A stretch of DNA of 64,000 nucleotides from contig NZ_RQYT01000005.1 of assembly GCF_003932785.1 (NCBI RefSeq), positions 62,001 through 126,000 of the forward strand. Direction: 5' to 3'. This DNA comes from Arachnia propionica (GTDB taxonomy: Bacteria > Actinomycetota > Actinomycetes > Propionibacteriales > Propionibacteriaceae). This document shows positions 1-64,000 of the stretch, in pieces. Within the stretch, counting starts at the first letter, position 1. Each line of letters begins with the position of its first letter. The position numbers and the translations under genes were made by a program. The notes under the pieces are model-generated. The model saw nothing but the letters and a program-made list of their open reading frames with translations. It was not told the origin of the DNA and ran no database searches.

Positions 1-2
1 CC

Positions 3-422
3 GGTGGCGTCGACTCCGCCGCCCTGTACCCGCCGAAGAAGTTCTTCGGCGCCGCCCGCAACATCGAGAACGGCGGTTCGCTGACGATCCTCGCCACGGC
101 CCTCATCGAGACGGGGTCGCGCATGGACGAGGTCATCTTCGAGGAGTTCAAGGGCACCGGCAACATGGAGTTGCGTCTGGCCCGCCAGCTGGCGGACAAG
201 CGGATCTTCCCCGCGATCGACGTGGACGCCTCGGGGACGCGCCGCGAGGACCTCCTCCTCGGCCGTGACGAGCTCAACATCATCTGGAAGTTGCGTCGTG
301 CCCTCTCCGGCCTGGACGACCAGGCCGCGTTGGAGACGCTGCTGGCGAGGATGCGCAAGACGCAGAACAATCACGAGTTCCTGCTCAGCGTCCTCAAGAC
401 CACGCCTGCCCAGGACGGCTGA
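3..422 (+). CDS. rho: Transcription termination factor Rho, C-terminal part (5' truncated by window edge)
   Basis: Only the last 139 codons are present, and the frame is open from the first bases of the window. The visible residues are the C-terminal RecA-type ATPase/translocase segment of Rho: the motif [18 protein letters not shown], then [14 protein letters not shown] and the end region [14 protein letters not shown], all highly conserved. Rho is a hexameric RNA-dependent ATPase that ends transcription of untranslated RNA. The downstream order rho-rpmE-prfA-prmC is common in Actinobacteria and supports the call. No intrinsic terminator hairpin is visible between this gene and rpmE. Confidence 0.96.
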
Positions 423-426
423 CCGT

Positions 427-455
427 TTGGTTCCCAGCCCTCCCGCTGGCAGAAT
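427..455 (+). promoter_or_regulatory. Promoter of rpmE
   Basis: TTGGTT (427-432), a 17-base spacer, and CAGAAT (450-455) sit just after the rho stop codon. A leader of about 70 bases follows, with an AGGAGA ribosome-binding site at 521-526. This suggests rpmE and the genes after it can be transcribed independently of rho. Matched by eye only. Confidence 0.5.
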
Positions 456-531
456 TGTCTTTTGTGCCGGTTCACGCCCGCATCACGTTCGCGTGAGGGC
501 GACCCGGGGAAACCACGAACAGGAGAAGACC

Positions 532-741
532 ATGAAGCAGGGAATCCATCCCGATTACGTCGAGACCACGGTGCACTGCACCTGCGGCAACACCTTCAGC
601 ACCCGCAGCACCGCCACGAAGGGGTCGCTGAGCGCCGATGTGTGCGCCGAGTGCCACCCGTTCTACACCGGCAAGCAGAAGATCCTCGACACCGGTGGCC
701 GCGTGGCCCGCTTCGAGCGGATGTACGCCAAGAAGAAGTGA
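532..741 (+). CDS. rpmE: 50S ribosomal protein L31 (zinc-binding C+ type)
   Basis: The product is 69 residues, the usual L31 length, and starts MKQGIHPDY, the family N-terminus. Four cysteines (C16, C18, C38, C41, in HCTCGN and VCAECH) are the zinc ligands of the C+ form of L31. Many actinobacteria carry a second, zinc-free L31 that replaces this one under Zur control when zinc is scarce; that paralogue is not in this window, although a Zur-type operon is (31-34 kb). The ATG at 532 is chosen because AGGAGA lies 5 bases upstream. A longer in-frame reading upstream is not L31-like. Confidence 0.97.
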
Positions 742-750
742 CTCCACCCG

Positions 751-1815
751 GTGTTTGAGTCCGCTCTGCCGCTGGTCGAGGAGTTCGACCGGTTGGAATC
801 CCAGCTGGCGGATCCCGCCACGCATACCGACCCGGTGCTGATGCGCCGGGTCGGTCGGCGTTACGCGTCGTTGCGCCCGATCGTCGAGACACTCGCAGCG
901 CATCGCAGCATCGCCGCGGACCTTGAGGCCGCCAAGGAACTGGCCCAGCTGGATGACGGCTTCCACGATGAGGTGGCCGAGTTGCAGGAGCGCCTCGACG
1001 AGGTGACGGCCAGGCTGACCCGCCTACTGGCCCCGAGGGATCCCAACGACGACGCCGATGCCATCCTCGAGATCAAGTCCGGGGAGGGCGGCGAGGAGTC
1101 CGCGCTGTTCGCGGGGGACCTGCTGCGGATGTATCAGCGCTATGCCGAATCGGTGGGCTGGGGCGTCGAGGTGATGGACGCCCAGAACACCGATCTCGGG
1201 GGGTTCAAGACCGTCACCATCGCGGTGAAGGGAGTGGCCGTCGAAGGGGTGGGGCCGTACGGGCGCCTCAAATTCGAGGGTGGGGTGCACCGCGTGCAAC
1301 GGGTCCCCGTGACGGAGACACAGGGACGCATCCACACCTCCGCCGCAGGGGTCCTCGTCTCCCCGGACGTCGAGGCGGAGGAAATCGAGATCAACGACCA
1401 GGACCTCAGGATCGACGTCTTCCGGGCCTCCGGTCCGGGCGGACAGGGGGTCAACACGACGGACTCCGCCGTGCGGATCACCCATCTGCCCTCGGGGGTG
1501 GTGGTGAGCTGCCAGAACGAACGCTCCCAACTCCAGAACAGGGAACAGGCGATGCGGATGCTGCGTTCCCGTCTCGCCGCGATCGCAGAGGCTCAGGCCG
1601 CCGAGGCGGCGTCGCAGGCCCGCAGATCCCAAGTGCGCACTGTGGACCGCTCCGAGCGGATCCGGACCTACAACTTCCCCGAGAACCGCTTCGCCGACCA
1701 CCGGATCGGCTTCAAGGCCCACAATCTCGACCTCGTGCTCCAGGGGGCGCTCACCCCTGTCCTCGACGCTCTGGCCGAGGCCGACCTGGCCGAGCGGCTC
1801 GGCACCGCCCGGTGA
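751..1815 (+). CDS. prfA: Peptide chain release factor 1
   Basis: RF1 reads UAA and UAG stop codons in the ribosomal A site and triggers hydrolysis of peptidyl-tRNA. The product of 354 residues matches the family. The stop-codon-reading tripeptide appears as PVT in [13 protein letters not shown], and the catalytic GGQ loop ([15 protein letters not shown]) is at about residues 228-232. The C-terminal [12 protein letters not shown] segment is conserved. The start is a GTG 9 bases after the rpmE stop. The gene's stop overlaps the prmC start, fitting translational coupling: PrmC methylates the glutamine of GGQ in this very protein. Confidence 0.97.
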
Positions 1816-2666
1816 ACGGCGTGATGCGGGCCTGGGACGTGGTGCTGGAGGTCGCGGAGCAGCTGGCACTGGCGCAGGTGACGAGCCCCATGGCGGATGC
1901 CCGCTGGCTGGTGTGTCACGCCCTCGACTGCGACGGCGCAGCGCTGGTGCTGCACTCCGTGGACGACGGGCGACGTTCGGCGATCGACACGTTGGTTGCA
2001 CGGAGGATGGCCGGGGAGCCGGTGCAGCACATCACGGGAGCCGCTGCCTTCCGCTACGGCGAGGTGGCGGTCGGTCCCGGAGTCTTCATTCCCCGACCCG
2101 AGACCGAACTGCTCGTCGATCTGGTGCTCGACGAGCTCTCCTCCCGGCCCGAGGGGCAGCGGGTCGTCGAGCTCTGCGCCGGCTCGGGCGCCATCACGAG
2201 GAGTCTCGCGACGGAACGCGGTGGTCTTCTCCTGCACGCCGTCGAGAGGTCCGAGGCGGCGTGGCCGTGGCTGCAGCGCAACCTCGCCGGGCTCGACGTC
2301 GACATCCGCCTCGGTGACATGGCCGAGGCGTTCCACGACCTCGACGGCCGGGTCGACGTCGTCGTGGTCAACCCGCCCTACGTCCCGGAGGGGCTCAAGG
2401 ACAGCCTCCCGCGCGAGATCGCCTCAGACCCGGAGGAGGCCGTGTTCTCGGGCCCCGACGGCCTCGATGCCATCCGGGTGGTGCGCCGGGTGGCGTTGCG
2501 CCTGCTCCGCCCCGGCGGCCTGCTCGCCCTCGAGCATGATGAATCCCATGGCGAGGCCATGGCGACGTTGTTCGCGCCGCCGCAGTTCGAGTCGCCACGC
2601 GTCGTGACGGACCTCGCGGGCCGACCCCGTCACTGCCTCACCAGACGTGGCAGGATGGGCGGGTGA
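1812..2666 (+). CDS. prmC: Release factor glutamine N5-methyltransferase
   Basis: PrmC (HemK) transfers a methyl group from S-adenosylmethionine to the GGQ glutamine of release factors. The product is 284 residues. The N-terminal helical substrate-binding region is followed by a Rossmann methyltransferase core with the SAM loop ELCAGSGAI and the signature NPPYVPEG (residues 187-194). It starts with a GTG that overlaps the prfA TGA (GTGA), so the two are probably translated together. The gene order with prfA and the tsaC-like gene is the usual bacterial one. Confidence 0.96.
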
Positions 2667-3316
2667 ACGAAACCGGGTCCCAGATGTTCTCCCTCGCAAC
2701 CGACAAGGCTTCCGCCCTCGAGGCGGCTCGTGAAGCAGTGCTTCGTGGTGAGTGCGTCGTGTTGCCGACGGACACCGTCTACGGGATCGGTGCGGGGGCG
2801 TTCAACCCCGAGGCCGTGGGTCGGCTCCTCGAGGCGAAGCAGCGGGGCAGGGACATGCCGGTCCCGGTCCTCATCGCCGAGTCCACCATGCTCCCGGCGC
2901 TGACCGCAGGGATCCCCGAGGCCGCCACGACGCTCATCGAACGCTTCTGGCCAGGCGCCCTGACCATCATCCTCGAGGCGCAACGCGCCCTCACCCTGGA
3001 CCTCGGCGACGCCGAGGGCACCGTCGCGGTCCGCGTCCCGGCCCATGACGACGCCCGGGACCTGCTGCGTCGGACGGGACCGCTCGCCGTCAGCTCAGCC
3101 AACATCTCGGGCTCGCCCGCCGCCACCACCGCCGAGGAGGCCAGGGCAATGCTGCAGGATGCCGTCGCGGTCTACCTCGACGGGGGAGAGGCGGCCGGGG
3201 GAGCGGCATCGACCATCGTCGACTTCACCGTGGAGGAACAGGGTCGGGTGCTCCGCGAGGGGGCCATCAGCGTCGAGGACCTCCGGGAACTCCTCCCGGA
3301 CATCCAGGTCGTCTGA
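2663..3316 (+). CDS. tsaC: L-threonylcarbamoyladenylate synthase (Sua5/YciO/YrdC family)
   Basis: This enzyme makes threonylcarbamoyl-AMP from threonine, bicarbonate and ATP, the first step of t6A37 modification of ANN-decoding tRNAs. The 217-residue product shows the YrdC core motifs PTDTVYG (residues 35-41) and SSANISGSPA. It is a single YrdC domain with a short C-terminal extension and no full Sua5 domain. The GTG start overlaps the prmC stop (GTGA). A CAGGAT hexamer ends 6 bases before the GTG, so an additional leaderless internal promoter is possible but weak. Confidence 0.93.
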   Translation: MNETGSQMFSLATDKASALEAAREAVLRGECVVLPTDTVYGIGAGAFNPEAVGRLLEAKQRGRDMPVPVLIAESTMLPALTAGIPEAATTLIERFWPGALTIILEAQRALTLDLGDAEGTVAVRVPAHDDARDLLRRTGPLAVSSANISGSPAATTAEEARAMLQDAVAVYLDGGEAAGGAASTIVDFTVEEQGRVLREGAISVEDLRELLPDIQVV

Positions 3317-4428
3317 TGCGCGAGTACCTCCTCGTCCTCCTCGTCGCAGCGGCATCGACCTACCTGCTGGCCGGTCTGTGCCGACAGCTGGCCGTGCGAT
3401 GGGACGTCATCGCGCAGGTCCGCACCCGCGACGTGCACACCCGCCCCGTACCGTACTTCGGTGGGATCGCGATGCTGGGTGGACTGGCCGTCAGCCTGTT
3501 GCTCGCCGTCCAGATGCCCTTCCTCTCGCGCTTCGCCAACGTCGGATATGACGCGGGGGTGGTTCTTCTCGCCGGCGGGGTGATCTGCCTCGTCGGGGTG
3601 CTCGACGACAAGTACGACCTGCCCGCCCTGGTCAAGTTCGGCGGCCAGGTGCTGGCCGCGGGGATCGCCGTTCTCGGTGGTGTGCGCATCTTCTGGATCC
3701 CGTTGCCGAACGCCGTGTTCAGCCTGGACGACGCGACGTCGATCCTCATCACGGTCTTCTTCATCGCCCTGTGCGCCAATGCCGTCAACTTCGTCGACGG
3801 TCTCGACGGGCTGGCCGCCGGGGTCGTCGCGATCGGGGCGGGGGCGTTCTTCGCCTACTCGTATGTGCTCGCCTACGAGCAGGAACTCAGCCGCGCCACG
3901 ACGGCGAGCCTCCTCACAGCGGCCACGGTGGGCGTCTGCATCGGCTTCCTCGGACACAACTTCCAGCCCGCCCGGATGTTCATGGGCGACTCGGGGGCGA
4001 TGCTGTTGGGGTTCCTCATGGCGATGAGTGCCGTCTCGTTCACGGGACAGGTTGATCCGAGCGCCCTCAGTGACAAGCCGGGCGACGTGTGGCCGGCCGT
4101 GCTGCCCATCCTCCTGCCCTTCGCCACCCTGTTCCTGCCCATGGTGGACCTGGTCCTCGCCTACATCCGACGCACGGCCCGCGGCCAGCACTGGTTCGTG
4201 GCCGACAAGCAGCACCTGCACCACCGTCTCATGGCCCGGGGCTACAGCCATCGCGGGGCGGTTCTCATCCTCTACGCCTGGACCGCGATCGTCGCCGGTG
4301 GCCTCGTTTGCACGGTGCTGCTGAACCATCCGGCGACGTGGTGGGGGCTGGCGGTCGCCACGACGCTGTTGCTCGTGGTCACCTTCGTGTCCCACCGAGT
4401 GACGAAGGCGGACGCCCATGCCTCGTGA
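3316..4428 (+). CDS. wecA: Polyprenyl-phosphate GlcNAc-1-phosphate transferase (WecA/MraY superfamily)
   Basis: This is a polytopic membrane enzyme that transfers a sugar-1-phosphate, usually GlcNAc-1-P, from the UDP-sugar to undecaprenyl or decaprenyl phosphate, starting synthesis of cell-wall glycopolymers. The product is 370 residues with about ten hydrophobic segments. Family motifs include the Asp pair in GVLDDKYDL, then NAVNFVDGLDGLAAG, MGDSGAMLLG and the cytosolic histidine motif QHLHHRL near residue 300. It starts at an ATG overlapping the tsaC stop by one base. In actinobacteria this gene commonly precedes the ATP synthase operon, as here. Confidence 0.93.
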   Translation: MREYLLVLLVAAASTYLLAGLCRQLAVRWDVIAQVRTRDVHTRPVPYFGGIAMLGGLAVSLLLAVQMPFLSRFANVGYDAGVVLLAGGVICLVGVLDDKYDLPALVKFGGQVLAAGIAVLGGVRIFWIPLPNAVFSLDDATSILITVFFIALCANAVNFVDGLDGLAAGVVAIGAGAFFAYSYVLAYEQELSRATTASLLTAATVGVCIGFLGHNFQPARMFMGDSGAMLLGFLMAMSAVSFTGQVDPSALSDKPGDVWPAVLPILLPFATLFLPMVDLVLAYIRRTARGQHWFVADKQHLHHRLMARGYSHRGAVLILYAWTAIVAGGLVCTVLLNHPATWWGLAVATTLLLVVTFVSHRVTKADAHAS

Positions 4429-4855
4429 ACGTCGGGTCACCGGGGCGACGCGACGGGCCAGACAGATGATGATCGGCGGTCTCGTGTCGGGCCACGCACT
4501 GGGGTTGGCCGTGTGTGGGCTGGCGCTCACGGCGGGATCCGAGGCGCTCATGGGGGCTCTCCTCGGTTTCGCCGCCGTCGTCATCTTCTTCTCCGTCGGG
4601 CAGGCCATCGAGGTGGTGGCCTGCGAACTCGATCCGGTGCAGGGGCTCGGACTCGTGCTGGCCAGTTACGCACTGCGGGTGACGGGCATCGGAGCGGGGC
4701 TGTGGTACCTCTTGGGACATCCCGCCATCGGGCCGGCGATCGACCCCGGCTGGTTGGCTGCCGCGGTCATCGCCACCGTCCTGGCCTGGACCACCGGAGT
4801 GGTCGTCACCGCCGCCCGACAACGGGTCCCGATCTACGATGCCCACGACGAGTGA
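4418..4855 (+). CDS. Four-helix membrane protein, AtpI-like, upstream of ATP synthase
   Basis: The 145-residue product has a short basic N-terminus (RRVTGATRRARQ) and four predicted transmembrane segments, with no catalytic motif. It overlaps the end of wecA by 11 bases and lies just before the ATP synthase operon. Small AtpI-type proteins at this position are thought to help c-ring assembly or Mg2+ supply, but sequence resemblance is too loose to assign a function with certainty. The ATG at 4418 is the only start that gives a full first helix. Confidence 0.7.
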   Translation: MPRERRVTGATRRARQMMIGGLVSGHALGLAVCGLALTAGSEALMGALLGFAAVVIFFSVGQAIEVVACELDPVQGLGLVLASYALRVTGIGAGLWYLLGHPAIGPAIDPGWLAAAVIATVLAWTTGVVVTAARQRVPIYDAHDE

Positions 4856-4874
4856 GGGGCGCCCACGCCCGGGT

Positions 4875-4903
4875 GTGAGACCGGCGGGATTTTCCGCTAG
4901 GCT
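4875..4903 (+). promoter_or_regulatory. Promoter of the ATP synthase operon
   Basis: GTGAGA (4875-4880), a 17-base spacer and TAGGCT (4898-4903), with the ATG of the first atp gene 10 bases after the -10. Transcription would start only a few bases before the start codon, so the mRNA is almost leaderless. No Shine-Dalgarno sequence is visible. Confidence 0.55.
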
Positions 4904-4913
4904 CACTCCCGAC

Positions 4914-5138
4914 ATGGGCAGCAGACCAGAGACCGAGGACAAGTCCGCGCAGCGTGGCAGCACCGAAGACGGCATGGTCGTGCTCAGTTACATCCTCGCC
5001 GGACTGCTCTTCTACGGAGGGCTCGGCTGGCTGGGAGATCACTACTGGAAGACTTCGTGGTTGCTGCCACTCGGCCTCATCCTGGGGCTCGTGACCAGCA
5101 TCTACATGATCATCAAGAGATACGGGAGCGGCGCGTGA
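4914..5138 (+). CDS. atpI: AtpZ/AtpI-family small membrane protein of the F0F1 operon
   Basis: The 74-residue product has a polar N-terminus (GSRPETEDKSAQ) and two transmembrane hairpin helices, with the family pattern GLGWLGDHYWKTSW between them. Members are encoded at the head of atp operons and are linked to c-ring assembly or Mg2+/Ca2+ handling. The ATG at 4914 is chosen because it follows a TAGGCT -10 element by 10 bases; a start at 4839 would add 25 arginine/proline-rich residues overlapping the previous gene. Its TGA overlaps the GTG of atpB. Confidence 0.78.
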   Translation: MGSRPETEDKSAQRGSTEDGMVVLSYILAGLLFYGGLGWLGDHYWKTSWLLPLGLILGLVTSIYMIIKRYGSGA

Positions 5139-5938
5139 TCCCTTGGCATCTTCCGCTGGAGAGCGGCCCTGACGGTGGGTACACCCCTCCGAGTGTCAAC
5201 GACTTCATCTTCGACACCCCGGTCATCCCCGGCACCCCCATCTGGATGAACAAGCCCTTCTGGCAGGCGGTCATCGGGGCGTTGCTCGTGATCGCGCTGT
5301 GGTGGTTCGCCTCCCGCAGGCTCCAGCTCAAGCCCACGAAGCGGCAGTTCTTCGCGGAGTACCTCTACGACTTCGTGCGCAACGGCATCGCCCGCGACAT
5401 CCTCCACTCCGACTACAGGCGCTTCCTGCCCTACCTGCTGGGGCTGTTCTCGTTCCTGCTGGTCAACAACTGGTTCGGCGAGTTCTTCCTGTTCATGCTC
5501 CCGACCTTCAGCAACGTCGGCTTCGCCTACGGGCTGGCCTTCCTGTCCTGGTGCGTCTACGTCGGCGCGGGCTTCCAGAAGTTCGGGATGGGCTTCCTGA
5601 AGAAGGCCCTCATCCCCGAGGGGGTCCCGCCCTACCTGCTGCCGCTCATCATCCCGCTGGAGTTCCTCGCCACCTTCATCACGCGGCCCATCACGCTGGC
5701 CCTGCGTCTGTTCGCCAACATGTTCGCGGGCCACCTCGTCGTGCTCGTCTTCGTCGTCGGTGGGTCGTTCCTGCTGACCTACCAGAACAACCTGTTCTTC
5801 AACATCTCGGGTGGGGTGTCGGTGGCCTTCAGCTTCGCCATCCTCTTCCTCGAGCTGTTCATCGGGGCCCTCCAGGCCTACATCTTCACAGTCCTCACCG
5901 CCCAGTACGTGTCCACCTCGATCTCCGAGGCGCACTGA
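5135..5938 (+). CDS. atpB: F0 ATP synthase subunit a
   Basis: Subunit a forms the two proton half-channels against the c-ring in the membrane. The product of 267 residues has five to six transmembrane helices. The essential arginine lies in the motif LRLFANMFAGH (about R191). The C-terminal helix FLELFIGALQAYIFTVL is the usual family end. The start is a GTG overlapping the preceding stop (GTGA). The first about 40 residues are a polar N-terminal segment facing outside. Confidence 0.97.
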   Translation: MIPWHLPLESGPDGGYTPPSVNDFIFDTPVIPGTPIWMNKPFWQAVIGALLVIALWWFASRRLQLKPTKRQFFAEYLYDFVRNGIARDILHSDYRRFLPYLLGLFSFLLVNNWFGEFFLFMLPTFSNVGFAYGLAFLSWCVYVGAGFQKFGMGFLKKALIPEGVPPYLLPLIIPLEFLATFITRPITLALRLFANMFAGHLVVLVFVVGGSFLLTYQNNLFFNISGGVSVAFSFAILFLELFIGALQAYIFTVLTAQYVSTSISEAH

Positions 5939-5993
5939 CCCGCAATCCGACTCCTGGCCAATCCCGGTTCAGGAGCCATCCGAAAGGAACATC

Positions 5994-6218
5994 ATGCTGA
6001 CCCTCCTGGAAATCAACGGCTCGCTCAACATGATCGGCTACGCCATCGCGACCATCGCCCCGGCCCTTGGCGTGGCGTGGATCTTCGCGTCCGTCATCAA
6101 CGGCACCGCCCGTCAGCCTGAGGCCCGTGGCGCCATGATGAGCACCGCCTTCATCGGCTTCGCCGTGGTTGAGGCGCTCGCCATCATCGCCATCGCCCTC
6201 GCCTTCGTCCTGAAGTAA
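5994..6218 (+). CDS. atpE: F0 ATP synthase subunit c
   Basis: The 74-residue product is a hairpin of two hydrophobic helices joined by the polar loop ARQPEARG. The proton-binding carboxylate is E60 in FAVVEALAII. There is no extra Na+-binding glutamine pattern, so proton coupling is expected. The ATG at 5994 has an AAAGGA ribosome-binding site 6 bases upstream. The 55-base gap from atpB and the strong site fit the need for many copies of this subunit. Confidence 0.97.
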   Translation: MLTLLEINGSLNMIGYAIATIAPALGVAWIFASVINGTARQPEARGAMMSTAFIGFAVVEALAIIAIALAFVLK

Positions 6219-6226
6219 GGATCAGC

Positions 6227-6778
6227 GTGGTCCCCGTAGCAGGGGCGTTGCTCGAGTCCGGGATCGATCTCGGACCCCTTCTGCCCCATCACCTCTCCGA
6301 GGTCGTCGTCGGCATCATCCTGATGCTGCTGGTGTTCCTCGTCATGCGGAAGGCCGTGGTTCCGGCCTTCGAGAAGCTGTACGAGGAGCGTTACCAGCGC
6401 ATCGAGGGCGGGCTCCGTCGCGCCGAGCAGGCCGAGGCCAAGGCGGAGGCGGCTCTCGCCGAGTACAACGACCAGCTCGACTCCGCCCGCGAGGAGGCCG
6501 CTCGTATCCGCGAGGAGGCCAAGAACGCCAGTGCCCAGCTGTTGGCCGAGGCCAGGGAGAAGGCGGTCAAGGAATCCGACAGGATCCTCGCCGCCGGTCG
6601 TGCCCAGCTCGAGGCCGAGCGCTCCCAGCTCATGAGCGAGCTGAAGGGTGAGATCGGCGGCCTGGCCACCACGCTGGCCGGCAGGATCGTCGGCGAGTCC
6701 CTCACCGACGATGCACGTGCCAACCGCACGGTCGACCGTTTCCTCGCTGAACTCGAAGCGGCAGGAAGCGCCCGATGA
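6227..6778 (+). CDS. atpF: F0 ATP synthase subunit b
   Basis: This is the peripheral stalk subunit. The product is 183 residues: one N-terminal transmembrane helix (about residues 22-42, with VVVGIILMLLVFLVMRKAVV), then a long charged coiled coil rich in Ala, Glu and Arg. The C-terminal part binds delta. The GTG at 6227 follows the atpE stop by 8 bases; the stop overlaps the atpH start (ATGA). Confidence 0.95.
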   Translation: MVPVAGALLESGIDLGPLLPHHLSEVVVGIILMLLVFLVMRKAVVPAFEKLYEERYQRIEGGLRRAEQAEAKAEAALAEYNDQLDSAREEAARIREEAKNASAQLLAEAREKAVKESDRILAAGRAQLEAERSQLMSELKGEIGGLATTLAGRIVGESLTDDARANRTVDRFLAELEAAGSAR

Positions 6779-7566
6779 AGTCGCACGACGCCGCACTCAG
6801 CTCCTTCGACACCGTCGCTGACGCCACCCGTGTGGACGTGCGGGCCGCGGAAGAGCTGTTCGCCGTCGTCGACCTGCTCGAGGCCCAGCCTCCACTCCGG
6901 AGGTCGTTGTCGGATCCGTCGGCCACCCCCAAGGACCGGCAGGCCCTCGCGCGCAGGCTGTTCGACGGGCGGCTGTCCGCGTCGGCGCTCGCCCTCGTGG
7001 TCGAGATCGTCGCCCAGCCATGGCCGAGCGGTCGCACGCTCATGGAGGCCATTGAGCGGCAGGGTGTCCGCGGTCTGCTGCGCAACGCCCGTGAGGCCGG
7101 CGAACTGGAGCGCGTCCAGGAGGAGCTCAACCAGTTCGCCGGGACCATCAACGGCTCGCCCGAACTGGCCGATGCCCTGCGCAACCGGGGCCGGACACTC
7201 GACGATCGTCGCGCCCTCATCGCGCGGCTGCTCACCGGGAAGGCCTCCGGCACCACCTCGGTGCTGGCGAGCCGTGCGGCGGCGGCCCGGAAACGGACCG
7301 TCGCCCTGACCCTGGGGCACTACCTGTCCCTGGCGGCCGAACTGGCCCGGGAACGGATCGCGAGGATCGTCGTCGCCCGCCCACTCGATGCGGCGCGTAC
7401 CGAACGGCTCCGCAAGGCCCTCGAGGCGCAGGTGGGGGGCAAGGTCTTCCTCCAGTTCGAGATCGACCCGGCCGTCCTCGGCGGCATGAGCGTCACCCTC
7501 GGCTCCGACGTGTACGAATCCACCATCGCCGGGCGGCTCGAGGATGCCCGCCGGCAACTGAACTGA
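6775..7566 (+). CDS. atpH: F1 ATP synthase subunit delta
   Basis: Delta joins the b stalk to the top of the alpha3beta3 head. At 263 residues it is longer than the about 180-residue E. coli protein but normal for actinobacteria, where delta carries an extended N-terminal part. The C-terminal domain ends with the conserved PAVLGGMSVTLGSDVYESTIAGRL pattern. Start ATG overlaps the atpF stop. Confidence 0.94.
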   Translation: MKSHDAALSSFDTVADATRVDVRAAEELFAVVDLLEAQPPLRRSLSDPSATPKDRQALARRLFDGRLSASALALVVEIVAQPWPSGRTLMEAIERQGVRGLLRNAREAGELERVQEELNQFAGTINGSPELADALRNRGRTLDDRRALIARLLTGKASGTTSVLASRAAAARKRTVALTLGHYLSLAAELARERIARIVVARPLDAARTERLRKALEAQVGGKVFLQFEIDPAVLGGMSVTLGSDVYESTIAGRLEDARRQLN

Positions 7567-7599
7567 AAACTCCCAAGCGAGAAGCGAAAGTAGGACGCA

Positions 7600-9234
<1,635 letters not shown>

Positions 9235-9240
9235 TGACTC

Positions 9241-10149
9241 ATGGGTAGCAGCCTGCGGGAACTCAGGCAGCGACGGAACTCCGTCGCCACCACGAAGAAG
9301 ATCACCCGCGCCATGGAGCTGATCGCGGCCTCCCGCATCGTCAAGGCACAGCAGGTGGCGCGCGCCGCCATGCCGTACACGAACGCCCTGACGCATGCGG
9401 TGTCCGCGCTCGCGACCTACTCGGATGTCATCGAGCACCCGCTCCTCACGGACGTGACCCCGGCCCGTCGCTCGGCGATGCTGCTCATCACGGGCGACCG
9501 GGGCCTCGCCGGGGCCTACTCCGCCAACGTGATCCGGGCCGCGGAGCAGCTGAACACCAAGCTCGCCGACGAGGGCCAGGAAGTGGTCCAGTACATCACG
9601 GGCAACAAGGGTGTGGGCTACTTCGAGTTCCGCCACCGCGACATCGAACGGAGCTGGACCGGGTTCTCGATCGCGCCTGAGTACCGTCATGCCAAGGAGA
9701 TCGCCGACGTCCTCATCGAGAGGTTCCTGACCCCCTACGAGGAGGGCGGCGTCGACCAGATCCACGTCGTCAGCACCCGGTTCGTGTCCATGCTCACGCA
9801 GCAGGCGCAGGCGGTGCGGCTCCTGCCCCTCGTGGTGGAGGAATCCGATGACCCGGTGACCGACGACGACGAGTACCTGCCGTACTACGACTTCGAGCCC
9901 TCCGTGGAGAAGGTCCTCAATCAGGTCCTCCCGATGTATGTCGCGAATCGCATCTACACGGCCCTGCTCCAGTCGAGTGCCTCCGAGCTGGCGAGCCGTC
10001 AGCGTGCCATGAAGTCGGCCACCGACAACGCCCAGCAGCTCATCGAGCGCCTGACCCGCGAGGCCAACGCGGCCCGCCAGGCGGAGATCACCCAGGAAAT
10101 CACTGAAATCGTCGGTGGCGCCGCGGCGCTGTCCGAGTCAGCCGAATAA
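9241..10149 (+). CDS. atpG: F1 ATP synthase subunit gamma
   Basis: Gamma is the central rotating shaft. The product is 302 residues. The N-terminal helix LRELRQRRNSVATTKKITRAM and the C-terminal helix ASRQRAMKSATDNAQQLIERL form the antiparallel coiled coil, and ITGDRGLAGAYSAN is the middle signature. The acidic insertion around residues 200-215 (EESDDPVTDDDEYLP) is typical of actinobacterial gamma subunits. It starts 6 bases after the atpA stop. Confidence 0.97.
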   Translation: MGSSLRELRQRRNSVATTKKITRAMELIAASRIVKAQQVARAAMPYTNALTHAVSALATYSDVIEHPLLTDVTPARRSAMLLITGDRGLAGAYSANVIRAAEQLNTKLADEGQEVVQYITGNKGVGYFEFRHRDIERSWTGFSIAPEYRHAKEIADVLIERFLTPYEEGGVDQIHVVSTRFVSMLTQQAQAVRLLPLVVEESDDPVTDDDEYLPYYDFEPSVEKVLNQVLPMYVANRIYTALLQSSASELASRQRAMKSATDNAQQLIERLTREANAARQAEITQEITEIVGGAAALSESAE

Positions 10150-12026
<1,877 letters not shown>

Positions 12027-12044
12027 GAGGACTGGGATGACATC

Positions 12045-12080
12045 CGAGGGGTGGGTTCGCCGCGCGCGACCCGCCCCTCG
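12045..12080 (+). terminator. Hairpin after the atp operon, possible terminator
   Basis: A 12-bp stem (12045-12056 with 12069-12080, one G-T pair) encloses a 12-base loop, 18 bases after the atpC stop. There is no U-tract, so it is not a classical intrinsic terminator; it could be an mRNA 3' end barrier or a weak terminator. Confidence 0.45.
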
Positions 12081-12082
12081 AG

Positions 12083-12111
12083 TCGTCAGATCTCTGTGAT
12101 GCCGCTATCTT
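12083..12111 (+). promoter_or_regulatory. Promoter of the DUF2550 gene (leaderless)
   Basis: TCGTCA (12083-12088), a 17-base spacer and TATCTT (12106-12111). The ATG at 12118 begins 7 bases after the -10 element, so the mRNA probably starts at the A of the start codon. Confidence 0.6.
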
Positions 12112-12117
12112 GTGTCC

Positions 12118-12579
12118 ATGGGTTGGTTGACGGTCATGGTGGTCATCGCTGTGATCGTCGTCCTGCTGGCCCCGCTCATCCTGCTCTACGCCCGCCGCCG
12201 TTGGCTCTCCAGCCAAGGCGGTCTTTTCGATTGTGCCCACCGGATCAAGGAGGGGCAGGACGCCGAGGGCTGGGCCCTCGGGTTCGGACGGTACCGCGAT
12301 GACCGGCTCGACTGGTACCGGGCCTTCTCCTTGTCGTTGCGGCCCTCGCGGTCGTTCCAACGGGCCACGACGGTGTGGTTGCAGCGTCGTGCCCCCAGCG
12401 GCGTGGAGCAGGTGGCTCTCTTCGACGGCTCCTGGGTGGTGAGGCTGGGGGACCGGGTGACGGGGCATGAGCACAATCTCGCCATGGACCTGGAGAACGT
12501 CATGGCCCTCATGGCCTGGTTGGAGTCCGCCCCTCCCGGCAGCCATTACGTCCCGGGAAGCGGTGACTCACCCCTGTGA
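12118..12579 (+). CDS. DUF2550 family membrane-anchored protein
   Basis: The 153-residue product starts with one transmembrane helix (GWLTVMVVIAVIVVLLAPLI) followed by RRRW and a soluble domain containing QGGLFDCAHRIKEG and GWALGFGRY. These features and the position directly behind atpC match the actinobacterial DUF2550 family, whose function is unknown. The ATG at 12118 is chosen over the GTG at 12112 because of the promoter spacing. The last 12 bases overlap the end of the convergent adenosyltransferase gene. Confidence 0.82.
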   Translation: MGWLTVMVVIAVIVVLLAPLILLYARRRWLSSQGGLFDCAHRIKEGQDAEGWALGFGRYRDDRLDWYRAFSLSLRPSRSFQRATTVWLQRRAPSGVEQVALFDGSWVVRLGDRVTGHEHNLAMDLENVMALMAWLESAPPGSHYVPGSGDSPL

Positions 12580-13197
12580 CCGGGACCGTGTCGGCGCCTC
12601 GCGGTCCGTCCCGGGCACCCAGAGCACGTCTCCGTCGGGGCCGGCCCCCACACGGCACATGGTGAACAACAGGTCGCTGAGCCGATTGAGGTAGGTGACG
12701 GCGAGCAGGTTGATGCCACCACACCCCTTCTCGGTCGAGGCCTCGGTCCCGTGGTGCTCCACGGCACGCCAGGCGATGCGCTCGGCCCGACGACAGACCG
12801 TCCGCGCCACGTGGAGCCCCGCGACGGTGGGGGAGCCCCCGGGCAGGATGAACGAGCGAAGGTTCGGCAGGTCCTCGCCCAGTTCGTCACACCATGCCTC
12901 CAGCCGGTCGATCGAGGACTGCTCGATCCGCAGCGGGGGCCACTGCGGATCGGGATGCTGAGGGGTGCTGAGGTCGGCGCCGACGTCGAAGAGTTCGTTG
13001 CGGATGAGGTCGAGCATCTCGACGACCCGCGGCGGCAACCCCCCGTGGGACATGGCCAGCGCGATGCAGGCGTTGGTCTCGTCGACGGCGCCGTAGGCCT
13101 CGACCCTGAGGTCCGTCTTGGGGACCTCGGCGTTGTCGGACAGACGGGTGGTCCCCGCGTCACCAGTGCGGGTGTAGATCCGGGTCAGGTTCACCAT
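12568..13197 (-). CDS. PduO-type cob(I)alamin adenosyltransferase
   Basis: The enzyme transfers the adenosyl group of ATP to cob(I)alamin, making adenosylcobalamin. The product is 209 residues. The N-terminal ATP-binding motif RTGDAGTT, then DLRVEAYGAVDETNA and the helix motif CRRAERIAWR are the family signatures. A bacterium that uses methylmalonyl-CoA mutase, as the epimerase gene at 23.1 kb suggests here, needs this cofactor. The start ATG is preceded by TAAGCT six bases upstream (leaderless). Confidence 0.95.
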   Translation of the reverse strand: MVNLTRIYTRTGDAGTTRLSDNAEVPKTDLRVEAYGAVDETNACIALAMSHGGLPPRVVEMLDLIRNELFDVGADLSTPQHPDPQWPPLRIEQSSIDRLEAWCDELGEDLPNLRSFILPGGSPTVAGLHVARTVCRRAERIAWRAVEHHGTEASTEKGCGGINLLAVTYLNRLSDLLFTMCRVGAGPDGDVLWVPGTDREAPTRSRSQG

Positions 13198-13203
13198 ACA
13201 GCC

Positions 13204-13231
13204 AGCTTAGGGCTGTGAGGCTTGAGACCAA
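13204..13231 (-). promoter_or_regulatory. Promoter of the adenosyltransferase gene (leaderless)
   Basis: Read on the minus strand: TTGGTC (13231-13226), 16-base spacer, TAAGCT (13209-13204), then 6 bases to the ATG. The -10 is good; the -35 is a weak match. Confidence 0.5.
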
Positions 13232-13275
13232 GCCGGAAGAGGAGAGCCCAATCTCCATGTGTGTCATCCGAAGGG

Positions 13276-13318
13276 TTGACGTTGCGTGAAGTCTCGGGGT
13301 AGTGTCCGAGGCAGGAGG
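13276..13318 (+). promoter_or_regulatory. Promoter and ribosome-binding site of the accessory two-gene cassette
   Basis: TTGACG (13276-13281), an 18-base spacer and TAGTGT (13300-13305) are followed by a strong AGGAGG ribosome-binding site (13313-13318), 7 bases before the ATG at 13326. Unlike most single genes nearby, this transcript has a leader with a strong ribosome-binding site. Confidence 0.65.
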
Positions 13319-13325
13319 ATCAAGG

Positions 13326-14735
13326 ATGACCAAGCAACGCCGCTTTCAACACAATGAGCTTCGTACATGGGGATATCAGAGATTCACAGGGCAAGAGCGC
13401 CTCAGAATCGCCGCCAAAGCGGCGGAGGATTCCAGTGGGACGGGTCCATATCATCAGAGTGCTCAAGTCGCCAGGAAATGTCTGGCAGCACTGCCATTTC
13501 CTTCGGACTATTTTCCTCTCAGGATGCTATGTGGGCTGGAAGAATTGGTGGAGGAAGTTGTCACTCGGGCAGATGAAGGTTCGGAAGGAAGCGGCGGCGC
13601 AAGTGCGGACGTGCAGTCACGTCCCTCGCAGTCCAGGAAACCATTCCTGGTCCTCACTGCGCGAAAAATGGTCTGTCTCTACCAAGTGCTGGTGGAGGCC
13701 GGGGTGGATCTGTCTCAGTACTTCAACGTGCTGAGTGATCGATTCATCTTCCTCGAACCCAACCTGAAAACTCTGCATACTCTCTTCTCCAAGAAAAAAC
13801 CGGGGAAAGTGCCAAGCTCGACTAAGCTCTATCTTCTGGATGACTTGTCGCGGAGAGGGCAACAGCTCAACCGTCGCGCCGAGAACTTCCGTTGCCATCT
13901 TGGGTGGAACGATCTCGAATCCCATGAGAAGGAATTCAGTACAAGGGCCTTGGTGAACCTCCAGGAGAACTCGCTTGATGCTGAGCACTTCGTCAGAGTT
14001 GGAGGAGATGATGGTGTTGGTATGATCAGAGCATACTCGCGAGTCTTCGCTCGTGCGCTGATCCCTTATTTCACGGATTTTCCGATATCGCAATCCCTGC
14101 GACTCAACAGAGAGCAGTATGCGAAGCTGTGCGATTGGATGAGCCTTTGGGACGTCTTCGAAGTCACTAGCAGTGTTGCCATCGATGAGAGAGTCAGAAC
14201 GTATACGTTGGACGCTTGCCCTATACTCGATGAGTACCAAGGGTCAGAGGGAAAACTGCGGGCTGGCTCCTTCAGGGAGTGGTGTGACATCGTGAAACTT
14301 CGAGTTTTCGTTCAGTCGCCGATATCGCCAGATGGTGATTACAGGGTGAGGCTGATGGTCAAGCCCATGCTCAAGGGAATAAGAGCGAAACAGATTGCCA
14401 AGCTTAAGCAAATTTGGGTTGGGTCCAACGAGATGGAAGTTGGGCTATTGCCTGAGCAGTGCACCTACCATCAGATGGGACAACTGTTTGGCTATCTGGA
14501 GTACATGTACTCATGGAGTTTGCTGGGGCAGATATGGAGGGGCATCAGGAGAGATACGGGCATCAGCCCGCGCACTGATGAGATCGTTGACACAAAGTTT
14601 GCGTCACTCGTTCTTGGCAAGGGTCTATATGCGGTTAGACGAAAATCTTTGAAGTGCCTGAATAAATGGCTAGAAGAGGTTTACAGTAACGATGATAGTG
14701 AGGAAGGTGGCAAGAATGAAGAGAGCGGGCAATAA
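13326..14735 (+). CDS. Unrecognised 469-residue protein, first gene of an accessory RES cassette
   Basis: I do not recognise this protein. It is soluble, with no signal peptide or membrane helix and no clear nucleotide-binding or nuclease motif. Visible features: a basic start (MTKQRRFQHNELRTWGYQRF), a Ser/Gly/Ala-rich linker around residues 85-105, and a mostly helical body with [21 protein letters not shown] near the middle and KPMLKGIRAKQIAKLKQIW towards the C-terminus. It ends in the acidic tail SNDDSEEGGKNEESGQ. Start ATG 13326 has AGGAGG 7 bases upstream; an upstream in-frame ATG at 13302 lies inside the -10 element. Base composition is much more AT-rich than the flanking genes, with AGA, AGG and ATA codons that neighbours avoid, which indicates horizontal transfer. 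It overlaps the next gene by 20 bases, so the two products are probably made together and may act as one system. Confidence 0.8.
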   Translation: MTKQRRFQHNELRTWGYQRFTGQERLRIAAKAAEDSSGTGPYHQSAQVARKCLAALPFPSDYFPLRMLCGLEELVEEVVTRADEGSEGSGGASADVQSRPSQSRKPFLVLTARKMVCLYQVLVEAGVDLSQYFNVLSDRFIFLEPNLKTLHTLFSKKKPGKVPSSTKLYLLDDLSRRGQQLNRRAENFRCHLGWNDLESHEKEFSTRALVNLQENSLDAEHFVRVGGDDGVGMIRAYSRVFARALIPYFTDFPISQSLRLNREQYAKLCDWMSLWDVFEVTSSVAIDERVRTYTLDACPILDEYQGSEGKLRAGSFREWCDIVKLRVFVQSPISPDGDYRVRLMVKPMLKGIRAKQIAKLKQIWVGSNEMEVGLLPEQCTYHQMGQLFGYLEYMYSWSLLGQIWRGIRRDTGISPRTDEIVDTKFASLVLGKGLYAVRRKSLKCLNKWLEEVYSNDDSEEGGKNEESGQ

Positions 14736-17700
14736 TGCCGAGGGTCTTCGGCCTGATGAAATATTCTGCCTGGGAGATGATGTCGTCGGTATTGTGGATA
14801 AACAGATTCGTGACACAACACGAGAAAGGCGCAACGATGTCTCGCTAGGCGTAATCAATCATGCGGATGGGGGCGAGGTTGAGAATCGAGATTGGCGAAG
14901 GCTCAGTTTGTCGGAAATCAACAAGAAGTTCAAAATTAGTCTTGATGAGCCTAGAGGGACAGGAAATAAAATAAATCTTCCAGAACGTGCTGATCCGCTC
15001 TTTGTCGTATCCGCGGCGTTGGATGTTCTCACTGACTGGGGAAAACTCGTTCCCGATCAGCAGGCAGTTCGCAAAGGAGAAGGGGATTCTGGCGGCCAGC
15101 CTCCGGTGTACAGGCTCGATACTTACTCAACAACTTTGGAGGATGGATCGTCAGAAGAAATCTTGATCGAGAGGTGTTTCCGTGCCGGAGAAATAACTGC
15201 CGAGATCCAGAATAGAACCCTCACGGGCGGTAGGATCAGTGTTGTTGCGGAATCGTTCACGTTGGCAGGGGTGTCGAGAAAGGGCCATAGTGCCCATGCC
15301 TATCCGTTCCGAGACTGCTGGGCAGAGAAAAAGAATTCTGTCCCAGAGGATTCAGATCCTGAGGTTGAGGGTGATTATTCTCTGAAGAATGGAACTTGTG
15401 ATAATCAGGCCCAGGGGAAGCAACATCAGGTGCGGGGCGAGTCTCGGGTGCGAGATTATTTCGCTCCTGATTTCTCCAATGATGACGATGGCGATCGTGT
15501 CACTTGGATACCGTCCCCGACGGGCGGCAAGCAGGTTTCTCATCCGAGTGTGACGCTACGCTGCCTGCTTCGAGTTCTTGCCGCTGTCCCGGCCTGTATA
15601 TGTCGCGCGAATTCCGGGCATCGCGATCCCGATGATGTGAAGAAGCTCAAGCGCTACATTGAAGACGCTAGGTTGAGTTATTCAAGCTTGCCCTGTCCCG
15701 CGGTGACGTCAAAGAAATCAGCGACTGAGGTTGAATACGCGGGAGAATTGCTAAACTATTTCAATTCCGGATCACGCAATGAAGATGAGCAGGACTTCAG
15801 TGTCTCATCGGACGTGACCAAAGGCGCCAGCGGAGATGGGGTTGACAAGTCGATGCGGCCAGGTAAGACCACGGCAAGTGACGATCTGAAGGCTTGGCGT
15901 GTTTCTGGAAGAAGCGTCAGCGAATTCAATGGAGAATGGTCATTTCGAGAGTTCCGGCGACTGAAAAGAGCTTACTTGGCCTTGGATACGCTCCTCGCAG
16001 TGCTCCATCCTCTGTTGGAAGATGGTGAATCCAGCCCGTCCTCAAGTCCAGGGGCTCAGAAGAAGCTTCCGGAGGATCTTGGCTCCTTGAGACTTATCCG
16101 TAGGCACGATGTTTTTGATGTTTACGATGAATCTGAATTGCGAAAAGAGTTCTCGAATGATGTCTGGGATGACTGGCAAAGCCGCTTGGCTGGCCCTCCA
16201 GTGCCCCGTCGATTTGCATCTCGAGATCGGCTCGAGACCAATTGCTCGCAGGAGGGGCTTGCCGTCTCTTTCTTGGATCTACTGAATGACGTGTGGCACG
16301 CCTTGACTCATGCTTCGTTAGTTTTTTTGTCCGAGTTGGAGACTCCCGCTCCATTTATTTCCCATCGGCTCGCGATTGGGGACGTGGCGCAAGAAGTTGT
16401 CAGGAAAGTTCTGGATTCGTTGCCCAAGAGACTGAGAAAGGTGTCTGGTGTCGAGAAAGGTCTGAGGAGTTCCGGGTCTTCAAAGTTCATTTTGACTTAC
16501 AGTCCATTCGGCGCCCAAGACTCCCTTTACACCGCTGAACAGGTTGTTGGGCAATGCTGGGAGTTTCGCTCGGGAGGGGCATGGGCGCGCTTGACCGAGT
16601 CGGAACTGAATCACCTTGTCAACACGGGTCGTGTCGTTGAAGTTCTCGATTGGCAAGGGGTCAAGAGATATCCAAGTTTTCAGTTCGCTCCGGTTTGTCT
16701 TCGAGAGGGATTATTCGTCCGGCGAGAAGGTGGGTTGGAGGCTTCTGGGAAGTTTGGAGTTCGCTTCACGGACGAGGAATATCCCTTTTTGCGTCGTGAT
16801 GTCAGCGAGGCGATGATCGGTTCTTCTCGCGCGATGACGGGATGGGTGGCGGCGCTTTGGTTCAGTTCACTTCTGCGCCGAGTCGGGGAAACCAGTGATC
16901 GGGAGGGCGAAATCTTTTCGCCCAACTTAGGGTATCGCGGCCTGCTCTTCCGTGAGGCTCTTTCGCAAAAGGGTCTGTGGGTTGACGCTTGGCTGGCTGA
17001 TGCGCGGGCTCTTCTTCACAGTGATGATGCCATGCCCGAGTATCTGCAGTCGAACTGTGCGCGTTTGAAGCCCGGTGCTCTGAGGAAATTGTATCGGCTT
17101 TCCTCTTTTGGTTACCTTCACCCCAACATGTGGGCGAATGCTGCTGTCTTCGAAGCCTCTCTTGGGAAGTTGCAGGGATATCGAGAGCGGACTTTGGCGG
17201 AAAGAGACTTCTTGGATGAGCCTTGGTATCCGCCTGGCCGCTTCGATCCGGGTGCGCACTCGAGGAATGTCAATGGGGGAGAATATTTTGGCGCCATGTA
17301 TCTGGCTGAAAGCATCTCGGGCTGCGTCTTTGAAGTATTCGATCGACTTCCGAGCATAACATTGGATGATGTTGTGTCTAAGCGAATTTATCGCTACGAC
17401 GTCCAACTTCCTGATGAGTTTGAGTTCGTTGATTTGCGTAGATGGCCGGCCTTGGTTTCTGCCACTCCGATACGCTCCATAACTCAGGCGATTGCCAACA
17501 CGCTGTGCTATGGTCATTCTCTCTCGAGGAAGAAAACGTCTGATGGGTATTCAGGTCTCATCGACAAGCTGCCCCGAGTGATCCGGTATCAGCTCCGCAC
17601 TGCGCTCGACAAGTGTGGTTGGGTTCTTTTCGAGCCAACCTTCTTTAAGGGTGGGCGCTTGAAGACGATTGATCATGTCGTGAAACTATTGGATTGTGGA

Positions 17701-18021
17701 ACGACCCCTTCCGACAAGAAAGCCGGGGCGGATACTTGGAAGAATCGAGAGATGCTTCGTTGTGACACGGCCAACCATGATGTGGGCTGGCAGCCTTCAT
17801 CTCAGCGTAAGGACTCGATGGTGGAGCCATGGTGCAGTCCAGATCTCTCAGCCGTCTTGAGCTGGTCGGAACCTGGTAAGGGGGTGAGGAAGTTCTGGCG
17901 AGCCATCTGGAGGCTTCGTGTCGATCCACGTGATTCGGTGGTGTGTCTCCGCCGCTTCCCGCGTGAAGGGCGCCTGGGAGAATGGGCCGGGTCGTCGGAG
18001 GCGGTAGGGCCAGTGTTCTGA
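14716..18021 (+). CDS. Large (1101-residue) protein with C-terminal RES-like domain and internal antitoxin-like segment
   Basis: The second gene of the cassette. Residues about 835-990 resemble the RES domain, known from toxins that destroy NAD+: GRFDPG (R842), a linker, AMYLAES (Y862), VFEVF (E873), then a hydrophobic end GWVLFEPTFFKGGRL. The conserved Arg, Tyr and Glu positions are all present. Residues about 604-770 resemble RES-partner antitoxins: a helix-turn-helix-like stretch ending GVKRYPSFQF, then GWVAALWF and KGLWVDAWLADARALL. The first about 600 residues are unrecognised and contain low-complexity acidic linkers. ATG 14716 has GAGGAAGG 8 bases upstream; ATG 14692 is possible but less well placed. 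GC content is low until about 17900, then rises to the host level, so the last about 25 residues may be encoded by host DNA. Function is inferred only from the RES resemblance. Confidence 0.75.
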   Translation: MKRAGNNAEGLRPDEIFCLGDDVVGIVDKQIRDTTRERRNDVSLGVINHADGGEVENRDWRRLSLSEINKKFKISLDEPRGTGNKINLPERADPLFVVSAALDVLTDWGKLVPDQQAVRKGEGDSGGQPPVYRLDTYSTTLEDGSSEEILIERCFRAGEITAEIQNRTLTGGRISVVAESFTLAGVSRKGHSAHAYPFRDCWAEKKNSVPEDSDPEVEGDYSLKNGTCDNQAQGKQHQVRGESRVRDYFAPDFSNDDDGDRVTWIPSPTGGKQVSHPSVTLRCLLRVLAAVPACICRANSGHRDPDDVKKLKRYIEDARLSYSSLPCPAVTSKKSATEVEYAGELLNYFNSGSRNEDEQDFSVSSDVTKGASGDGVDKSMRPGKTTASDDLKAWRVSGRSVSEFNGEWSFREFRRLKRAYLALDTLLAVLHPLLEDGESSPSSSPGAQKKLPEDLGSLRLIRRHDVFDVYDESELRKEFSNDVWDDWQSRLAGPPVPRRFASRDRLETNCSQEGLAVSFLDLLNDVWHALTHASLVFLSELETPAPFISHRLAIGDVAQEVVRKVLDSLPKRLRKVSGVEKGLRSSGSSKFILTYSPFGAQDSLYTAEQVVGQCWEFRSGGAWARLTESELNHLVNTGRVVEVLDWQGVKRYPSFQFAPVCLREGLFVRREGGLEASGKFGVRFTDEEYPFLRRDVSEAMIGSSRAMTGWVAALWFSSLLRRVGETSDREGEIFSPNLGYRGLLFREALSQKGLWVDAWLADARALLHSDDAMPEYLQSNCARLKPGALRKLYRLSSFGYLHPNMWANAAVFEASLGKLQGYRERTLAERDFLDEPWYPPGRFDPGAHSRNVNGGEYFGAMYLAESISGCVFEVFDRLPSITLDDVVSKRIYRYDVQLPDEFEFVDLRRWPALVSATPIRSITQAIANTLCYGHSLSRKKTSDGYSGLIDKLPRVIRYQLRTALDKCGWVLFEPTFFKGGRLKTIDHVVKLLDCGTTPSDKKAGADTWKNREMLRCDTANHDVGWQPSSQRKDSMVEPWCSPDLSAVLSWSEPGKGVRKFWRAIWRLRVDPRDSVVCLRRFPREGRLGEWAGSSEAVGPVF

Positions 18022-18030
18022 GTGTCTTCG

Positions 18031-18058
18031 TTGATCTGAAAGGTGGCCGGGATAAGGT
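18031..18058 (+). promoter_or_regulatory. Promoter of the cyclophilin lipoprotein gene (leaderless)
   Basis: TTGATC (18031-18036), 16-base spacer, TAAGGT (18053-18058), then 7 bases to the ATG at 18066. This lies just after the cassette's stop codon, so the downstream gene keeps its own promoter. Confidence 0.55.
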
Positions 18059-18065
18059 ATTCGGT

Positions 18066-18764
18066 ATGGGTTTCTGTCGCGTTGTCTGTGCTGTGGGTCT
18101 GACGATCGGGTTGGTGGCCTGTTCGAACGCCAACGACTCCGCCAAGAAGGAGAACGACACCGGCACCGCCACCCGGGCCTCGATGTGCTCCTACCCGCCC
18201 GCGGGGGAGCCTGCGAAGCCGGTGGATCCGCCGTCGGAGACCGACGTCGTCAACAGCGGTGAGACCAGGGTGACTCTCCACATGGCGGCCGGGGAGGTCG
18301 AGATCACGATGGATCGGGCAGCCGCCCCCTGCACGGTGAACTCTTTCGTGTCCCTCGCCCAGCAGGGCTGGTTCGATGGCACGAGCTGCCACCGTCTGGT
18401 CGATCACGGGATCTTCGTCCTGCAGTGTGGCGATCCGTCGGCGACCGGCACGGGCGGGCCGGGATACACCATCCCTGATGAGCTCTCCCCGAGGACCACT
18501 GACCTGGAGAAACTGAGCGACGAGGTCGTCAACTACCCGTCGGGGACGGTCGCCATGGCCAACACCGGGTCCCCGGACACGGGGGGCTCCCAGTTCTTCA
18601 TCGTCTGGGACGACACGCCGCTGCCACCGAGCTACGCCGTGTTCGGGACGATCGACGACGCCGGGCTCGAGGTCGTGCGAGGAATCGCCGCCCAGGGCGT
18701 CGACGCTGCGGACCGGACCACCCCCATCGCGGACGCGTCGATCACCTCGGTCACGATGGATTGA
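18066..18764 (+). CDS. Cyclophilin-type peptidyl-prolyl isomerase lipoprotein
   Basis: A predicted lipoprotein on the outer face of the membrane that would speed folding of exported proteins by proline isomerisation. The 232-residue product has a signal peptide ending in the lipobox LVAC (lipidated C19-20 region), an Asn/Asp/Lys/Thr-rich linker, then a cyclophilin domain with TVNSFVSLAQQGWFDGTSCHRLVDHG, LQCGDPSATGTGGPGY and GSQFFIVWDD. Some active-site positions differ from classical cyclophilin (CHRL for FHRV). Start ATG 18066 is set by promoter spacing; a longer reading from 17982 would lose the signal peptide. Confidence 0.92.
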   Translation: MGFCRVVCAVGLTIGLVACSNANDSAKKENDTGTATRASMCSYPPAGEPAKPVDPPSETDVVNSGETRVTLHMAAGEVEITMDRAAAPCTVNSFVSLAQQGWFDGTSCHRLVDHGIFVLQCGDPSATGTGGPGYTIPDELSPRTTDLEKLSDEVVNYPSGTVAMANTGSPDTGGSQFFIVWDDTPLPPSYAVFGTIDDAGLEVVRGIAAQGVDAADRTTPIADASITSVTMD

Positions 18765-18781
18765 CCGGGGCCTCGATCCGA

Positions 18782-19549
18782 TCAGTTCGTCAGGAACTCT
18801 CGGCAGATCGAGATGAAGGCGTCGGGCTCATCCGCGTGGATCCAGTGTCCGGCGCGCTTGAGCCTGACGTGGACGACCCGCGGGAACAGGGCCTTCATGG
18901 GTGCGTGGTGCTCGGGCTGAACGTAGGGTGACCGGCCGCCGGAGACCCACCACACGGGTCCCTCGTAGACCGCCTCGGTGGGTGGCCATCCGGCGATGCT
19001 GCTGAGCGAGTCACCGAGGAGGTCGAGGTTCGCCGCCCACGTCCAGCCGTTGCCCAGCTTGCGGAGATTCTGCAGGAGGAACCCCCTGACGCCCGGGTCG
19101 GGGATGTGCGGGCTGAGCCGTTCGCTGGCGGTCGTGCGGCTGGGCAGATCGTCCAGATCCAGCCCCCGCATCGCCGCCACCAGGGGTGCGAAACTGGCCG
19201 GCCCCTCACTGCGCGCGGGGGAGATGTCGGAGACCAGCAGCCGCTGGACGGCCTCCGGGTGCCGGAGGGCCAGCCGCATCCCGAGCTTTCCTCCCAGGGA
19301 ATGTCCGATGACCGCGACGGGTTCGGTGAAGGTGTCGGCGATCCACGAGGCGATGTGGTAGGTCTGCCCGTCCAAGGAGAAGTCAATCGTCCACGAGGAC
19401 GAACCGTGGTTCGGAAGGTCCAGCAGGTGACACGTGGCGAGATCCGACAAGGCGGAGGCGATCCTCGTGAAGTTCTTCCCCTGCCCGAACAGGCCGTGCA
19501 GGAACACCACCTGGATGGGGCCGGACCCGACCGTCGTGGAATGGATCAT
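18782..19549 (-). CDS. Alpha/beta hydrolase (YbfF-like esterase family)
   Basis: The product is 255 residues. Signs of the fold: the oxyanion region FLHGLFGQGKNF near the N-terminus, the nucleophile elbow GHSLGGK, the aspartate region in DISPARSEG and the C-terminal histidine in RAGHWIHADEP. The best match by pattern is the YbfF/ABHD11-type esterase group, but the substrate cannot be told. ATG 19549 is chosen because it overlaps the stop of the preceding zinc-ribbon gene (ATGA); a longer frame upstream would add arginine-rich, non-conserved sequence. Confidence 0.88.
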   Translation of the reverse strand: MIHSTTVGSGPIQVVFLHGLFGQGKNFTRIASALSDLATCHLLDLPNHGSSSWTIDFSLDGQTYHIASWIADTFTEPVAVIGHSLGGKLGMRLALRHPEAVQRLLVSDISPARSEGPASFAPLVAAMRGLDLDDLPSRTTASERLSPHIPDPGVRGFLLQNLRKLGNGWTWAANLDLLGDSLSSIAGWPPTEAVYEGPVWWVSGGRSPYVQPEHHAPMKALFPRVVHVRLKRAGHWIHADEPDAFISICREFLTN

Positions 19550-19821
19550 CGCTGCGACCTCCAACAGTGAGAGTGCCAGTGTCGACGCTGCTCGAGGCCT
19601 GAGCTGAAACCCAGCCCGGGCTCCTCGGGCCAGGCCACGACGTGGGCCATCCCGACCGGGATGATCGTCGAGCAACCGGGGCAGGTGTAGCGCTTCTCCG
19701 CGCGGTCAGCGGGCACGCTGCGGACCAGGAAGGAGCCCGCTGACTTCTGCTCCCTGTGGGCGTGGCGGGAGGTGTCCAGCGGGCGGGGTGGACGCAGGTG
19801 CTTCGAGACGCGGCGAGCCAT
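19546..19821 (-). CDS. Small zinc-ribbon-like protein next to NucS
   Basis: The 91-residue product is basic at its N-terminus ([15 protein letters not shown]) and has CPGC, then a C-terminal HWHSHCW, together a likely four-ligand zinc site. Small proteins of this type sit beside nucS in many actinobacteria and are often labelled only as hypothetical. The start overlaps the nucS stop by one base and the stop overlaps the hydrolase start, so the three form one operon. A role in DNA or RNA handling is a guess based on context. Confidence 0.72.
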   Translation of the reverse strand: MARRVSKHLRPPRPLDTSRHAHREQKSAGSFLVRSVPADRAEKRYTCPGCSTIIPVGMAHVVAWPEEPGLGFSSGLEQRRHWHSHCWRSQR

Positions 19822-20513
19822 CAGAACAGCCGTTCCTCGGCGTTGTCCATGCCGCGCAGGGCATCGTAGTCGAGCAACTGGCAGGAGATGCCCCGATCGG
19901 CTGCCAATGTGGCGGCCTGCGGTTTGATCTGCTGGGCGGCCAGCACCCCGCGCACGGGGGCCAGTTGGGGGTCCCGATTCATCAGTTCCAGGTAGCGGGT
20001 GAGCTGCTCGACGCCGTCGATCTCCCCGCGACGCTTGACCTCCACGGCGACGTGGAGCCCATCGGGATCGCGCAGGAGCAGATCCACGGGACCGATGGCG
20101 GTGTAGTACTCGCGCTTGACCAGTTTCCAGCCCTCACCGAAGGTAGCCGGGTGTTCGGCGAGGAGAGCCTGGAGGTGAGCCTCGACCCCATCCTTCTGGA
20201 GGCCAGGATCGACGCCGAAGGCCTGTTCCTCGTCCAGGTGCACCTCGCCGATGGCGATCCTGAGGGTGTCCCCCTCCTTGGAGCGCACGATCCACAGTTG
20301 CGTCGCCCCCGCTGCGGTCGCGACCTCGTCCGGCTCCACCACCTGCAGGGTGCAGGGGGCGCTCATCCAGTTCAGTGGCTTGTAGGCCCGGTCATCGGCA
20401 TGGACGGACACGGAGCCATCCGATTTGACCATGATGAGTCGCTTCGCCATCGGGAGGTGGGCGCTGAGCCGACCTGCATAGTCCACCTGGCACTGGGCAA
20501 TCACGAGACGCAC
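19821..20513 (-). CDS. nucS: Endonuclease NucS/EndoMS, mismatch-specific
   Basis: EndoMS/NucS cuts both strands at mismatches and gives actinobacteria, which lack MutS-MutL, their mismatch repair. The product is 230 residues: an N-terminal binding domain starting [15 protein letters not shown], then a RecB-like nuclease domain with GPVDLLLRD and VAVEVKRRG as the catalytic Asp and Glu-x-Lys. The C-terminus ends EERLF, a short hydrophobic motif that fits sliding-clamp binding in the family. The start is a GTG preceded, 6 bases upstream, by TAGGTT, so the mRNA is probably leaderless. Confidence 0.95.
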
Positions 20514-20519
20514 AGGCCA

Positions 20520-20525
20520 AACCTA
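20520..20525 (-). promoter_or_regulatory. -10 element of the nucS operon (leaderless)
   Basis: TAGGTT on the minus strand lies 6 bases before the GTG start of nucS, in the 21-base gap after the AI-2E transporter gene. No clear -35 element is visible. Confidence 0.45.
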
Positions 20526-20534
20526 CCCTCAGCC

Positions 20535-21890
20535 TCAGGAGGCGTCGAGATGGGGTTGCAGGACCTCCCGGTACAGCAGGAGGATCGCAGCAGCCGTCGG
20601 GATGGCGATGAGGGCGCCGATCACGCCGAGCAGCAGGCCGCCGATGACGGCGGAGAGGACGACGAGGGCGCCGGGGACCTTCACCGCGTGCTTCATCACG
20701 GTGGGGTAGAGGACGTAGGCGTCGAACTGCTGGTAGATGAGGAAGTAGATGATCGTGGCGATGCCGATCGTCGGTGAGGTGCCGAAACCCACCAGGGCGA
20801 CGGCGATCATCGCCATCGACGACCCGACCAGGGGGATGAAGCAGAAGATGGCGACGACGAAGGCGAGGGCCAGGGAGTAGGAACCCAGCCCCACGATGTT
20901 CATGAAGATGAACGAGCACACCGACGCCACCGTCACGATGAGGAACATGCCCGTGATGTAGCCGGAGATGCCGCGGAAGATCTCGTCGGCGAGGTACTTG
21001 GCCCGCTCCCGTCGTGAGCCAGGGGCCATCTTGTAGATGGCCTCCTTGATGAGCGGCAGCGACGCCAGGAAGTAGATCGTCAGGACCAGGGTGATGATGA
21101 GCGAGAAGATCAGGTTCGCCAGCAGGACACCCGCACCCCAGATCCCGCCGAACAGGTTCTGGACGATCTCACCCGAGGTGATGTACTTCTGCGCCTTGTC
21201 GATGATGTCGTACTCACGGTTCCACCGGGCGATCTGCTCGTTGGTGTTGAGGGCCTCCAGCCAGTAGGGGGCCCTGATGGTGAGGGACTGGACCTGTTCC
21301 GTGAGGACGGGGACGATCGCGGTGAGGCCGAGAACCAGCACCGCGAACAGTGCGAGGGTGACGATGAACACCGCCACGGGGCGTGGCACCCGTCGTCGGG
21401 TGAAGAACTCCACAGCGGGGCTGAGGCCCAGGGCCAGGAACAGGGAGAGCACGACCAGAACCAGCACATGCTGCACCCGGGCGGCGGCGCTGATGAGCCC
21501 GATCGCGACCAGGACCCCCAGGGCTCCGAGGAAGCCGATGCTGAACGGGGAGTGGGAGAGCAGCCTCGACGAGTCGTTGTTGACGATGATGGGTGGAACC
21601 GGGGTGGGTCGTTCCTCAGGCGTGGGCGTCAGCAACTGCTTGGCGTTTCGGCTGGCGTCGCCGATGAATCCCTCGAGGTGCCCCTTGGCCCGACTGCCCC
21701 AGGAACTCAGCCTCCCCTGACGCTCCGCGTCCTCGCGTTTGGCCCGCCGGCGTCCGAAGAAGCCGCGGCGACGCTTCACCGGTGCCGCGCTCTCGGGCCG
21801 GACAGCCGGTGGGTCGACGGGGGAGTCGTGCCCGCCGTCGGTGAGGGGTTCCTCGGGGTCCGGGGCAGGCACTGGTGCCGGGGTCGTCAC
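20535..21890 (-). CDS. AI-2E family transporter (PF01594-type permease)
   Basis: The 451-residue product has about 110 polar N-terminal residues (with the basic run KRRRGFFGRRRAKRED), then about eight transmembrane helices. The helices include the pattern LSLFLALGLSPAVEFFTRR and the C-terminal LIYQQFDAYVLYPTVMKHAVKVPG, which are hallmarks of this family. Family members have been linked to export of small molecules or to Na+/H+ exchange; the substrate here is unknown. The GTG start overlaps the stop of the upstream coiled-coil gene (GTGA). Confidence 0.88.
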   Translation of the reverse strand: MTTPAPVPAPDPEEPLTDGGHDSPVDPPAVRPESAAPVKRRRGFFGRRRAKREDAERQGRLSSWGSRAKGHLEGFIGDASRNAKQLLTPTPEERPTPVPPIIVNNDSSRLLSHSPFSIGFLGALGVLVAIGLISAAARVQHVLVLVVLSLFLALGLSPAVEFFTRRRVPRPVAVFIVTLALFAVLVLGLTAIVPVLTEQVQSLTIRAPYWLEALNTNEQIARWNREYDIIDKAQKYITSGEIVQNLFGGIWGAGVLLANLIFSLIITLVLTIYFLASLPLIKEAIYKMAPGSRRERAKYLADEIFRGISGYITGMFLIVTVASVCSFIFMNIVGLGSYSLALAFVVAIFCFIPLVGSSMAMIAVALVGFGTSPTIGIATIIYFLIYQQFDAYVLYPTVMKHAVKVPGALVVLSAVIGGLLLGVIGALIAIPTAAAILLLYREVLQPHLDAS

Positions 21891-22987
21891 TTGGCCTTCT
21901 CGTTGTCCCGTGGCTGTGGCGCCGTCTTCTCGTCCTCGCGTTCGTGCTGTGTGGTCTCCTCGTCCTCACCCTGGGCGGCCTCGGCGGCGATGGCACGCAG
22001 GTTCTGCATGGAGGCGACGATCGAGGCCTTCCGCGCGGTCAGGGCGGCGATCTCCCGCTCCAGCTGCTCCTTGCGCCAGGACATCTTCTCCTCGATCTCC
22101 TCGCGGCGATCGCTCAGCTCCTGACGCATCGTTGCGAGGCTCTCCTCACACTCCCGGGTGACGGCGACGCGCAGCTGCTCCGCCTCCTCAATCGCGTTCT
22201 CCCGCAGTGTCAGGCACTCCAGGCGGGCCGTCTCGAGCTGCTTGACCGCCTCGTCGGCGAGTCGACGGGCCTTCTCCAGGTGCGCGGTGGCGGTGGTCTC
22301 GGCGGCGTCGGCGGCGTCCTGCTGCTTGCGCAGGGCCTCAGCGGTGTCCTGCTCCACGGCGAGTCTGGTCGCCACCGCGTCCCGCTCGGCCTCCTGACGC
22401 ACCCGGGCGGCCTCCACGCGGGCGGCCTCGCTCTGGGCGGCGACACGGGTCTCGGTCTCCTCGATGAGCGACTTGGCCCGGGCCTCGGCCTCGACCCGGA
22501 TGAGGTTGGCGTCCCGTCGAGCGGCCTCGAGGGCGGCTTGGCCGGCCTCGGCCTGTTCCTGACGAAGCTTCCTCAGGCTGGCCAGCCCGGTGAGACGGAC
22601 GTCGTCGGCCTCCTGCTGGGCGGTTTCCCGGGCCTCCGCGGCAGCTCGGCGGGCCTCGGTGCGGATCCGCTCCGCCTCGCCCTCCGCGAGCCTGACGAGT
22701 TCGGCGGCCTGGGCCTCCGCCGCCTCGAGCAGACTCCGGGTGTGTGCCCCGAGCCTGCCGAAATCGGTGGAGCCGACCTGCTCCTGCACATGATTGGTGG
22801 TGAGCTTCTGCTCCCTCAGCTGGACCTTCAGCTCGACGATTCGGTTCTCCGTCTCACGCACGTACTGATCGACGGCCTGGCGGTCGTAGCCGAGCATCGC
22901 GGTGGGGAACCCCGTCGAGGTGCCGGGGTGGTCATCGAACAGGTTCAGCCCGGTGGAATCCTCGTGATCGGTACGGGCGTCGGTCAT
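21887..22987 (-). CDS. DivIVA-like coiled-coil protein
   Basis: The 366-residue product has the DivIVA-type N-terminal motif MLGYDRQAVDQYV (residues 31-43), followed by an almost continuous coiled coil rich in Ala, Glu and Arg to about residue 345, and an acidic, Lys/Glu-rich tail. Proteins like this organise polar growth or act as intermediate-filament-like scaffolds in actinobacteria; which one cannot be told. ATG 22987 has an AGGAGA ribosome-binding site just upstream; upstream sequence is not conserved-looking. Confidence 0.8.
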   Translation of the reverse strand: MTDARTDHEDSTGLNLFDDHPGTSTGFPTAMLGYDRQAVDQYVRETENRIVELKVQLREQKLTTNHVQEQVGSTDFGRLGAHTRSLLEAAEAQAAELVRLAEGEAERIRTEARRAAAEARETAQQEADDVRLTGLASLRKLRQEQAEAGQAALEAARRDANLIRVEAEARAKSLIEETETRVAAQSEAARVEAARVRQEAERDAVATRLAVEQDTAEALRKQQDAADAAETTATAHLEKARRLADEAVKQLETARLECLTLRENAIEEAEQLRVAVTRECEESLATMRQELSDRREEIEEKMSWRKEQLEREIAALTARKASIVASMQNLRAIAAEAAQGEDEETTQHEREDEKTAPQPRDNEKAK

Positions 22988-23019
22988 GTGTCTCTCCTGG
23001 CTTGGAACGAACGGTACTG

Positions 23020-23025
23020 AGCCTA
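23020..23025 (-). promoter_or_regulatory. -10 element of the DivIVA-like gene
   Basis: TAGGCT on the minus strand, about 32 bases before the ATG, leaving a short leader that carries AGGAGA. The -35 region has no good match. Confidence 0.45.
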
Positions 23026-23089
23026 CCCCGAGGTGGGAACGACACGGCCGGCGGATCCACGGATCCACCGGCCGCACCTGCGAGCAGCC

Positions 23090-23539
23090 TCAGTGGGCGG
23101 CATCCTTCGCGGGCTCGACGAGCTCGAGGAGCACCCCGCCGGCATCCTTCGGGTGGACGAAGTTGATCCGGGAGTTGGCGGTGCCGCGCTTCGGCTCCGG
23201 GTAGAGCAGGCGCAGCCCACGCTCGCGCAGGACAGCGCAGACGTGGTCGATGTCATGCACCCGGTAGGCGAGCTGCTGGATGCCCGGCCCGCCGTTGCGG
23301 CCCAGCCACTTCGCGATGGTGGACTCGTCGTTGAGCGGGGCGAGCAGCTGGATCTTCGCGTTCTCCTCACCCTGGGTGCCGGTGCCGATCATGGCCTCCG
23401 CCACGCCCTGCTCCTCGTTGACCTCGCGGTGCAGTTCCCGCCAGCCGAGCGTCTCGGTGTGGAACTTGATGGCCTCGTCGAGGTCCGGGACCGCGAGGCC
23501 GACGTGATCGATGCAGATGAACAGGTCTTGATTCTCCAT
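23090..23539 (-). CDS. mce: Methylmalonyl-CoA epimerase
   Basis: The enzyme interconverts (R)- and (S)-methylmalonyl-CoA, between methylmalonyl-CoA mutase and propionyl-CoA carboxylase or transcarboxylase. The 149-residue product belongs to the vicinal oxygen chelate fold, with metal ligand H12 in CIDHVGLAVPDLDEA, a Gln in AKIQLLAPL, a His in RINFVHPKDAGG-adjacent strand and the C-terminal Glu in LLELVEP. The pathway is central to propionic fermentation and supports placement near Propionibacteriaceae, although many actinobacteria have it. Confidence 0.94.
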   Translation of the reverse strand: MENQDLFICIDHVGLAVPDLDEAIKFHTETLGWRELHREVNEEQGVAEAMIGTGTQGEENAKIQLLAPLNDESTIAKWLGRNGGPGIQQLAYRVHDIDHVCAVLRERGLRLLYPEPKRGTANSRINFVHPKDAGGVLLELVEPAKDAAH

Positions 23540-23560
23540 GGCATGTCATTCTTCCACCCC

Positions 23561-23590
23561 CGGGTGACGGGTTTGCCGTGGGGTCACCCG
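23561..23590. repeat. Inverted repeat between mce and the small membrane protein gene
   Basis: CGGGTGAC (23561-23568) and GTCACCCG (23583-23590) are perfect inverted arms around 14 bases. The right arm is part of the 13-mer GTGGGGTCACCCG (23578-23590), which recurs at 27813-27825 in another divergent intergenic region. Possible operator or hairpin. Confidence 0.55.
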
Positions 23591-23689
23591 AAGGTCTGGC
23601 GGCGCGTCGATTGACTGATTGGGCGGGGAATCAGGCACACTGGTACGCATTGGTTGCAGCCCTCTTCCCCCCTGAGACCTGGAGGCATC

Positions 23690-23845
23690 ATGGTTGGCTG
23701 GGTCAAGAAGGTACTTGTCGTACTTGGCGTTGCCTTCGTGGTCTTCTACCTGTTCACTCGCCCGGAGGATGCCGCGAACGCGGTTCGGGCGTTCTTCGGC
23801 GCGTTCGAGTCGATCGCGCGTTTCTTCACGCAGCTCGCCAGCTAG
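23690..23845 (+). CDS. Small single-helix membrane protein
   Basis: The 51-residue product is one transmembrane helix (VGWVKKVLVVLGVAFVVFYL) followed by a short amphipathic tail (RAFFGAFESIARFFTQLAS). ATG 23690 has GGAGG 4 bases upstream. It is followed after two bases by the PH-domain gene, an arrangement seen in other actinobacteria, so the two probably work together. Function unknown. Confidence 0.75.
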   Translation: MVGWVKKVLVVLGVAFVVFYLFTRPEDAANAVRAFFGAFESIARFFTQLAS

Positions 23846-23847
23846 GT

Positions 23848-24405
23848 GTGGCCGTGGGGCTCATCGCGGGGATCCTCGAGCCCGACCTGGAGCGTCACCT
23901 GCTGAAGAGGGAGGGGGAGCAGGTGATCGATCAGGTCCAGAAGCACTGGGTGGTGGTGCTGCCGTGGGCACTGCTCATGGCCTCCAGCATCCCGATGTTC
24001 ATACTCATGATCTACGTGGGTGGGCTGTTCTGGATCCCCATGATGTTCGGGCTGGGGGTGCTCAGCTACGGGATGTGGAAGGCCCACGTCGCCCACATGG
24101 ATCGGTTCGTCATCACCAACATGCGGGTGTTCCGGATCCACGGGGTCTTCAACACGCATCTGGCCACGATGCCCATGACGCGGATCCTCGACATCTCCCT
24201 GGAGCAACCCTTCTGGGGCAAGATCTTCGACTACGGTCATCTGGTCTTCGAGTCCGCGGCCCAGGCCCAGGGGCTGCGAGAGATCCGTTTCGTCGCCGCC
24301 CCGGCCAAGCGTGACCTCAAGATCCAGGAGGTCATCCAGCGTTCCGGCCTCCGCAAGAAGATGGAGATGAAGGAGGAGGACGCCGAGGAGGCCGCGGGAA
24401 CCTGA
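23848..24405 (+). CDS. PH-domain (bacterial YdbT/bPH-type) membrane protein
   Basis: The 185-residue product has two transmembrane helices (residues about 33-75) followed by a bPH-type domain with DRFVITNMRVFRIHGVFNT and MPMTRILDISLEQPFWGKIF, the classical pattern of bacterial PH-like membrane proteins, and an acidic tail. The start is probably the GTG at 23848, two bases after the previous stop; a GTG at 23854 is also possible. Likely co-transcribed with the 51-residue membrane protein. Confidence 0.8.
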   Translation: MAVGLIAGILEPDLERHLLKREGEQVIDQVQKHWVVVLPWALLMASSIPMFILMIYVGGLFWIPMMFGLGVLSYGMWKAHVAHMDRFVITNMRVFRIHGVFNTHLATMPMTRILDISLEQPFWGKIFDYGHLVFESAAQAQGLREIRFVAAPAKRDLKIQEVIQRSGLRKKMEMKEEDAEEAAGT

Positions 24406-24424
24406 GCCCCGCGGCCCTACGGGT

Positions 24425-26056
24425 TCAGCTGCCCAGAGCGGTGTCCACGACCTGTCGGGCCTCTGCCTGGATCCGTTCGAGGTGCGAGGCGTCACGCAGC
24501 GACTCGGCGTAGATCTTGTACTTGTCCTCCGTCCCCGACGGGCGGGCGGCGAACCAGCCGGACTCGGTGGTGACCTTGATACCCCCGATCGGGGCACCGT
24601 TACCGGGGGCGGTGGTGAGGATCGCGGTGATGGGCTCCCCGGCAAGTTGCGTCGCGGTCACGTCGTCGGGGGAGAGAGCCGCCAGCCTCGCCTTCTGCTG
24701 GCGGTCGGCGTCGGCGTCGACACGGGCGTAGCAGGACGTCCCGAAGTCGGCCTCGAGCCGGGCGTAGAGCTGGCTCGGGGAACTGCCCGTGACGGCCGTG
24801 ATCTCACTGGCGAGCAACGCGAGGAGGAGGCCGTCCTTGTCGGTGGTCCAGGTGCTCCCTGAACGGTCGAGGAAGGAGGCGCCGGCGGATTCCTCGCCAC
24901 CGAAACCGAGCGAGCCATCGGTGAGACCCGGCACGAACCACTTGAAGCCCACGGGGACCTCCACGAGCGGGCGACCCAGGCGTGCCGCCACCTTGTCGAT
25001 GATGGAACTCGACACGAGGGTCTTGCCCACGCCTGCCTCGGCGTTCCAGCCCGGACGGTGGGAGAACAGGTGGTCGATCGCCACGGCGAGGAACGCGTTG
25101 GGATTCATGAGCCCGGCATCGGGGGTGACGATCCCATGCCGATCGGAGTCGGCGTCATTGCCCGTCGCGATGTCGAAACGGTCGCGATTGGCGATGAGTG
25201 ATGCCATCGCGTTGGGGGAGGAGCAGTCCATGCGGATCTTGCCGTCGGTGTCGAGGGTCATGAACCGCCACGTGGGGTCGACCGCCGGATTGACGACGGT
25301 GAGATCCAGTGCGGTGTGCTCGGCGAGGTACTCCCAGTACTGCACGGAGGCCCCGCCCATCGGGTCCGCGCCGATCCGGACCCCGGCCGATGCGATGGCC
25401 TCCAGGTCGACGGCGGAAGCCAGTTCCTCGCAGTAGGGGGTGCGGTAGTCGTAGCGCAGGACCTCTGCTGCTGCAGTGGCGTACGCCACCCGGCGGATTC
25501 CGGCCGGGGCAGCCATCAGTTCGTTGGCCCGGGCGGCGATCCAACTGGTGGCGTCGGTGTCGGCCGGACCGCCCGTCGGCGGGTTGTACTTGAAGCCGCC
25601 GTCGCGGGGCGGGTTGTGGGACGGGGTGACGACGATGCCGTCGGCCGGGTGGTCGGGATGCCGCCGGTTGTGCCGGATGATCGCCCGCGACACCGCCGGG
25701 GTCGGGGTGTACTCGTCCTCCCGCTCCGCGTGGGTCGCGACGCCGTTGGCGACGAGGACCTCGATCGCTGTGCGCCATGCGGGGTCGGACAGGGCATGGG
25801 TGTCCTTGCCGATGAACAGTGGACCCGTGATGCCCTGACCGGTGCGGTACTCGACGATGGCCTGGGTCGTCGCCGCGATGTGCAGATCGTTGAATGCCAC
25901 GTCCAGGCTGGACCCCCGGTGCCCGGACGTCCCGAAACTGACCCGCTGGTCAGGGTTGGCCGGGTCGGGGGTGAGGTCGTGATAGGCCGCCAACAGTGCC
26001 TCGACGTCGATGAGATCCGATTCCAGGGCCACCTGGCCCGCGCGCTCGTGTGCCAT
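24425..26056 (-). CDS. pgm: Phosphoglucomutase, alpha-D-glucose-specific
   Basis: The enzyme interconverts glucose 1-phosphate and glucose 6-phosphate, linking glycolysis to glycogen, trehalose and cell-wall sugar synthesis. The product is 543 residues. Family sites in order: the phospho-serine loop TPSHNPP, the metal loop GNDADSDRHG, the sugar loop GGEESAG and the phosphate loop RPSGTEDKYKIY. The ATG at 26056 begins MAHERAGQ; a GAGGAT hexamer ends 6 bases upstream, compatible with leaderless transcription. It is divergent from the thioredoxin-like gene with a 57-base gap. Confidence 0.95.
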   Translation of the reverse strand: MAHERAGQVALESDLIDVEALLAAYHDLTPDPANPDQRVSFGTSGHRGSSLDVAFNDLHIAATTQAIVEYRTGQGITGPLFIGKDTHALSDPAWRTAIEVLVANGVATHAEREDEYTPTPAVSRAIIRHNRRHPDHPADGIVVTPSHNPPRDGGFKYNPPTGGPADTDATSWIAARANELMAAPAGIRRVAYATAAAEVLRYDYRTPYCEELASAVDLEAIASAGVRIGADPMGGASVQYWEYLAEHTALDLTVVNPAVDPTWRFMTLDTDGKIRMDCSSPNAMASLIANRDRFDIATGNDADSDRHGIVTPDAGLMNPNAFLAVAIDHLFSHRPGWNAEAGVGKTLVSSSIIDKVAARLGRPLVEVPVGFKWFVPGLTDGSLGFGGEESAGASFLDRSGSTWTTDKDGLLLALLASEITAVTGSSPSQLYARLEADFGTSCYARVDADADRQQKARLAALSPDDVTATQLAGEPITAILTTAPGNGAPIGGIKVTTESGWFAARPSGTEDKYKIYAESLRDASHLERIQAEARQVVDTALGS

Positions 26057-26113
26057 GGGTCCATCCTCGCACCCTTGGTTGTCCGAATCGGCCCGGACCG
26101 ACAAGATGGTGAC

Positions 26114-27022
26114 ATGACCGACCCGAACTTCTCCCGCCCAGGCGCGGTTGACCTGTCCACCCTCACCTCCGCGCAGACGGGTCAGACCCCTGCCAGCGGG
26201 GTCAGTTACGTCACGAATGTCACCGAGACGGGCTTCCAGCAGCTCGTCGGCCTGTCCGTTCAGCATCCGGTCATCGTGGAGTTCCACTCCGAACGTGACA
26301 CCAGCGGTCAGGGTGTCGCATCGGCGCTGGCGGAACTCGTCAACGCCGCCGACGGTCGATTCCTGCTCGCCCGGGTCAACATCGATGCCGAGCCGCGACT
26401 CGCCGAGGCCCTCGGCATCGCGGCCGTGCCGACCGTCGTCGCCCTCATCGGCGGGCAGCTCGCGCCGCTGTTCCAGGGCACCCGAGAGCGCGCGGACATC
26501 GCCGCCATGCTGGACCAGATCGCCCAGATCGCCGTGGCCAACGGGATGACGGGACGCGCCCAGCCGATCGCCCTCGCCTCGCCCGCCGAGCAGTCGGCGC
26601 AACCGGTGGCCGACCCCAGGTTCGACAAGGCCGACGCTGCTCTGGCGGCAGGCGACTACGCCCAGGCCGTTGCCGAGTTCGATGCGCTCCTTGCCGCCAC
26701 GCCTGGCGACCCGGAGGTGATCGCGGGACGGGCCCAGGCGGCTCTGCTGGCCCGGTCCACCGGTTTCGACGGGGCCGCCGTCGTGAGTGCCGCCTCCCAA
26801 CGTCCCGATGACGTCGCGGCCCAGCTGGACGCGGCCGACCTGGAGGTCATCCAGGGGGCGGGGGAGGCGGCGTTCGACCGCCTCCTGGGGCTGGCGGCCG
26901 AGGTGGGGCCGGAGGAGAAGGAAACGATCCGGGTGCGTTTGCTCGAACTCTTCGAGGTCGTTGGTCGCACCTCGCCGGAGGTGCTGCGGGCCAGGCGTCG
27001 CCTGTCCACCGTCCTTTTCTGA
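26114..27022 (+). CDS. Thioredoxin-like TPR protein, CnoX/YbbN-type
   Basis: The 302-residue product has an N-terminal thioredoxin fold (about residues 30-130, with PVIVEFHSERDTSG and the cis-proline region AAVPTVVALIGG) and a C-terminal tetratricopeptide part with FDKADAALAAGDYAQAVAEF. The usual CxxC is replaced by SERDTSG, so it cannot act as a thiol reductase; the architecture matches the YbbN/CnoX chaperone-like family. A CAAGAT hexamer ends 6 bases before the ATG, consistent with a leaderless start. Confidence 0.85.
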   Translation: MTDPNFSRPGAVDLSTLTSAQTGQTPASGVSYVTNVTETGFQQLVGLSVQHPVIVEFHSERDTSGQGVASALAELVNAADGRFLLARVNIDAEPRLAEALGIAAVPTVVALIGGQLAPLFQGTRERADIAAMLDQIAQIAVANGMTGRAQPIALASPAEQSAQPVADPRFDKADAALAAGDYAQAVAEFDALLAATPGDPEVIAGRAQAALLARSTGFDGAAVVSAASQRPDDVAAQLDAADLEVIQGAGEAAFDRLLGLAAEVGPEEKETIRVRLLELFEVVGRTSPEVLRARRRLSTVLF

Positions 27023-27030
27023 GTGACCGG

Positions 27031-27789
27031 TCAGGCGCTCCCGAAGCGCCTCTCCCGCGTCACGTACTGCTCGACCGCCGCCCACAGGTCCCGGCGGTCG
27101 AAGTCCGGCCACAGCCGATCCAGGAAGATGAACTCCGCATAGGCGGACTGCCACAGCAGGAAGTTGGACGTGCGCTGTTCCCCGGAGGAACGCAGGAACA
27201 GGTCGACGTCGGGGATGTCCGGCTCGTCGAGGAAGCGACGGAACCGCTCCTCGGTCAGGCGGCCCGGATCGAGCTTTCCCTCCTTGGCCAGCCGGGCGAC
27301 CTCACGGGCTGCATCGACGATCTCCGCACGGCCGCCGTAGTTGACGCAGAACTGCAGGGTGAGCACGGAGTTCTTGTCGCTCAGCGCCTCGGCCTCCTCG
27401 AGCTCCCGGATCACCGACCCCCACAACCTGGGGCGACGTCCGGCCCAACGGATCCGCACACCAAGGGCGTGCAACTCGTCGCGCCGCCTGTGGATCACGT
27501 CACGGTTGAAGCCCATCAGCCACCGGACCTCGTCGGGAGAACGTTTCCAGTTCTCGGTGGAGAACGCGTAGACCGACAGGTAGGGAATCCCCAGTTCGAT
27601 GGCGCCGTGGATCACATCGAGCAGTGCGGCCTCACCTCTGGCATGCCCCTCGGTGCGCTTCAACCCACGCTGCTTGGCCCAACGTCCGTTGCCGTCCATG
27701 ACGATGGCGACGTGCCGTGGCAGCGAGGCAGGAGGAATCACCGGGGGGTTGGCTCCTGACGGATGGGGGGTGGGGGAGCGATGAACCAT
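27031..27789 (-). CDS. uppS: Isoprenyl (polyprenyl diphosphate) synthase, UppS/cis-prenyltransferase family
   Basis: This cis-prenyltransferase makes the polyprenyl diphosphate carrier used by peptidoglycan and by the WecA enzyme at 3.3 kb. The product is 252 residues with the family motifs [59 protein letters not shown]. The ATG at 27789 is chosen over a GTG at 27795 because TAGGCT lies exactly 6 bases upstream. In many actinobacteria this gene lies beside recO, as it nearly does here (29.8 kb). Confidence 0.95.
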
Positions 27790-27795
27790 GGGCAC

Positions 27796-27801
27796 AGCCT
27801 A
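27796..27801 (-). promoter_or_regulatory. -10 element of uppS (leaderless)
   Basis: TAGGCT on the minus strand, 6 bases before the ATG. The -35 region falls in the inverted repeat at 27815-27850 and shows no good TTGACA match. Confidence 0.5.
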
Positions 27802-27814
27802 GTGACTGTCTCGT

Positions 27815-27850
27815 GGGGTCACCCGGAGCGGATGTTGTCCGGGTGGCCCC
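27815..27850. repeat. Inverted repeat between uppS and the serine hydrolase gene
   Basis: Arms 27815-27826 (GGGGTCACCCGG) and 27839-27850 (CCGGGTGGCCCC) pair over 12 positions, one a G-U pair in RNA, around a 12-base loop. The left arm contains the 13-mer GTGGGGTCACCCG shared with 23578-23590. It could be a regulator-binding site between the two divergent genes. Confidence 0.55.
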
Positions 27851-27887
27851 ATGGTGTCCAGATGAGGTCTCGGGAAGGCTTGAGGCC

Positions 27888-29066
27888 ATGAACACGATGA
27901 ATCACACGATGTACCAGAAGTTCTCGTCCCGGCTGGTGGTGGCCTCGCTCGTCGGTGCCCTCAGCGTCGGGGCGATCGCCGTACCGAGCGTGGCATCACC
28001 ACCGAGTGACACCCTGAGGACGCGGCTGGCCGACCTGCTGGAGGTGGGGTACCCGGCCGTGCTGGGAACCGTCACGGATGCCCACGGTGGTTCCACGGCG
28101 GTGGCCGTGGGAACCGGGGACAGGGACCACGGGACACCGGCCCCGGTGAACGGTCAGGTGAGGATCGGGTCGAACACCAAGACCTTCGTCGCCGTGGTGG
28201 TGATGCAACTGGTCGACGAGGGCAGCGTGCAGCTCGACGAACCGGTGGAGACCTATCTGCCGGGTCTGCTGCGAGGTGAGGGCATCGACGGGGCACGGAT
28301 CACCGTGAGGCAGCTGCTCCAGCACACCTCGGGGCTGCCCGAGTACACCGACAGCGTGGCCCAGGTGCAGGATTTCATCGAGATCCGCAAGGACCACCAC
28401 GGGCCCCGTGACCTGCTCGACATCGCGCTGGCCAAACCAGCGGCCTTCGAGCCCGGTACCAGGTTCACCTACACCAACACCAATTACATCGTGTTGGGGA
28501 TGCTCGTCGAGAAGGTGACCAGACGCACGGTGAACGAGCAGATCGACCAGCGGATCGTGCAACCCCTCGGGCTGCGCAACACCTACATGCCCAACCCCGG
28601 GGAACGCTTCCTGCGTGGCACGCACCCACAGGGCTACCACCGGGACGCCTCGGGAGAGGTGGTCGATGTCACGGAGATGGACCCGGGATGGGCCTGGGCC
28701 GCCGGGGCGATGGTCTCCACCCCCGGCGAGCTCAACACCTTCTTCCAGGCCCTGCTGGAGGGCTCCCTGGTCTCGGAGGAGGCGCTGGCCGAGATGAGGA
28801 ACACCATCGACATGGGACAAGGTGGCCAGGAGTACGGTCTCGGAATCATCAAGAAGCCGCTGGGCTGCGGTGAGGCCTGGGGGCACGGTGGCACCATCCA
28901 CGGCTACCAGAGCGTCAACGCCGTCGGACCCGATGGCACCGCCATGACCCTGGTGACCACGGCGATACCGCCCTCCCTCGTCGAGGATCAGACCGACGGG
29001 GAACGGATCATGTCGTTGTTCGAGCAGCTGGAGGACACACTGGAGACCACGCTCTGTCAGGGCTGA
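27888..29066 (+). CDS. Secreted serine hydrolase, beta-lactamase/D-Ala-D-Ala carboxypeptidase class C family
   Basis: The 392-residue product has a Sec signal peptide (about residues 1-37, ending AVPSVASP), then a class C-like serine hydrolase domain: SxxK nucleophile in GSNTKTF (S95, K98), YTN in FTYTNTNY and HGG in WGHGGTIHGYQS. It could be a D-alanyl-D-alanine carboxypeptidase or an esterase; resistance activity cannot be claimed. Start at ATG 27888 after GGGAAGG; ATGs at 27897 and 27909 are alternatives. Confidence 0.88.
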   Translation: MNTMNHTMYQKFSSRLVVASLVGALSVGAIAVPSVASPPSDTLRTRLADLLEVGYPAVLGTVTDAHGGSTAVAVGTGDRDHGTPAPVNGQVRIGSNTKTFVAVVVMQLVDEGSVQLDEPVETYLPGLLRGEGIDGARITVRQLLQHTSGLPEYTDSVAQVQDFIEIRKDHHGPRDLLDIALAKPAAFEPGTRFTYTNTNYIVLGMLVEKVTRRTVNEQIDQRIVQPLGLRNTYMPNPGERFLRGTHPQGYHRDASGEVVDVTEMDPGWAWAAGAMVSTPGELNTFFQALLEGSLVSEEALAEMRNTIDMGQGGQEYGLGIIKKPLGCGEAWGHGGTIHGYQSVNAVGPDGTAMTLVTTAIPPSLVEDQTDGERIMSLFEQLEDTLETTLCQG

Positions 29067-29080
29067 GCGGACCGGCCCCA

Positions 29081-29086
29081 TAGACT
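29081..29086 (+). promoter_or_regulatory. -10 element of the mgtC-recO unit
   Basis: TAGACT, 29 bases before the GTG start, leaves a short leader with GAGGAGGA (29104-29111) as ribosome-binding site. No clear -35. Confidence 0.4.
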
Positions 29087-29115
29087 GTTCCCTTGGTCGG
29101 ACGAGGAGGACAGCA

Positions 29116-29811
29116 GTGCACTGGATGGTCATCGCTGAGCTGACCCTGGCCACCGTGCTGTCGGCAGCCATCGGGCTGGAACGGGAGTTCAACTCGAAAC
29201 CGGCGGGGATCAGGACCTGTGCCCTGGTGGGGCTGGGATCGGCGCTGTTCACCGCGGTCTCGCGGCACGGCGAGTGGCTGCTGCCCGGGCTGACCATCAC
29301 CAATGTGGACGGCTCCAGGGTGGCGGCCCAGATCGTCTCCGGGATCGGGTTCATGGGGGCAGGACTCATCTTCGTCCGCCGGGACTTCGTGAGAGGTTTG
29401 ACGACGGCGGCCTGCGTCTGGTTGGTGGCGGCGGTCGGGATGGCGGCAGGAGCCGGGACCATCGACATAGCCATCGCCGGGACGGTGCTCTACATGGTGG
29501 CTGTGGTCGGGCTGCAGCCGCTGCGTCGTCGCCTGCCCCATGCCCGCTCCACCGTGGAGACGGTGTGGATCACCTATCGTGACGGCAAGGGGGTGTTGCG
29601 CGACATCATGACCGCCATCGGCGACCACGCCGTGATGATGGATCACCTCAAGGTGTTGCCCCACGACTCGCCGGATGTGTCCTTCCCGACGCAACGGGTA
29701 CGGATCGAACTGCACAGCCACGGCGGTGCGTTCACCCCACTCATCCACACGCTCGCCCAGATCCCGGGCGTGGTGGAGGTCCAGTCGTCCCACGAACACG
29801 ACGAGTCGTGA
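29116..29811 (+). CDS. MgtC/SapB family membrane protein
   Basis: The 231-residue product has four to five transmembrane helices with the family signatures AIGLEREFNSKPAGIRTCAL and SGIGFMGAGLIFVRRDFVRGLTTAA, and a cytosolic C-terminal ACT-like domain. MgtC proteins affect growth at low Mg2+ and modulate the ATP synthase in some bacteria; the exact role here is unknown. The GTG at 29116 has a strong GAGGAGGA upstream. The stop is 6 bases before the recO ATG. Confidence 0.88.
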   Translation: MHWMVIAELTLATVLSAAIGLEREFNSKPAGIRTCALVGLGSALFTAVSRHGEWLLPGLTITNVDGSRVAAQIVSGIGFMGAGLIFVRRDFVRGLTTAACVWLVAAVGMAAGAGTIDIAIAGTVLYMVAVVGLQPLRRRLPHARSTVETVWITYRDGKGVLRDIMTAIGDHAVMMDHLKVLPHDSPDVSFPTQRVRIELHSHGGAFTPLIHTLAQIPGVVEVQSSHEHDES

Positions 29812-29817
29812 GCCTTG

Positions 29818-30546
29818 ATGCGCACCTACCGCACTGAGGCCGTCGTCCTGCGCACCTGGAAGCTCGGCGAGGCCGACCGCATCATCTCGTTGTTCACCCG
29901 CGAGCACGGCAAGGTTCGTGCCGTGGCCAAGGGGGTGCGGCGGACCGGGTCGAAGTTCGGCGCCCGACTCGAGCCCTTCGGACACATCGACGTGCAGTTG
30001 GCCGCGGGACGGGGTGCGTTGGACACCGTCACCCAGGTGGAGTCGCTCCACCCTCCCATGCTCGGCTCCGACTACGACCGGTTCTGCGCCGCGGAGGTGC
30101 TCGTCGAGGCGGTCGACCGGATCGTCGCGGAGGACCGCTCCCCGTCGCTGACCCAATACCGGCTGCTGCTCGGCGCCCTCATCGCCTTGGGGCGAGGAGG
30201 GTTGCCGATGACCGCCATCGTCGATTCCTACCTCCTGCGGGCCCTCGCGGCCGCGGGCTGGGCCACGACGGTTCAGGCCTGCGTCCAATGCGGGCAGACC
30301 GAGGAGCTGCGATGGTTCTCCCCGCAACTCGGCGGAGCGGTGTGCCCCGCCTGTCGGGCCCAGGGCTCGGCGTCGGCCAGCCCCGAACTTCTCGCGCTCA
30401 TCGGGGCACTCCTGGCGGGGGACTGGGAGCACGTGTGCGCCAGCGATCCGGGACTGCGCCACCGGGCGCACGGGATCGTCGCGGCCTTCGCGGCCTGGAA
30501 CCTCGACCGATCGCTTCGGTCCCTGCCCTTCCTGGAGGGTGGCTGA
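29818..30546 (+). CDS. recO: DNA repair protein RecO
   Basis: RecO helps RecA load on SSB-coated single-stranded DNA in the RecFOR pathway. The product is 242 residues: an N-terminal OB fold starting RTYRTEAVVLRTWKLGEADRI, then a helical region with a four-cysteine zinc site (CVQCG and CPAC). ATG 29818 is used; a TTG three bases earlier is possible. The gene directly follows mgtC and converges on the SMI1/KNR4 gene. Confidence 0.95.
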   Translation: MRTYRTEAVVLRTWKLGEADRIISLFTREHGKVRAVAKGVRRTGSKFGARLEPFGHIDVQLAAGRGALDTVTQVESLHPPMLGSDYDRFCAAEVLVEAVDRIVAEDRSPSLTQYRLLLGALIALGRGGLPMTAIVDSYLLRALAAAGWATTVQACVQCGQTEELRWFSPQLGGAVCPACRAQGSASASPELLALIGALLAGDWEHVCASDPGLRHRAHGIVAAFAAWNLDRSLRSLPFLEGG

Positions 30547-30553
30547 GAGCGGC

Positions 30554-31201
30554 TCAGACGAACTGCTCGACCCGGGGGACCCCGGCGATGACCTCGCCGA
30601 GCCAGGCGCTGTAGAACTCGAGGAAGGTGAGACGCGGTCGTTGCGACGTCGAGGTCTGGGACTGCCTGGTGAGGGTCTTTGGGAAGATCCCGCTCCAGTT
30701 GGCCCGTCCGTCGAACCAGACGTTGCCGCGTTCGGGGCCGTTCAGCACGAGGATCAGCAGATCACCACAGCCCAGATCAAGCAGGGGCAGCGTCCCCCTG
30801 ACCCATGAGGTCGAGAAGTAGTGTTCCAACCGGTCGTCCAGATCCGGGGCCTGCTCCTCCACGGCGTCGTGGACCTCATCGTCGTCCCATGCGTCAGTGA
30901 AGGGGAACTCCGCGGTGAGGTCAATGACGTCGCGTCCCCCGTTAGAAGGGATCAACGGGTGTCGATCAGTGGGGAGAAACAGTTCCCGTCCCGGACTGAA
31001 CTCGGGCAACCCACATGTGGTGAGGAAGTCCCGGTACCCCGAGGGAAGCCTGACACCGTGCCCCCGCTCGAAGTGGCTGATCTCGTCGGCAGGGATCGGC
31101 GGCCGGGACAGGCGTGTCCGGTACACCGGGTCAGCGCACAGTCCCCGGTCGCGAATCGTGGCCAGCTGGTTCTGGACGTGGTTCAGCAGGTCCGAGGTCA
31201 T
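30554..31201 (-). CDS. SMI1/KNR4 family protein
   Basis: The 215-residue product shows the SMI1/KNR4 (SUKH) pattern: an N-terminal helix, then ERGHGVRLPSGYRDFLTTCG, and the strands GDLLILVLNGPERGNVWFDG, ending in FLEFYSAWLGEV. Proteins of this superfamily are often immunity proteins against secreted toxins, but no toxin gene is next to it. It overlaps the zur stop by 4 bases, so it is probably the last gene of the zinc operon transcript; whether it belongs there functionally is unknown. Confidence 0.85.
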   Translation of the reverse strand: MTSDLLNHVQNQLATIRDRGLCADPVYRTRLSRPPIPADEISHFERGHGVRLPSGYRDFLTTCGLPEFSPGRELFLPTDRHPLIPSNGGRDVIDLTAEFPFTDAWDDDEVHDAVEEQAPDLDDRLEHYFSTSWVRGTLPLLDLGCGDLLILVLNGPERGNVWFDGRANWSGIFPKTLTRQSQTSTSQRPRLTFLEFYSAWLGEVIAGVPRVEQFV

Positions 31202-31608
31202 CGGGCGACGGTGGTGCTGTCCGTGCAGTTCCGGCAGAGCCCGAAGATCTCGAGGTTGTGTCCGGCATCGGTGAAACCGTGTTCCTGGGCCACCTCATTG
31301 GCCCAGTTCTCCACGGCCTCCCCGGCGATCTCCACGGCCATGCCGCAGGACCGGCACACGAGGTGGTGATGGTGGCTGTTCGAGCACATCCGGTACGCGG
31401 CCTCACCCTCGGGGGTGCGCACGATGTCCAGATCGCCGTTGTCGCTCATGGACTGCAACGCCCGATACACCGTGGCCAGCCCCACCTTGTCCCCCACCTG
31501 ACGCAACTCCGCATGGATCTGGGCTGCCGTGCGGAACTCCTCCGTGTTGGCGAGGAGGGAACGGATGGCGGTGCGCTGCCAGGTGTTGCGGGTGCTAGTG
31601 CTCGTCAT
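31198..31608 (-). CDS. zur: Zinc uptake regulator, Fur family
   Basis: The 136-residue product has an N-terminal winged helix (TWQRTAIRSLLANTEEFRTA; GLATVYRALQ as recognition helix) and a dimer/metal domain with SNSHHHHLVCRSCG and GLCRNC, the zinc-binding residues of Fur-family proteins. The position as last gene after znuACB and the Zur-like boxes at znuA make Zur more likely than Fur. The ATG at 31608 lies inside the end of znuB (14-base overlap), so translation is coupled. It may autoregulate through the znuA promoter. Confidence 0.9.
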   Translation of the reverse strand: MTSTSTRNTWQRTAIRSLLANTEEFRTAAQIHAELRQVGDKVGLATVYRALQSMSDNGDLDIVRTPEGEAAYRMCSNSHHHHLVCRSCGMAVEIAGEAVENWANEVAQEHGFTDAGHNLEIFGLCRNCTDSTTVAR

Positions 31609-32578
31609 AGTGGTCTCCGTGCCGGGCATGCCGGTGGACCCCAACGATCTCGTCGAGGTGGTCCCCGTGCTGGATGACCGACACCCTACCGGAAGCGGGT
31701 CGCCCCGTGGGCGGATGATCCGCACGAATGTGCTCCCCCTGACCGTGGTCAGGGGCGAATGGGACGTGACGTCGGCGGCGTTGGATGACGGTGCCCAGCA
31801 CGGTCGCGAGGCCGAGCAGCAGGATGGCGGTGACCACGATCGTCGCCCCCGTCGCGGTGTCCAGGTGGTAGGAGCCCACCGTGCCGATCATGGCGGCCGC
31901 CAAACCGATTCCCATCGCCCCGAGGAGAGCGGATCGGAACCCGACGAAGAGCTGCTGGGACGCGGCCACGGGGATCACCATGAGGGCGCTGATGAGCAGC
32001 AGGCCCACGGTGCGCATGGAAATGGTGACGGTGACGGCGGCGACGACGACGATGAGGAGGTTGAGGAGCCTCACCCGGAGCCCCAGCACCCGGGCGAAGT
32101 CCTCGTCGGCGCAGATCGCGAACAGGCGGGGCCACAGGCCAAGGGCGAAGAGGAGAATCACCACCCCGAGGACGGCGATCACCACGAGGTCGTCCTGGCT
32201 CACCGTGGTCAACGAACCGAACAGGTAGGCCGACAACCCGGCCGGACCCTTTCCCGCAATGCCGGCCATCATGACGCCGGAGGCGATGCCGCCGTAGAAG
32301 AGGACGGCGAGCCCGAGGTCGCCGGAGGCTTTCCCGCTCTGTCGCAGCAGTTCGACGATGACCGCCGCGATGACGCAGGTGATGACGGCCATGGGCAGCG
32401 GTGCCCACCCGGTGAGCATGGCCAGCCCCACGCCCATGATGGCGACGTGGCCGAGCCCGTCGCCCAGCAGGGACAGCCGACGCTGCACGATGTACATCCC
32501 GATGGCCGGGGCCACGAGCCCGCTCAGCACGGCCGCGATGATGGCCCGCTGCATGAATGCGTGGCTGAAGATGGTCAT
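31595..32578 (-). CDS. znuB: Zinc ABC transporter permease
   Basis: The 327-residue product is a family ABC-3 metal permease with about eight transmembrane helices and the motifs LGDGLGHVAIMGVGL, GGIASGVMMAG and MVIPVAASQQL. The C-terminal about 55 residues are a hydrophilic tail rich in histidine and aspartate (such as HGDHLDEIVGVHRHARHGD), suited to binding zinc in the cytoplasm. The tail overlaps the start of zur. Confidence 0.92.
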   Translation of the reverse strand: MTIFSHAFMQRAIIAAVLSGLVAPAIGMYIVQRRLSLLGDGLGHVAIMGVGLAMLTGWAPLPMAVITCVIAAVIVELLRQSGKASGDLGLAVLFYGGIASGVMMAGIAGKGPAGLSAYLFGSLTTVSQDDLVVIAVLGVVILLFALGLWPRLFAICADEDFARVLGLRVRLLNLLIVVVAAVTVTISMRTVGLLLISALMVIPVAASQQLFVGFRSALLGAMGIGLAAAMIGTVGSYHLDTATGATIVVTAILLLGLATVLGTVIQRRRRHVPFAPDHGQGEHIRADHPPTGRPASGRVSVIQHGDHLDEIVGVHRHARHGDHYDEH

Positions 32579-33330
32579 TCGTCGCCTCCCAGGGGATCCG
32601 TCAGGCCTGTCCCGGAGACACCCGGGGTGGGTAGGGGACTCGCGGACAGCGGGTCGATGTGGGTGACGACGCGGCCATCACACAGCCGGATCTCCCGGTC
32701 GAGGACGTTCGCCATCGTGTCGGTCTCGTGGAGGACGATCGCCAACCCCATTCCTTGGTCCCGCAACGAGCCCAGCAACTCGGCCAGGGCGGCCTGGCTG
32801 GTGAGGTCCACCCCCGCCAGCGGTTCGTCCATGACCAGCAGGTCCGGGCCGGTGCTGAGGGCCCGGGCGACGAGCACCCGCTGCTTCTGGCCTCCGGACA
32901 GAGGGGCGAAGGGCCAGTGGGCGCGGTCGGCCAGGCCGACGGTCTCCAGGGCGCGCAGTGCCACTCGGCGATCCTCGCGGGTGAACCAGGCGAATGGACG
33001 GTGGTGGGCGAGTCGACCCATGAGCACCACCTCCAGCACCGTGGCACTGTGCACGTGGAGCGCGGAATGCTGCGGTACGTAGCCGATCCGATGCCAGTCC
33101 CGGAACCGTTGGATGGGGGAACCGAAGAGGGACAGCTCTCCCTGACGGAACGGGATGAGACCGACGAGGGTGCGCAGCAGGGTGGTCTTGCCGGATCCGT
33201 TGGGGCCGAGGATGGCCACCGCCTCGCGGGCGTCGACGTGGATGCTGATGTCGCGGAGAATTGGCAGACCGCCGAGGGCCACGTACAGGCCCTCGGCGGT
33301 CAGGAGGCGGGTTCCGTCAGCTGCAGCCAT
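32575..33330 (-). CDS. znuC: Zinc ABC transporter ATP-binding protein
   Basis: The 251-residue ATPase has Walker A GPNGSGKTT, the signature LSGGQKQR, Walker B LLVMDEP and the H-loop VLHETD. Its Q-loop is GYVPQHSAL. It overlaps znuA (14 bases) and znuB (4 bases) in one operon, and would energise zinc uptake with them. Confidence 0.93.
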   Translation of the reverse strand: MAAADGTRLLTAEGLYVALGGLPILRDISIHVDAREAVAILGPNGSGKTTLLRTLVGLIPFRQGELSLFGSPIQRFRDWHRIGYVPQHSALHVHSATVLEVVLMGRLAHHRPFAWFTREDRRVALRALETVGLADRAHWPFAPLSGGQKQRVLVARALSTGPDLLVMDEPLAGVDLTSQAALAELLGSLRDQGMGLAIVLHETDTMANVLDREIRLCDGRVVTHIDPLSASPLPTPGVSGTGLTDPLGGDE

Positions 33331-34363
33331 TCGCTTCCTGGATCGCCTTGAGGTTGGCCTTCATGATGGACGGGTAGTCGGTGCCCGGCGACTCGTCGGT
33401 CACGCCCTCCAGCGGGTCGAGGACAGCGGTCTTGAGACCGAGGTCACCCGCGATGGACTCGGCGACCTCCGGCGAGGTGAGGGTCTCGAAGAAGATCGTC
33501 GTGACGCCGTGCTCCTTGGCCTCCTCCTGGACCTCGGCGATCCGGGCGGGGGAGGGCTGTTCGTTCGGGGACAGGCCCGAGATGCCGATCTGCTCCAGCC
33601 CGTAGCGCTCCGTCAGGTAGCCGAAGGCGGCGTGGCTGGTGATGATGGTCTTGACCGTGCAGGAGCCGAGGCCCTGCTTGTACTCCTCGTCGAGGGCGGT
33701 GAGCTCGTCGGTCGCGGTCTTGGCGTTTGCGGTGTAGGTGTCCTTGTTTGCGGCGTCGATCTCGCCCAGTTCCTTCGCGATCGCCTCGACCGAGGTGGCC
33801 ATCATCGTGGCGTCGAGCCAGTAGTGGGGGTCGAAGTCGCCGTGATCATGGTCGTGGCCCTTGTCATCTGCGTGGTCGTGGCCCTCCTCGGTGGCGTGGT
33901 CCTTGTCGTCACCGTGGTCATGACCCTTGTCATCTCCGTGGTCGTGCCCATGGTCATCGGCGATGGGGTGGAGTTTGATGACGGTGGCAAGGTCGAGTTT
34001 GTGCTTGGCCTTGGAGCCCGCCACGGCCTTGTCGACCGCGGGCTGGAAGCCGCCGAGGTAGATGACGAGGTCGGCCTCGTCGAGCCCTGCGATCTGCTGC
34101 GGGGTGAGTTCCAGGTCATGGGGTTCGGTCCCCGGGGTGGTCAGTGAGGAGACCTTGATCCTGTCGCCGCCGACCTTCGTCGCGGCGAACTCGATCGGGT
34201 AGAAGGCGACGGAGACGTTGAGGCCATCGGAGGCTGCCATCGTCTCGGCTGCCGCCGTGTTCCCGGGGCTCGTGGTGGTGGAGGTTTCCGGCTGCCCACT
34301 CGGGGCGCAGGCTGCGAGGGCCAGCGCCGCCGCCGCAGCCACTGCAAGGAGACGAGACTTCAT
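33317..34363 (-). CDS. znuA: Zinc-binding lipoprotein of the ABC transporter
   Basis: The 348-residue solute-binding lipoprotein (cluster A-I) has a signal peptide with lipobox LAAC. It shows metal-binding histidines in EPHDLELTPQQ, DPHYWLDA and TSHAAFGYL. Between the first two is a long loop of repeated His-Asp units (such as DHGHDHGDDKGHDHGDD), the mark of zinc-specific ZnuA proteins. The ATG at 34363 is set by the lipobox and by a -10 element 7 bases upstream; the start codon itself overlaps one Zur-like box. Confidence 0.94.
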   Translation of the reverse strand: MKSRLLAVAAAAALALAACAPSGQPETSTTTSPGNTAAAETMAASDGLNVSVAFYPIEFAATKVGGDRIKVSSLTTPGTEPHDLELTPQQIAGLDEADLVIYLGGFQPAVDKAVAGSKAKHKLDLATVIKLHPIADDHGHDHGDDKGHDHGDDKDHATEEGHDHADDKGHDHDHGDFDPHYWLDATMMATSVEAIAKELGEIDAANKDTYTANAKTATDELTALDEEYKQGLGSCTVKTIITSHAAFGYLTERYGLEQIGISGLSPNEQPSPARIAEVQEEAKEHGVTTIFFETLTSPEVAESIAGDLGLKTAVLDPLEGVTDESPGTDYPSIMKANLKAIQEANGCS

Positions 34364-34398
34364 GAGAATGACTATCACAGAACTGCAGATCGTTTTCA
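34363..34398. promoter_or_regulatory. Two Zur-like operator boxes
   Basis: Box 1, 34363-34377, reads TGAGAATGACTATCA; box 2, 34384-34398, reads TGCAGATCGTTTTCA (on the minus strand TGAAAACGATCTGCA). Both are close to the actinobacterial Zur/Fur pattern TGAAAAtgATTTTCA (box 1 differs at 3 of 15 positions, box 2 minus strand at 2-3). Their centres are 21 bp apart, two helical turns, so two dimers could bind on one face of the DNA. Confidence 0.7.
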
Positions 34399-34399
34399 A
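34371..34399 (-). promoter_or_regulatory. Promoter of znuA-znuC-znuB-zur (leaderless)
   Basis: On the minus strand: TTGAAA (34399-34394), 17-base spacer, GATAGT (34376-34371), then 7 bases to the ATG. The -35 and -10 are covered by the two Zur-like boxes, so binding of a repressor would block RNA polymerase. Confidence 0.65.
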
Positions 34400-34409
34400 A
34401 CCGATGGCA

Positions 34410-34415
34410 TAGAGT
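34410..34415 (+). promoter_or_regulatory. -10 element of the monooxygenase-like gene (leaderless)
   Basis: TAGAGT, 7 bases before the ATG at 34423. Its -35 region would fall on Zur-like box 2, so this divergent gene may also respond to zinc. Confidence 0.45.
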
Positions 34416-34422
34416 CTCCCCT

Positions 34423-34719
34423 ATGCTCGCCATCTCTCGGTTCAGCCACGTGGACCCGGATCTCCTCGACGGGCTGCGCCGGGTGGCCGAGTACTGGCGG
34501 GGGTGCAGCGGGTGCGTTGGCGTCGACCTCGTCAGGAACCTGGACGACGGCTCACTGTGGGCCCTGGTCAGTCGTTGGCGGGACGTGGGGAGCTATCGAC
34601 GTTCCTTCTCAGGGACCGATGCCAAGCTCCTGCTCACCCCGGTGCTGCTGGCGGCCGTTGACGAGCCGTCGGCCTACCTGGAGGAGCAGGAGTTGGACAC
34701 CATCCCGGATCGTGGGTGA
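34423..34719 (+). CDS. Antibiotic biosynthesis monooxygenase (ABM)-fold small protein
   Basis: The 98-residue product resembles the dimeric alpha-beta barrel ABM fold: a first strand (LAISRFSHV), GCSGCVGVDLVRNLDDGSLWALVSRWRDVGSYRRSF, the typical ABM pattern of strand, helix, strand. Its substrate is unknown; many such proteins are heme- or quinone-related. It is divergent from znuA over a 59-base region with the Zur-like boxes, which hints at shared control. Confidence 0.7.
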   Translation: MLAISRFSHVDPDLLDGLRRVAEYWRGCSGCVGVDLVRNLDDGSLWALVSRWRDVGSYRRSFSGTDAKLLLTPVLLAAVDEPSAYLEEQELDTIPDRG

Positions 34720-34724
34720 CTCCG

Positions 34725-36767
34725 TCAGCTGTCCAGGCCCTTGCGGCGCAGCAGGTGGACGACGTCCGGGTCGCAGCCGCGGAACCGCTGCCAGGACCGC
34801 ATCGGTGCGATGGAGCCACCCCGCCCGAGCAGTTCGCGGCGGAAGACCTCCCCGGCCTCCCGGTTCAACCCACCCTGCTGCTCGAACCAGGCGACGGCGT
34901 CGGCATCCAACACCTCGGCCCACAGGTAGCCGTAGTAGGCGGCCGCGTACATGCTGCCGAAGACGTGGCTGAAGTAGCAGGTCCGGTACCGGGGCGGGAC
35001 GAGCTCGCAGCGGACACCGGCACGCGCCAGGGCCTGCTCCTCGAAGGGAACCACCCCGTCCACCGAGGTGGGGAGTTCGTCGGTGGTGGCGGTGTGCCAG
35101 GCCTGGTCGAGCAGCATGGCCGCCACCGTCTCGAGCGTTGCGTGGCCCTCACCCTGTGAACGCGACGCGCGCAGTTCGGCCACGAGATCGTGGGGGAGAA
35201 CCTCACCCGTGGCGTGATGGCGGGCGAACTGTTGGATCAGCCCGTCATCCCACGCCCACATTTCGTTCACCTGGGAGGGGAATTCGACGAAGTCCCTGGG
35301 CACGCTGGTCCCGGCCCGGGACGGGTACTTCACGTTGGACAACAGGCCATGGAGGGCGTGACCGAACTCGTGGAACAGGGTGATGACGTTGTCCCAGGAG
35401 AGCAGGGCGGGCTCCCCGTCGGCGGGCGGCGGGAAGTTGCAGGTGTTCGTCACCACGGGCAGGTCGAAAGTGAGGCGTGACTGCTCCACGATGGAGGTCA
35501 TCCAGGCGCCGCCGCGTTTCGTGGGGCGGGTGAAGGGGTCGATGATGAACAGACCGACCGGGGTCCCGTCGGACTCACGCACCTCGAACACCCGTGCCTC
35601 GGGGGTGTAGCCGATGAGATCGTCGCGCTCGTGGAAGGTGATCCCGTACAGGCCCGTTGCGGCGGCGAACACGCCCTTGACCAGCACCCGCTCGAACTCG
35701 AGGTAGGGCTTGAGCCTGGTCTCGTCCACGGCATGCTCCGCAGCCAGCCTCGCGGCGTAGTACTGCCAGTCCCATGCCTCGAGGCTCGCCCCTGGCTCGT
35801 CGATCCCCAGGAGACGCTGGAGATCCTCGGCCTCGCGTCGAGCCAGCTCGACCGCTCCCGGGGCCACCTGCTGCAGCAGCGCGGTCACGGCCGCCGTCGT
35901 TCCGGCGCAGCCCTGGGCGGCGACCCAGGAGGCGTGATGCTCGTGTCCGAGCAGCCGGGCCCGCTCGGCGCGGCGACGCGTGATGTCCAGCACCACCTGG
36001 CGGGTGTCGTGCTCCCCGCCGAGTCCCCGACTCAGTGAGGCCTCCAGCACGCGGCGCCGGAGGTCGCGGTTCCGCAGCTCCGCGAGGATGGGTTGCGTCG
36101 TGGTGTTGGTGAGTTCCAGCAGCCACCCGTCGACACCGCGCTCGGCGGCCGCGGACCGGGCCGCCTCCCGTGCCGCATCGCTCAGCCCCTCCAGTTCCGC
36201 GGCGTCGGTGACGACGACGGCGGCTGCCCCACGCCCGTCCAGGAGGAGTCGTTCGAAGTCGACGGACAGGCTGGCCAACTCGGCGTTGAGCACCTTCAGG
36301 CGTTCCTGGGTGGTTGCGTCCAGGTTGATGCCCGAGCGTTCCAGGTCCTCGATGAGGTCATCGAGATGGAATCGGTCCTCCTCATCGAGCTCCACCTCCC
36401 CGGAGGCTGCCCGTTCCCGCAGTTCGAGCAGACGCGTGTGCAGCCGCGGGTCGAGGCGCACCGCGTCCCAGTGGCTGGCCAGCAGGGGAGCGAGTTCGCT
36501 CTCGATGTCGCGTCGCTCGGGGGTGGCGTCGGCCGCCACCATGACCCAGAAGGCACTGAGGACCCGATCGAGGGTCCGCCCGCTCAGTTCCAGGGCCACC
36601 AGGACGTTCCCCACCGTCGCGGGGTCCGGATCGGCGATGAGATCCTCCACAGCATCCCGCTGCTCCTGCATGGCGGCCAAGGCTGCCTCCCGGAAGTCTG
36701 AATCGGCGAGGTGGGCGTAGTCCGGGAGCTGAAAGGGCAACGTCGAGGGTGCAAGGAGCGGATTCAT
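34725..36767 (-). CDS. M3 family zinc oligopeptidase (dipeptidyl carboxypeptidase type)
   Basis: The 680-residue product is a cytosolic thimet-oligopeptidase-like metalloprotease: the zinc motif HEFGHALHGL with the third ligand in FVEFPSQVNEMW, and the substrate region near the C-terminus YRTCYFSHVFGSMYAAAYYGY. It degrades short peptides. The ATG at 36767 (MNPLLAPS) is used, with a second at 36776 three codons upstream. It is divergent from dus with overlapping promoter regions and ends 5 bases from the convergent ABM gene. Confidence 0.93.
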   Translation of the reverse strand: MNPLLAPSTLPFQLPDYAHLADSDFREAALAAMQEQRDAVEDLIADPDPATVGNVLVALELSGRTLDRVLSAFWVMVAADATPERRDIESELAPLLASHWDAVRLDPRLHTRLLELRERAASGEVELDEEDRFHLDDLIEDLERSGINLDATTQERLKVLNAELASLSVDFERLLLDGRGAAAVVVTDAAELEGLSDAAREAARSAAAERGVDGWLLELTNTTTQPILAELRNRDLRRRVLEASLSRGLGGEHDTRQVVLDITRRRAERARLLGHEHHASWVAAQGCAGTTAAVTALLQQVAPGAVELARREAEDLQRLLGIDEPGASLEAWDWQYYAARLAAEHAVDETRLKPYLEFERVLVKGVFAAATGLYGITFHERDDLIGYTPEARVFEVRESDGTPVGLFIIDPFTRPTKRGGAWMTSIVEQSRLTFDLPVVTNTCNFPPPADGEPALLSWDNVITLFHEFGHALHGLLSNVKYPSRAGTSVPRDFVEFPSQVNEMWAWDDGLIQQFARHHATGEVLPHDLVAELRASRSQGEGHATLETVAAMLLDQAWHTATTDELPTSVDGVVPFEEQALARAGVRCELVPPRYRTCYFSHVFGSMYAAAYYGYLWAEVLDADAVAWFEQQGGLNREAGEVFRRELLGRGGSIAPMRSWQRFRGCDPDVVHLLRRKGLDS

Positions 36768-36787
36768 GCCCCCCATCCAACCATGCG

Positions 36788-36793
36788 TAGAAT
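36788..36793 (+). promoter_or_regulatory. -10 element of dus
   Basis: TAGAAT, 22 bases before the ATG at 36816. No good -35 match; the region is shared with the divergent peptidase start. Confidence 0.4.
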
Positions 36794-36813
36794 CTCCCGG
36801 TCCGATCCGGGAG
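36794..36813 (+). promoter_or_regulatory. Leader hairpin covering the dus ribosome-binding site
   Basis: CTCCCGG (36794-36800) and CCGGGAG (36807-36813) form a perfect 7-bp stem with a 6-base loop. The right arm includes most of the ribosome-binding sequence GGGAGGA (36809-36815), so translation could be blocked when the hairpin is closed. Confidence 0.55.
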
Positions 36814-36815
36814 GA

Positions 36816-37961
36816 ATGATGGTCGAACCGCTTCGTCTGCATGCGCCGAGTCGCCGCGACGCCGTCGTGGTCGACCTGCCCGTCGTGCTCGCGCCCATGG
36901 CCGGCATCACCAACGCGGCCTACCGTGCCCTGTGCCTCGAACAGGGGGCGGGGCTCTACGTGTGCGAGATGATGACCTCGCGGGGCATCATCGTGGGTGA
37001 CCACAAGACCCGCGCCATGCTGACCTTCGACCCGTCGGAGGAGATCCGGTCCGTCCAGCTCTACGGCGTGGACCCCGACGTGGTCGCCCAGGCCACCCGG
37101 GTCCTCATCACCGAGCACGCCGTCCACCACGTCGACCTCAACTTCGGGTGCCCCGTGCCCAAGGTCACCCGCAAGGGCGGAGGCGGTGTGCTTCCCTACA
37201 AGCGGGACCGGTTGAGGTCGATCATCCGGGCTGCGGTGAGCGCCGCCGATGAGTTCGGGGTGCCCGTCACCGTCAAGACACGCATCGGCATCGACGACGA
37301 GCACGAGACCTTCCTGGATGCCGGACGCATCGCCGAACAGGAGGGGGCCGCCGCCATCGCCCTCCACGCCCGTAGCGTCCAGCAGGCCTACGGCGGCCAG
37401 GCGGACTGGAGCCGCATCGCAGAGCTCAAGGAGGCCGTCTCCATTCCGGTCCTCGGCAACGGGGACCTCTGGGAGGCCGAGGACGCCCTGAGGATGATGG
37501 CGGAGACCGGATGTGACGGCGTCGTCATCGGCAGGGGCTGCCTCGGGCGTCCATGGCTGTTCGGCGACCTCGCCGCGGCCTTCGCAGGGGAACCCCACCG
37601 GGCCAGACCGACGCTGGGGGAGGTGGGTGCCATGCTCATCCGTCACGCCGAGCTGCTCGTCGCCCTCATGGGCGAGCGTGGAGTGGTGGACCTGCGCAAA
37701 CACATGGCGTGGTACTTCAAGGGGTACCCGGTCGGCGAGCTGCGTCGTCGTTTCGCGATGGTGTCCTCCTTGGCGGAGCTCCACGACCTGGTGGGCCTGC
37801 TCGACGCCGATCAGCCCTTCCCCGTCTCCGAACTGGGTACCCCGAGGGGTCGTCAGGGAAGCCCACGGGGCAGGGTGATCCTTCCCTACGGCTGGTACGA
37901 CGACACCAGTGGCTGTGACCTCGACCTCAGCGCAGCCGAGGACGACGTCAGCGGCGGGTGA
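36816..37961 (+). CDS. dus: tRNA-dihydrouridine synthase (Dus family)
   Basis: Dus enzymes reduce uridine to dihydrouridine in tRNA using FMN and NADPH. The product is 381 residues: TIM-barrel N-terminus VVLAPMAGITNAAYRALC, catalytic cysteine in NFGCPVPKVTRKGGGG, phosphate-binding GNGDLWEAEDAL and GVVIGRGCLGRPWLF. Two consecutive ATGs (36816, 36819) are possible starts; both lie right behind GGGAGGA. An upstream in-frame reading is not conserved-looking. Confidence 0.92.
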   Translation: MMVEPLRLHAPSRRDAVVVDLPVVLAPMAGITNAAYRALCLEQGAGLYVCEMMTSRGIIVGDHKTRAMLTFDPSEEIRSVQLYGVDPDVVAQATRVLITEHAVHHVDLNFGCPVPKVTRKGGGGVLPYKRDRLRSIIRAAVSAADEFGVPVTVKTRIGIDDEHETFLDAGRIAEQEGAAAIALHARSVQQAYGGQADWSRIAELKEAVSIPVLGNGDLWEAEDALRMMAETGCDGVVIGRGCLGRPWLFGDLAAAFAGEPHRARPTLGEVGAMLIRHAELLVALMGERGVVDLRKHMAWYFKGYPVGELRRRFAMVSSLAELHDLVGLLDADQPFPVSELGTPRGRQGSPRGRVILPYGWYDDTSGCDLDLSAAEDDVSGG

Positions 37962-38012
37962 CCCGCCTCGTCCACCAGACGATCGTCACCCGCGGGGCAG
38001 GGCATCGAGGGC

Positions 38013-38018
38013 TACGGT
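38013..38018 (+). promoter_or_regulatory. -10 element of the citrate synthase gene
   Basis: TACGGT, about 49 bases before the ATG. Leader of about 43 bases with CCAGGAG as ribosome-binding site. No clear -35. Confidence 0.35.
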
Positions 38019-38067
38019 GTTCGGACCGAACTCGGTGCGAGACCGAGAGGTTCAACCAGGAGTCGCC

Positions 38068-39354
38068 ATGACCGAAACCGTGACCCTCACCCTCGACGGA
38101 ATCCAGTACCGCCTGCCGATCATCCACGGCACGGAGGGTGAACGTGCAGTCGACATCTCCGGGCTGCGTGCCGCGACCGGGCTCATCACCCTGGACGACG
38201 GGTACGGCAACACCGGATCCTGCCGATCCGCCATCACCTTCATCGACGGGGAACAGGGGGTGTTGCGTTACCGGGGGGTGCCGATCGAGGAGCTGGCGGG
38301 GCGCTCCTCCTTCATCGAGGTGGCGGAACTGCTCATCTTCGGCGATCTGCCCGATGCCCAGGAGCGGGAGGAGTTCCGGCAGCTGTTGACGGAGAACTCA
38401 GCCCTGCACCGTGACATGAGGAAGCACTTCGACGGATTCCCCGTCAATGCCCACCCCATGGCGATCCTCTCCGCGATGATCAACGCCATCCAGGCCTACG
38501 ACCTCCCCGGAATCCACATCACTGAGGAGGCGGACTTCCGTCGGGCCGCGGCCATGCTGCTCGCCAAGACCCGCACCATCGCGGCCGCCTCGTACAAGGC
38601 GCACCTCGGGCAGCCCCTGGCCTACCCGCGCTACGACCTTCCCTACGCGGAGAACTTCCTGCACATGATGTTCTCGCTGCCTTACCGGGACTACGAGGCC
38701 ACCCCGGAGGTGGCCAACGCCCTCAACCTCTTCTTCGTCCTCCATGCCGACCATGAGCAGAACTGCTCCACGTCGACGGTGCGCATGGTCGCCTCCTCCG
38801 GGGCGAACCTCTTCACCTCCGTCTCGGCCGGGGTGGCGGCGCTGTGGGGACCCTCCCACGGCGGGGCGAACATGGCGGTGATCGAGATGCTGCAGGAGAT
38901 CCAGGACGACGGGATCCCCGTCGCCCGGTTCCTCGATCAGATCAAGGATCGACGTCTCGGGCGTCGCCTCATGGGTTTCGGCCACCGGGTCTATCGCAAC
39001 GTCGATCCGCGCGCCAGGATCCTCAAGGTGGCCGCGCACGAGTTGCTGGAGTCCATGCGCATCGATGACCCGTTGCTCGAGATCGCGAAGGAACTCGAGG
39101 AGGCCGCCCTGGCCGACGACTACTTCGTCCAACGTCGTCTCTATCCGAACGTCGACTTCTACTCGGGGATCATTCTCAGGGCCATCGGGATCCCGCTCGA
39201 CATGTTCACCGTGCTGTTCGCCATCGGGCGGACCGCAGGTTGGATCGCCCACTGGAAGGAGATCGTCGACGACACCGCCGGACGGATCCATCGTCCACGG
39301 CAGCTGTACGTCGGCAACCGCGTCACCTCATGGGTTCCCTACGAGGAGCGCTGA
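38068..39354 (+). CDS. gltA: Citrate synthase
   Basis: The enzyme condenses oxaloacetate and acetyl-CoA, the entry of the TCA cycle. The 428-residue product has the length of type II bacterial citrate synthases. Catalytic residues: H264 in WGPSHGGAN, H306 in GFGHRVY and D363 in PNVDFYSG. ATG 38068 has CCAGGAG upstream. Its last 16 bases overlap the end of the convergent thiE. Confidence 0.96.
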   Translation: MTETVTLTLDGIQYRLPIIHGTEGERAVDISGLRAATGLITLDDGYGNTGSCRSAITFIDGEQGVLRYRGVPIEELAGRSSFIEVAELLIFGDLPDAQEREEFRQLLTENSALHRDMRKHFDGFPVNAHPMAILSAMINAIQAYDLPGIHITEEADFRRAAAMLLAKTRTIAAASYKAHLGQPLAYPRYDLPYAENFLHMMFSLPYRDYEATPEVANALNLFFVLHADHEQNCSTSTVRMVASSGANLFTSVSAGVAALWGPSHGGANMAVIEMLQEIQDDGIPVARFLDQIKDRRLGRRLMGFGHRVYRNVDPRARILKVAAHELLESMRIDDPLLEIAKELEEAALADDYFVQRRLYPNVDFYSGIILRAIGIPLDMFTVLFAIGRTAGWIAHWKEIVDDTAGRIHRPRQLYVGNRVTSWVPYEER

Positions 39355-39998
39355 GCCTCCCACCTCGAGAGGCAGGCCCGGACGACGGCACCGGGGTCGG
39401 CAGCCGCCATCACCGCGCGCACCATGGCCACCCCGGCGACACCCGTCCCGGCCAGGTCGCCGACATCCTCGGGAGTCACGTCCCCGATGGCCACGATCGG
39501 GAGCCGGGTTGCGGCGACCAGCGGCGGGTATCCCGTCAGCCCGAGGGGAGGGCGCCCCGAATCCTTCGTGGGGGTGAGACGGAAGGGACCCGCACCCAGG
39601 TAGTCGACGTCGTCGGCCACCCGTGAGCTGTCACGCACGAGGTCGAGGGTGCCGGTGGTCAGACCGATGACCGCGTCCGGTCCGAGGATGCGTCGGGCAT
39701 CCGGCACCGGCAGGTCGTCCTGACCCAGATGCACCCCGTGCACGTGACAGCCCCGCAGCATGGCGGCCCTGGCGACGGCGACGGAGTCGTCCACCACGAC
39801 ACGGGTCGTGCCGTTGGCCCGGGCGACGGCCTCCGCGACGGCGCTCACGAGTTCGAGGAGGGCGCGATCCGTGAGGTCCTTGGCGCGCACCTGAACCACC
39901 CCCGCCCCGGCTGCGGCTGCGGCGGCGGCCTTGGCGGGGACCGACTGGTCGGCACCCGAGGTGATGACGTACAGCCGCAGGTCGATCGGCGTTCTCAT
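39339..39998 (-). CDS. thiE: Thiamine-phosphate synthase
   Basis: ThiE joins HMP pyrophosphate and thiazole phosphate to thiamine phosphate. The 219-residue TIM-barrel product has VQVRAKDLTDRALLEL, HLGQDDLPVPDAR, DYLGAGPFRLTPTKD and the C-terminal IGDVTPEDV, VAMVRAVMAA. It is the last gene of a TPP-riboswitch operon and overlaps thiM by 4 bases. Confidence 0.94.
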   Translation of the reverse strand: MRTPIDLRLYVITSGADQSVPAKAAAAAAAGAGVVQVRAKDLTDRALLELVSAVAEAVARANGTTRVVVDDSVAVARAAMLRGCHVHGVHLGQDDLPVPDARRILGPDAVIGLTTGTLDLVRDSSRVADDVDYLGAGPFRLTPTKDSGRPPLGLTGYPPLVAATRLPIVAIGDVTPEDVGDLAGTGVAGVAMVRAVMAAADPGAVVRACLSRWEAQRSS

Positions 39999-40789
39999 GG
40001 GGTCTCCTCCTCGTGGGGGCGGATGCGGGCCATCACGGAAGCGACCTCCGCGGCGGTCACGAGATGGAGTCCGTCGAGCAGGCGCCAGGCGAACTCTCCC
40101 GGGCCGGCGCTCAGCGGATGCGCCTGCTCCGCGGCGGCCGCCAGCCAGGCATGGGCGGTCGCGGTGGCGGTGAACACGTCATCCGGGGACACGGCGATGC
40201 AAGCCGCCACGAGCGCACCGAGGAGACAACCCGTCCCCGGAACCAGGGGCTGGAGCGGCGAGCCGCCCGGCAGCCGAAGCGTCCTGGACCCGTCCGTGAT
40301 GAGGTCCTCCGGGCCGGAGACGGCGACGACCGTCCGGTGGGTCAGTGCGACCTGGCGGGCGGCCTCGGCCACATCCCCGACGGGGATGGTCGCGTCGGGA
40401 CCGCTGCCCCCGGTACCGCCGGCCAGTGCCGCCACCTCGGAGGCGTTGCACCTGACGGCAGTCACTCCCCGCCGCACCAGATCCCGGGCCAGACGCGTTC
40501 TCACCGGGGCCCGACCGATCGCCGTCGGGTCCAGGACCACGGGCAGCCCCAGCTCCCGGTTCGCCGCGTAGGTGGCCGGGATGCCCGTCATGGCATCCGT
40601 GCTCAGCGTCCCCAGATTGATCAGCAGGGCCGAGGCCCCGCCGGTGATGACCGGGGCCTCGGCGTCGGTCTCGGTCATCATCGGGCGGGCGCCGGATGCC
40701 AGCAGCCCGGAGGCCACCAGGTTCATCGTGACCGCGGCGGTGATGCAGTGGACGAGGGGACGTCGTTGTCGAACAGCCGTGACGATCAT
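39995..40789 (-). CDS. thiM: Hydroxyethylthiazole kinase
   Basis: ThiM phosphorylates the salvaged thiazole alcohol. The 264-residue ribokinase-fold product has the family patterns PLVHCITAAVTMN, SGARPMMT, LINLGTLS, and the C-terminal GTGCLLGALVAA with catalytic cysteine. The ATG at 40789 overlaps the stop of the transporter gene (ATGA); with thiE downstream it forms a thiazole salvage unit. De novo thiamine genes (thiC, thiG) are not in this window. Confidence 0.95.
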   Translation of the reverse strand: MIVTAVRQRRPLVHCITAAVTMNLVASGLLASGARPMMTETDAEAPVITGGASALLINLGTLSTDAMTGIPATYAANRELGLPVVLDPTAIGRAPVRTRLARDLVRRGVTAVRCNASEVAALAGGTGGSGPDATIPVGDVAEAARQVALTHRTVVAVSGPEDLITDGSRTLRLPGGSPLQPLVPGTGCLLGALVAACIAVSPDDVFTATATAHAWLAAAAEQAHPLSAGPGEFAWRLLDGLHLVTAAEVASVMARIRPHEEETP

Positions 40790-42114
40790 CGGGACTGCCG
40801 ATCCGCGACCGCTTCCACGTCCGCGTCGAGCTCCTGCGGGGAGAGCCTCGGCCCGAGCATCCCGCACCCGACCACGAGCAGTCCGCCCAGCACGAGCAGG
40901 CTCATGGGGGCAGTGTCCCTGCCGAGCCAGCCCTCCAGGGTCGGCAGGTAGTAGGGATACAGCGCCGGGACGACGATGGACAACGAGTACGCGGTGCCGT
41001 AACCCGTCGCCCGGATCCGTGTCGGGAACCGCTCCGAGAGATAGGCGCCGATGGGACCGTACGTGCACACCGTCACCACCTGCAGCAACGCCGCCAGCAC
41101 CGCCACCACGGCCAACGCGGAGGAATGCATGAGCAGCCACCACACCACGGGGCCGGCCGTTGCCGCAACGAGTCCCCAGACGACGAAGAAACGCCGCCTG
41201 CCCAGGCCCGTCGACAGATGCCCCGAGACCGCCATGAAGATCGCCTGGGCCACCGCGGCGCCACCCATCACGAGCGACACCGCGACCGGTGAGAACCCGA
41301 GTTGGGTGCCCAGCCGCTTCGCGAGCACGATGACCACCATGTTCGTCATGAACCACAACCCGGTCATGAGACCGAACATCTGCCAGAAGGCCCGACGCCA
41401 CCCGCCGAACAACACCTCGCGCAGGCCCGCGGGGACATCCGTGCGACGAGCGTGACGTCGGTAGACCGGGGCATCGGCCACCTTGGCGGTGTAGTAGGCC
41501 AGCATCACCAGCGACGCGGCCCCACCCGCCGCGAAGGAGACCCGCCACCCCCACACCGCGTAGGAGTCCGGGCCCAGCAGGAGCAGCAGCCCGAGCGTGG
41601 CGAAGGCGATGGTGGCCTGGGCCCACGGCGCCATGGACATGATGAGCCCGGAGGCCAGGCCACGATGGCGGGGTCGGGACCATTCCATGGCCAAGGGAAT
41701 CGCGGAGGTGTACTCCCCGGCCAGGAAGGCACCCCCGAGGAAACGCAGCGCGATGATGAGCCACATCGTCCAGGCACCCAGGACCTGGTGGGGTGGGATC
41801 ACGGCGATCCCGAGGGTGCAGGCGGCAGTACCGGCGATCGCGATCTTCGTCGTCACCGTCCGCCCCACCCGGTCAGAGATCCGGCCGAAGACCATGGCTC
41901 CGACCGGCCTGCCCAACAAGGTCGCCATGACGACCAAGGACACGGTCGCCGCGACGGCATCACCGCCGGCGAGGATCGGCAGGGCGGGTCCAAGGGCGGT
42001 CACGGGCAGGAAGATGTGGAGTTGATCCACGTAGTTGCCCCACACACCACCACGCAACGCCGCCCTCCCGGCAGCGGGCAACTGGGCAGGGGCCTCCGTC
42101 ACGGTGACGGTCAC
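40786..42114 (-). CDS. MFS transporter under TPP riboswitch, probable thiamine or precursor uptake
   Basis: The 442-residue product is a 12-helix MFS permease of the metabolite:H+ symporter type, with GRISDRVGR between helices 2 and 3 and the pattern RFLGGAFLAGEYTSAIPLAMEW. Its start is a GTG with AGGAAAGGA (minus strand 42129-42121) 6 bases upstream, right at the 3' end of a TPP riboswitch. The operon with thiM and thiE makes uptake of thiamine, thiazole or another thiamine precursor the most likely job. This is inference from context; the transport family itself is broad. Confidence 0.85.
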   Translation of the reverse strand: MTVTVTEAPAQLPAAGRAALRGGVWGNYVDQLHIFLPVTALGPALPILAGGDAVAATVSLVVMATLLGRPVGAMVFGRISDRVGRTVTTKIAIAGTAACTLGIAVIPPHQVLGAWTMWLIIALRFLGGAFLAGEYTSAIPLAMEWSRPRHRGLASGLIMSMAPWAQATIAFATLGLLLLLGPDSYAVWGWRVSFAAGGAASLVMLAYYTAKVADAPVYRRHARRTDVPAGLREVLFGGWRRAFWQMFGLMTGLWFMTNMVVIVLAKRLGTQLGFSPVAVSLVMGGAAVAQAIFMAVSGHLSTGLGRRRFFVVWGLVAATAGPVVWWLLMHSSALAVVAVLAALLQVVTVCTYGPIGAYLSERFPTRIRATGYGTAYSLSIVVPALYPYYLPTLEGWLGRDTAPMSLLVLGGLLVVGCGMLGPRLSPQELDADVEAVADRQSR

Positions 42115-42120
42115 AGGGTG

Positions 42121-42213
42121 TCCTTTCCTACGCTGGCATGGCGTCCAGATCAGGTTCGATCGGTTTCAGGCGGCAGCAGCCCTCTCTCAACCCGTGCCCG
42201 GGTTCCCGTGGTT
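42121..42213 (-). promoter_or_regulatory. TPP riboswitch (THI element)
   Basis: On the minus strand the order of the conserved parts is: CACGGGAACCCGGGCACGGG, then the pyrimidine-sensor loop TTGAGAGAGGG, and the pyrophosphate-sensor arm GAACCTGATCTGGAC followed by CATGCCAGCGTAGGAAAG. These match the THI box almost letter for letter. It lies directly before the MFS-thiM-thiE operon. The ribosome-binding site is the last part of the element, so control by hiding that site is likely; no terminator hairpin is seen before the GTG. Confidence 0.92.
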
Positions 42214-42224
42214 CACAGCGGGTG

Positions 42225-42230
42225 AGCATA
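42225..42230 (-). promoter_or_regulatory. -10 element before the TPP riboswitch
   Basis: TATGCT on the minus strand, about 12 bases before the first conserved part of the riboswitch. The -35 would fall inside the dGTPase gene start and is weak. Confidence 0.4.
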
Positions 42231-42243
42231 CTCTTGATCCGCA

Positions 42244-43350
42244 ATGAACGAGGTACTGCCACGGGCCCGGGAATGGGCCAGAACCATGCACGGCCACGGT
42301 GACGACATCGTCACCGCACATCGCGACTCCCGGGGCCGTGTCTCCCCGGCGCCGCAACGCCGTCGGGAGGAACGCGAGGAGCTGGAACGTCTCACCCTCA
42401 ACCCCGCTGCGACCTTCTCCCACGGGGCGGGGGAGCGGGCCCGGGCCGAGGAGCCCTGCGAGTTCCGCACCTGCTTCGAACGGGACCGGGACCGCATCGT
42501 CCACTCCGCGTCGTTCCGGCGCCTCGCGGGCAAGACCCAGGTGGTGGTCTACCCCCGCGACCACCAGCGAACCCGGCTCACCCACGCCATCGAGGTGGCG
42601 CAGTGCGCCGTCGCGATGGCCCGGGGCATCGGGGCCAACGTGGCGTTGACCGACGCCATGGCGCTCGGGCACGACTGCGGGCACGGCCCGGGCGGGCACG
42701 CCTCCGAGGACGCCTTCGACGCCTACATCCCCGAGGGATACGACCACGGACCGTGGGGAGCCGACGTCGTCCTGGCGGGTCTCAACCTCACCGCCCAGAC
42801 CCTCGACGGGATCCGCAACCATTCCTGGTCGCGCCCGGCACCCGCCACCCTCGAGGGGGAACTCGTCTCCTGGGCGGACCGGATTGCGTACTGCGCCCAC
42901 GACCTCGAGGACGCCATCGACGCCGGCATCGTCACCCCGGGCGAGGTTCCCGAGGTCGTGCGGGAGGTGGTCGGGGTCGAACGACGGGTGCAGCTCGCCC
43001 GATTCATCGAGGCCGTCATCGTCACGACGATGACCACAGGCGTCGTCGGCATGGACTCGGCGACGGCGGCGGCCCTGGCCGCACTGCGCGCGTTCAACTA
43101 CGAGCGCATCTACACCCGCCCGGAGTCCGTCGCCCAGTCCCGCACCGTCGTGAAGGTCCTGCAGGGCCTGGTCGAGTGGTTCCTGGATCACCCGGACGCC
43201 CTGCCGTCGGAGTTCCGCCAGGACGACGCCGTACGTGGTGTGGTGACCTATGTCGGAGGGATGACCGATCGGTTCGCCTTCGAGCACGCGGAGCGTCTGC
43301 TCGGCTGGGATCCGCAGCAACTGCCCCGCGGCATCGGGCGAGGCGCCTGA
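42244..43350 (+). CDS. dgt: Deoxyguanosinetriphosphate triphosphohydrolase-like protein (HD domain)
   Basis: This family removes triphosphate from dNTPs and can limit nucleotide pools. The 368-residue product has the N-terminal FRTCFERDRDRIVHSASFRRLAGKTQV, the HD-domain histidines in RTRLTHAIEVAQ and LGHDCGHGPGGH, and the C-terminal conserved DRIAYCAHDLEDAI. The start ATG is 10 bases after a TACTCT hexamer. It is divergent from the riboswitch operon; in many actinobacteria this gene precedes dnaG, which here follows at 46.9 kb. Confidence 0.92.
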   Translation: MNEVLPRAREWARTMHGHGDDIVTAHRDSRGRVSPAPQRRREEREELERLTLNPAATFSHGAGERARAEEPCEFRTCFERDRDRIVHSASFRRLAGKTQVVVYPRDHQRTRLTHAIEVAQCAVAMARGIGANVALTDAMALGHDCGHGPGGHASEDAFDAYIPEGYDHGPWGADVVLAGLNLTAQTLDGIRNHSWSRPAPATLEGELVSWADRIAYCAHDLEDAIDAGIVTPGEVPEVVREVVGVERRVQLARFIEAVIVTTMTTGVVGMDSATAAALAALRAFNYERIYTRPESVAQSRTVVKVLQGLVEWFLDHPDALPSEFRQDDAVRGVVTYVGGMTDRFAFEHAERLLGWDPQQLPRGIGRGA

Positions 43351-43357
43351 GCGGGGG

Positions 43358-43369
43358 TGACGAATGTCA
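43358..43369. promoter_or_regulatory. Candidate operator before the ABC exporter operon
   Basis: TGACGAATGTCA: 4-base inverted arms TGAC/GTCA around 4 bases, followed by another TGAC at 43381. The operon below encodes its own NarL/DesR-type response regulator, which bind short inverted repeats of this kind. Inferred target, not proven. Confidence 0.4.
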
Positions 43370-43429
43370 TGGTGAAGAGGTGACAGATCCCTCTGGGTGC
43401 GCGTGGTCCCGCGGTTCGACCATGGAGGT

Positions 43430-44335
43430 ATGAACGCGATTGAACTGACGGGAGTGTGCAAGCACTTCCACACCGCCGGCGGGGAGGTGAAGGCCGTCGA
43501 CGGCGTCGATCTGGGGATCGAGCGAGGTGAGGTGGTGGCCTTCCTCGGCCGCAACGGAGCGGGAAAAACCACCACGATCGACATGATCCTGGGCCTGACC
43601 CAACCGACCTCCGGCCGGGTGGCGGTGCTCGGGGGAACGGCTCGCCAGGCCGTGCTCAAGGGATCGGTCGGGGCTCTGCTGCAGACCGGTGGGCTGCTCA
43701 GCGACACGACGGTTGGGGAGACCATCCGCATCATCGCCTCCATCCAGGGCAGCCTGGACCGCGTCACCGAGGTCATGCGGGAGGCGAACCTGACGGAGTT
43801 GGAGAAGCGTAGGGTCTCCCGCTGTTCAGGTGGGGAGCAGCAACGGATCAAATTCGCGCTGGCCCTGCTGACCGACCCGGATCTGCTCATCCTTGACGAG
43901 CCGACGGCGGGACTCGACGTCAATTCCCGGCGCGACTTCTGGGAGGCGATGCACGCCCATGCCGGGGCGGGCCGGACGGTGTTGTTCGCCACCCACCTCA
44001 TGGAGGAGGCCGAGAACTTCGCCCACCGAACCGTTGTCATCGACCGGGGCCGAGTGATCGCTGACGGTGCCACGGGCGAGATCCGGGAGATGACGAATCG
44101 TCGCCGGGTCACTGCCCTGCTCCCGGACAGCGGGGCCACTGAACTCCTGACGGAGATCGCCTCCCTGCTTGGGGAGGATCACACGGTCGAGGCAGGGCGA
44201 CTGCACGCCACCGTCGCCGACTCCGATGCGCTGGCGCTGGAACTGCTGCATCGAGGGTGCAGTGATCTCCAGGTCACCGCACCAAGCCTCGAGGAGGCCT
44301 TTGTGGCCCTCACCACCGAAGGGGAGAACCGATGA
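43430..44335 (+). CDS. ABC transporter ATP-binding protein (drug/lantibiotic exporter type)
   Basis: The 301-residue ATPase has Walker A GRNGAGKTTT, signature SRCSGGEQQR, Walker B LLILDEP and the H-loop FATHLMEEAE, plus a C-terminal extension of about 80 residues typical for DrrA/NatA-like exporters. The ATG at 43430 has GGAGG only one base upstream, which is unusually close. It overlaps the permease gene by 4 bases. Confidence 0.9.
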   Translation: MNAIELTGVCKHFHTAGGEVKAVDGVDLGIERGEVVAFLGRNGAGKTTTIDMILGLTQPTSGRVAVLGGTARQAVLKGSVGALLQTGGLLSDTTVGETIRIIASIQGSLDRVTEVMREANLTELEKRRVSRCSGGEQQRIKFALALLTDPDLLILDEPTAGLDVNSRRDFWEAMHAHAGAGRTVLFATHLMEEAENFAHRTVVIDRGRVIADGATGEIREMTNRRRVTALLPDSGATELLTEIASLLGEDHTVEAGRLHATVADSDALALELLHRGCSDLQVTAPSLEEAFVALTTEGENR

Positions 44336-45090
44336 ACCTCACTTGGTTCCGTATCGAACTGGCCCGGAGCTTCCGGGACGTGAGCAACCTGTTGTTCACC
44401 TTCGTCCTTCCGGTGATGATGTACCTGCTGTTCGGCACCTCCGAATACGCCGAACGGCCCTTCGGCAACGGCAACGTCGCCTTCCAGGTGATGGCCTCCA
44501 TGGGGGGCTACGCCGCCGTGATCTCCGCGACGGCCACGGCGGCCCTGGCCGCCACCGAGGCGACGCTGGGTTGGGGGCGGCAACTCGGCCTGACCCGGCT
44601 GCGTCCGTCGGGGTTCATCGCCATGAAGGTCCTCACCGGGGTGACGATGGGGGGCATCGCCTCCGGGCTGGTGTTCGTGGTCGGTGCCCTCAGCGGCGCC
44701 AAGGCCGACTCCTGGTGGCTGTGGGTGCTCACCTGGTTGATCGGTCTGGTCGGCTCGGCGCTGTTCGCCCTCTACGGGCTCGGAACCGCCCTGCTCATGC
44801 GCTCGGAGAACGCCGTCGGCATCGCCTCCGGAGCCATCGTCTTCCTCGCCTTCTTCGGCAACGTCTTCAACCCGTTGGAGGGGATCATGCTGCAGATCGC
44901 CCGATTCACCCCCATGTACGGCTATGTTGGGTTGATGAGATGGCCACAGCTGGAGGGCAAGGTGCTGCAACCGACGGGCGAGACCATCACCGACTCCGTG
45001 TGGGTCCTGATCGCGAACGTCGTGGCGTGGGGCCTGGTCTTCACCGTGCTGGCCCTGTTCGGGCAGCGACGTTCCCGCACGAGGCTGTGA
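44332..45090 (+). CDS. ABC-2 type permease
   Basis: The 252-residue product has six transmembrane helices and the ABC-2 features of the NatB/YadH type; ATPase and permease together form an exporter whose substrate is unknown. The start overlaps the ATPase stop (ATGA). The two-component genes follow 7 bases later, an arrangement common for exporters that answer to membrane or antibiotic stress. Confidence 0.88.
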   Translation: MNLTWFRIELARSFRDVSNLLFTFVLPVMMYLLFGTSEYAERPFGNGNVAFQVMASMGGYAAVISATATAALAATEATLGWGRQLGLTRLRPSGFIAMKVLTGVTMGGIASGLVFVVGALSGAKADSWWLWVLTWLIGLVGSALFALYGLGTALLMRSENAVGIASGAIVFLAFFGNVFNPLEGIMLQIARFTPMYGYVGLMRWPQLEGKVLQPTGETITDSVWVLIANVVAWGLVFTVLALFGQRRSRTRL

Positions 45091-45097
45091 CGAGCCG

Positions 45098-46168
45098 ATG
45101 AGGAAGCTGCTGTTCGGGCGCTGGATGGGGATGCTCATGGCCTCGGTCTGGCTGGTGTTCCTGATCTTTCCCATCCTCACCCTGAACCTGCAGCCTGATG
45201 TGTTCCGACGGTGGCTGGGGTTCGCGGCAATCCTCCTGTTCGTCCCGGCCTACGTCTCCTCCTTCATCCAGCTCGGCATCCTCCTGGAGGGCCGGTCGCG
45301 CCGGGCGCAGCTGGTCCGGGGCCTCCTCCTGCTGCTCCTGACCGCGACGATCGCCTGGGCGGGTGGTGCTCTGGGACTGGCCCTCGGCATGGCCCCCTTC
45401 CTGATGGCCTACACCGTGTGGGGGCTGTGGCCCCCACTGCGGGGGATCGCCTCCCTGGGAGTCCTGGCCGCCGGGACCGCCGTGTTGGGGTTGAGCGGCT
45501 GGGGTCTGCACCTGCTGATCCCCCTCGGCGCGACCGCACTGGTGGGTCTCAGCGGGGCCGTGGGGGTCGGTGGGACGGAGCTCGAGATCGAGGCCGCCCA
45601 GCAACGGGAGGAGCAACTGCTGAGCGAGGATCGGGAACGACTCGCCCGTGACGTCCACGACCTCGTCGGTCACACCCTCACCGTCGCCATGTTGAAGGTG
45701 CAGCTGGCCGAGCGGCTCCTGGAGACCGATCCTGCCCGGGCCAGAGAGGAACTGCTGGCCACCCAGGAGCATCTCGGCAGGGCGCAGGAGGAACTGCGTC
45801 TCAGCATCAACGGGATCCTGCAGCGACCGGTCTCGAGGGAACTCGAGGTGGCGCGCCGCGACCTGGAGGGTGCGGGGATCACCGTGGAGCTGCAGGGGGA
45901 GCCCGATCGGATCCCTGAGTCCTGGGATCCCGTGCTCGGGTGGGTGCTACGGGAGGCCACCACGAACGTGCTGCGCCACGCCGGGGCCGGTCGGGTCCGC
46001 ATCCATGTGTCGCCGACGGCGCTGCGCATCGTCGACGACGGTGTCGGTCCCGGCGGGGGCGAGGGTCGGGGCATTCCCGGGATGAGGAGCCGTGTGACCT
46101 CCGCCGGGGGGAGCTTCGAGATCCTCTCCCCGCCGCATGGGGGATGTGAGGTGAGGGTCACGTGGTGA
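45098..46168 (+). CDS. Sensor histidine kinase, DesK/HisKA_3 type
   Basis: The 356-residue product has four to six transmembrane helices in its first 160 residues, with no large extracellular domain, so it probably senses something in the membrane. The phospho-acceptor box is RLARDVHDLVGHTLTV, then comes a HATPase domain with REATTNVLRHAGA (N-box) and VDDGVGPG. Histidine kinases of this type work with NarL-family regulators; the stop overlaps the regulator gene. Confidence 0.92.
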   Translation: MRKLLFGRWMGMLMASVWLVFLIFPILTLNLQPDVFRRWLGFAAILLFVPAYVSSFIQLGILLEGRSRRAQLVRGLLLLLLTATIAWAGGALGLALGMAPFLMAYTVWGLWPPLRGIASLGVLAAGTAVLGLSGWGLHLLIPLGATALVGLSGAVGVGGTELEIEAAQQREEQLLSEDRERLARDVHDLVGHTLTVAMLKVQLAERLLETDPARAREELLATQEHLGRAQEELRLSINGILQRPVSRELEVARRDLEGAGITVELQGEPDRIPESWDPVLGWVLREATTNVLRHAGAGRVRIHVSPTALRIVDDGVGPGGGEGRGIPGMRSRVTSAGGSFEILSPPHGGCEVRVTW

Positions 46169-46767
46169 AGGTGCTGCTCGCCGACGATCAGGTGCTGGTC
46201 CTGGAGGGGCTGGGCGCCCTGTTGGAGCTCGAGCCCGACATCGAGATCGTGGCCAAGGTCACCCGGGGCGACGAGGTCGTCCCCACGGCCCGGGCGGCAG
46301 GGGCCGAGGTGTGCCTGCTGGACATCCAGATGCCCGGGATGGACGGGATCGAGGCGGCGGCCCGGATCCGTGAGGAGCTGCCCGGGGTGCGCACCATCAT
46401 CGTCACGACCTTCGACCGACCCGGATACCTGCGCAGGGCACTCGACGCGGGCGTCATCGGTTTCGTCGTCAAGACCACTCCCGCCCGGACCCTGGCGGAG
46501 GCGGTCCGACGCGCCCAGCAGGGGCTGCGGACCGTGGATCCGGCACTGGCCAACGACCTCCTGTTCGCCGGACCCAACCCGCTGACCGAGCGAGAACAGG
46601 ACGTGCTGAGGCTCGCCCGGACGGGGGAACCCATCGCGCAGCTCGCGGCCCGGCTGCATCTCTCCCAGGGGACGGTGCGCAACCATCTCTCCAGCGCCAT
46701 CGGCAAGACGGGAACCTCCAATCGGGTCGAGGCGGCCCGGGTGGCCCTGGAACGCGGATGGCTGTGA
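46162..46767 (+). CDS. Response regulator, NarL/DesR family
   Basis: The 201-residue product has a receiver domain (VLLADDQVLVLEG; phospho-acceptor Asp in CLLDIQMPGMDG; VVKTTPA lysine) and a LuxR-type helix-turn-helix (PLTEREQDVLRLARTGEPIAQLAARLHLSQGTVRNHLS). It overlaps the kinase gene by 7 bases. It is likely to control the ABC exporter operon from the inverted repeat at 43358. Confidence 0.93.
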   Translation: MVKVLLADDQVLVLEGLGALLELEPDIEIVAKVTRGDEVVPTARAAGAEVCLLDIQMPGMDGIEAAARIREELPGVRTIIVTTFDRPGYLRRALDAGVIGFVVKTTPARTLAEAVRRAQQGLRTVDPALANDLLFAGPNPLTEREQDVLRLARTGEPIAQLAARLHLSQGTVRNHLSSAIGKTGTSNRVEAARVALERGWL

Positions 46768-46812
46768 GCGGCACCGGGAGCGGGATCCGGATCGCCGTCG
46801 GTGCCCCCGCCC

Positions 46813-46843
46813 TTGACGCAGGTTTCGCGCCAGGGCCTAGACT
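46813..46843 (+). promoter_or_regulatory. Promoter of dnaG (leaderless)
   Basis: TTGACG (46813-46818), a 19-base spacer and TAGACT (46838-46843), then 7 bases to the ATG. The spacer is longer than ideal; the -10 is good. Confidence 0.5.
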
Positions 46844-46850
46844 GCGCCGC

Positions 46851-48680
46851 ATGGCCGGGAGGATCCACGAGGAGGACATCGCCCTGGTCCGGGAGCGGGC
46901 CAGGATCGACGATGTCGTGAGGGACTACGTCGCGCTGCGACCCGCCGGTGGCGGTTCCTTCAAGGGGCTGTGCCCTTTCCACGACGAGAAGACCCCGAGT
47001 TTCACCGTCTCCCCGGCCCGGGGCTTCTACCACTGTTTCGGATGTGGCGAGGGCGGGGACGTCATCTCCTTCCTGCAGCGACAGCAGAACCTCGGTTTCG
47101 TGGAGGCGGTCCAGGTTCTCGCGGACCGGTTCGGGGTGACCCTACGCACCGTCGACGACGGGCAGGGGCCGGGTCAGCCCGCCGGACTCAGGAAACGGGT
47201 GCTCGAGGCCAATGAGGCCGCCTGCCAGTTCTTCGCCACCCAGCTCGGCACCCCGGATGCGCTCGTCGCCCGGCAGTTCCTGGACCAGCGAGGCTTCAAC
47301 CGGGACCATGCGGGGCACTTCTCGCTGGGCTACGCGCCACGTGGGGGATTCGTGCTCCGCAACCACCTGAGGGGCGAGGGATTCGACGACGAGACCCTCA
47401 AGGCCGCGGGACTCATCCGGGACGGGGGACGTGACTTCTTCGTCGGCCGACTGCTGTGGCCGATTCGGGACTCGGCCAGCGCCGTGCTCGGCTTCGGCGC
47501 CCGACGCATCCACGACGACGACCGGCTTCCCGCCAAGTACATCAACACCCCCGAGACCCCGGTCTACAAGAAGTCTCAGGTGCTCTACGGGCTCGACCTC
47601 GCCAGGCAGGCGATCGGCAAACGTGCCCAGGCCGTCGTCGTCGAGGGATACACCGATGTCATGGCCGCCCACATCTCCGGCGTCGACACGGCGGTCGCCT
47701 CGTGCGGTACGGCCTTCGGCGATGACCATGCGCGGCGGTTGCAGCGGCTTCTCGGTACCCACGACGGGTTGCATGGGGAGGTGGTGTTCACCTTCGACGG
47801 CGACGAGGCGGGGCAGAAGGCTGCCCTCAAGGTGTTCCAGGGGGACCAGAACTTCATCGCCCAGACCTATGTGGCGGTCGAGCCCTCCGGCCTCGATCCC
47901 TGCGACCTGTGGCTGCGGGACGGGGAGGCGGCCGTACGGGAACTGGTGGGACGGCGGATCCCGCTGTACCGGTTCGTTATGACGAACGTGCTCAAGGGGT
48001 ACGACCTCGAGCGGGCCGAGGGGAGGCTCGGTGCGCTCCGGGATGCGGGAAAGCTGTTGGGTTCCATCAGGGATCGGTCGCTGGTGGGGGAGTACCTCCG
48101 CGAGCTGGCCTCGATGCTGGGCATGGACCTGGAGGAGGTGCGCCGGGAGGTCGGCGGTCGCGGTCAGCGTCACGCCCGCCCCGCCCGAACCGCGGCCGGC
48201 CCGACCGGCCCGGAGGGGTGGCCGGATCCCGCGGACCCGCGTCTGCAGCTGGAACGCGACACCATCAAGCTGCTCCTGCAGCGTCCCTTCACGTTCGACG
48301 CCTCGTGGAACTCCCTGCGGCAGGATGAGTTCAGCCATCCCGCCTACGCCGCCCTGTTCGGCATCGTCGCCCCGCACGAACCCTCCGAGACCTGGGCGAC
48401 GGAGCTCGTCGAGGCAGCCCCGACCCCTGAGCTGGCCTCGCTGATGCGGATGCTCTTCGTGGAGCCGCTGCTGCGTGAGGAGCCGGATGAGGAGTACGTC
48501 CTCGAACACACCGACCGCATGCACATCGTCGACCTGGCACGACGCATCTCCGAGCTCAAGTCGAGGCTGCAACGGACCGATCCGCTGAAGTACCCGGAGG
48601 AGCACGAGGCCATGTTCACCGAACTCACCAGGATGGAGATGCAGCGCCGACATCTCCTCGAGCGGACCCGTCGGGACTGA
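46851..48680 (+). CDS. dnaG: DNA primase
   Basis: DnaG makes RNA primers for DNA replication. The 609-residue product has the N-terminal zinc finger (CPFH and CFGC, about residues 41-66), a TOPRIM core with VVVEGYTDVMA and FTFDGDEAGQKA, and a C-terminal helicase-binding region. The ATG at 46851 is fixed by the -10 spacing. The gene has its own promoter behind the response regulator gene. Confidence 0.96.
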   Translation: MAGRIHEEDIALVRERARIDDVVRDYVALRPAGGGSFKGLCPFHDEKTPSFTVSPARGFYHCFGCGEGGDVISFLQRQQNLGFVEAVQVLADRFGVTLRTVDDGQGPGQPAGLRKRVLEANEAACQFFATQLGTPDALVARQFLDQRGFNRDHAGHFSLGYAPRGGFVLRNHLRGEGFDDETLKAAGLIRDGGRDFFVGRLLWPIRDSASAVLGFGARRIHDDDRLPAKYINTPETPVYKKSQVLYGLDLARQAIGKRAQAVVVEGYTDVMAAHISGVDTAVASCGTAFGDDHARRLQRLLGTHDGLHGEVVFTFDGDEAGQKAALKVFQGDQNFIAQTYVAVEPSGLDPCDLWLRDGEAAVRELVGRRIPLYRFVMTNVLKGYDLERAEGRLGALRDAGKLLGSIRDRSLVGEYLRELASMLGMDLEEVRREVGGRGQRHARPARTAAGPTGPEGWPDPADPRLQLERDTIKLLLQRPFTFDASWNSLRQDEFSHPAYAALFGIVAPHEPSETWATELVEAAPTPELASLMRMLFVEPLLREEPDEEYVLEHTDRMHIVDLARRISELKSRLQRTDPLKYPEEHEAMFTELTRMEMQRRHLLERTRRD

Positions 48681-48735
48681 GAAGCCGCGGGTTCTGGTGA
48701 CGGGCAGCTGAACCCACCCCGGCGAGCGTGGGGGA

Positions 48736-49470
48736 TCAGGCCGCGTGCGGGATGCCCGGGAGGCGACACCGTTCGCCCTCGAGCATGTCCCGCATCGTGG
48801 CGAGGCCGTTCTCCTCGAGACGTCGGATGGTGGAGGGGGATACGCCCAATTGCTGGGACAACGCTGAACGGGTCAACGGGGCCCTTCCGGTCCCGATCCC
48901 GTACCGCATCCGGAGCACCCACCCGGCACGCCCCAGTAGGTCGAGCACGTCCCATGAGACGCGTTCCACCTGCTCCAGGCCACCCTCGACCGCCACGTGG
49001 CCCTCGGGGAGTACATCGAGTGGTGTCCAGAGGACCCTGACCCTCGAACCGTCCCTCAGCCTGGCGACATCCCGCGAGACACTGGTCAGCCGGGCCCTTC
49101 GTCGCACTGCCCGTGTGACATAGCGGTGGACGAGCGTGCTGAACCGGGTGCCCCGGGCGTGGTCGAAACGCTCCATGGCTTCGCCAAGGGCGAGACAGCC
49201 CTCCTGGAACAGGTCGTCAAGCTCTGCCCGCCACCTGCGGGCCTCCGTGGAGGCCAGCTTCATCACCAGCCGCAGATTCACGGAGAACAGCCGCCGTCGG
49301 GCCTGCATTCCCGCCTCGACCGCGGCCTGCAGCTCCTCGCGGTTCCAACGTCCCGGGTTCCCGGACAGCAGATGTGAGGCGTAGGTCGCCGCTTCGAGGC
49401 ACCGGAACAGGGCGACCTCCTCCTCGGGATCCAGCAGATCCTGCGCGAATGTCGTGTGTTTGATGTCCAT
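48736..49470 (-). CDS. Sigma-70 family RNA polymerase sigma factor (alternative sigma)
   Basis: The 244-residue product has sigma region 2 (RRRLFSVNLRLVMKLAS, DLFQEGCLALGEAMERFD, RGTRFSTLVHRYVTRAVRR) and a region 4 helix-turn-helix (LTRSALSQQLGVSPSTIRRLEE). Between them is a short region 3-like part. It is too short for the housekeeping RpoD; no anti-sigma factor gene is next to it. The ATG at 49470 is likely; a GTG at 49530 would add 20 residues and would place the start inside a repeat region. It converges with dnaG. Confidence 0.85.
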   Translation of the reverse strand: MDIKHTTFAQDLLDPEEEVALFRCLEAATYASHLLSGNPGRWNREELQAAVEAGMQARRRLFSVNLRLVMKLASTEARRWRAELDDLFQEGCLALGEAMERFDHARGTRFSTLVHRYVTRAVRRRARLTSVSRDVARLRDGSRVRVLWTPLDVLPEGHVAVEGGLEQVERVSWDVLDLLGRAGWVLRMRYGIGTGRAPLTRSALSQQLGVSPSTIRRLEENGLATMRDMLEGERCRLPGIPHAA

Positions 49471-49522
49471 GACGGGAGGTTCGCAGCCCTCGAGACCGTC
49501 GGACAGGTCAGTGGGGACAACC

Positions 49523-49554
49523 GACAACACCTGCCCCTACATTGACAACACCTG
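49523..49554. repeat. Direct repeat between the sigma factor and the next gene
   Basis: GACAACACCTG occurs at 49523-49533 and 49544-49554, 21 bp apart (two helical turns), in the divergent space between the sigma gene and the 166-residue protein. The second copy is part of TTGACA (49542-49547), a -35-like sequence on the plus strand. Possible operator pair. Confidence 0.55.
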
Positions 49555-49584
49555 GGCTGCCGTTGGAGACATCTGGACGGCACA

Positions 49585-50085
49585 ATGGGGCCCATGTCCA
49601 GGAAAATGCTCCCCGAGGAGCTCCGAGCAGATCTCCGTGCCCTCATCGGTGATGAGCCCCACATTCTCGCCCTCGCCCAGGGGGATGACGGATGCTGGGT
49701 GGTTGCCGGTGTGGACGAGCTCGGTGTCTTCAAGGATGGTGCCTGGGAGATCTGGCCATGGGAGAAGGTGCTGGGGGGCGGCTGGCGCAAGGAACCACCG
49801 GCTCTGCACTGGTTCACCATCGACGACACCAGGGAATGTCGGCTGGAGACCCCCGGGGAACTCCCCATCGTGTTCCGGGAGCGGGTGCAGGCCTCCACAG
49901 TCATGAGCGCCAGCCATGACGTGACGGGAGGGACGGTCACCCTGACGGCCCGACGAGCACCTCGCGGTTCCGGTGCCGTGGAGTGGCTGGCAAGTGTCAG
50001 CGGTGGTGCCAGCCTGGATGATCCTGACACCGCGGCCCTCGTCGTCGCCGAGACGGATCGACTGCGCGAGGAGTACGGGCTGTGA
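49585..50085 (+). CDS. Unrecognised 166-residue soluble protein
   Basis: I do not recognise this protein. It is soluble with no signal peptide, a mixed alpha/beta pattern and several tryptophans (WEIWPWEKVLGGGWRKEPPALHWF), consistent with a beta-rich small domain. The N-terminus MLPEELRADLRALIGDEPHIL is amphipathic helical. Actinobacterial hypothetical proteins of this type are common. The start could be ATG 49585 or 49594. It has host-like base composition and is divergent from the sigma gene. Confidence 0.7.
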   Translation: MGPMSRKMLPEELRADLRALIGDEPHILALAQGDDGCWVVAGVDELGVFKDGAWEIWPWEKVLGGGWRKEPPALHWFTIDDTRECRLETPGELPIVFRERVQASTVMSASHDVTGGTVTLTARRAPRGSGAVEWLASVSGGASLDDPDTAALVVAETDRLREEYGL

Positions 50086-50111
50086 GGATGCACCCCGGGT
50101 GGACGAGGCGA

Positions 50112-50117
50112 TAGCGT
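50112..50117 (+). promoter_or_regulatory. -10 element of the histidine phosphatase gene (leaderless)
   Basis: TAGCGT, 6 bases before the GTG at 50124. No clear -35. Confidence 0.4.
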
Positions 50118-50123
50118 CGTGGT

Positions 50124-50849
50124 GTGGACCTGATCTTCATTCGGCATGCTGAATCGACCAACAACCGCAACTGGGAGCTGAACCGGGACGAGAGCGACAG
50201 GGTTCCTGATCCGGGACTGACGGATCTGGGCCGGGCCCAGGCCGAGGCCCTGGCGGAGTGGTTTCCGGGATTCGCGCCCCGGCCGACCCACATCTTCGTC
50301 TCCCCCTTCATGCGGACCCTCCTCACGGCGGTCCCCTTGGTGGATCGTCTCGACGTCACGGCGGAGGTCCGTCCCGATCTCATGGAGCGCAGCGGTCCCT
50401 TCGTCGGCCCGATCATGGACCACGTCGCGCACCCCGGTTCGCCCCGGTCCGTGCTGGAGGCCGTGTCGCCGCGGTTCCTGCTGCCCGAGTCGATCACGGA
50501 GGAGGGTTGGTGGCAGGGTCCCTTCGAGACCCGCGACCGTGCCATCGACAGGGCGAGGGCACTCGCAGAGTGGTTGCGCACGGCCTTCGAACCGGAGGAC
50601 TGCGTCGTGCTCATCAGCCACGGCGCGATCGGATCCCTGCTCGCCACCGCGATGTTCTGTCCCGGGGAACTGCGTCGCGACTCCTCCCAGATCAGGGGGG
50701 AGACCACGAGCTGGTTCGCGCTGGACAACACCTCGGTCTCCTGGTTGCGGACCCATCCCGGTGGTGACACGGAGATGCGGGCGTTCAACCGCGTCGATCA
50801 CCTCGTGCACGCGGGTCTTCACAGCGCAACGATGGCCCAACCGAGCTGA
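50124..50849 (+). CDS. Histidine phosphatase family protein (phosphoglycerate mutase-like)
   Basis: The 241-residue product has the RHG-type phosphatase motif LIFIRHAEST at its start, the second arginine in VSPFMRTLLTA and the second histidine in VLISHGAIGSLLATA. Substrate unknown; possibilities include sugar phosphates or phosphoproteins. The GTG start is supported by the TAGCGT element 6 bases upstream. Confidence 0.88.
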   Translation: MDLIFIRHAESTNNRNWELNRDESDRVPDPGLTDLGRAQAEALAEWFPGFAPRPTHIFVSPFMRTLLTAVPLVDRLDVTAEVRPDLMERSGPFVGPIMDHVAHPGSPRSVLEAVSPRFLLPESITEEGWWQGPFETRDRAIDRARALAEWLRTAFEPEDCVVLISHGAIGSLLATAMFCPGELRRDSSQIRGETTSWFALDNTSVSWLRTHPGGDTEMRAFNRVDHLVHAGLHSATMAQPS

Positions 50850-50861
50850 TGGCAGCCCGGT

Positions 50862-50891
50862 TTGGTGGTGGCGACCGGCAGCTGGTAGAGT
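50862..50891 (+). promoter_or_regulatory. Promoter of tRNA-Asn
   Basis: TTGGTG (50862-50867), 18-base spacer and TAGAGT (50886-50891), about 30 bases before the mature tRNA. Confidence 0.45.
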
Positions 50892-50920
50892 TTCTCCTCG
50901 CGTGGCCGTGAGGTCACCAA

Positions 50921-50996
50921 TCCCTGGTAGCTCAATTGGCAGAGCATTCGACTGTTAATCGAAGGGTTACTGGTTCGAGTCCAGTCCGGGGAGCCA
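50921..50996 (+). tRNA. tRNA-Asn (GTT)
   Basis: The 76-base gene folds into a cloverleaf: acceptor stem TCCCTGG with CCGGGGA, D-arm, anticodon stem TTCGA/TCGAA with loop CTGTTAA (anticodon GTT at 50954-50956), T-arm with GGTTCGAGTCC. Discriminator G and an encoded CCA (50994-50996). Confidence 0.95.
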
Positions 50997-51004
50997 CATC
51001 GAAG

Positions 51005-51030
51005 CCGCCCTCTTCAGAGGGCGGTTTTTT
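51005..51030 (+). terminator. Rho-independent terminator after tRNA-Asn
   Basis: CCGCCCTC (51005-51012), loop TTCA, GAGGGCGG (51017-51024) and six T residues (51025-51030): a classical 8-bp hairpin with U-tract. Confidence 0.93.
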
Positions 51031-51117
51031 CATGCCTGGGTGAGGTCACCCTCAAGTGGGGCTCAACCTTCGTTCGTCCAGAACTTGCCCCGCTCAGTGC
51101 CTGTGTCTACCATGCGG

Positions 51118-51146
51118 TTGACTACCAATAACAGGTCATCTAACTT
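51118..51146 (+). promoter_or_regulatory. Promoter of the giant surface protein gene
   Basis: TTGACT (51118-51123), exact 17-base spacer and TAACTT (51141-51146) in an AT-rich stretch. The leader to the likely ATG is about 120 bases, unlike the leaderless starts of many genes in the window. Between 51031 and 51117 there is only the GTGAGGTCACC repeat; no gene is seen. Confidence 0.65.
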
Positions 51147-51273
51147 TCGTCAATAGTATTTTTGGATGACAGGTCGGGATGGGGGTCTGTCGACGTCCCA
51201 TGCCCGCCACAGCTGCCCGTGGTCGTTGGGGACGACATTCATGGGTGAAAGGGGAAGAAGGACTGTGGCCTCG

Positions 51274-54200
51274 ATGAACAAGAGGGCGTGCGGCAAGGTG
51301 CTCGCGGCGGGGATCGTCGCTGCCCTGTCCGCCACGCTGTTCCCGGTGACGGCGCACGCCGCGCCGCAGGTGGGGATGACGATGACCGTTTCCCAGGACG
51401 GTACACCCGACTGGGATGGTGACAGCGACCCGGGAAACGACTCCGCTCCGAGTAATGGGATCGTACGTGTCAATGACACCGTCACCTACCGGATGCAGTA
51501 CAACGTCAACGACACCGCCGGGGGAGGGGTGGCGGTCGACAACGTGACGATCAAGCTGAAACTTCCCAAGGGCTTGTTCATCGAAGCACTTCCTGGGGTG
51601 TGTTCCGGGCGTGGCTCACAGTTGACCCCGACCTCGATGCCGAGCCCATCCCTGCCGCTCACCGCGAATTCCGTCAATGAACTTCCTGAGCAGGAACTCG
51701 TCTGCAATGTTGGGTCCAAGACCAACGCCTCGGACTCCCTCTCCCTCAGCGCCAAGGTGAGCAACCTGGTGCACAACGGCCAGCAACTCGCCCCGATCTC
51801 CGCAGAGATCACCGCAGACGGGGCCACGCCGGTCCAAGCTCCTGACCTGCCGAAGGTCACTGCATCCTCGCGTCTCAAGTGGGACATCTCCAAGAACAGT
51901 GTCGCCTTGGTGGAAAACCTCGGCTACATCTACGGTCCCACCAACGACGCCTGTCCGTGGGCACCGACCAAGGTCTGCAAGCTGACGGCCTACACGGCCC
52001 TGCTCTCGGCACCTGCGGGTGGCAAGGGAGCGATGCCCGCCATCGGCGACATCACCTTCACCGATGACCTGTCGCCCCGCGCCATGTATCCGGGGCTTCA
52101 GGAGGAGCAGTACCAGAGGATGGAGGCCGACCTCGAGCGTTACGGTTCCCGGATCTACCCCTTCGACTCGTACTACTCGGCACCGGCCCCGAAGATCGGG
52201 GTCCGCGGTTCCACGGCGGTCAACGCCGTTCGTGACTCGGGCACCGTCGCGATCAACCAGGAGAGCCCTGGAAAGCCGGCGAAGTTCGTCGTGAAGAACG
52301 CCGACACCTCGCTCATCACCTACCCGTCCCAGGTGGTTCTGCCTGCCAAGCAGGCCATCCCGGGCACCAACGCCTACGCGTTCGTCACCTCCTTCACCGT
52401 CTACACCCCGATCGAGACCATCAGGGACTTCGGGACCCAGTCCGGAACCACGTGGACCCTTGCGACACGCAACGCTTACACCGAGCTCGACATCAAGGGT
52501 TTCGAACCTGCCCGCGATGTCCAGACCATCGCGGATCAGCCGGCCTTCAACGACTACCGAGCCACCACGCCGAACATCTCCATCGGCAATGGCTTCTCCA
52601 AGTTCTTCACCGGGGTGCCGGGAGAGCCCATGAACACCCCAGCAGCTGAGTTCTCCAAGGGGGATTCCGCACTCGGCAGCGGGCTTCCGGGCAACACGAC
52701 ACTCCGCTCCGGCACCTCCACCGTCGCCCCTGATCAGAAGGTGCAGTCCCAGATGCTCATCGTCGCGTCGAACCCCGCACTGCCGGGGAAGGTCAGCGCC
52801 GTGATGTGTGATTCCTGGGACAACACTCGACTCCACCTCGAGGCCAGGGACGTGCCCCGGTCCACGGACCCGGGTACCGGACTGCAACAGGTGCCCTCGA
52901 ACGGCGCTCCCGTGTGGATCTCGGGATACAGCAATGTCCTTCGCGGAAACGTCACGACCTATGCACGTGAGGCCTCCGAGGTGCCTGCGTACAAGGTCCA
53001 GTACTCCGCCACCCCGGGTGGGCCGAGCGCGGCATCCGAGTGCGGCGAGGCCGCGGGCCCGTGGTACGACACGCCCGAGGAGGTCCCGGGCAACGACGAG
53101 GCGAAGAAGGCCCAGAAGATCTACACCGGTGTCGGCAGGGTCCGGGTTCACCTGGTCATTCCGGAGCCGGTGAGCAATGACTCACTTCTCGGCAGCGGAA
53201 TCCGTCTGATCGTCGCCACCAGCCTGCGAGTGGCGGTCAATGACCTCCCGTCCGGGGACATCCTGCCGAACTACGCCTCGGTCAAGCGGGTGAACTTCGA
53301 GGAACTGTCCATGGAACAGGTGCTCAATCACGCTGATCGATGGGGCCGCAGCTTCTACGACAAGGAGACCCATCGGGGACAGTACGGCGACCGTGTCATC
53401 AAGTCGTTGTCCCAGGTGCGTGTGACCAAGCAGGTGCGTCGCGGCACCTCGGGAGAGTTCAGCAAGACCCCGCCCCAGGTGACCGGTAGCAGCACCGAGA
53501 ACGAGGCGAACATCGTGCAGTGGCGGCTGAAGCCGTCACTGACCTCTCCGGCTGCTGCTCCCGGCCTCACCCAGGAGGTCTGGGTGGAGGACTGCCTGCC
53601 CGCAGGATTCCACTTCGCGGATGCTTCCTTGCCGCCCGCCCTCGTCGTCGAGGGGTCGACCCCGGGTGACTCCAAGCTCTCCGGGGGCAAGCAGTGCGGT
53701 CCAGGAGCCACCTACCTCCGCTGGGTGTTGCCGGCACAGGCCGTCAACGCCGACATCCCCGAGATCATCGTGACCTCTGAGGTGTCCCCCGCCGTCAAGG
53801 ACGGGGTGTACCAGAACACCGTGCAGGTGTGGGCCGACGGGGACAACTCCTTGGCGACCCTGCGTCAGGATTCGGCTGAGGCGAAGGTCACCAACATCGC
53901 TGGCATCAAGCTGGAGAAACTGGCCCTCACCCCTGTGGTGCAGGCCAATCGTTCCGGTCAGACCACCGACGAGGTGAACCGGTGGCGGATGCGCATGACC
54001 AACACGCTTCCCAGCCCGGATGACCGGGCCATCTCCGACCCAGTGTTCATCGATGTCCTGCCTCGCCATGGGCTGGGACAGAGCTCCTTCAACGGCACCT
54101 TCTCGTTCGTCGGGGCCACGGTCACGAAGTACACCATGGGGGCCCAGGGCGAGGGCGACCCCGGGCAGGTGAAGATCCACTACACCGCATCCCCCGATGT

Positions 54201-57200
54201 GGCCATGGACCCGAACGACCCCTCCAACGGGGCCGATGGTGGCACCACGTGGTGTGACGCTCCGGCTGGCGGACAGGTGGTCAGCGGGACCGGGACCTGT
54301 CCGGCGGTGGCCTCGGAGGTGACCGGGTTGCGTGTGACCAAGCCGGGTGCGTTCCCCGCCGACCATGTCATCGAGGTGGAACTGTCCATGAAGGGCGTCG
54401 ACAACGCGGAGGGCGATGTCTATTCCAACGTCACCTTCGGTCGCGCCACCGGCCTGGCCCTCCCGGTCGGACCGATCACCCGCAATGAACGGGTCATCGG
54501 TTCCACCGTCGGCGACCACGCCTGGTTCGACATGAACGAGGATGGCCTGCAGGATGCCGGGGAGCCGGCAGCCTCTGGACTCCGGGTGACCCTCACCGGC
54601 AAGGATGACCTCGGAAACGACGTCAACCTCTCCACCACCACGGGTGATGACGGCCGTTATGAGTTCGCCAACCTCCGTGCGGCAGGTCCCGATGGCTATG
54701 TCGTGACCTTCGAGAAGCCCGATGGGGCGACCTTCACCACCAAGCAGGCCGGGTCCGACACCACCGTCGACTCCAATGTGAACCCCGATGGGGTTGCCGA
54801 TGCGATCAGACTGGGGGTGAATCAGGATGATCCGAGCGTTGACGCGGGCTACGTTCTCAAGGGCGGATTGCAGGTGAAGAAGATCGTCTCGGGTGTCGGG
54901 GTCGAGGCCTTCGCCCCCCAGGATGAGTACACCTTCAACGTCACCTGCAGCGTGGGTGGCAATCAGGTCGTCAACCGAGACGTCACGGTTGCCTACCAGG
55001 CTGGTCAGACCGAGTTCACCAGTGAGGAGATCGGGGACCTCCCGGTCGGTGCCGAGTGTGTGGTGACCGAGACCGCTGCGGGTGACGCGGACCCGACCGG
55101 GACCGCGCCCACCAGGAACGTGACGATGACCTGGAACAAGGACACGAAGACGGCTTCCGCCCTCGCCGATGTCACGAACTACTACTCGGCCGGGCAGCTG
55201 TCGGTGACGAAGGTCCTCGACGGCGACGCCGCTGCGGTCGCGGAGGCAGGCGCAAAGCAGTTCACCGTCCACGTCACCTGTGTCAAGGGTGACGAAGCGG
55301 CCACCGCCGCCGTGGTCGCCGAGGGTGATGTCGTCATCACCGGTGCCGGGACCGAGGTGCTGAAGGACCCGCAGGGTCTTCCGGTCAAGCTCCCGCTCGG
55401 GGCCCGGTGCTTCGGCGTCGAGACCGGTACCGGTGGCGCGGTGACCTCCGTCGTGGACCACACGGATTTCAACTCCGCCGTCCAGGTGACGGGTGGTACC
55501 CCGGATGCCCCGGTCGAGATCGGACTCACCGCGACCAACACCTTCAAGGACCCCAGGGTCTCGATCACGAAGGCCGTCAAGGATGCCGTCCAGCAGGATG
55601 GTGACCAGGCCCGGATCAGCTACGACATCGTGGTGAGCAACGACGGTGAGGTGCCCACCACCTACACCCTCGATGACACCTTCGCCTTCGGCGAGGGGAT
55701 CGAGGTCCAGCAGGTGGCCCCTGTCGTCGCGGCCCCCGGCACGATCACCCCGTCGGCCGAGTTCAACGGCCGTGACAAGGCCAACCTCGTCACGGATCAG
55801 GCGATCGGTGTCGGCGATCGGCACACCTACACGGTGACGGTGCTCACCCGGGTGCCCGCAACGATGACGGAGACGGCCACGGACTGCACCCTCGACCAGG
55901 GGGAGAACGGTACGGGTCTGCGCAACAACGCCGCGCTCACCCATCGGGGGACGCAGCAGAATGCCGAGGCATGTGCGGCCGTGCAGTTGCCCAGGCTCGA
56001 ACTGACCAAGACCCATCGGGACTTCGTCCAGAACGGCGAGAAGGTGGAGATCGTCTACGACGTGAAGGTCACCAACCCCGGTGCCGTCAACACCACGTAC
56101 TCCCTGACCGACACCCTGAAGTTCGGTGACGGGATCACGGTGGAAACCGCCAGGGTCGAGGCCGTCGATCCGGTCCGGATCGTGCCACTCGGCACCGATT
56201 TCGCCGGCGCCACTTCCCTCAAGCTCACCGAGGATCAGGCGATCAAGGCCGGCGAGAGCCACACCTTCACCATTCGGGTGACGGGAACCGTCGCCGAGAC
56301 GATCACGGCTCAGGCGAAGGACTGCCAGGTCGATGGCGGTGAGAACGGCTCCGGGCTGCTCAACGAGGCCGATGTCACCTGGCCGGGCGGGCCGCTCAAC
56401 GCCAACGCCTGCGAGCAGGTCAAGGTTCCCGGCAAGCCGAGGGTCGCCAAGGAGGTCAAGGAGTTCGAGCAGCAGGGGGCCGACGCCACCATCACCTATG
56501 AGGTGAAGGTGACCAACCCCAGCGAGATCGACGCCACCTACAGCCTCAACGACGAGTTGAAGTTCGGTGAGGGTGTGGCCATCGCTGAGGTGGCCGCCGT
56601 CACCGCCACGCCGGACACACTCGTCCCCGCCGCCGACTTCAACGGCGTCGACAGGACGAACCTGGTGACCAACCAGACCATCGAGGCAGGCGCAAGCCAC
56701 GTCTTCACGGTCAAGGTGAAGGCCAGCGTGGCCGCAGCCATCGTGGCTGAGGCCCAGGACTGTGAACTCGGAGCGGCCGAGGCCGGGACGGGTCTGCTCA
56801 ACCGGGCGACCATGACCACCGGCGGTGAGGCCACCGAGGTCACCGCCTGCGAGGCCGTCCGGAGGCCGGGCAAGCCGCTCGTGACGAAGGCGGTGAAGGA
56901 GTTCGTCCAGCAGGGTGAGGAGGCCGACATCAGCTACGAGGTGAAGGTGACCAACCCCAGCGAGTTCGACAGCACCTACACGCTGGTCGACGAGCTGAAG
57001 TTCGGCGAGGGCGTGACCGTGGTGCCCGGCTCGGTGACGGTTGCCGTCGATCCCGCAGCGGTGGTTGCCGATGCCGCCTTTGACGGCGTGGCGAGCACCA
57101 CGCTGGTCACCGACCAGCCGCTGGCCGCCGGTGCCACCCACACCTACACCGTCAAGGCAAGGGCTACCGTGGCGACCACCATCACCGCGGAGGCCAAGAA

Positions 57201-59226
57201 CTGCGAGCTCCAGGGCGCCGAGGCGGGGACGGGTCTGCTCAACCAGGCCACCATGACCACCGGCGGCGAGGCCACCGAGGTCACCGCCTGCGAGCCGCTC
57301 CGGACTCCCGGCGACATCACGATGACCAAGCGCGCCGTGGCCTTCGAGCAGGACAGCCAGGACGCCTCCATCACCTATGAGGTGAAGGTGGTCAACCCGA
57401 GCGAGTTCGACGCGACCTACACCCTGGTCGACGAGCTGAGGTTCGGCGAGGGCGTGAGTGTGGTTCCCGGCTCGGTGACGGTTGCCGTCGAACCGGCTGC
57501 CGTGACGCCGAAGGCGGACTTCGACGGCGTGACGAACACCACCGTGGTGGCAGACCAGGCCATCGCCGCCGGTGCGACGCACACCTACACCGTCAAGGTC
57601 AAGGCCAAGGTGGCGCTGACCGCCACCGAGGAGGCCCGGGAGTGTGAGCTCCAGGGCGGCGAGACCGGCACTGGTCTGCTCAACCAGGCGACGATGACCA
57701 GCGGCGGCAAGACGGTCGAGGCCCGCGCCTGCGAGCCCGTCGGGTTGCCCGTCGTGGAGATGGCGAAGACCCATCGCGACTTCGTCCAGGACAACGACAA
57801 GGTCGCCATCACCTACGACGTGAAGGTCACCAACTCGGGAACCGTTGCGACGACCTACTCGCTCGACGACACCTTGCGGATCGGTGAGGGGATCACCGTG
57901 GACACCGTCGAGGTGGCGGCAGTGGATCCCGCCGAGGTGAAGCCGGCTGCTGACTTCGATGGCCGGGGCAAGCTCCGCCTCGTCACCGATCAGCGGATCG
58001 AGGCCGGGGCCACCCACACCTTCACCGTCAAGGTCACGGGCAAGGTCGCGGAGACCATCACGGCCGAGGCCAAGGACTGTGAGCTGGGTGCCGGTGAGAC
58101 CGGTACGGGTCTGCTCAACGAGGCCGATCTCACATGGGCTGGTGGCAACCTCAACGACACGGCCTGCGAGCCGGTCAAGGTGCCAGGCAGGCCGCAGGTC
58201 AACAAGGTGGTCACTGATTTCGACCAGCAGGGGCAGGAGGCTGCCATCACCTACGAGGTGAAGGTGACCAACCCCAGCGAGTTCGACGCCTCCTACACCT
58301 TGACCGATGCGCTGAGCTTCGGCGAGGGCGTGAGCGTGGTGCCGGGTTCCGTGGCCGTGACGGCCGAGCCGGCCGAGGTGACTCCTGCTGCCGAGTTCGA
58401 CGGTGTGGTCCACACCACCCTGGTGACCGACCAGGCCATCCCGGCGGGTGCGGTGCACACCTACACGATCAAGGCCCGGGCCGAGGTCGGGGTGAACGCC
58501 TCAGAGGCCGCCCGGGACTGTGAGGTCCAGGCCGGTGAGAACGGAACCGGGCTGCTCAACCGAGTCGAGATGGTGGTCGACGGTGAGTCGCAGACCGCGG
58601 AGGCCTGCCGCCCCGTGGCGGTGCCCGAGTTGGCGCTCACCAAGACCCAGCGGGACTTCGTCCAGGACGGTGCCGCCGTGGCGATCACCTACGACGTGAA
58701 GGTCACGAACACCGGTGGTGTTGTCACCAGCTACTCGCTCGACGACACCCTGAACTACGGCGAGGGGATCTCGGTTCGCAGCGTTGAGGTCTCGGCTGTC
58801 GACCCGGCCGACCTCGAGGTCGCCGCCGATTTCGACGGTCAGTCCAAGCTCAGCCTCGTGAGGGATCAGCAGATTTCCTCGGGTGCCACCCACACCTTCA
58901 CCATCACCGTGAAGGGCCGGGTCGGCGAGGAGGTCACCGCAGCCGCGGCGGAGTGCGAACTCCAGCCGGGTGAGAAGGGCACGGGCCTGCTCAACGTGGC
59001 CGACCTCAGCTGGATCGGTGGGGAACTCACCGACCGAGCCTGTGAGCCGGTGACTCCACTCCCGCCGAGGCCTGAGCCGTCGCCGGAACCGTCCCCCACG
59101 CCCACCCCGGTGCCGTCGCCTGAGCCGGTCCCGACTCCGGCGCCCTCTCCGGAGCCGACCCCGGTGAAGCCGGTGAAGCCGGAGCCGCCGAAGGTGCGCC
59201 CGGGTCTGCCGAGGACCGGTAGCTGA
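51274..59226 (+). CDS. Giant secreted repeat protein (DUF11-like repeats) with terminal LPRTG motif
   Basis: This 2650-residue protein is probably a cell-surface adhesin or matrix protein. From the N-terminus: Sec signal peptide (residues 1-29, cleavage after TAHA), about 1050 residues of beta-rich sequence in which conserved-domain repeats were not recognised, an SdrD B-type domain (about 1080-1195: GDHAWFDMNEDGLQDAGE), two DUF5979-like domains (about 1198-1424), eight DUF11-like repeats of about 146 residues (1425-2592), a Pro-rich stalk (PEPSPEPSPTPTP and related), and the C-terminus PGLPRTGS immediately before the stop. LPxTG normally is followed by a hydrophobic helix and a basic tail that sortase needs; both are missing here in every frame, because a terminator follows at once. 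Start: ATG 51274 is chosen for signal peptide length; GTG 51265 (with AGAAGGA upstream), ATG 51241 and ATG 51166 are alternatives. Confidence 0.85.
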   Translation: MNKRACGKVLAAGIVAALSATLFPVTAHAAPQVGMTMTVSQDGTPDWDGDSDPGNDSAPSNGIVRVNDTVTYRMQYNVNDTAGGGVAVDNVTIKLKLPKGLFIEALPGVCSGRGSQLTPTSMPSPSLPLTANSVNELPEQELVCNVGSKTNASDSLSLSAKVSNLVHNGQQLAPISAEITADGATPVQAPDLPKVTASSRLKWDISKNSVALVENLGYIYGPTNDACPWAPTKVCKLTAYTALLSAPAGGKGAMPAIGDITFTDDLSPRAMYPGLQEEQYQRMEADLERYGSRIYPFDSYYSAPAPKIGVRGSTAVNAVRDSGTVAINQESPGKPAKFVVKNADTSLITYPSQVVLPAKQAIPGTNAYAFVTSFTVYTPIETIRDFGTQSGTTWTLATRNAYTELDIKGFEPARDVQTIADQPAFNDYRATTPNISIGNGFSKFFTGVPGEPMNTPAAEFSKGDSALGSGLPGNTTLRSGTSTVAPDQKVQSQMLIVASNPALPGKVSAVMCDSWDNTRLHLEARDVPRSTDPGTGLQQVPSNGAPVWISGYSNVLRGNVTTYAREASEVPAYKVQYSATPGGPSAASECGEAAGPWYDTPEEVPGNDEAKKAQKIYTGVGRVRVHLVIPEPVSNDSLLGSGIRLIVATSLRVAVNDLPSGDILPNYASVKRVNFEELSMEQVLNHADRWGRSFYDKETHRGQYGDRVIKSLSQVRVTKQVRRGTSGEFSKTPPQVTGSSTENEANIVQWRLKPSLTSPAAAPGLTQEVWVEDCLPAGFHFADASLPPALVVEGSTPGDSKLSGGKQCGPGATYLRWVLPAQAVNADIPEIIVTSEVSPAVKDGVYQNTVQVWADGDNSLATLRQDSAEAKVTNIAGIKLEKLALTPVVQANRSGQTTDEVNRWRMRMTNTLPSPDDRAISDPVFIDVLPRHGLGQSSFNGTFSFVGATVTKYTMGAQGEGDPGQVKIHYTASPDVAMDPNDPSNGADGGTTWCDAPAGGQVVSGTGTCPAVASEVTGLRVTKPGAFPADHVIEVELSMKGVDNAEGDVYSNVTFGRATGLALPVGPITRNERVIGSTVGDHAWFDMNEDGLQDAGEPAASGLRVTLTGKDDLGNDVNLSTTTGDDGRYEFANLRAAGPDGYVVTFEKPDGATFTTKQAGSDTTVDSNVNPDGVADAIRLGVNQDDPSVDAGYVLKGGLQVKKIVSGVGVEAFAPQDEYTFNVTCSVGGNQVVNRDVTVAYQAGQTEFTSEEIGDLPVGAECVVTETAAGDADPTGTAPTRNVTMTWNKDTKTASALADVTNYYSAGQLSVTKVLDGDAAAVAEAGAKQFTVHVTCVKGDEAATAAVVAEGDVVITGAGTEVLKDPQGLPVKLPLGARCFGVETGTGGAVTSVVDHTDFNSAVQVTGGTPDAPVEIGLTATNTFKDPRVSITKAVKDAVQQDGDQARISYDIVVSNDGEVPTTYTLDDTFAFGEGIEVQQVAPVVAAPGTITPSAEFNGRDKANLVTDQAIGVGDRHTYTVTVLTRVPATMTETATDCTLDQGENGTGLRNNAALTHRGTQQNAEACAAVQLPRLELTKTHRDFVQNGEKVEIVYDVKVTNPGAVNTTYSLTDTLKFGDGITVETARVEAVDPVRIVPLGTDFAGATSLKLTEDQAIKAGESHTFTIRVTGTVAETITAQAKDCQVDGGENGSGLLNEADVTWPGGPLNANACEQVKVPGKPRVAKEVKEFEQQGADATITYEVKVTNPSEIDATYSLNDELKFGEGVAIAEVAAVTATPDTLVPAADFNGVDRTNLVTNQTIEAGASHVFTVKVKASVAAAIVAEAQDCELGAAEAGTGLLNRATMTTGGEATEVTACEAVRRPGKPLVTKAVKEFVQQGEEADISYEVKVTNPSEFDSTYTLVDELKFGEGVTVVPGSVTVAVDPAAVVADAAFDGVASTTLVTDQPLAAGATHTYTVKARATVATTITAEAKNCELQGAEAGTGLLNQATMTTGGEATEVTACEPLRTPGDITMTKRAVAFEQDSQDASITYEVKVVNPSEFDATYTLVDELRFGEGVSVVPGSVTVAVEPAAVTPKADFDGVTNTTVVADQAIAAGATHTYTVKVKAKVALTATEEARECELQGGETGTGLLNQATMTSGGKTVEARACEPVGLPVVEMAKTHRDFVQDNDKVAITYDVKVTNSGTVATTYSLDDTLRIGEGITVDTVEVAAVDPAEVKPAADFDGRGKLRLVTDQRIEAGATHTFTVKVTGKVAETITAEAKDCELGAGETGTGLLNEADLTWAGGNLNDTACEPVKVPGRPQVNKVVTDFDQQGQEAAITYEVKVTNPSEFDASYTLTDALSFGEGVSVVPGSVAVTAEPAEVTPAAEFDGVVHTTLVTDQAIPAGAVHTYTIKARAEVGVNASEAARDCEVQAGENGTGLLNRVEMVVDGESQTAEACRPVAVPELALTKTQRDFVQDGAAVAITYDVKVTNTGGVVTSYSLDDTLNYGEGISVRSVEVSAVDPADLEVAADFDGQSKLSLVRDQQISSGATHTFTITVKGRVGEEVTAAAAECELQPGEKGTGLLNVADLSWIGGELTDRACEPVTPLPPRPEPSPEPSPTPTPVPSPEPVPTPAPSPEPTPVKPVKPEPPKVRPGLPRTGS
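55549..59052 (+). repeat. Eight tandem DUF11-like repeats of about 438 bp
   Basis: Repeats begin near 55549, 55990, 56437, 56872, 57307, 57748, 58186 and 58621. Type A (VKEFxQQG start, ITYEVKVTNPSEF) and type B (THRDFVQ start, YDVKVTN, TTYSL) follow in the order: first unit divergent, then B A A A B A B. Each has two cysteines, one in a DCxL/ECEL motif and one in the final AC(E/A) motif, about 38 residues apart, so each may be closed by a disulfide. DNA identity is highest between units 3, 4 and 5, suggesting recent duplication there. Confidence 0.85.
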
Positions 59227-59231
59227 CGAGA

Positions 59232-59265
59232 AACCCCGTGGGTCCCGAGGGACCCACGGGGTTTT
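59232..59265 (+). terminator. Rho-independent terminator of the giant gene
   Basis: A perfect 14-bp stem (59232-59245 with 59250-59263) with a 4-base loop and a run of T residues (59262-59265), starting 6 bases after the stop codon. It would also slow transcription from the opposite tRNA. Confidence 0.92.
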
Positions 59266-59268
59266 CCG

Positions 59269-59345
59269 TGGTGGGGCGTGCGGGGCTCGAACCCGCGACC
59301 CAAGGATTATGAGTCCTCTGCTCTGACCGGCTGAGCTAACGCCCC
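59269..59345 (-). tRNA. tRNA with CAT anticodon (tRNA-Met, or tRNA-Ile2)
   Basis: On the minus strand: acceptor stem GGGGCGT with ACGCCCC, D-arm TAGCTCAGCCGG, anticodon stem/loop GGACTCATAATCC (anticodon CAT, plus-strand 59309-59311), T-loop GGTTCGAGCCCC, discriminator A and encoded CCA. An elongator Met is most likely; a lysidine-modified Ile2 cannot be excluded from the sequence. An initiator is excluded because positions 1-72 pair. Confidence 0.85.
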
Positions 59346-59356
59346 GACAGGCCAAC

Positions 59357-59362
59357 AGAGTA
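59357..59362 (-). promoter_or_regulatory. -10 element of the CAT-anticodon tRNA
   Basis: TACTCT on the minus strand, about 11 bases before the mature 5' end. No clear -35. Confidence 0.35.
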
Positions 59363-59445
59363 CATCCAAGGTCCGGTGGACGAGTCATGCCGGGCCCGGA
59401 GGTGGGACACAGCCCTGGCACAGCTTCGGTCACGACCGTTGAGGC

Positions 59446-60423
59446 ATGACCAACACAGCATCCTCCAAGCCCTCCCGCCGCACGGTGCTCCTGGGCGCTG
59501 CCGGAGCGGTCGGCCTGTCCGCCGTCGGTGGTGCCGCATGGGCCCTGGACCGCTTCCTCATCGAGCACGCCGACGTCACCTCGGCCTCCGAGTACGAAGG
59601 TCTGCCCGGCACCCGGTCCAGCATCGCCGTGAACACCGCAACCAGCAGCACGGCCAGCTCCGGTGACGGCGTGATCGACGGCTTGACCTACACCTCCTCC
59701 GACCGGCAGGTGACGATCACTGCCCACAGCTCCGGAGAAGGTGACACGGCCTTGGCCTGGTACGTCGCCGACGTGCAGCTCAGCGACGCAACCCTGCTGG
59801 AGAGCGCCTTCGCCAAGGACACCTTCGGCACCAACATCATCGACCTGCCCTCCTCGATCCTGGCCCAGGTGGGTGGCCTGTTCGCCATCAACGGCGACTA
59901 CTACGGATTCCGGGACACCGGAATCGTCATCCGCAACGGGGTCGCGTTCCGGGATGAACCCGAGCGGCAGGGACTGGTGCTCATGCGTGACGGGTCGATG
60001 ATCAGCTACGACGAGACGAGCACGAATGCCGCGCGGCTCATCGCCGACGGGGCCTGGCACACCTTGTCCTTCGGCCCCACCCTGGTGGATGGTTCAGTCG
60101 CTGTGTCGGGCATCGACGAGGTGGAGGTGGACACGAACTTCGGGAACCACTCCATCCAGGGCAGGCAGCCGCGCACCGGGATCGGAATGATCGAACCCAA
60201 CCACTTCGTCCTCGTGGTCGTGGATGGTCGCAGCTCCGGGTACAGCAACGGGATCACGATGGGCGACTTCGCGTCCTTGTTCGTCGATCTCGGGGCCCGG
60301 GTCGCCTACAACCTCGACGGCGGTGGCTCCTCAGCCATGGTGTTCAACGGTTCCCTGGTCAACAACCCACTGGGCCGCAACAAGGAGCGGGGAACCTCGG
60401 ACATCCTGTGGATCGGTCGGTGA
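59446..60423 (+). CDS. Secreted phosphodiester glycosidase family protein (NAGPA domain)
   Basis: The 325-residue product has a signal with a twin-arginine-like start (SKPSRRTVLLGAAGAVGLS) and then a NAGPA-type domain: FAINGDYYGF, NGVAFRDEP, RQPRTGIGM and the C-terminal YNLDGGGSSAMVFNG and NNPLGRNKERGTSD, the hallmarks of this family. These enzymes trim sugar phosphodiesters; bacterial members are often linked to exopolysaccharide. Its TGA overlaps the glycosyltransferase GTG, so the two are one unit. Confidence 0.9.
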   Translation: MTNTASSKPSRRTVLLGAAGAVGLSAVGGAAWALDRFLIEHADVTSASEYEGLPGTRSSIAVNTATSSTASSGDGVIDGLTYTSSDRQVTITAHSSGEGDTALAWYVADVQLSDATLLESAFAKDTFGTNIIDLPSSILAQVGGLFAINGDYYGFRDTGIVIRNGVAFRDEPERQGLVLMRDGSMISYDETSTNAARLIADGAWHTLSFGPTLVDGSVAVSGIDEVEVDTNFGNHSIQGRQPRTGIGMIEPNHFVLVVVDGRSSGYSNGITMGDFASLFVDLGARVAYNLDGGGSSAMVFNGSLVNNPLGRNKERGTSDILWIGR

Positions 60424-61514
60424 CTGCCATGCTGGTCCTCATCCCTGCCTACCAACCGGGCGATCCCCTGGTGGAACTCGTCCGCTCGCTCCGGGCCCAC
60501 CCCAGCGCACCTCACGTCCTCGTGGTGGACGACGGATCGGGTCCCGCTCACGACGAGATCTTCGCCCTGGCCAGGCTTCACGGCGCCGAGGTCATCCGGT
60601 ACCGGGAGAATCGTGGCAAAGGCCACGCGCTGAAGACGGGATTCGAACATGCCCGCCGAACCCGACCGGCGGACGTGGTGGTCTGCGCGGACTGCGATGG
60701 GCAGCACCGCGTGGCGGACATCCTCAGGGTGGCCGACGTGGTGGATCCGTCCCGGTTGGAGCTGGTCCTCGGACAGCGACGTTTCACCGGCAGGGTTCCC
60801 CTCCGTTCCCGCTGGGGCAACAGACTCACCTCGTGGCTGTTCACGGCTCTGACCGGGCTCGACGTCATCGACACCCAGACCGGATTGCGTGCCTACCCGC
60901 CGTCCCTCCTGGCGTGGTTGGTCTCCGTTCCCGGTGAGCGATTCGAGTACGAACTGGCCGTCCTGCTCCGGGCCCCGTCCGCAGGGATCGGGATCAAGGA
61001 CGTGGCGATCGAGACCGTCTACATCAGGGACAACGCCGGCTCGCACTTCCGTCCCCTGATCGATTCCTGGCGGATCTACAGGCCGCTGCTGGCCTTCGCG
61101 GGATCGTCCCTCGCGGGTTTCGTCACCGACCTCCTCGCGCTGATGGCACTCGTGTCGGCGACGGGGAACCTGCTGTTGAGCGTCATCGGAGCCCGCATCA
61201 TCTCCGGGATCGTGAACTACCACCTCAACCGGAGGGCGGTCTTCCGTGCGGGGAATCGCCGGTCACCGTTGCGCTATACGGCTGTCGCGTTGGGGCTGCT
61301 CGCCATGAACTACCTCTTGCTGTCGAGTCTCCTGGTGGTCATGCCGCTGGTCCCCGCCAAGGCGCTGACCGAGCTCAGTCTGCTCGCGGTCAGTTTCCTG
61401 GTGCAACGGGCATTCGTGTTCACCCGTGAGGAGCCGGAGGAACTCGACCCCATCGATCGGTTCCCCGTCGATCCGGGGAGCCGCGCCCTGACCAGCCGCG
61501 AACCTCTATCCTGA
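60420..61514 (+). CDS. Bifunctional glycosyltransferase family 2 / GtrA-like membrane protein
   Basis: The 364-residue product has an N-terminal GT2 domain (MLVLIPAYQPGDPL; VVDDGSGPA; ENRGKGHALKTGFEHA; ADCDGQH as DxD-like motif) and from residue about 220 a GtrA domain of four helices (GFVTDLLALMALV, NYHLNRRAVFR). Such fusions attach or flip lipid-linked sugars for cell-surface glycosylation. Start: GTG 60420 overlaps the previous stop (GTGA); ATG 60429 is possible. With the NAGPA protein, it may modify or build a surface glycan. Confidence 0.88.
   Translation: MTAMLVLIPAYQPGDPLVELVRSLRAHPSAPHVLVVDDGSGPAHDEIFALARLHGAEVIRYRENRGKGHALKTGFEHARRTRPADVVVCADCDGQHRVADILRVADVVDPSRLELVLGQRRFTGRVPLRSRWGNRLTSWLFTALTGLDVIDTQTGLRAYPPSLLAWLVSVPGERFEYELAVLLRAPSAGIGIKDVAIETVYIRDNAGSHFRPLIDSWRIYRPLLAFAGSSLAGFVTDLLALMALVSATGNLLLSVIGARIISGIVNYHLNRRAVFRAGNRRSPLRYTAVALGLLAMNYLLLSSLLVVMPLVPAKALTELSLLAVSFLVQRAFVFTREEPEELDPIDRFPVDPGSRALTSREPLS
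61507..61512 (+). promoter_or_regulatory. -10 element of the DUF885 gene (leaderless)
   Basis: TATCCT, 6 bases before the ATG at 61519, partly inside the last codons of the glycosyltransferase gene (its TGA is at 61512-61514). Confidence 0.45.
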
Positions 61515-61518
61515 GGCC

Positions 61519-63165
61519 ATGCGTAATCCCTCCCAGATCGATGCCATCGCCGAAGCCCACGTGGACGCCCTCGTCACCCATCAGCCGGAGAATGCCACCT
61601 ACCTCGGCCTGCCGGGGCGCGAGGACCGGCTGAGCGATCATGGGCTGGAGTCCGTCGGGCGGTGGGCTGAGCACCTACGCGGCGTGCTGGGCCAGCTGGA
61701 GTCGACGGAAGCCGTCGATGACGTGGACCGGGTGACGAAGGCCGCCATGCAGGAACGTCTCGGTCTGGAACTGGAGTCCATCGAGGCCGGGGATCACCTG
61801 TCAGGGGTCAACAACATCGACTGCCCGCTGACCTGGACCCGGGACCTGTTCGACCTCATGTCGTCGGAGACCGACGAGGACTGGGCCAACATCGCCGCTC
61901 GCATGGGTGCCGTGCCCCAGGCCTTCCAGAGCTGGGTCGAGACCCTGCGCCACGGCATCGCCACGGGCAACGTGCCCGCACGGCGTGCCGCGCTCGACGC
62001 CGCCGGGCAGGCCCGGGACCTGGCAGGGGATGGTGGGCGCTTCCAGCAGCTCGTGGCGGCCTCCGGACGGGAAGGTGCGCTCCAGGCCGACATCGAGAGA
62101 GCGGCTCGCTCGGCGAGGGAGGGCGCGGCCGAGCTGGCGGCCTTCCTCCACGACGAACTCGCACCGGTGGCGCGCGAGGCGGACGGTGTGGGGCGTGAAC
62201 GGTACGAGCGTGCCTCGCGTGAGTTCCTCGGCGCCCGGATCGACCTCGATGAGACCTACGAATGGGGTGTCGAGTCCCTGGCACGCATCACCGCCGAACA
62301 GGAGCAGCTGGCCAAGGAGATCTGCGGGGGCACGCTGGCCGAGGCCATCGAGCAGCTCAACTCGGACCCGGCCAACGTCATCCACGGGGTGGACGCCCTC
62401 AAGGCATGGCTCCAGACGACGGCCGACGAGGCCATCGAGGCCCTCGACGGGAAGTACTTCACCCTCGATCCCCGGGTGCGCAGGGTCGAGGGGATGATCG
62501 CTCCGTCGGCCACCGGGGGCATCTACTACACAGGCCCCTCCTCCGACTTCTCCCGGCCGGGACGGATGTGGTGGTCGGTGCCGGAGGGGGTGACCGAGTT
62601 CACGACCTGGCAGGAGAAGACCACCGTCTACCACGAGGGGGTGCCGGGGCATCACCTCCAGGTCGGCCAGGCCGTGGCCCAGGGGGAACGACTCAACCGG
62701 TGGCGCTCGCTGGTGTGCTGGGTGTCCGGGCACGGGGAGGGATGGGCGCTCTACTCGGAACGCCTCATGGACTCCTTCGGCTTCCTCAACCCCGCCGAGC
62801 GCCTGGGGATGCTGGATGCGCAACGGCTGCGCGCCACGCGCGTGGTGCTGGATCTCGGCATCCATCTCGGCAAGCCGGCGCTCGCCGCGTACGGTCAGGG
62901 CACCTGGGATTACGAGTCCTGCTACCGACTGCTGCGCGAGAACGTCGCCATGGAGGAGAACCAGCTGCGCTTCGAGCTGCACCGCTACCTCGGATGGCCG
63001 GGCCAGGCGCCGAGCTACCTCATCGGACAGCGCATCTGGCAGCAGCTGCGTGACGCCGCCGCGGAACGTGGGGGAGCGGGCTTCGACCTGCGGGACTTCC
63101 ACGACCGCGCGCTGGCCGTCGGTTCGCTCCCGCTCGACGTGCTCCGGGAGGTGCTCGCCGGGTAA
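61519..63165 (+). CDS. DUF885 family metallopeptidase-like protein
   Basis: The 548-residue cytosolic product has the family signature YHEGVPGHHLQVGQ (HExxxHH-type zinc site) and GHGEGWALYSERLM, then QRIWQQLRDAA near the C-terminus. DUF885 proteins are distant relatives of M3-like or thermolysin-clan peptidases; substrate unknown. The ATG is fixed by the -10 element six bases upstream. Confidence 0.9.
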   Translation: MRNPSQIDAIAEAHVDALVTHQPENATYLGLPGREDRLSDHGLESVGRWAEHLRGVLGQLESTEAVDDVDRVTKAAMQERLGLELESIEAGDHLSGVNNIDCPLTWTRDLFDLMSSETDEDWANIAARMGAVPQAFQSWVETLRHGIATGNVPARRAALDAAGQARDLAGDGGRFQQLVAASGREGALQADIERAARSAREGAAELAAFLHDELAPVAREADGVGRERYERASREFLGARIDLDETYEWGVESLARITAEQEQLAKEICGGTLAEAIEQLNSDPANVIHGVDALKAWLQTTADEAIEALDGKYFTLDPRVRRVEGMIAPSATGGIYYTGPSSDFSRPGRMWWSVPEGVTEFTTWQEKTTVYHEGVPGHHLQVGQAVAQGERLNRWRSLVCWVSGHGEGWALYSERLMDSFGFLNPAERLGMLDAQRLRATRVVLDLGIHLGKPALAAYGQGTWDYESCYRLLRENVAMEENQLRFELHRYLGWPGQAPSYLIGQRIWQQLRDAAAERGGAGFDLRDFHDRALAVGSLPLDVLREVLAG

Positions 63166-63168
63166 CCT
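63163..63168 (+). promoter_or_regulatory. -10 element of glyQ overlapping the DUF885 stop codon
   Basis: TAACCT: its first three bases are the TAA stop of the DUF885 gene. Six bases later the GTG of glyQ begins, so a leaderless mRNA is likely. Confidence 0.5.
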
Positions 63169-63174
63169 GTCCGC

Positions 63175-64000
63175 GTGCTGACGATGCAAGACGCCCTGAC
63201 GATCCTGTCCAACTACTGGACCTCGCGCGGTTGCCTCACCTGGCAGCCCTTCAACACGGAGGTGGGGGCGGGCACCATGAACCCCGCCACCGTGTTGCGC
63301 GTGCTCGGACCGGAGCCGTGGGACGTCGCCTACGTCGAGCCGTCGGTTCGCCCCGATGACGCCAGGTACGGGGAGAACCCCAACCGGCTCCAGATGCACA
63401 CCCAGTTCCAGGTCATCCTGAAGCCCGAGCCGGGGGATCCCCAGGAGCTGTACCTCGGATCGCTGGAGGCGCTCGGCATCGACCTGGACGCGCACGACGT
63501 GCGTTTCGTGGAGGACAACTGGGCGCAGCCCGCCATCGGCGCCTGGGGGCTGGGCTGGGAGGTCTGGCTCGACGGAATGGAGATCACGCAGTTCACCTAC
63601 TTCCAGCAGGTGGGCGGCCAGGACCTCGACCCGATCCCCGTCGAGCTCACCTACGGGCTCGAGCGCATCCTCATGGCCCAGCAAGGCGTCACACACTTCA
63701 AGGACATCGCCTACTCCCGCAAGCCCGACGGCACCATCGTGACCTACGGGGAGGCCTTCGGGCAGCAGGAGTACGAGATGAGCCGCTACTACCTCGACGA
63801 CGCCGATGTGGAGGCCAACAAGCGGCTCTACGAGGCCTACGTCTCGGAGGCCACCCGCATGGTCGAGGCACGGCTGCCCGTTCCCGCCCACCAGTACATC
63901 CTCAAGTCCAGCCACGCCTTCAACGTCCTGGATGCCCGCGGCGCCATCTCGACGACGGAACGGGCCCAGGCCTTCGGGACGATGCGACGGCTGATGCGTG
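63175..64000 (+). CDS. glyQ: Glycyl-tRNA synthetase alpha chain (3' truncated by window edge)
   Basis: 275 codons are visible and the frame is open at the window edge. The sequence is the bacterial alpha-type Gly[61 protein letters not shown] and the C-terminal [20 protein letters not shown]. It charges tRNA-Gly together with the beta chain; whether the two are fused cannot be seen. GTG 63175 is set by the TAACCT element; ATG 63184 is an alternative. Confidence 0.95.

Follow-up and report, generated by a model that had tools for sequence, protein, structure and literature searches.

A 64,000-nucleotide stretch of Arachnia propionica DNA, referred to here as the window, carries a pair of overlapping genes, A and B, predicted to be a RES toxin-antitoxin rebuilt as a single protein chain and accompanied by a phosphoribosyltransferase (PRTase)-like partner. 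In our preferred reading, which we hold with a probability of about 0.6, the pair reached the genome by horizontal transfer and is a conflict module of two genes, probably one of the abortive-infection type, in which A would release the RES domain from a fused brake and NAD+ would be lost. Sequence comparison shows the domain make-up, the invariant catalytic residues, the recurrent pairing of A with B, and the horizontal insertion. Coordinates below refer to the window and to its + strand unless stated otherwise.

The initial annotation had described two overlapping genes of 469 and 1,101 residues, and both open reading frames are present on the + strand. Gene A occupies 13326 to 14735 and gene B 14716 to 18021; the last 20 nt of A are shared with B, which lies in the +1 frame relative to it. 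The strong ribosome-binding site (RBS) ascribed to gene A was likewise found, as AGGAGG at 13313 to 13318, 7 nt ahead of the ATG at 13326; the likely RBS of gene B is GGAAGG at 14702 to 14707. The promoter described in the same place fared less well. Its elements, TTGACG (13276 to 13281) and TAGTGT (13300 to 13305) separated by N18, can be read directly from the sequence, but the −10 hexamer fits the consensus in 3 of 6 bases and the combination is absent from the list given by a consensus promoter scan, so the promoter call for gene A is weak.

Both the low GC content of the pair and its position between conserved housekeeping genes, as originally reported, held up. The GC content is 0.517 for gene A and 0.533 for gene B versus 0.67 on both sides, and the GC3 values are 0.58 and 0.55, respectively, versus a mean of 0.84 (standard deviation, 0.07) for the window's other genes. 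To the left lies a cob(I)alamin adenosyltransferase-like housekeeping gene (12568 to 13197, − strand), present in each of the 31 genomes searched from the same genus, and to the right a peptidyl-prolyl isomerase-like lipoprotein gene (18066 to 18764); both are outside the system. These two genes are direct neighbors in 28 of the 29 same-genus sister loci examined, and the gap is also empty in the closest of them, whose left gene is 86% identical; therefore, about 4.8 kb has been inserted in the window. Composition and position together mark the pair as a low-GC foreign insert acquired by horizontal transfer. A search for transposon-like ends revealed no direct or inverted repeats of at least 9 bp common to the insert borders, and no tRNA is present at the insertion site. 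The sole sister locus without the isomerase beside the adenosyltransferase (L065, G577) has a different lipoprotein-like gene there. Elsewhere in the window, a very large open reading frame (51166 to 59226; 2,686 amino acids), whose product looks secreted, starts shortly after a tRNA-Asn (50921 to 50996), and the start of a 215-amino-acid protein (30554 to 31201) resembles by eye the SMI1/KNR4 immunity-type family.

The tail of gene B belongs by sequence to the RES domain family, the profile-profile comparison given below being decisive. This domain covers about residues 786 to 974 of the 1,101 (17071 to 17637) and contains R794, R842, Y862, and E873, as delineated by Pfam PF08808, hhalign, and a combined alignment. 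Window gene B matched the Pfam model over residues 839 to 931 with an E value of 0.0025 and 18.3 to 21.6 bits, under the cut-off of 23.2 bits, which three B homologues exceeded (35.4, 29.7, and 26.2 bits). As a comparison set, we used ten further RES genes from the same order, eight of which have small antitoxin genes directly upstream. In hhalign, the tail of the B family matched these ten toxins with Prob 97.9 and E 4.2e-13 (controls, Prob ≤ 0.2), and the window B sequence alone matched them with E 7.5e-5 (controls, Prob ≤ 2.3). Moreover, R794, R842, Y862, and E873 are invariant in all aligned homologues, at an overall identity of 22 to 40%. Since R842, Y862, and E873 are invariant and are located where the Pfam RES model aligns, the pattern is not due to chance. 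These results uphold the original assignment of a RES domain from these three residues and its placement as the tail of a very large protein. An AlphaFold2 model of B residues 581 to 1101, built from a 4-row alignment, had a pLDDT of 32, too low for use in fold comparison. The late Ser and Asn of NatT, its pocket residues S184 and N193 (PMC11535050), are not conserved in the B family in the combined alignment. In the same alignment, they are missing too in several ordinary RES toxins encoded beside antitoxins, and these residues are therefore no strict definer of the RES family.

Directly ahead of the RES domain, at about residues 602 to 761 (16519 to 16998), is an antitoxin-like segment composed of a helix-turn-helix (HTH) region and a 'VKRYPSFQF...GW' stretch, homologous to actinobacterial RES antitoxins. 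The pre-RES segment of the B family matched the HTH/FPxxQF antitoxins of the RES-partner family with Prob 96.7 and E 4e-10 in hhalign, and the window segment alone did so with E 1.4e-4 (controls, Prob ≤ 2.3), while crossed and reversed controls of the family toxin and antitoxin profiles stayed at Prob ≤ 0.6. The homologue P0013 additionally showed a weak HTH_17 match. The antitoxin-toxin order in B is the same as that of the ordinary operon, where antitoxin genes are directly upstream of RES genes. Given this homology and position, B is by sequence an in-cis fusion, with RES antitoxin and RES toxin in one chain; the initial annotation had named no antitoxin, only an unrecognised partner, which the fused segment corrects. 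In NatR-NatT, the last helix of the antitoxin reaches into the toxin active site and plugs it (PMC11535050), and by analogy an antitoxin directly ahead of RES in one chain suggests a built-in brake. No publication on a RES toxin with a fused antitoxin was found in the open-licence literature.

Like the RES-Xre/MbcA modules (MbcTA, NatRT, ParST, and RES-Xre), B combines a toxin bearing R, R, Y, and E with an HTH and FPxxQF-type antitoxin immediately ahead of it. Unlike in those modules, both parts reside in one protein of 570 to 1,100 amino acids that has a long front part, and a PRTase-like partner always comes in addition. Because toxin and antitoxin form one 1,101-amino-acid chain and not separate small genes, B would work like a type II toxin-antitoxin system but is no member of that class. 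We regard it as very improbable that the RES part is no longer catalytic and that B is a DNA-binding regulator only: the HTH-type segment and the nonconserved pocket Ser and Asn would agree with such a role, but the four residues kept in all members despite the low overall identity, together with large additions untypical of regulators, argue against it.

Gene A is predicted to encode a divergent PRTase-like protein, a link made through its relatives. The motif for 5-phosphoribosyl-1-pyrophosphate (PRPP) in type I phosphoribosyltransferases is hhhhDDhhxxGxT. Across the A family, an 'ARRx' turn stands where the pyrophosphate loop would be and is followed by 'SDRF' and an 'hhhhDDxxxxGxT'-like motif. 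The corresponding part of window A, residues 108 to 195 (13647 to 13910), was defined by alignments and by an hhalign comparison of the family with the genome's own PRTases (E 6.6e-6); here 'VLTARKMVCLY' occupies the pyrophosphate-loop position, 'LSDRF' comes next, and a PRPP-motif-like stretch (13827 to 13865) follows. A further signature, 'PYFTDFP' at residues 247 to 253 (14064 to 14084), forms a nearly invariant block in the family. The PRPP-like motif of window A is degenerate (DDLSRRGQQ, with the final T changed to Q), whereas relatives possess the full motif (VALVDDTVILGST, VLIADDTCISGET); it is full or nearly full in P0011, P0008, L095, and L096. Of these, L095 and L096 are further A members with a full motif, from species with large genomes, in the same order but in a different family.

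L096 provided the connection to known PRTases. It matched adenine phosphoribosyltransferase in the PDB with E 1.1e-4, the nine listed matches up to E 10 all belonging to the PRTase superfamily, and PF00156 with E 3.5e-4. The window A lineage in turn matched the L095/L096 lineage with Prob 96.1 and E 3.6e-9 in hhalign, while that lineage alone gave no direct link to PRTases (Prob 2.2). The partner gene, previously called unrecognised, can be placed as PRTase-like through these two steps. Weak PDB matches of single window proteins were rejected as chance, and an AlphaFold2 model of A from a 4-row alignment had a pLDDT of 44, with the PRTase-like region below 50. As the PRPP motif is partly degenerate in window A, catalysis may be lost there and A may bind a ligand instead.

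Whole-genome searches across the order and the family yielded seven RES-type loci, window included. Tessaracoccus sp. OH4464_COT-324 carries two, one an A-B fusion of 1,509 amino acids and the other a convergent A/B pair; four further genomes from the family have one each, two of these being the Propionibacteriaceae metagenome-assembled genomes Gsp477_bin63 and Hm464_bin142. A B-type gene adjoins an A-type gene in all seven loci, although at L028 the end of B is missing and RES is not reached. This recurrence is in line with the two-gene cassette of the initial annotation. The gene A family was present in 8 of 198 genomes in the family search, and among 396 genomes sampled evenly across the phylum gene A was found in its own genome only; its homologues come from Propionibacteriaceae and one other family. 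Single-sequence searches gave no match in genome contigs, viral contigs, plasmids, or phages, and alignment searches of viral contigs gave none either. One match (G545; E 6.8e-4) contained an internal stop and was rejected as chance.

The border between the two genes differs among family members. The start of B (14701 to 15258; 'ALDVLTDWGKLVPDQQ') corresponds to the C-terminal domain that A has elsewhere in the family, matching profile positions 429 to 577 of A3 with E 1.4e-15, which indicates that the A/B gene boundary has moved. We take the split in the window as a probable gene fission, a +1 shift being a possible alternative. A programmed frameshift joining A and B was considered and set aside, gene B having its own RBS and no slippery site being seen by eye. 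Since A is fused to B in one relative, it is very likely that they function in a single complex.

Other neighbors are found beside more distant A-like genes. L095 (6254 to 10371) and L096 (4862 to 8894) encode A-like proteins of 1,158 and 1,125 amino acids with the full PRPP motif, each with a divergent PycTM gene next to it (52.7 and 51 bits versus a cut-off of 27.2). The tail of these proteins resembles a nucleotide cyclase by eye and is without a Pfam match; these loci could be systems resembling Pycsar in which a PRTase forms the front end. The likeness to Pycsar (PycC cyclase plus PycTM) ends with these relatives, as the window contains neither PycTM nor a cyclase and its effector is predicted to be RES. 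At L029 (4624 to 7597), a distant A-like gene overlaps a gene for an MBL-fold hydrolase (P0017) with weak similarity to the RTasMBL and LmuA models. At L030 (1820 to 7928), another is found with a 653-amino-acid protein and a KAP-family NTPase, possibly a further system. With A-like genes that occur beside PycTM, close to a KAP NTPase, or overlapping an MBL-fold gene, A looks like a conserved module whose effectors can be exchanged. Alternatively, A could be a true phosphoribosyltransferase whose activity produces or uses up a nucleotide signal, with B (HTH plus RES) as the receptor-effector that answers. The motifs retained in P0011, P0008, L095, and L096 speak for this, as does the PycTM neighbor of the last two, PycTM being an effector of cyclic-nucleotide signaling; even so, we consider it quite unlikely, given the degenerate motif of window A, in which no base-binding site was identified.

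We looked at the surroundings of the RES-type loci for known defence genes, an association that the initial annotation had suggested examining. One locus (L027/L032) lies 1.1 kb downstream of DISARM DrmB and DrmC (6e-74 and 2e-92). DISARM is a separate gene set absent from the window, and a DoxX-like gene, recognized by eye, intervenes at L027/L032. At five of the seven loci, window included, no defence gene is visible nearby, and the L028 contig is too short to judge. Most of the loci sit among housekeeping genes, as in the window. No PADLOC model matched A or B, and close homologues gave no matches or chance-level ones only. Solitary inserts of this kind speak for a selfish, toxin-antitoxin-like stabilization or stress module with no phage role, in which RES and antitoxin were fused for coexpression and A tunes the activity under starvation. 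According to a 2024 paper (PMC11535050), the roles known from RES toxins examined to date are in persistence, plasmid stability, or stress, and no RES toxin has been linked to immunity. Against this explanation, the A/B pair is on no plasmid among those searched, A-like relatives lie beside PycTM, and one RES-type locus is near DISARM; on balance we judge it unlikely, though deserving of some weight. A role of A/B in phage defence is plausible but indirect.

In the abortive-infection reading, the predicted RES domain of B would be expected to break NAD+ by phosphorolysis and would be held off at rest by the HTH/YPxFQF antitoxin-like segment directly ahead of it. A, or A together with the helical front of B, would sense infection or a nucleotide change, and A would then move the fused brake off the RES pocket. 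Free RES would lower NAD+, and growth would stop. We infer the NADase activity, the auto-inhibition, the triggering role of A, and phage as the signal from this architecture. There is a precedent for parts of it in type III-A retrons, in which a PRTase is found with winged-helix effectors (PMC12548924); as with A/B, a PRTase-like protein is paired with a DNA-binding-type protein, there in an immune context. Here, unlike in those retrons, RES takes the effector's place and PADLOC models miss A, and no reverse transcriptase or noncoding RNA was seen with the A/B pair (no Rfam match). A PRTase also appears by name in a figure that presents newly validated defence systems (PMC13092281). No published system of RES with a PRTase-like partner was found in the open-licence literature, subscription journals being outside the scope of the search.

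More broadly, and tentatively, PRTase-like A might serve a family of actinobacterial immune systems as their common front end, sensing or making a signal, while the effectors are exchanged: RES with its own antitoxin in the chain, PycTM together with a cyclase-like tail, an MBL-fold protein, or a partner that is a KAP NTPase. In that case, the locus would be the first RES NADase-based immune system. The pair offers a direct, testable route leading from RES to phage defence, and A points to a modular sensor family outside the defence-gene models searched.
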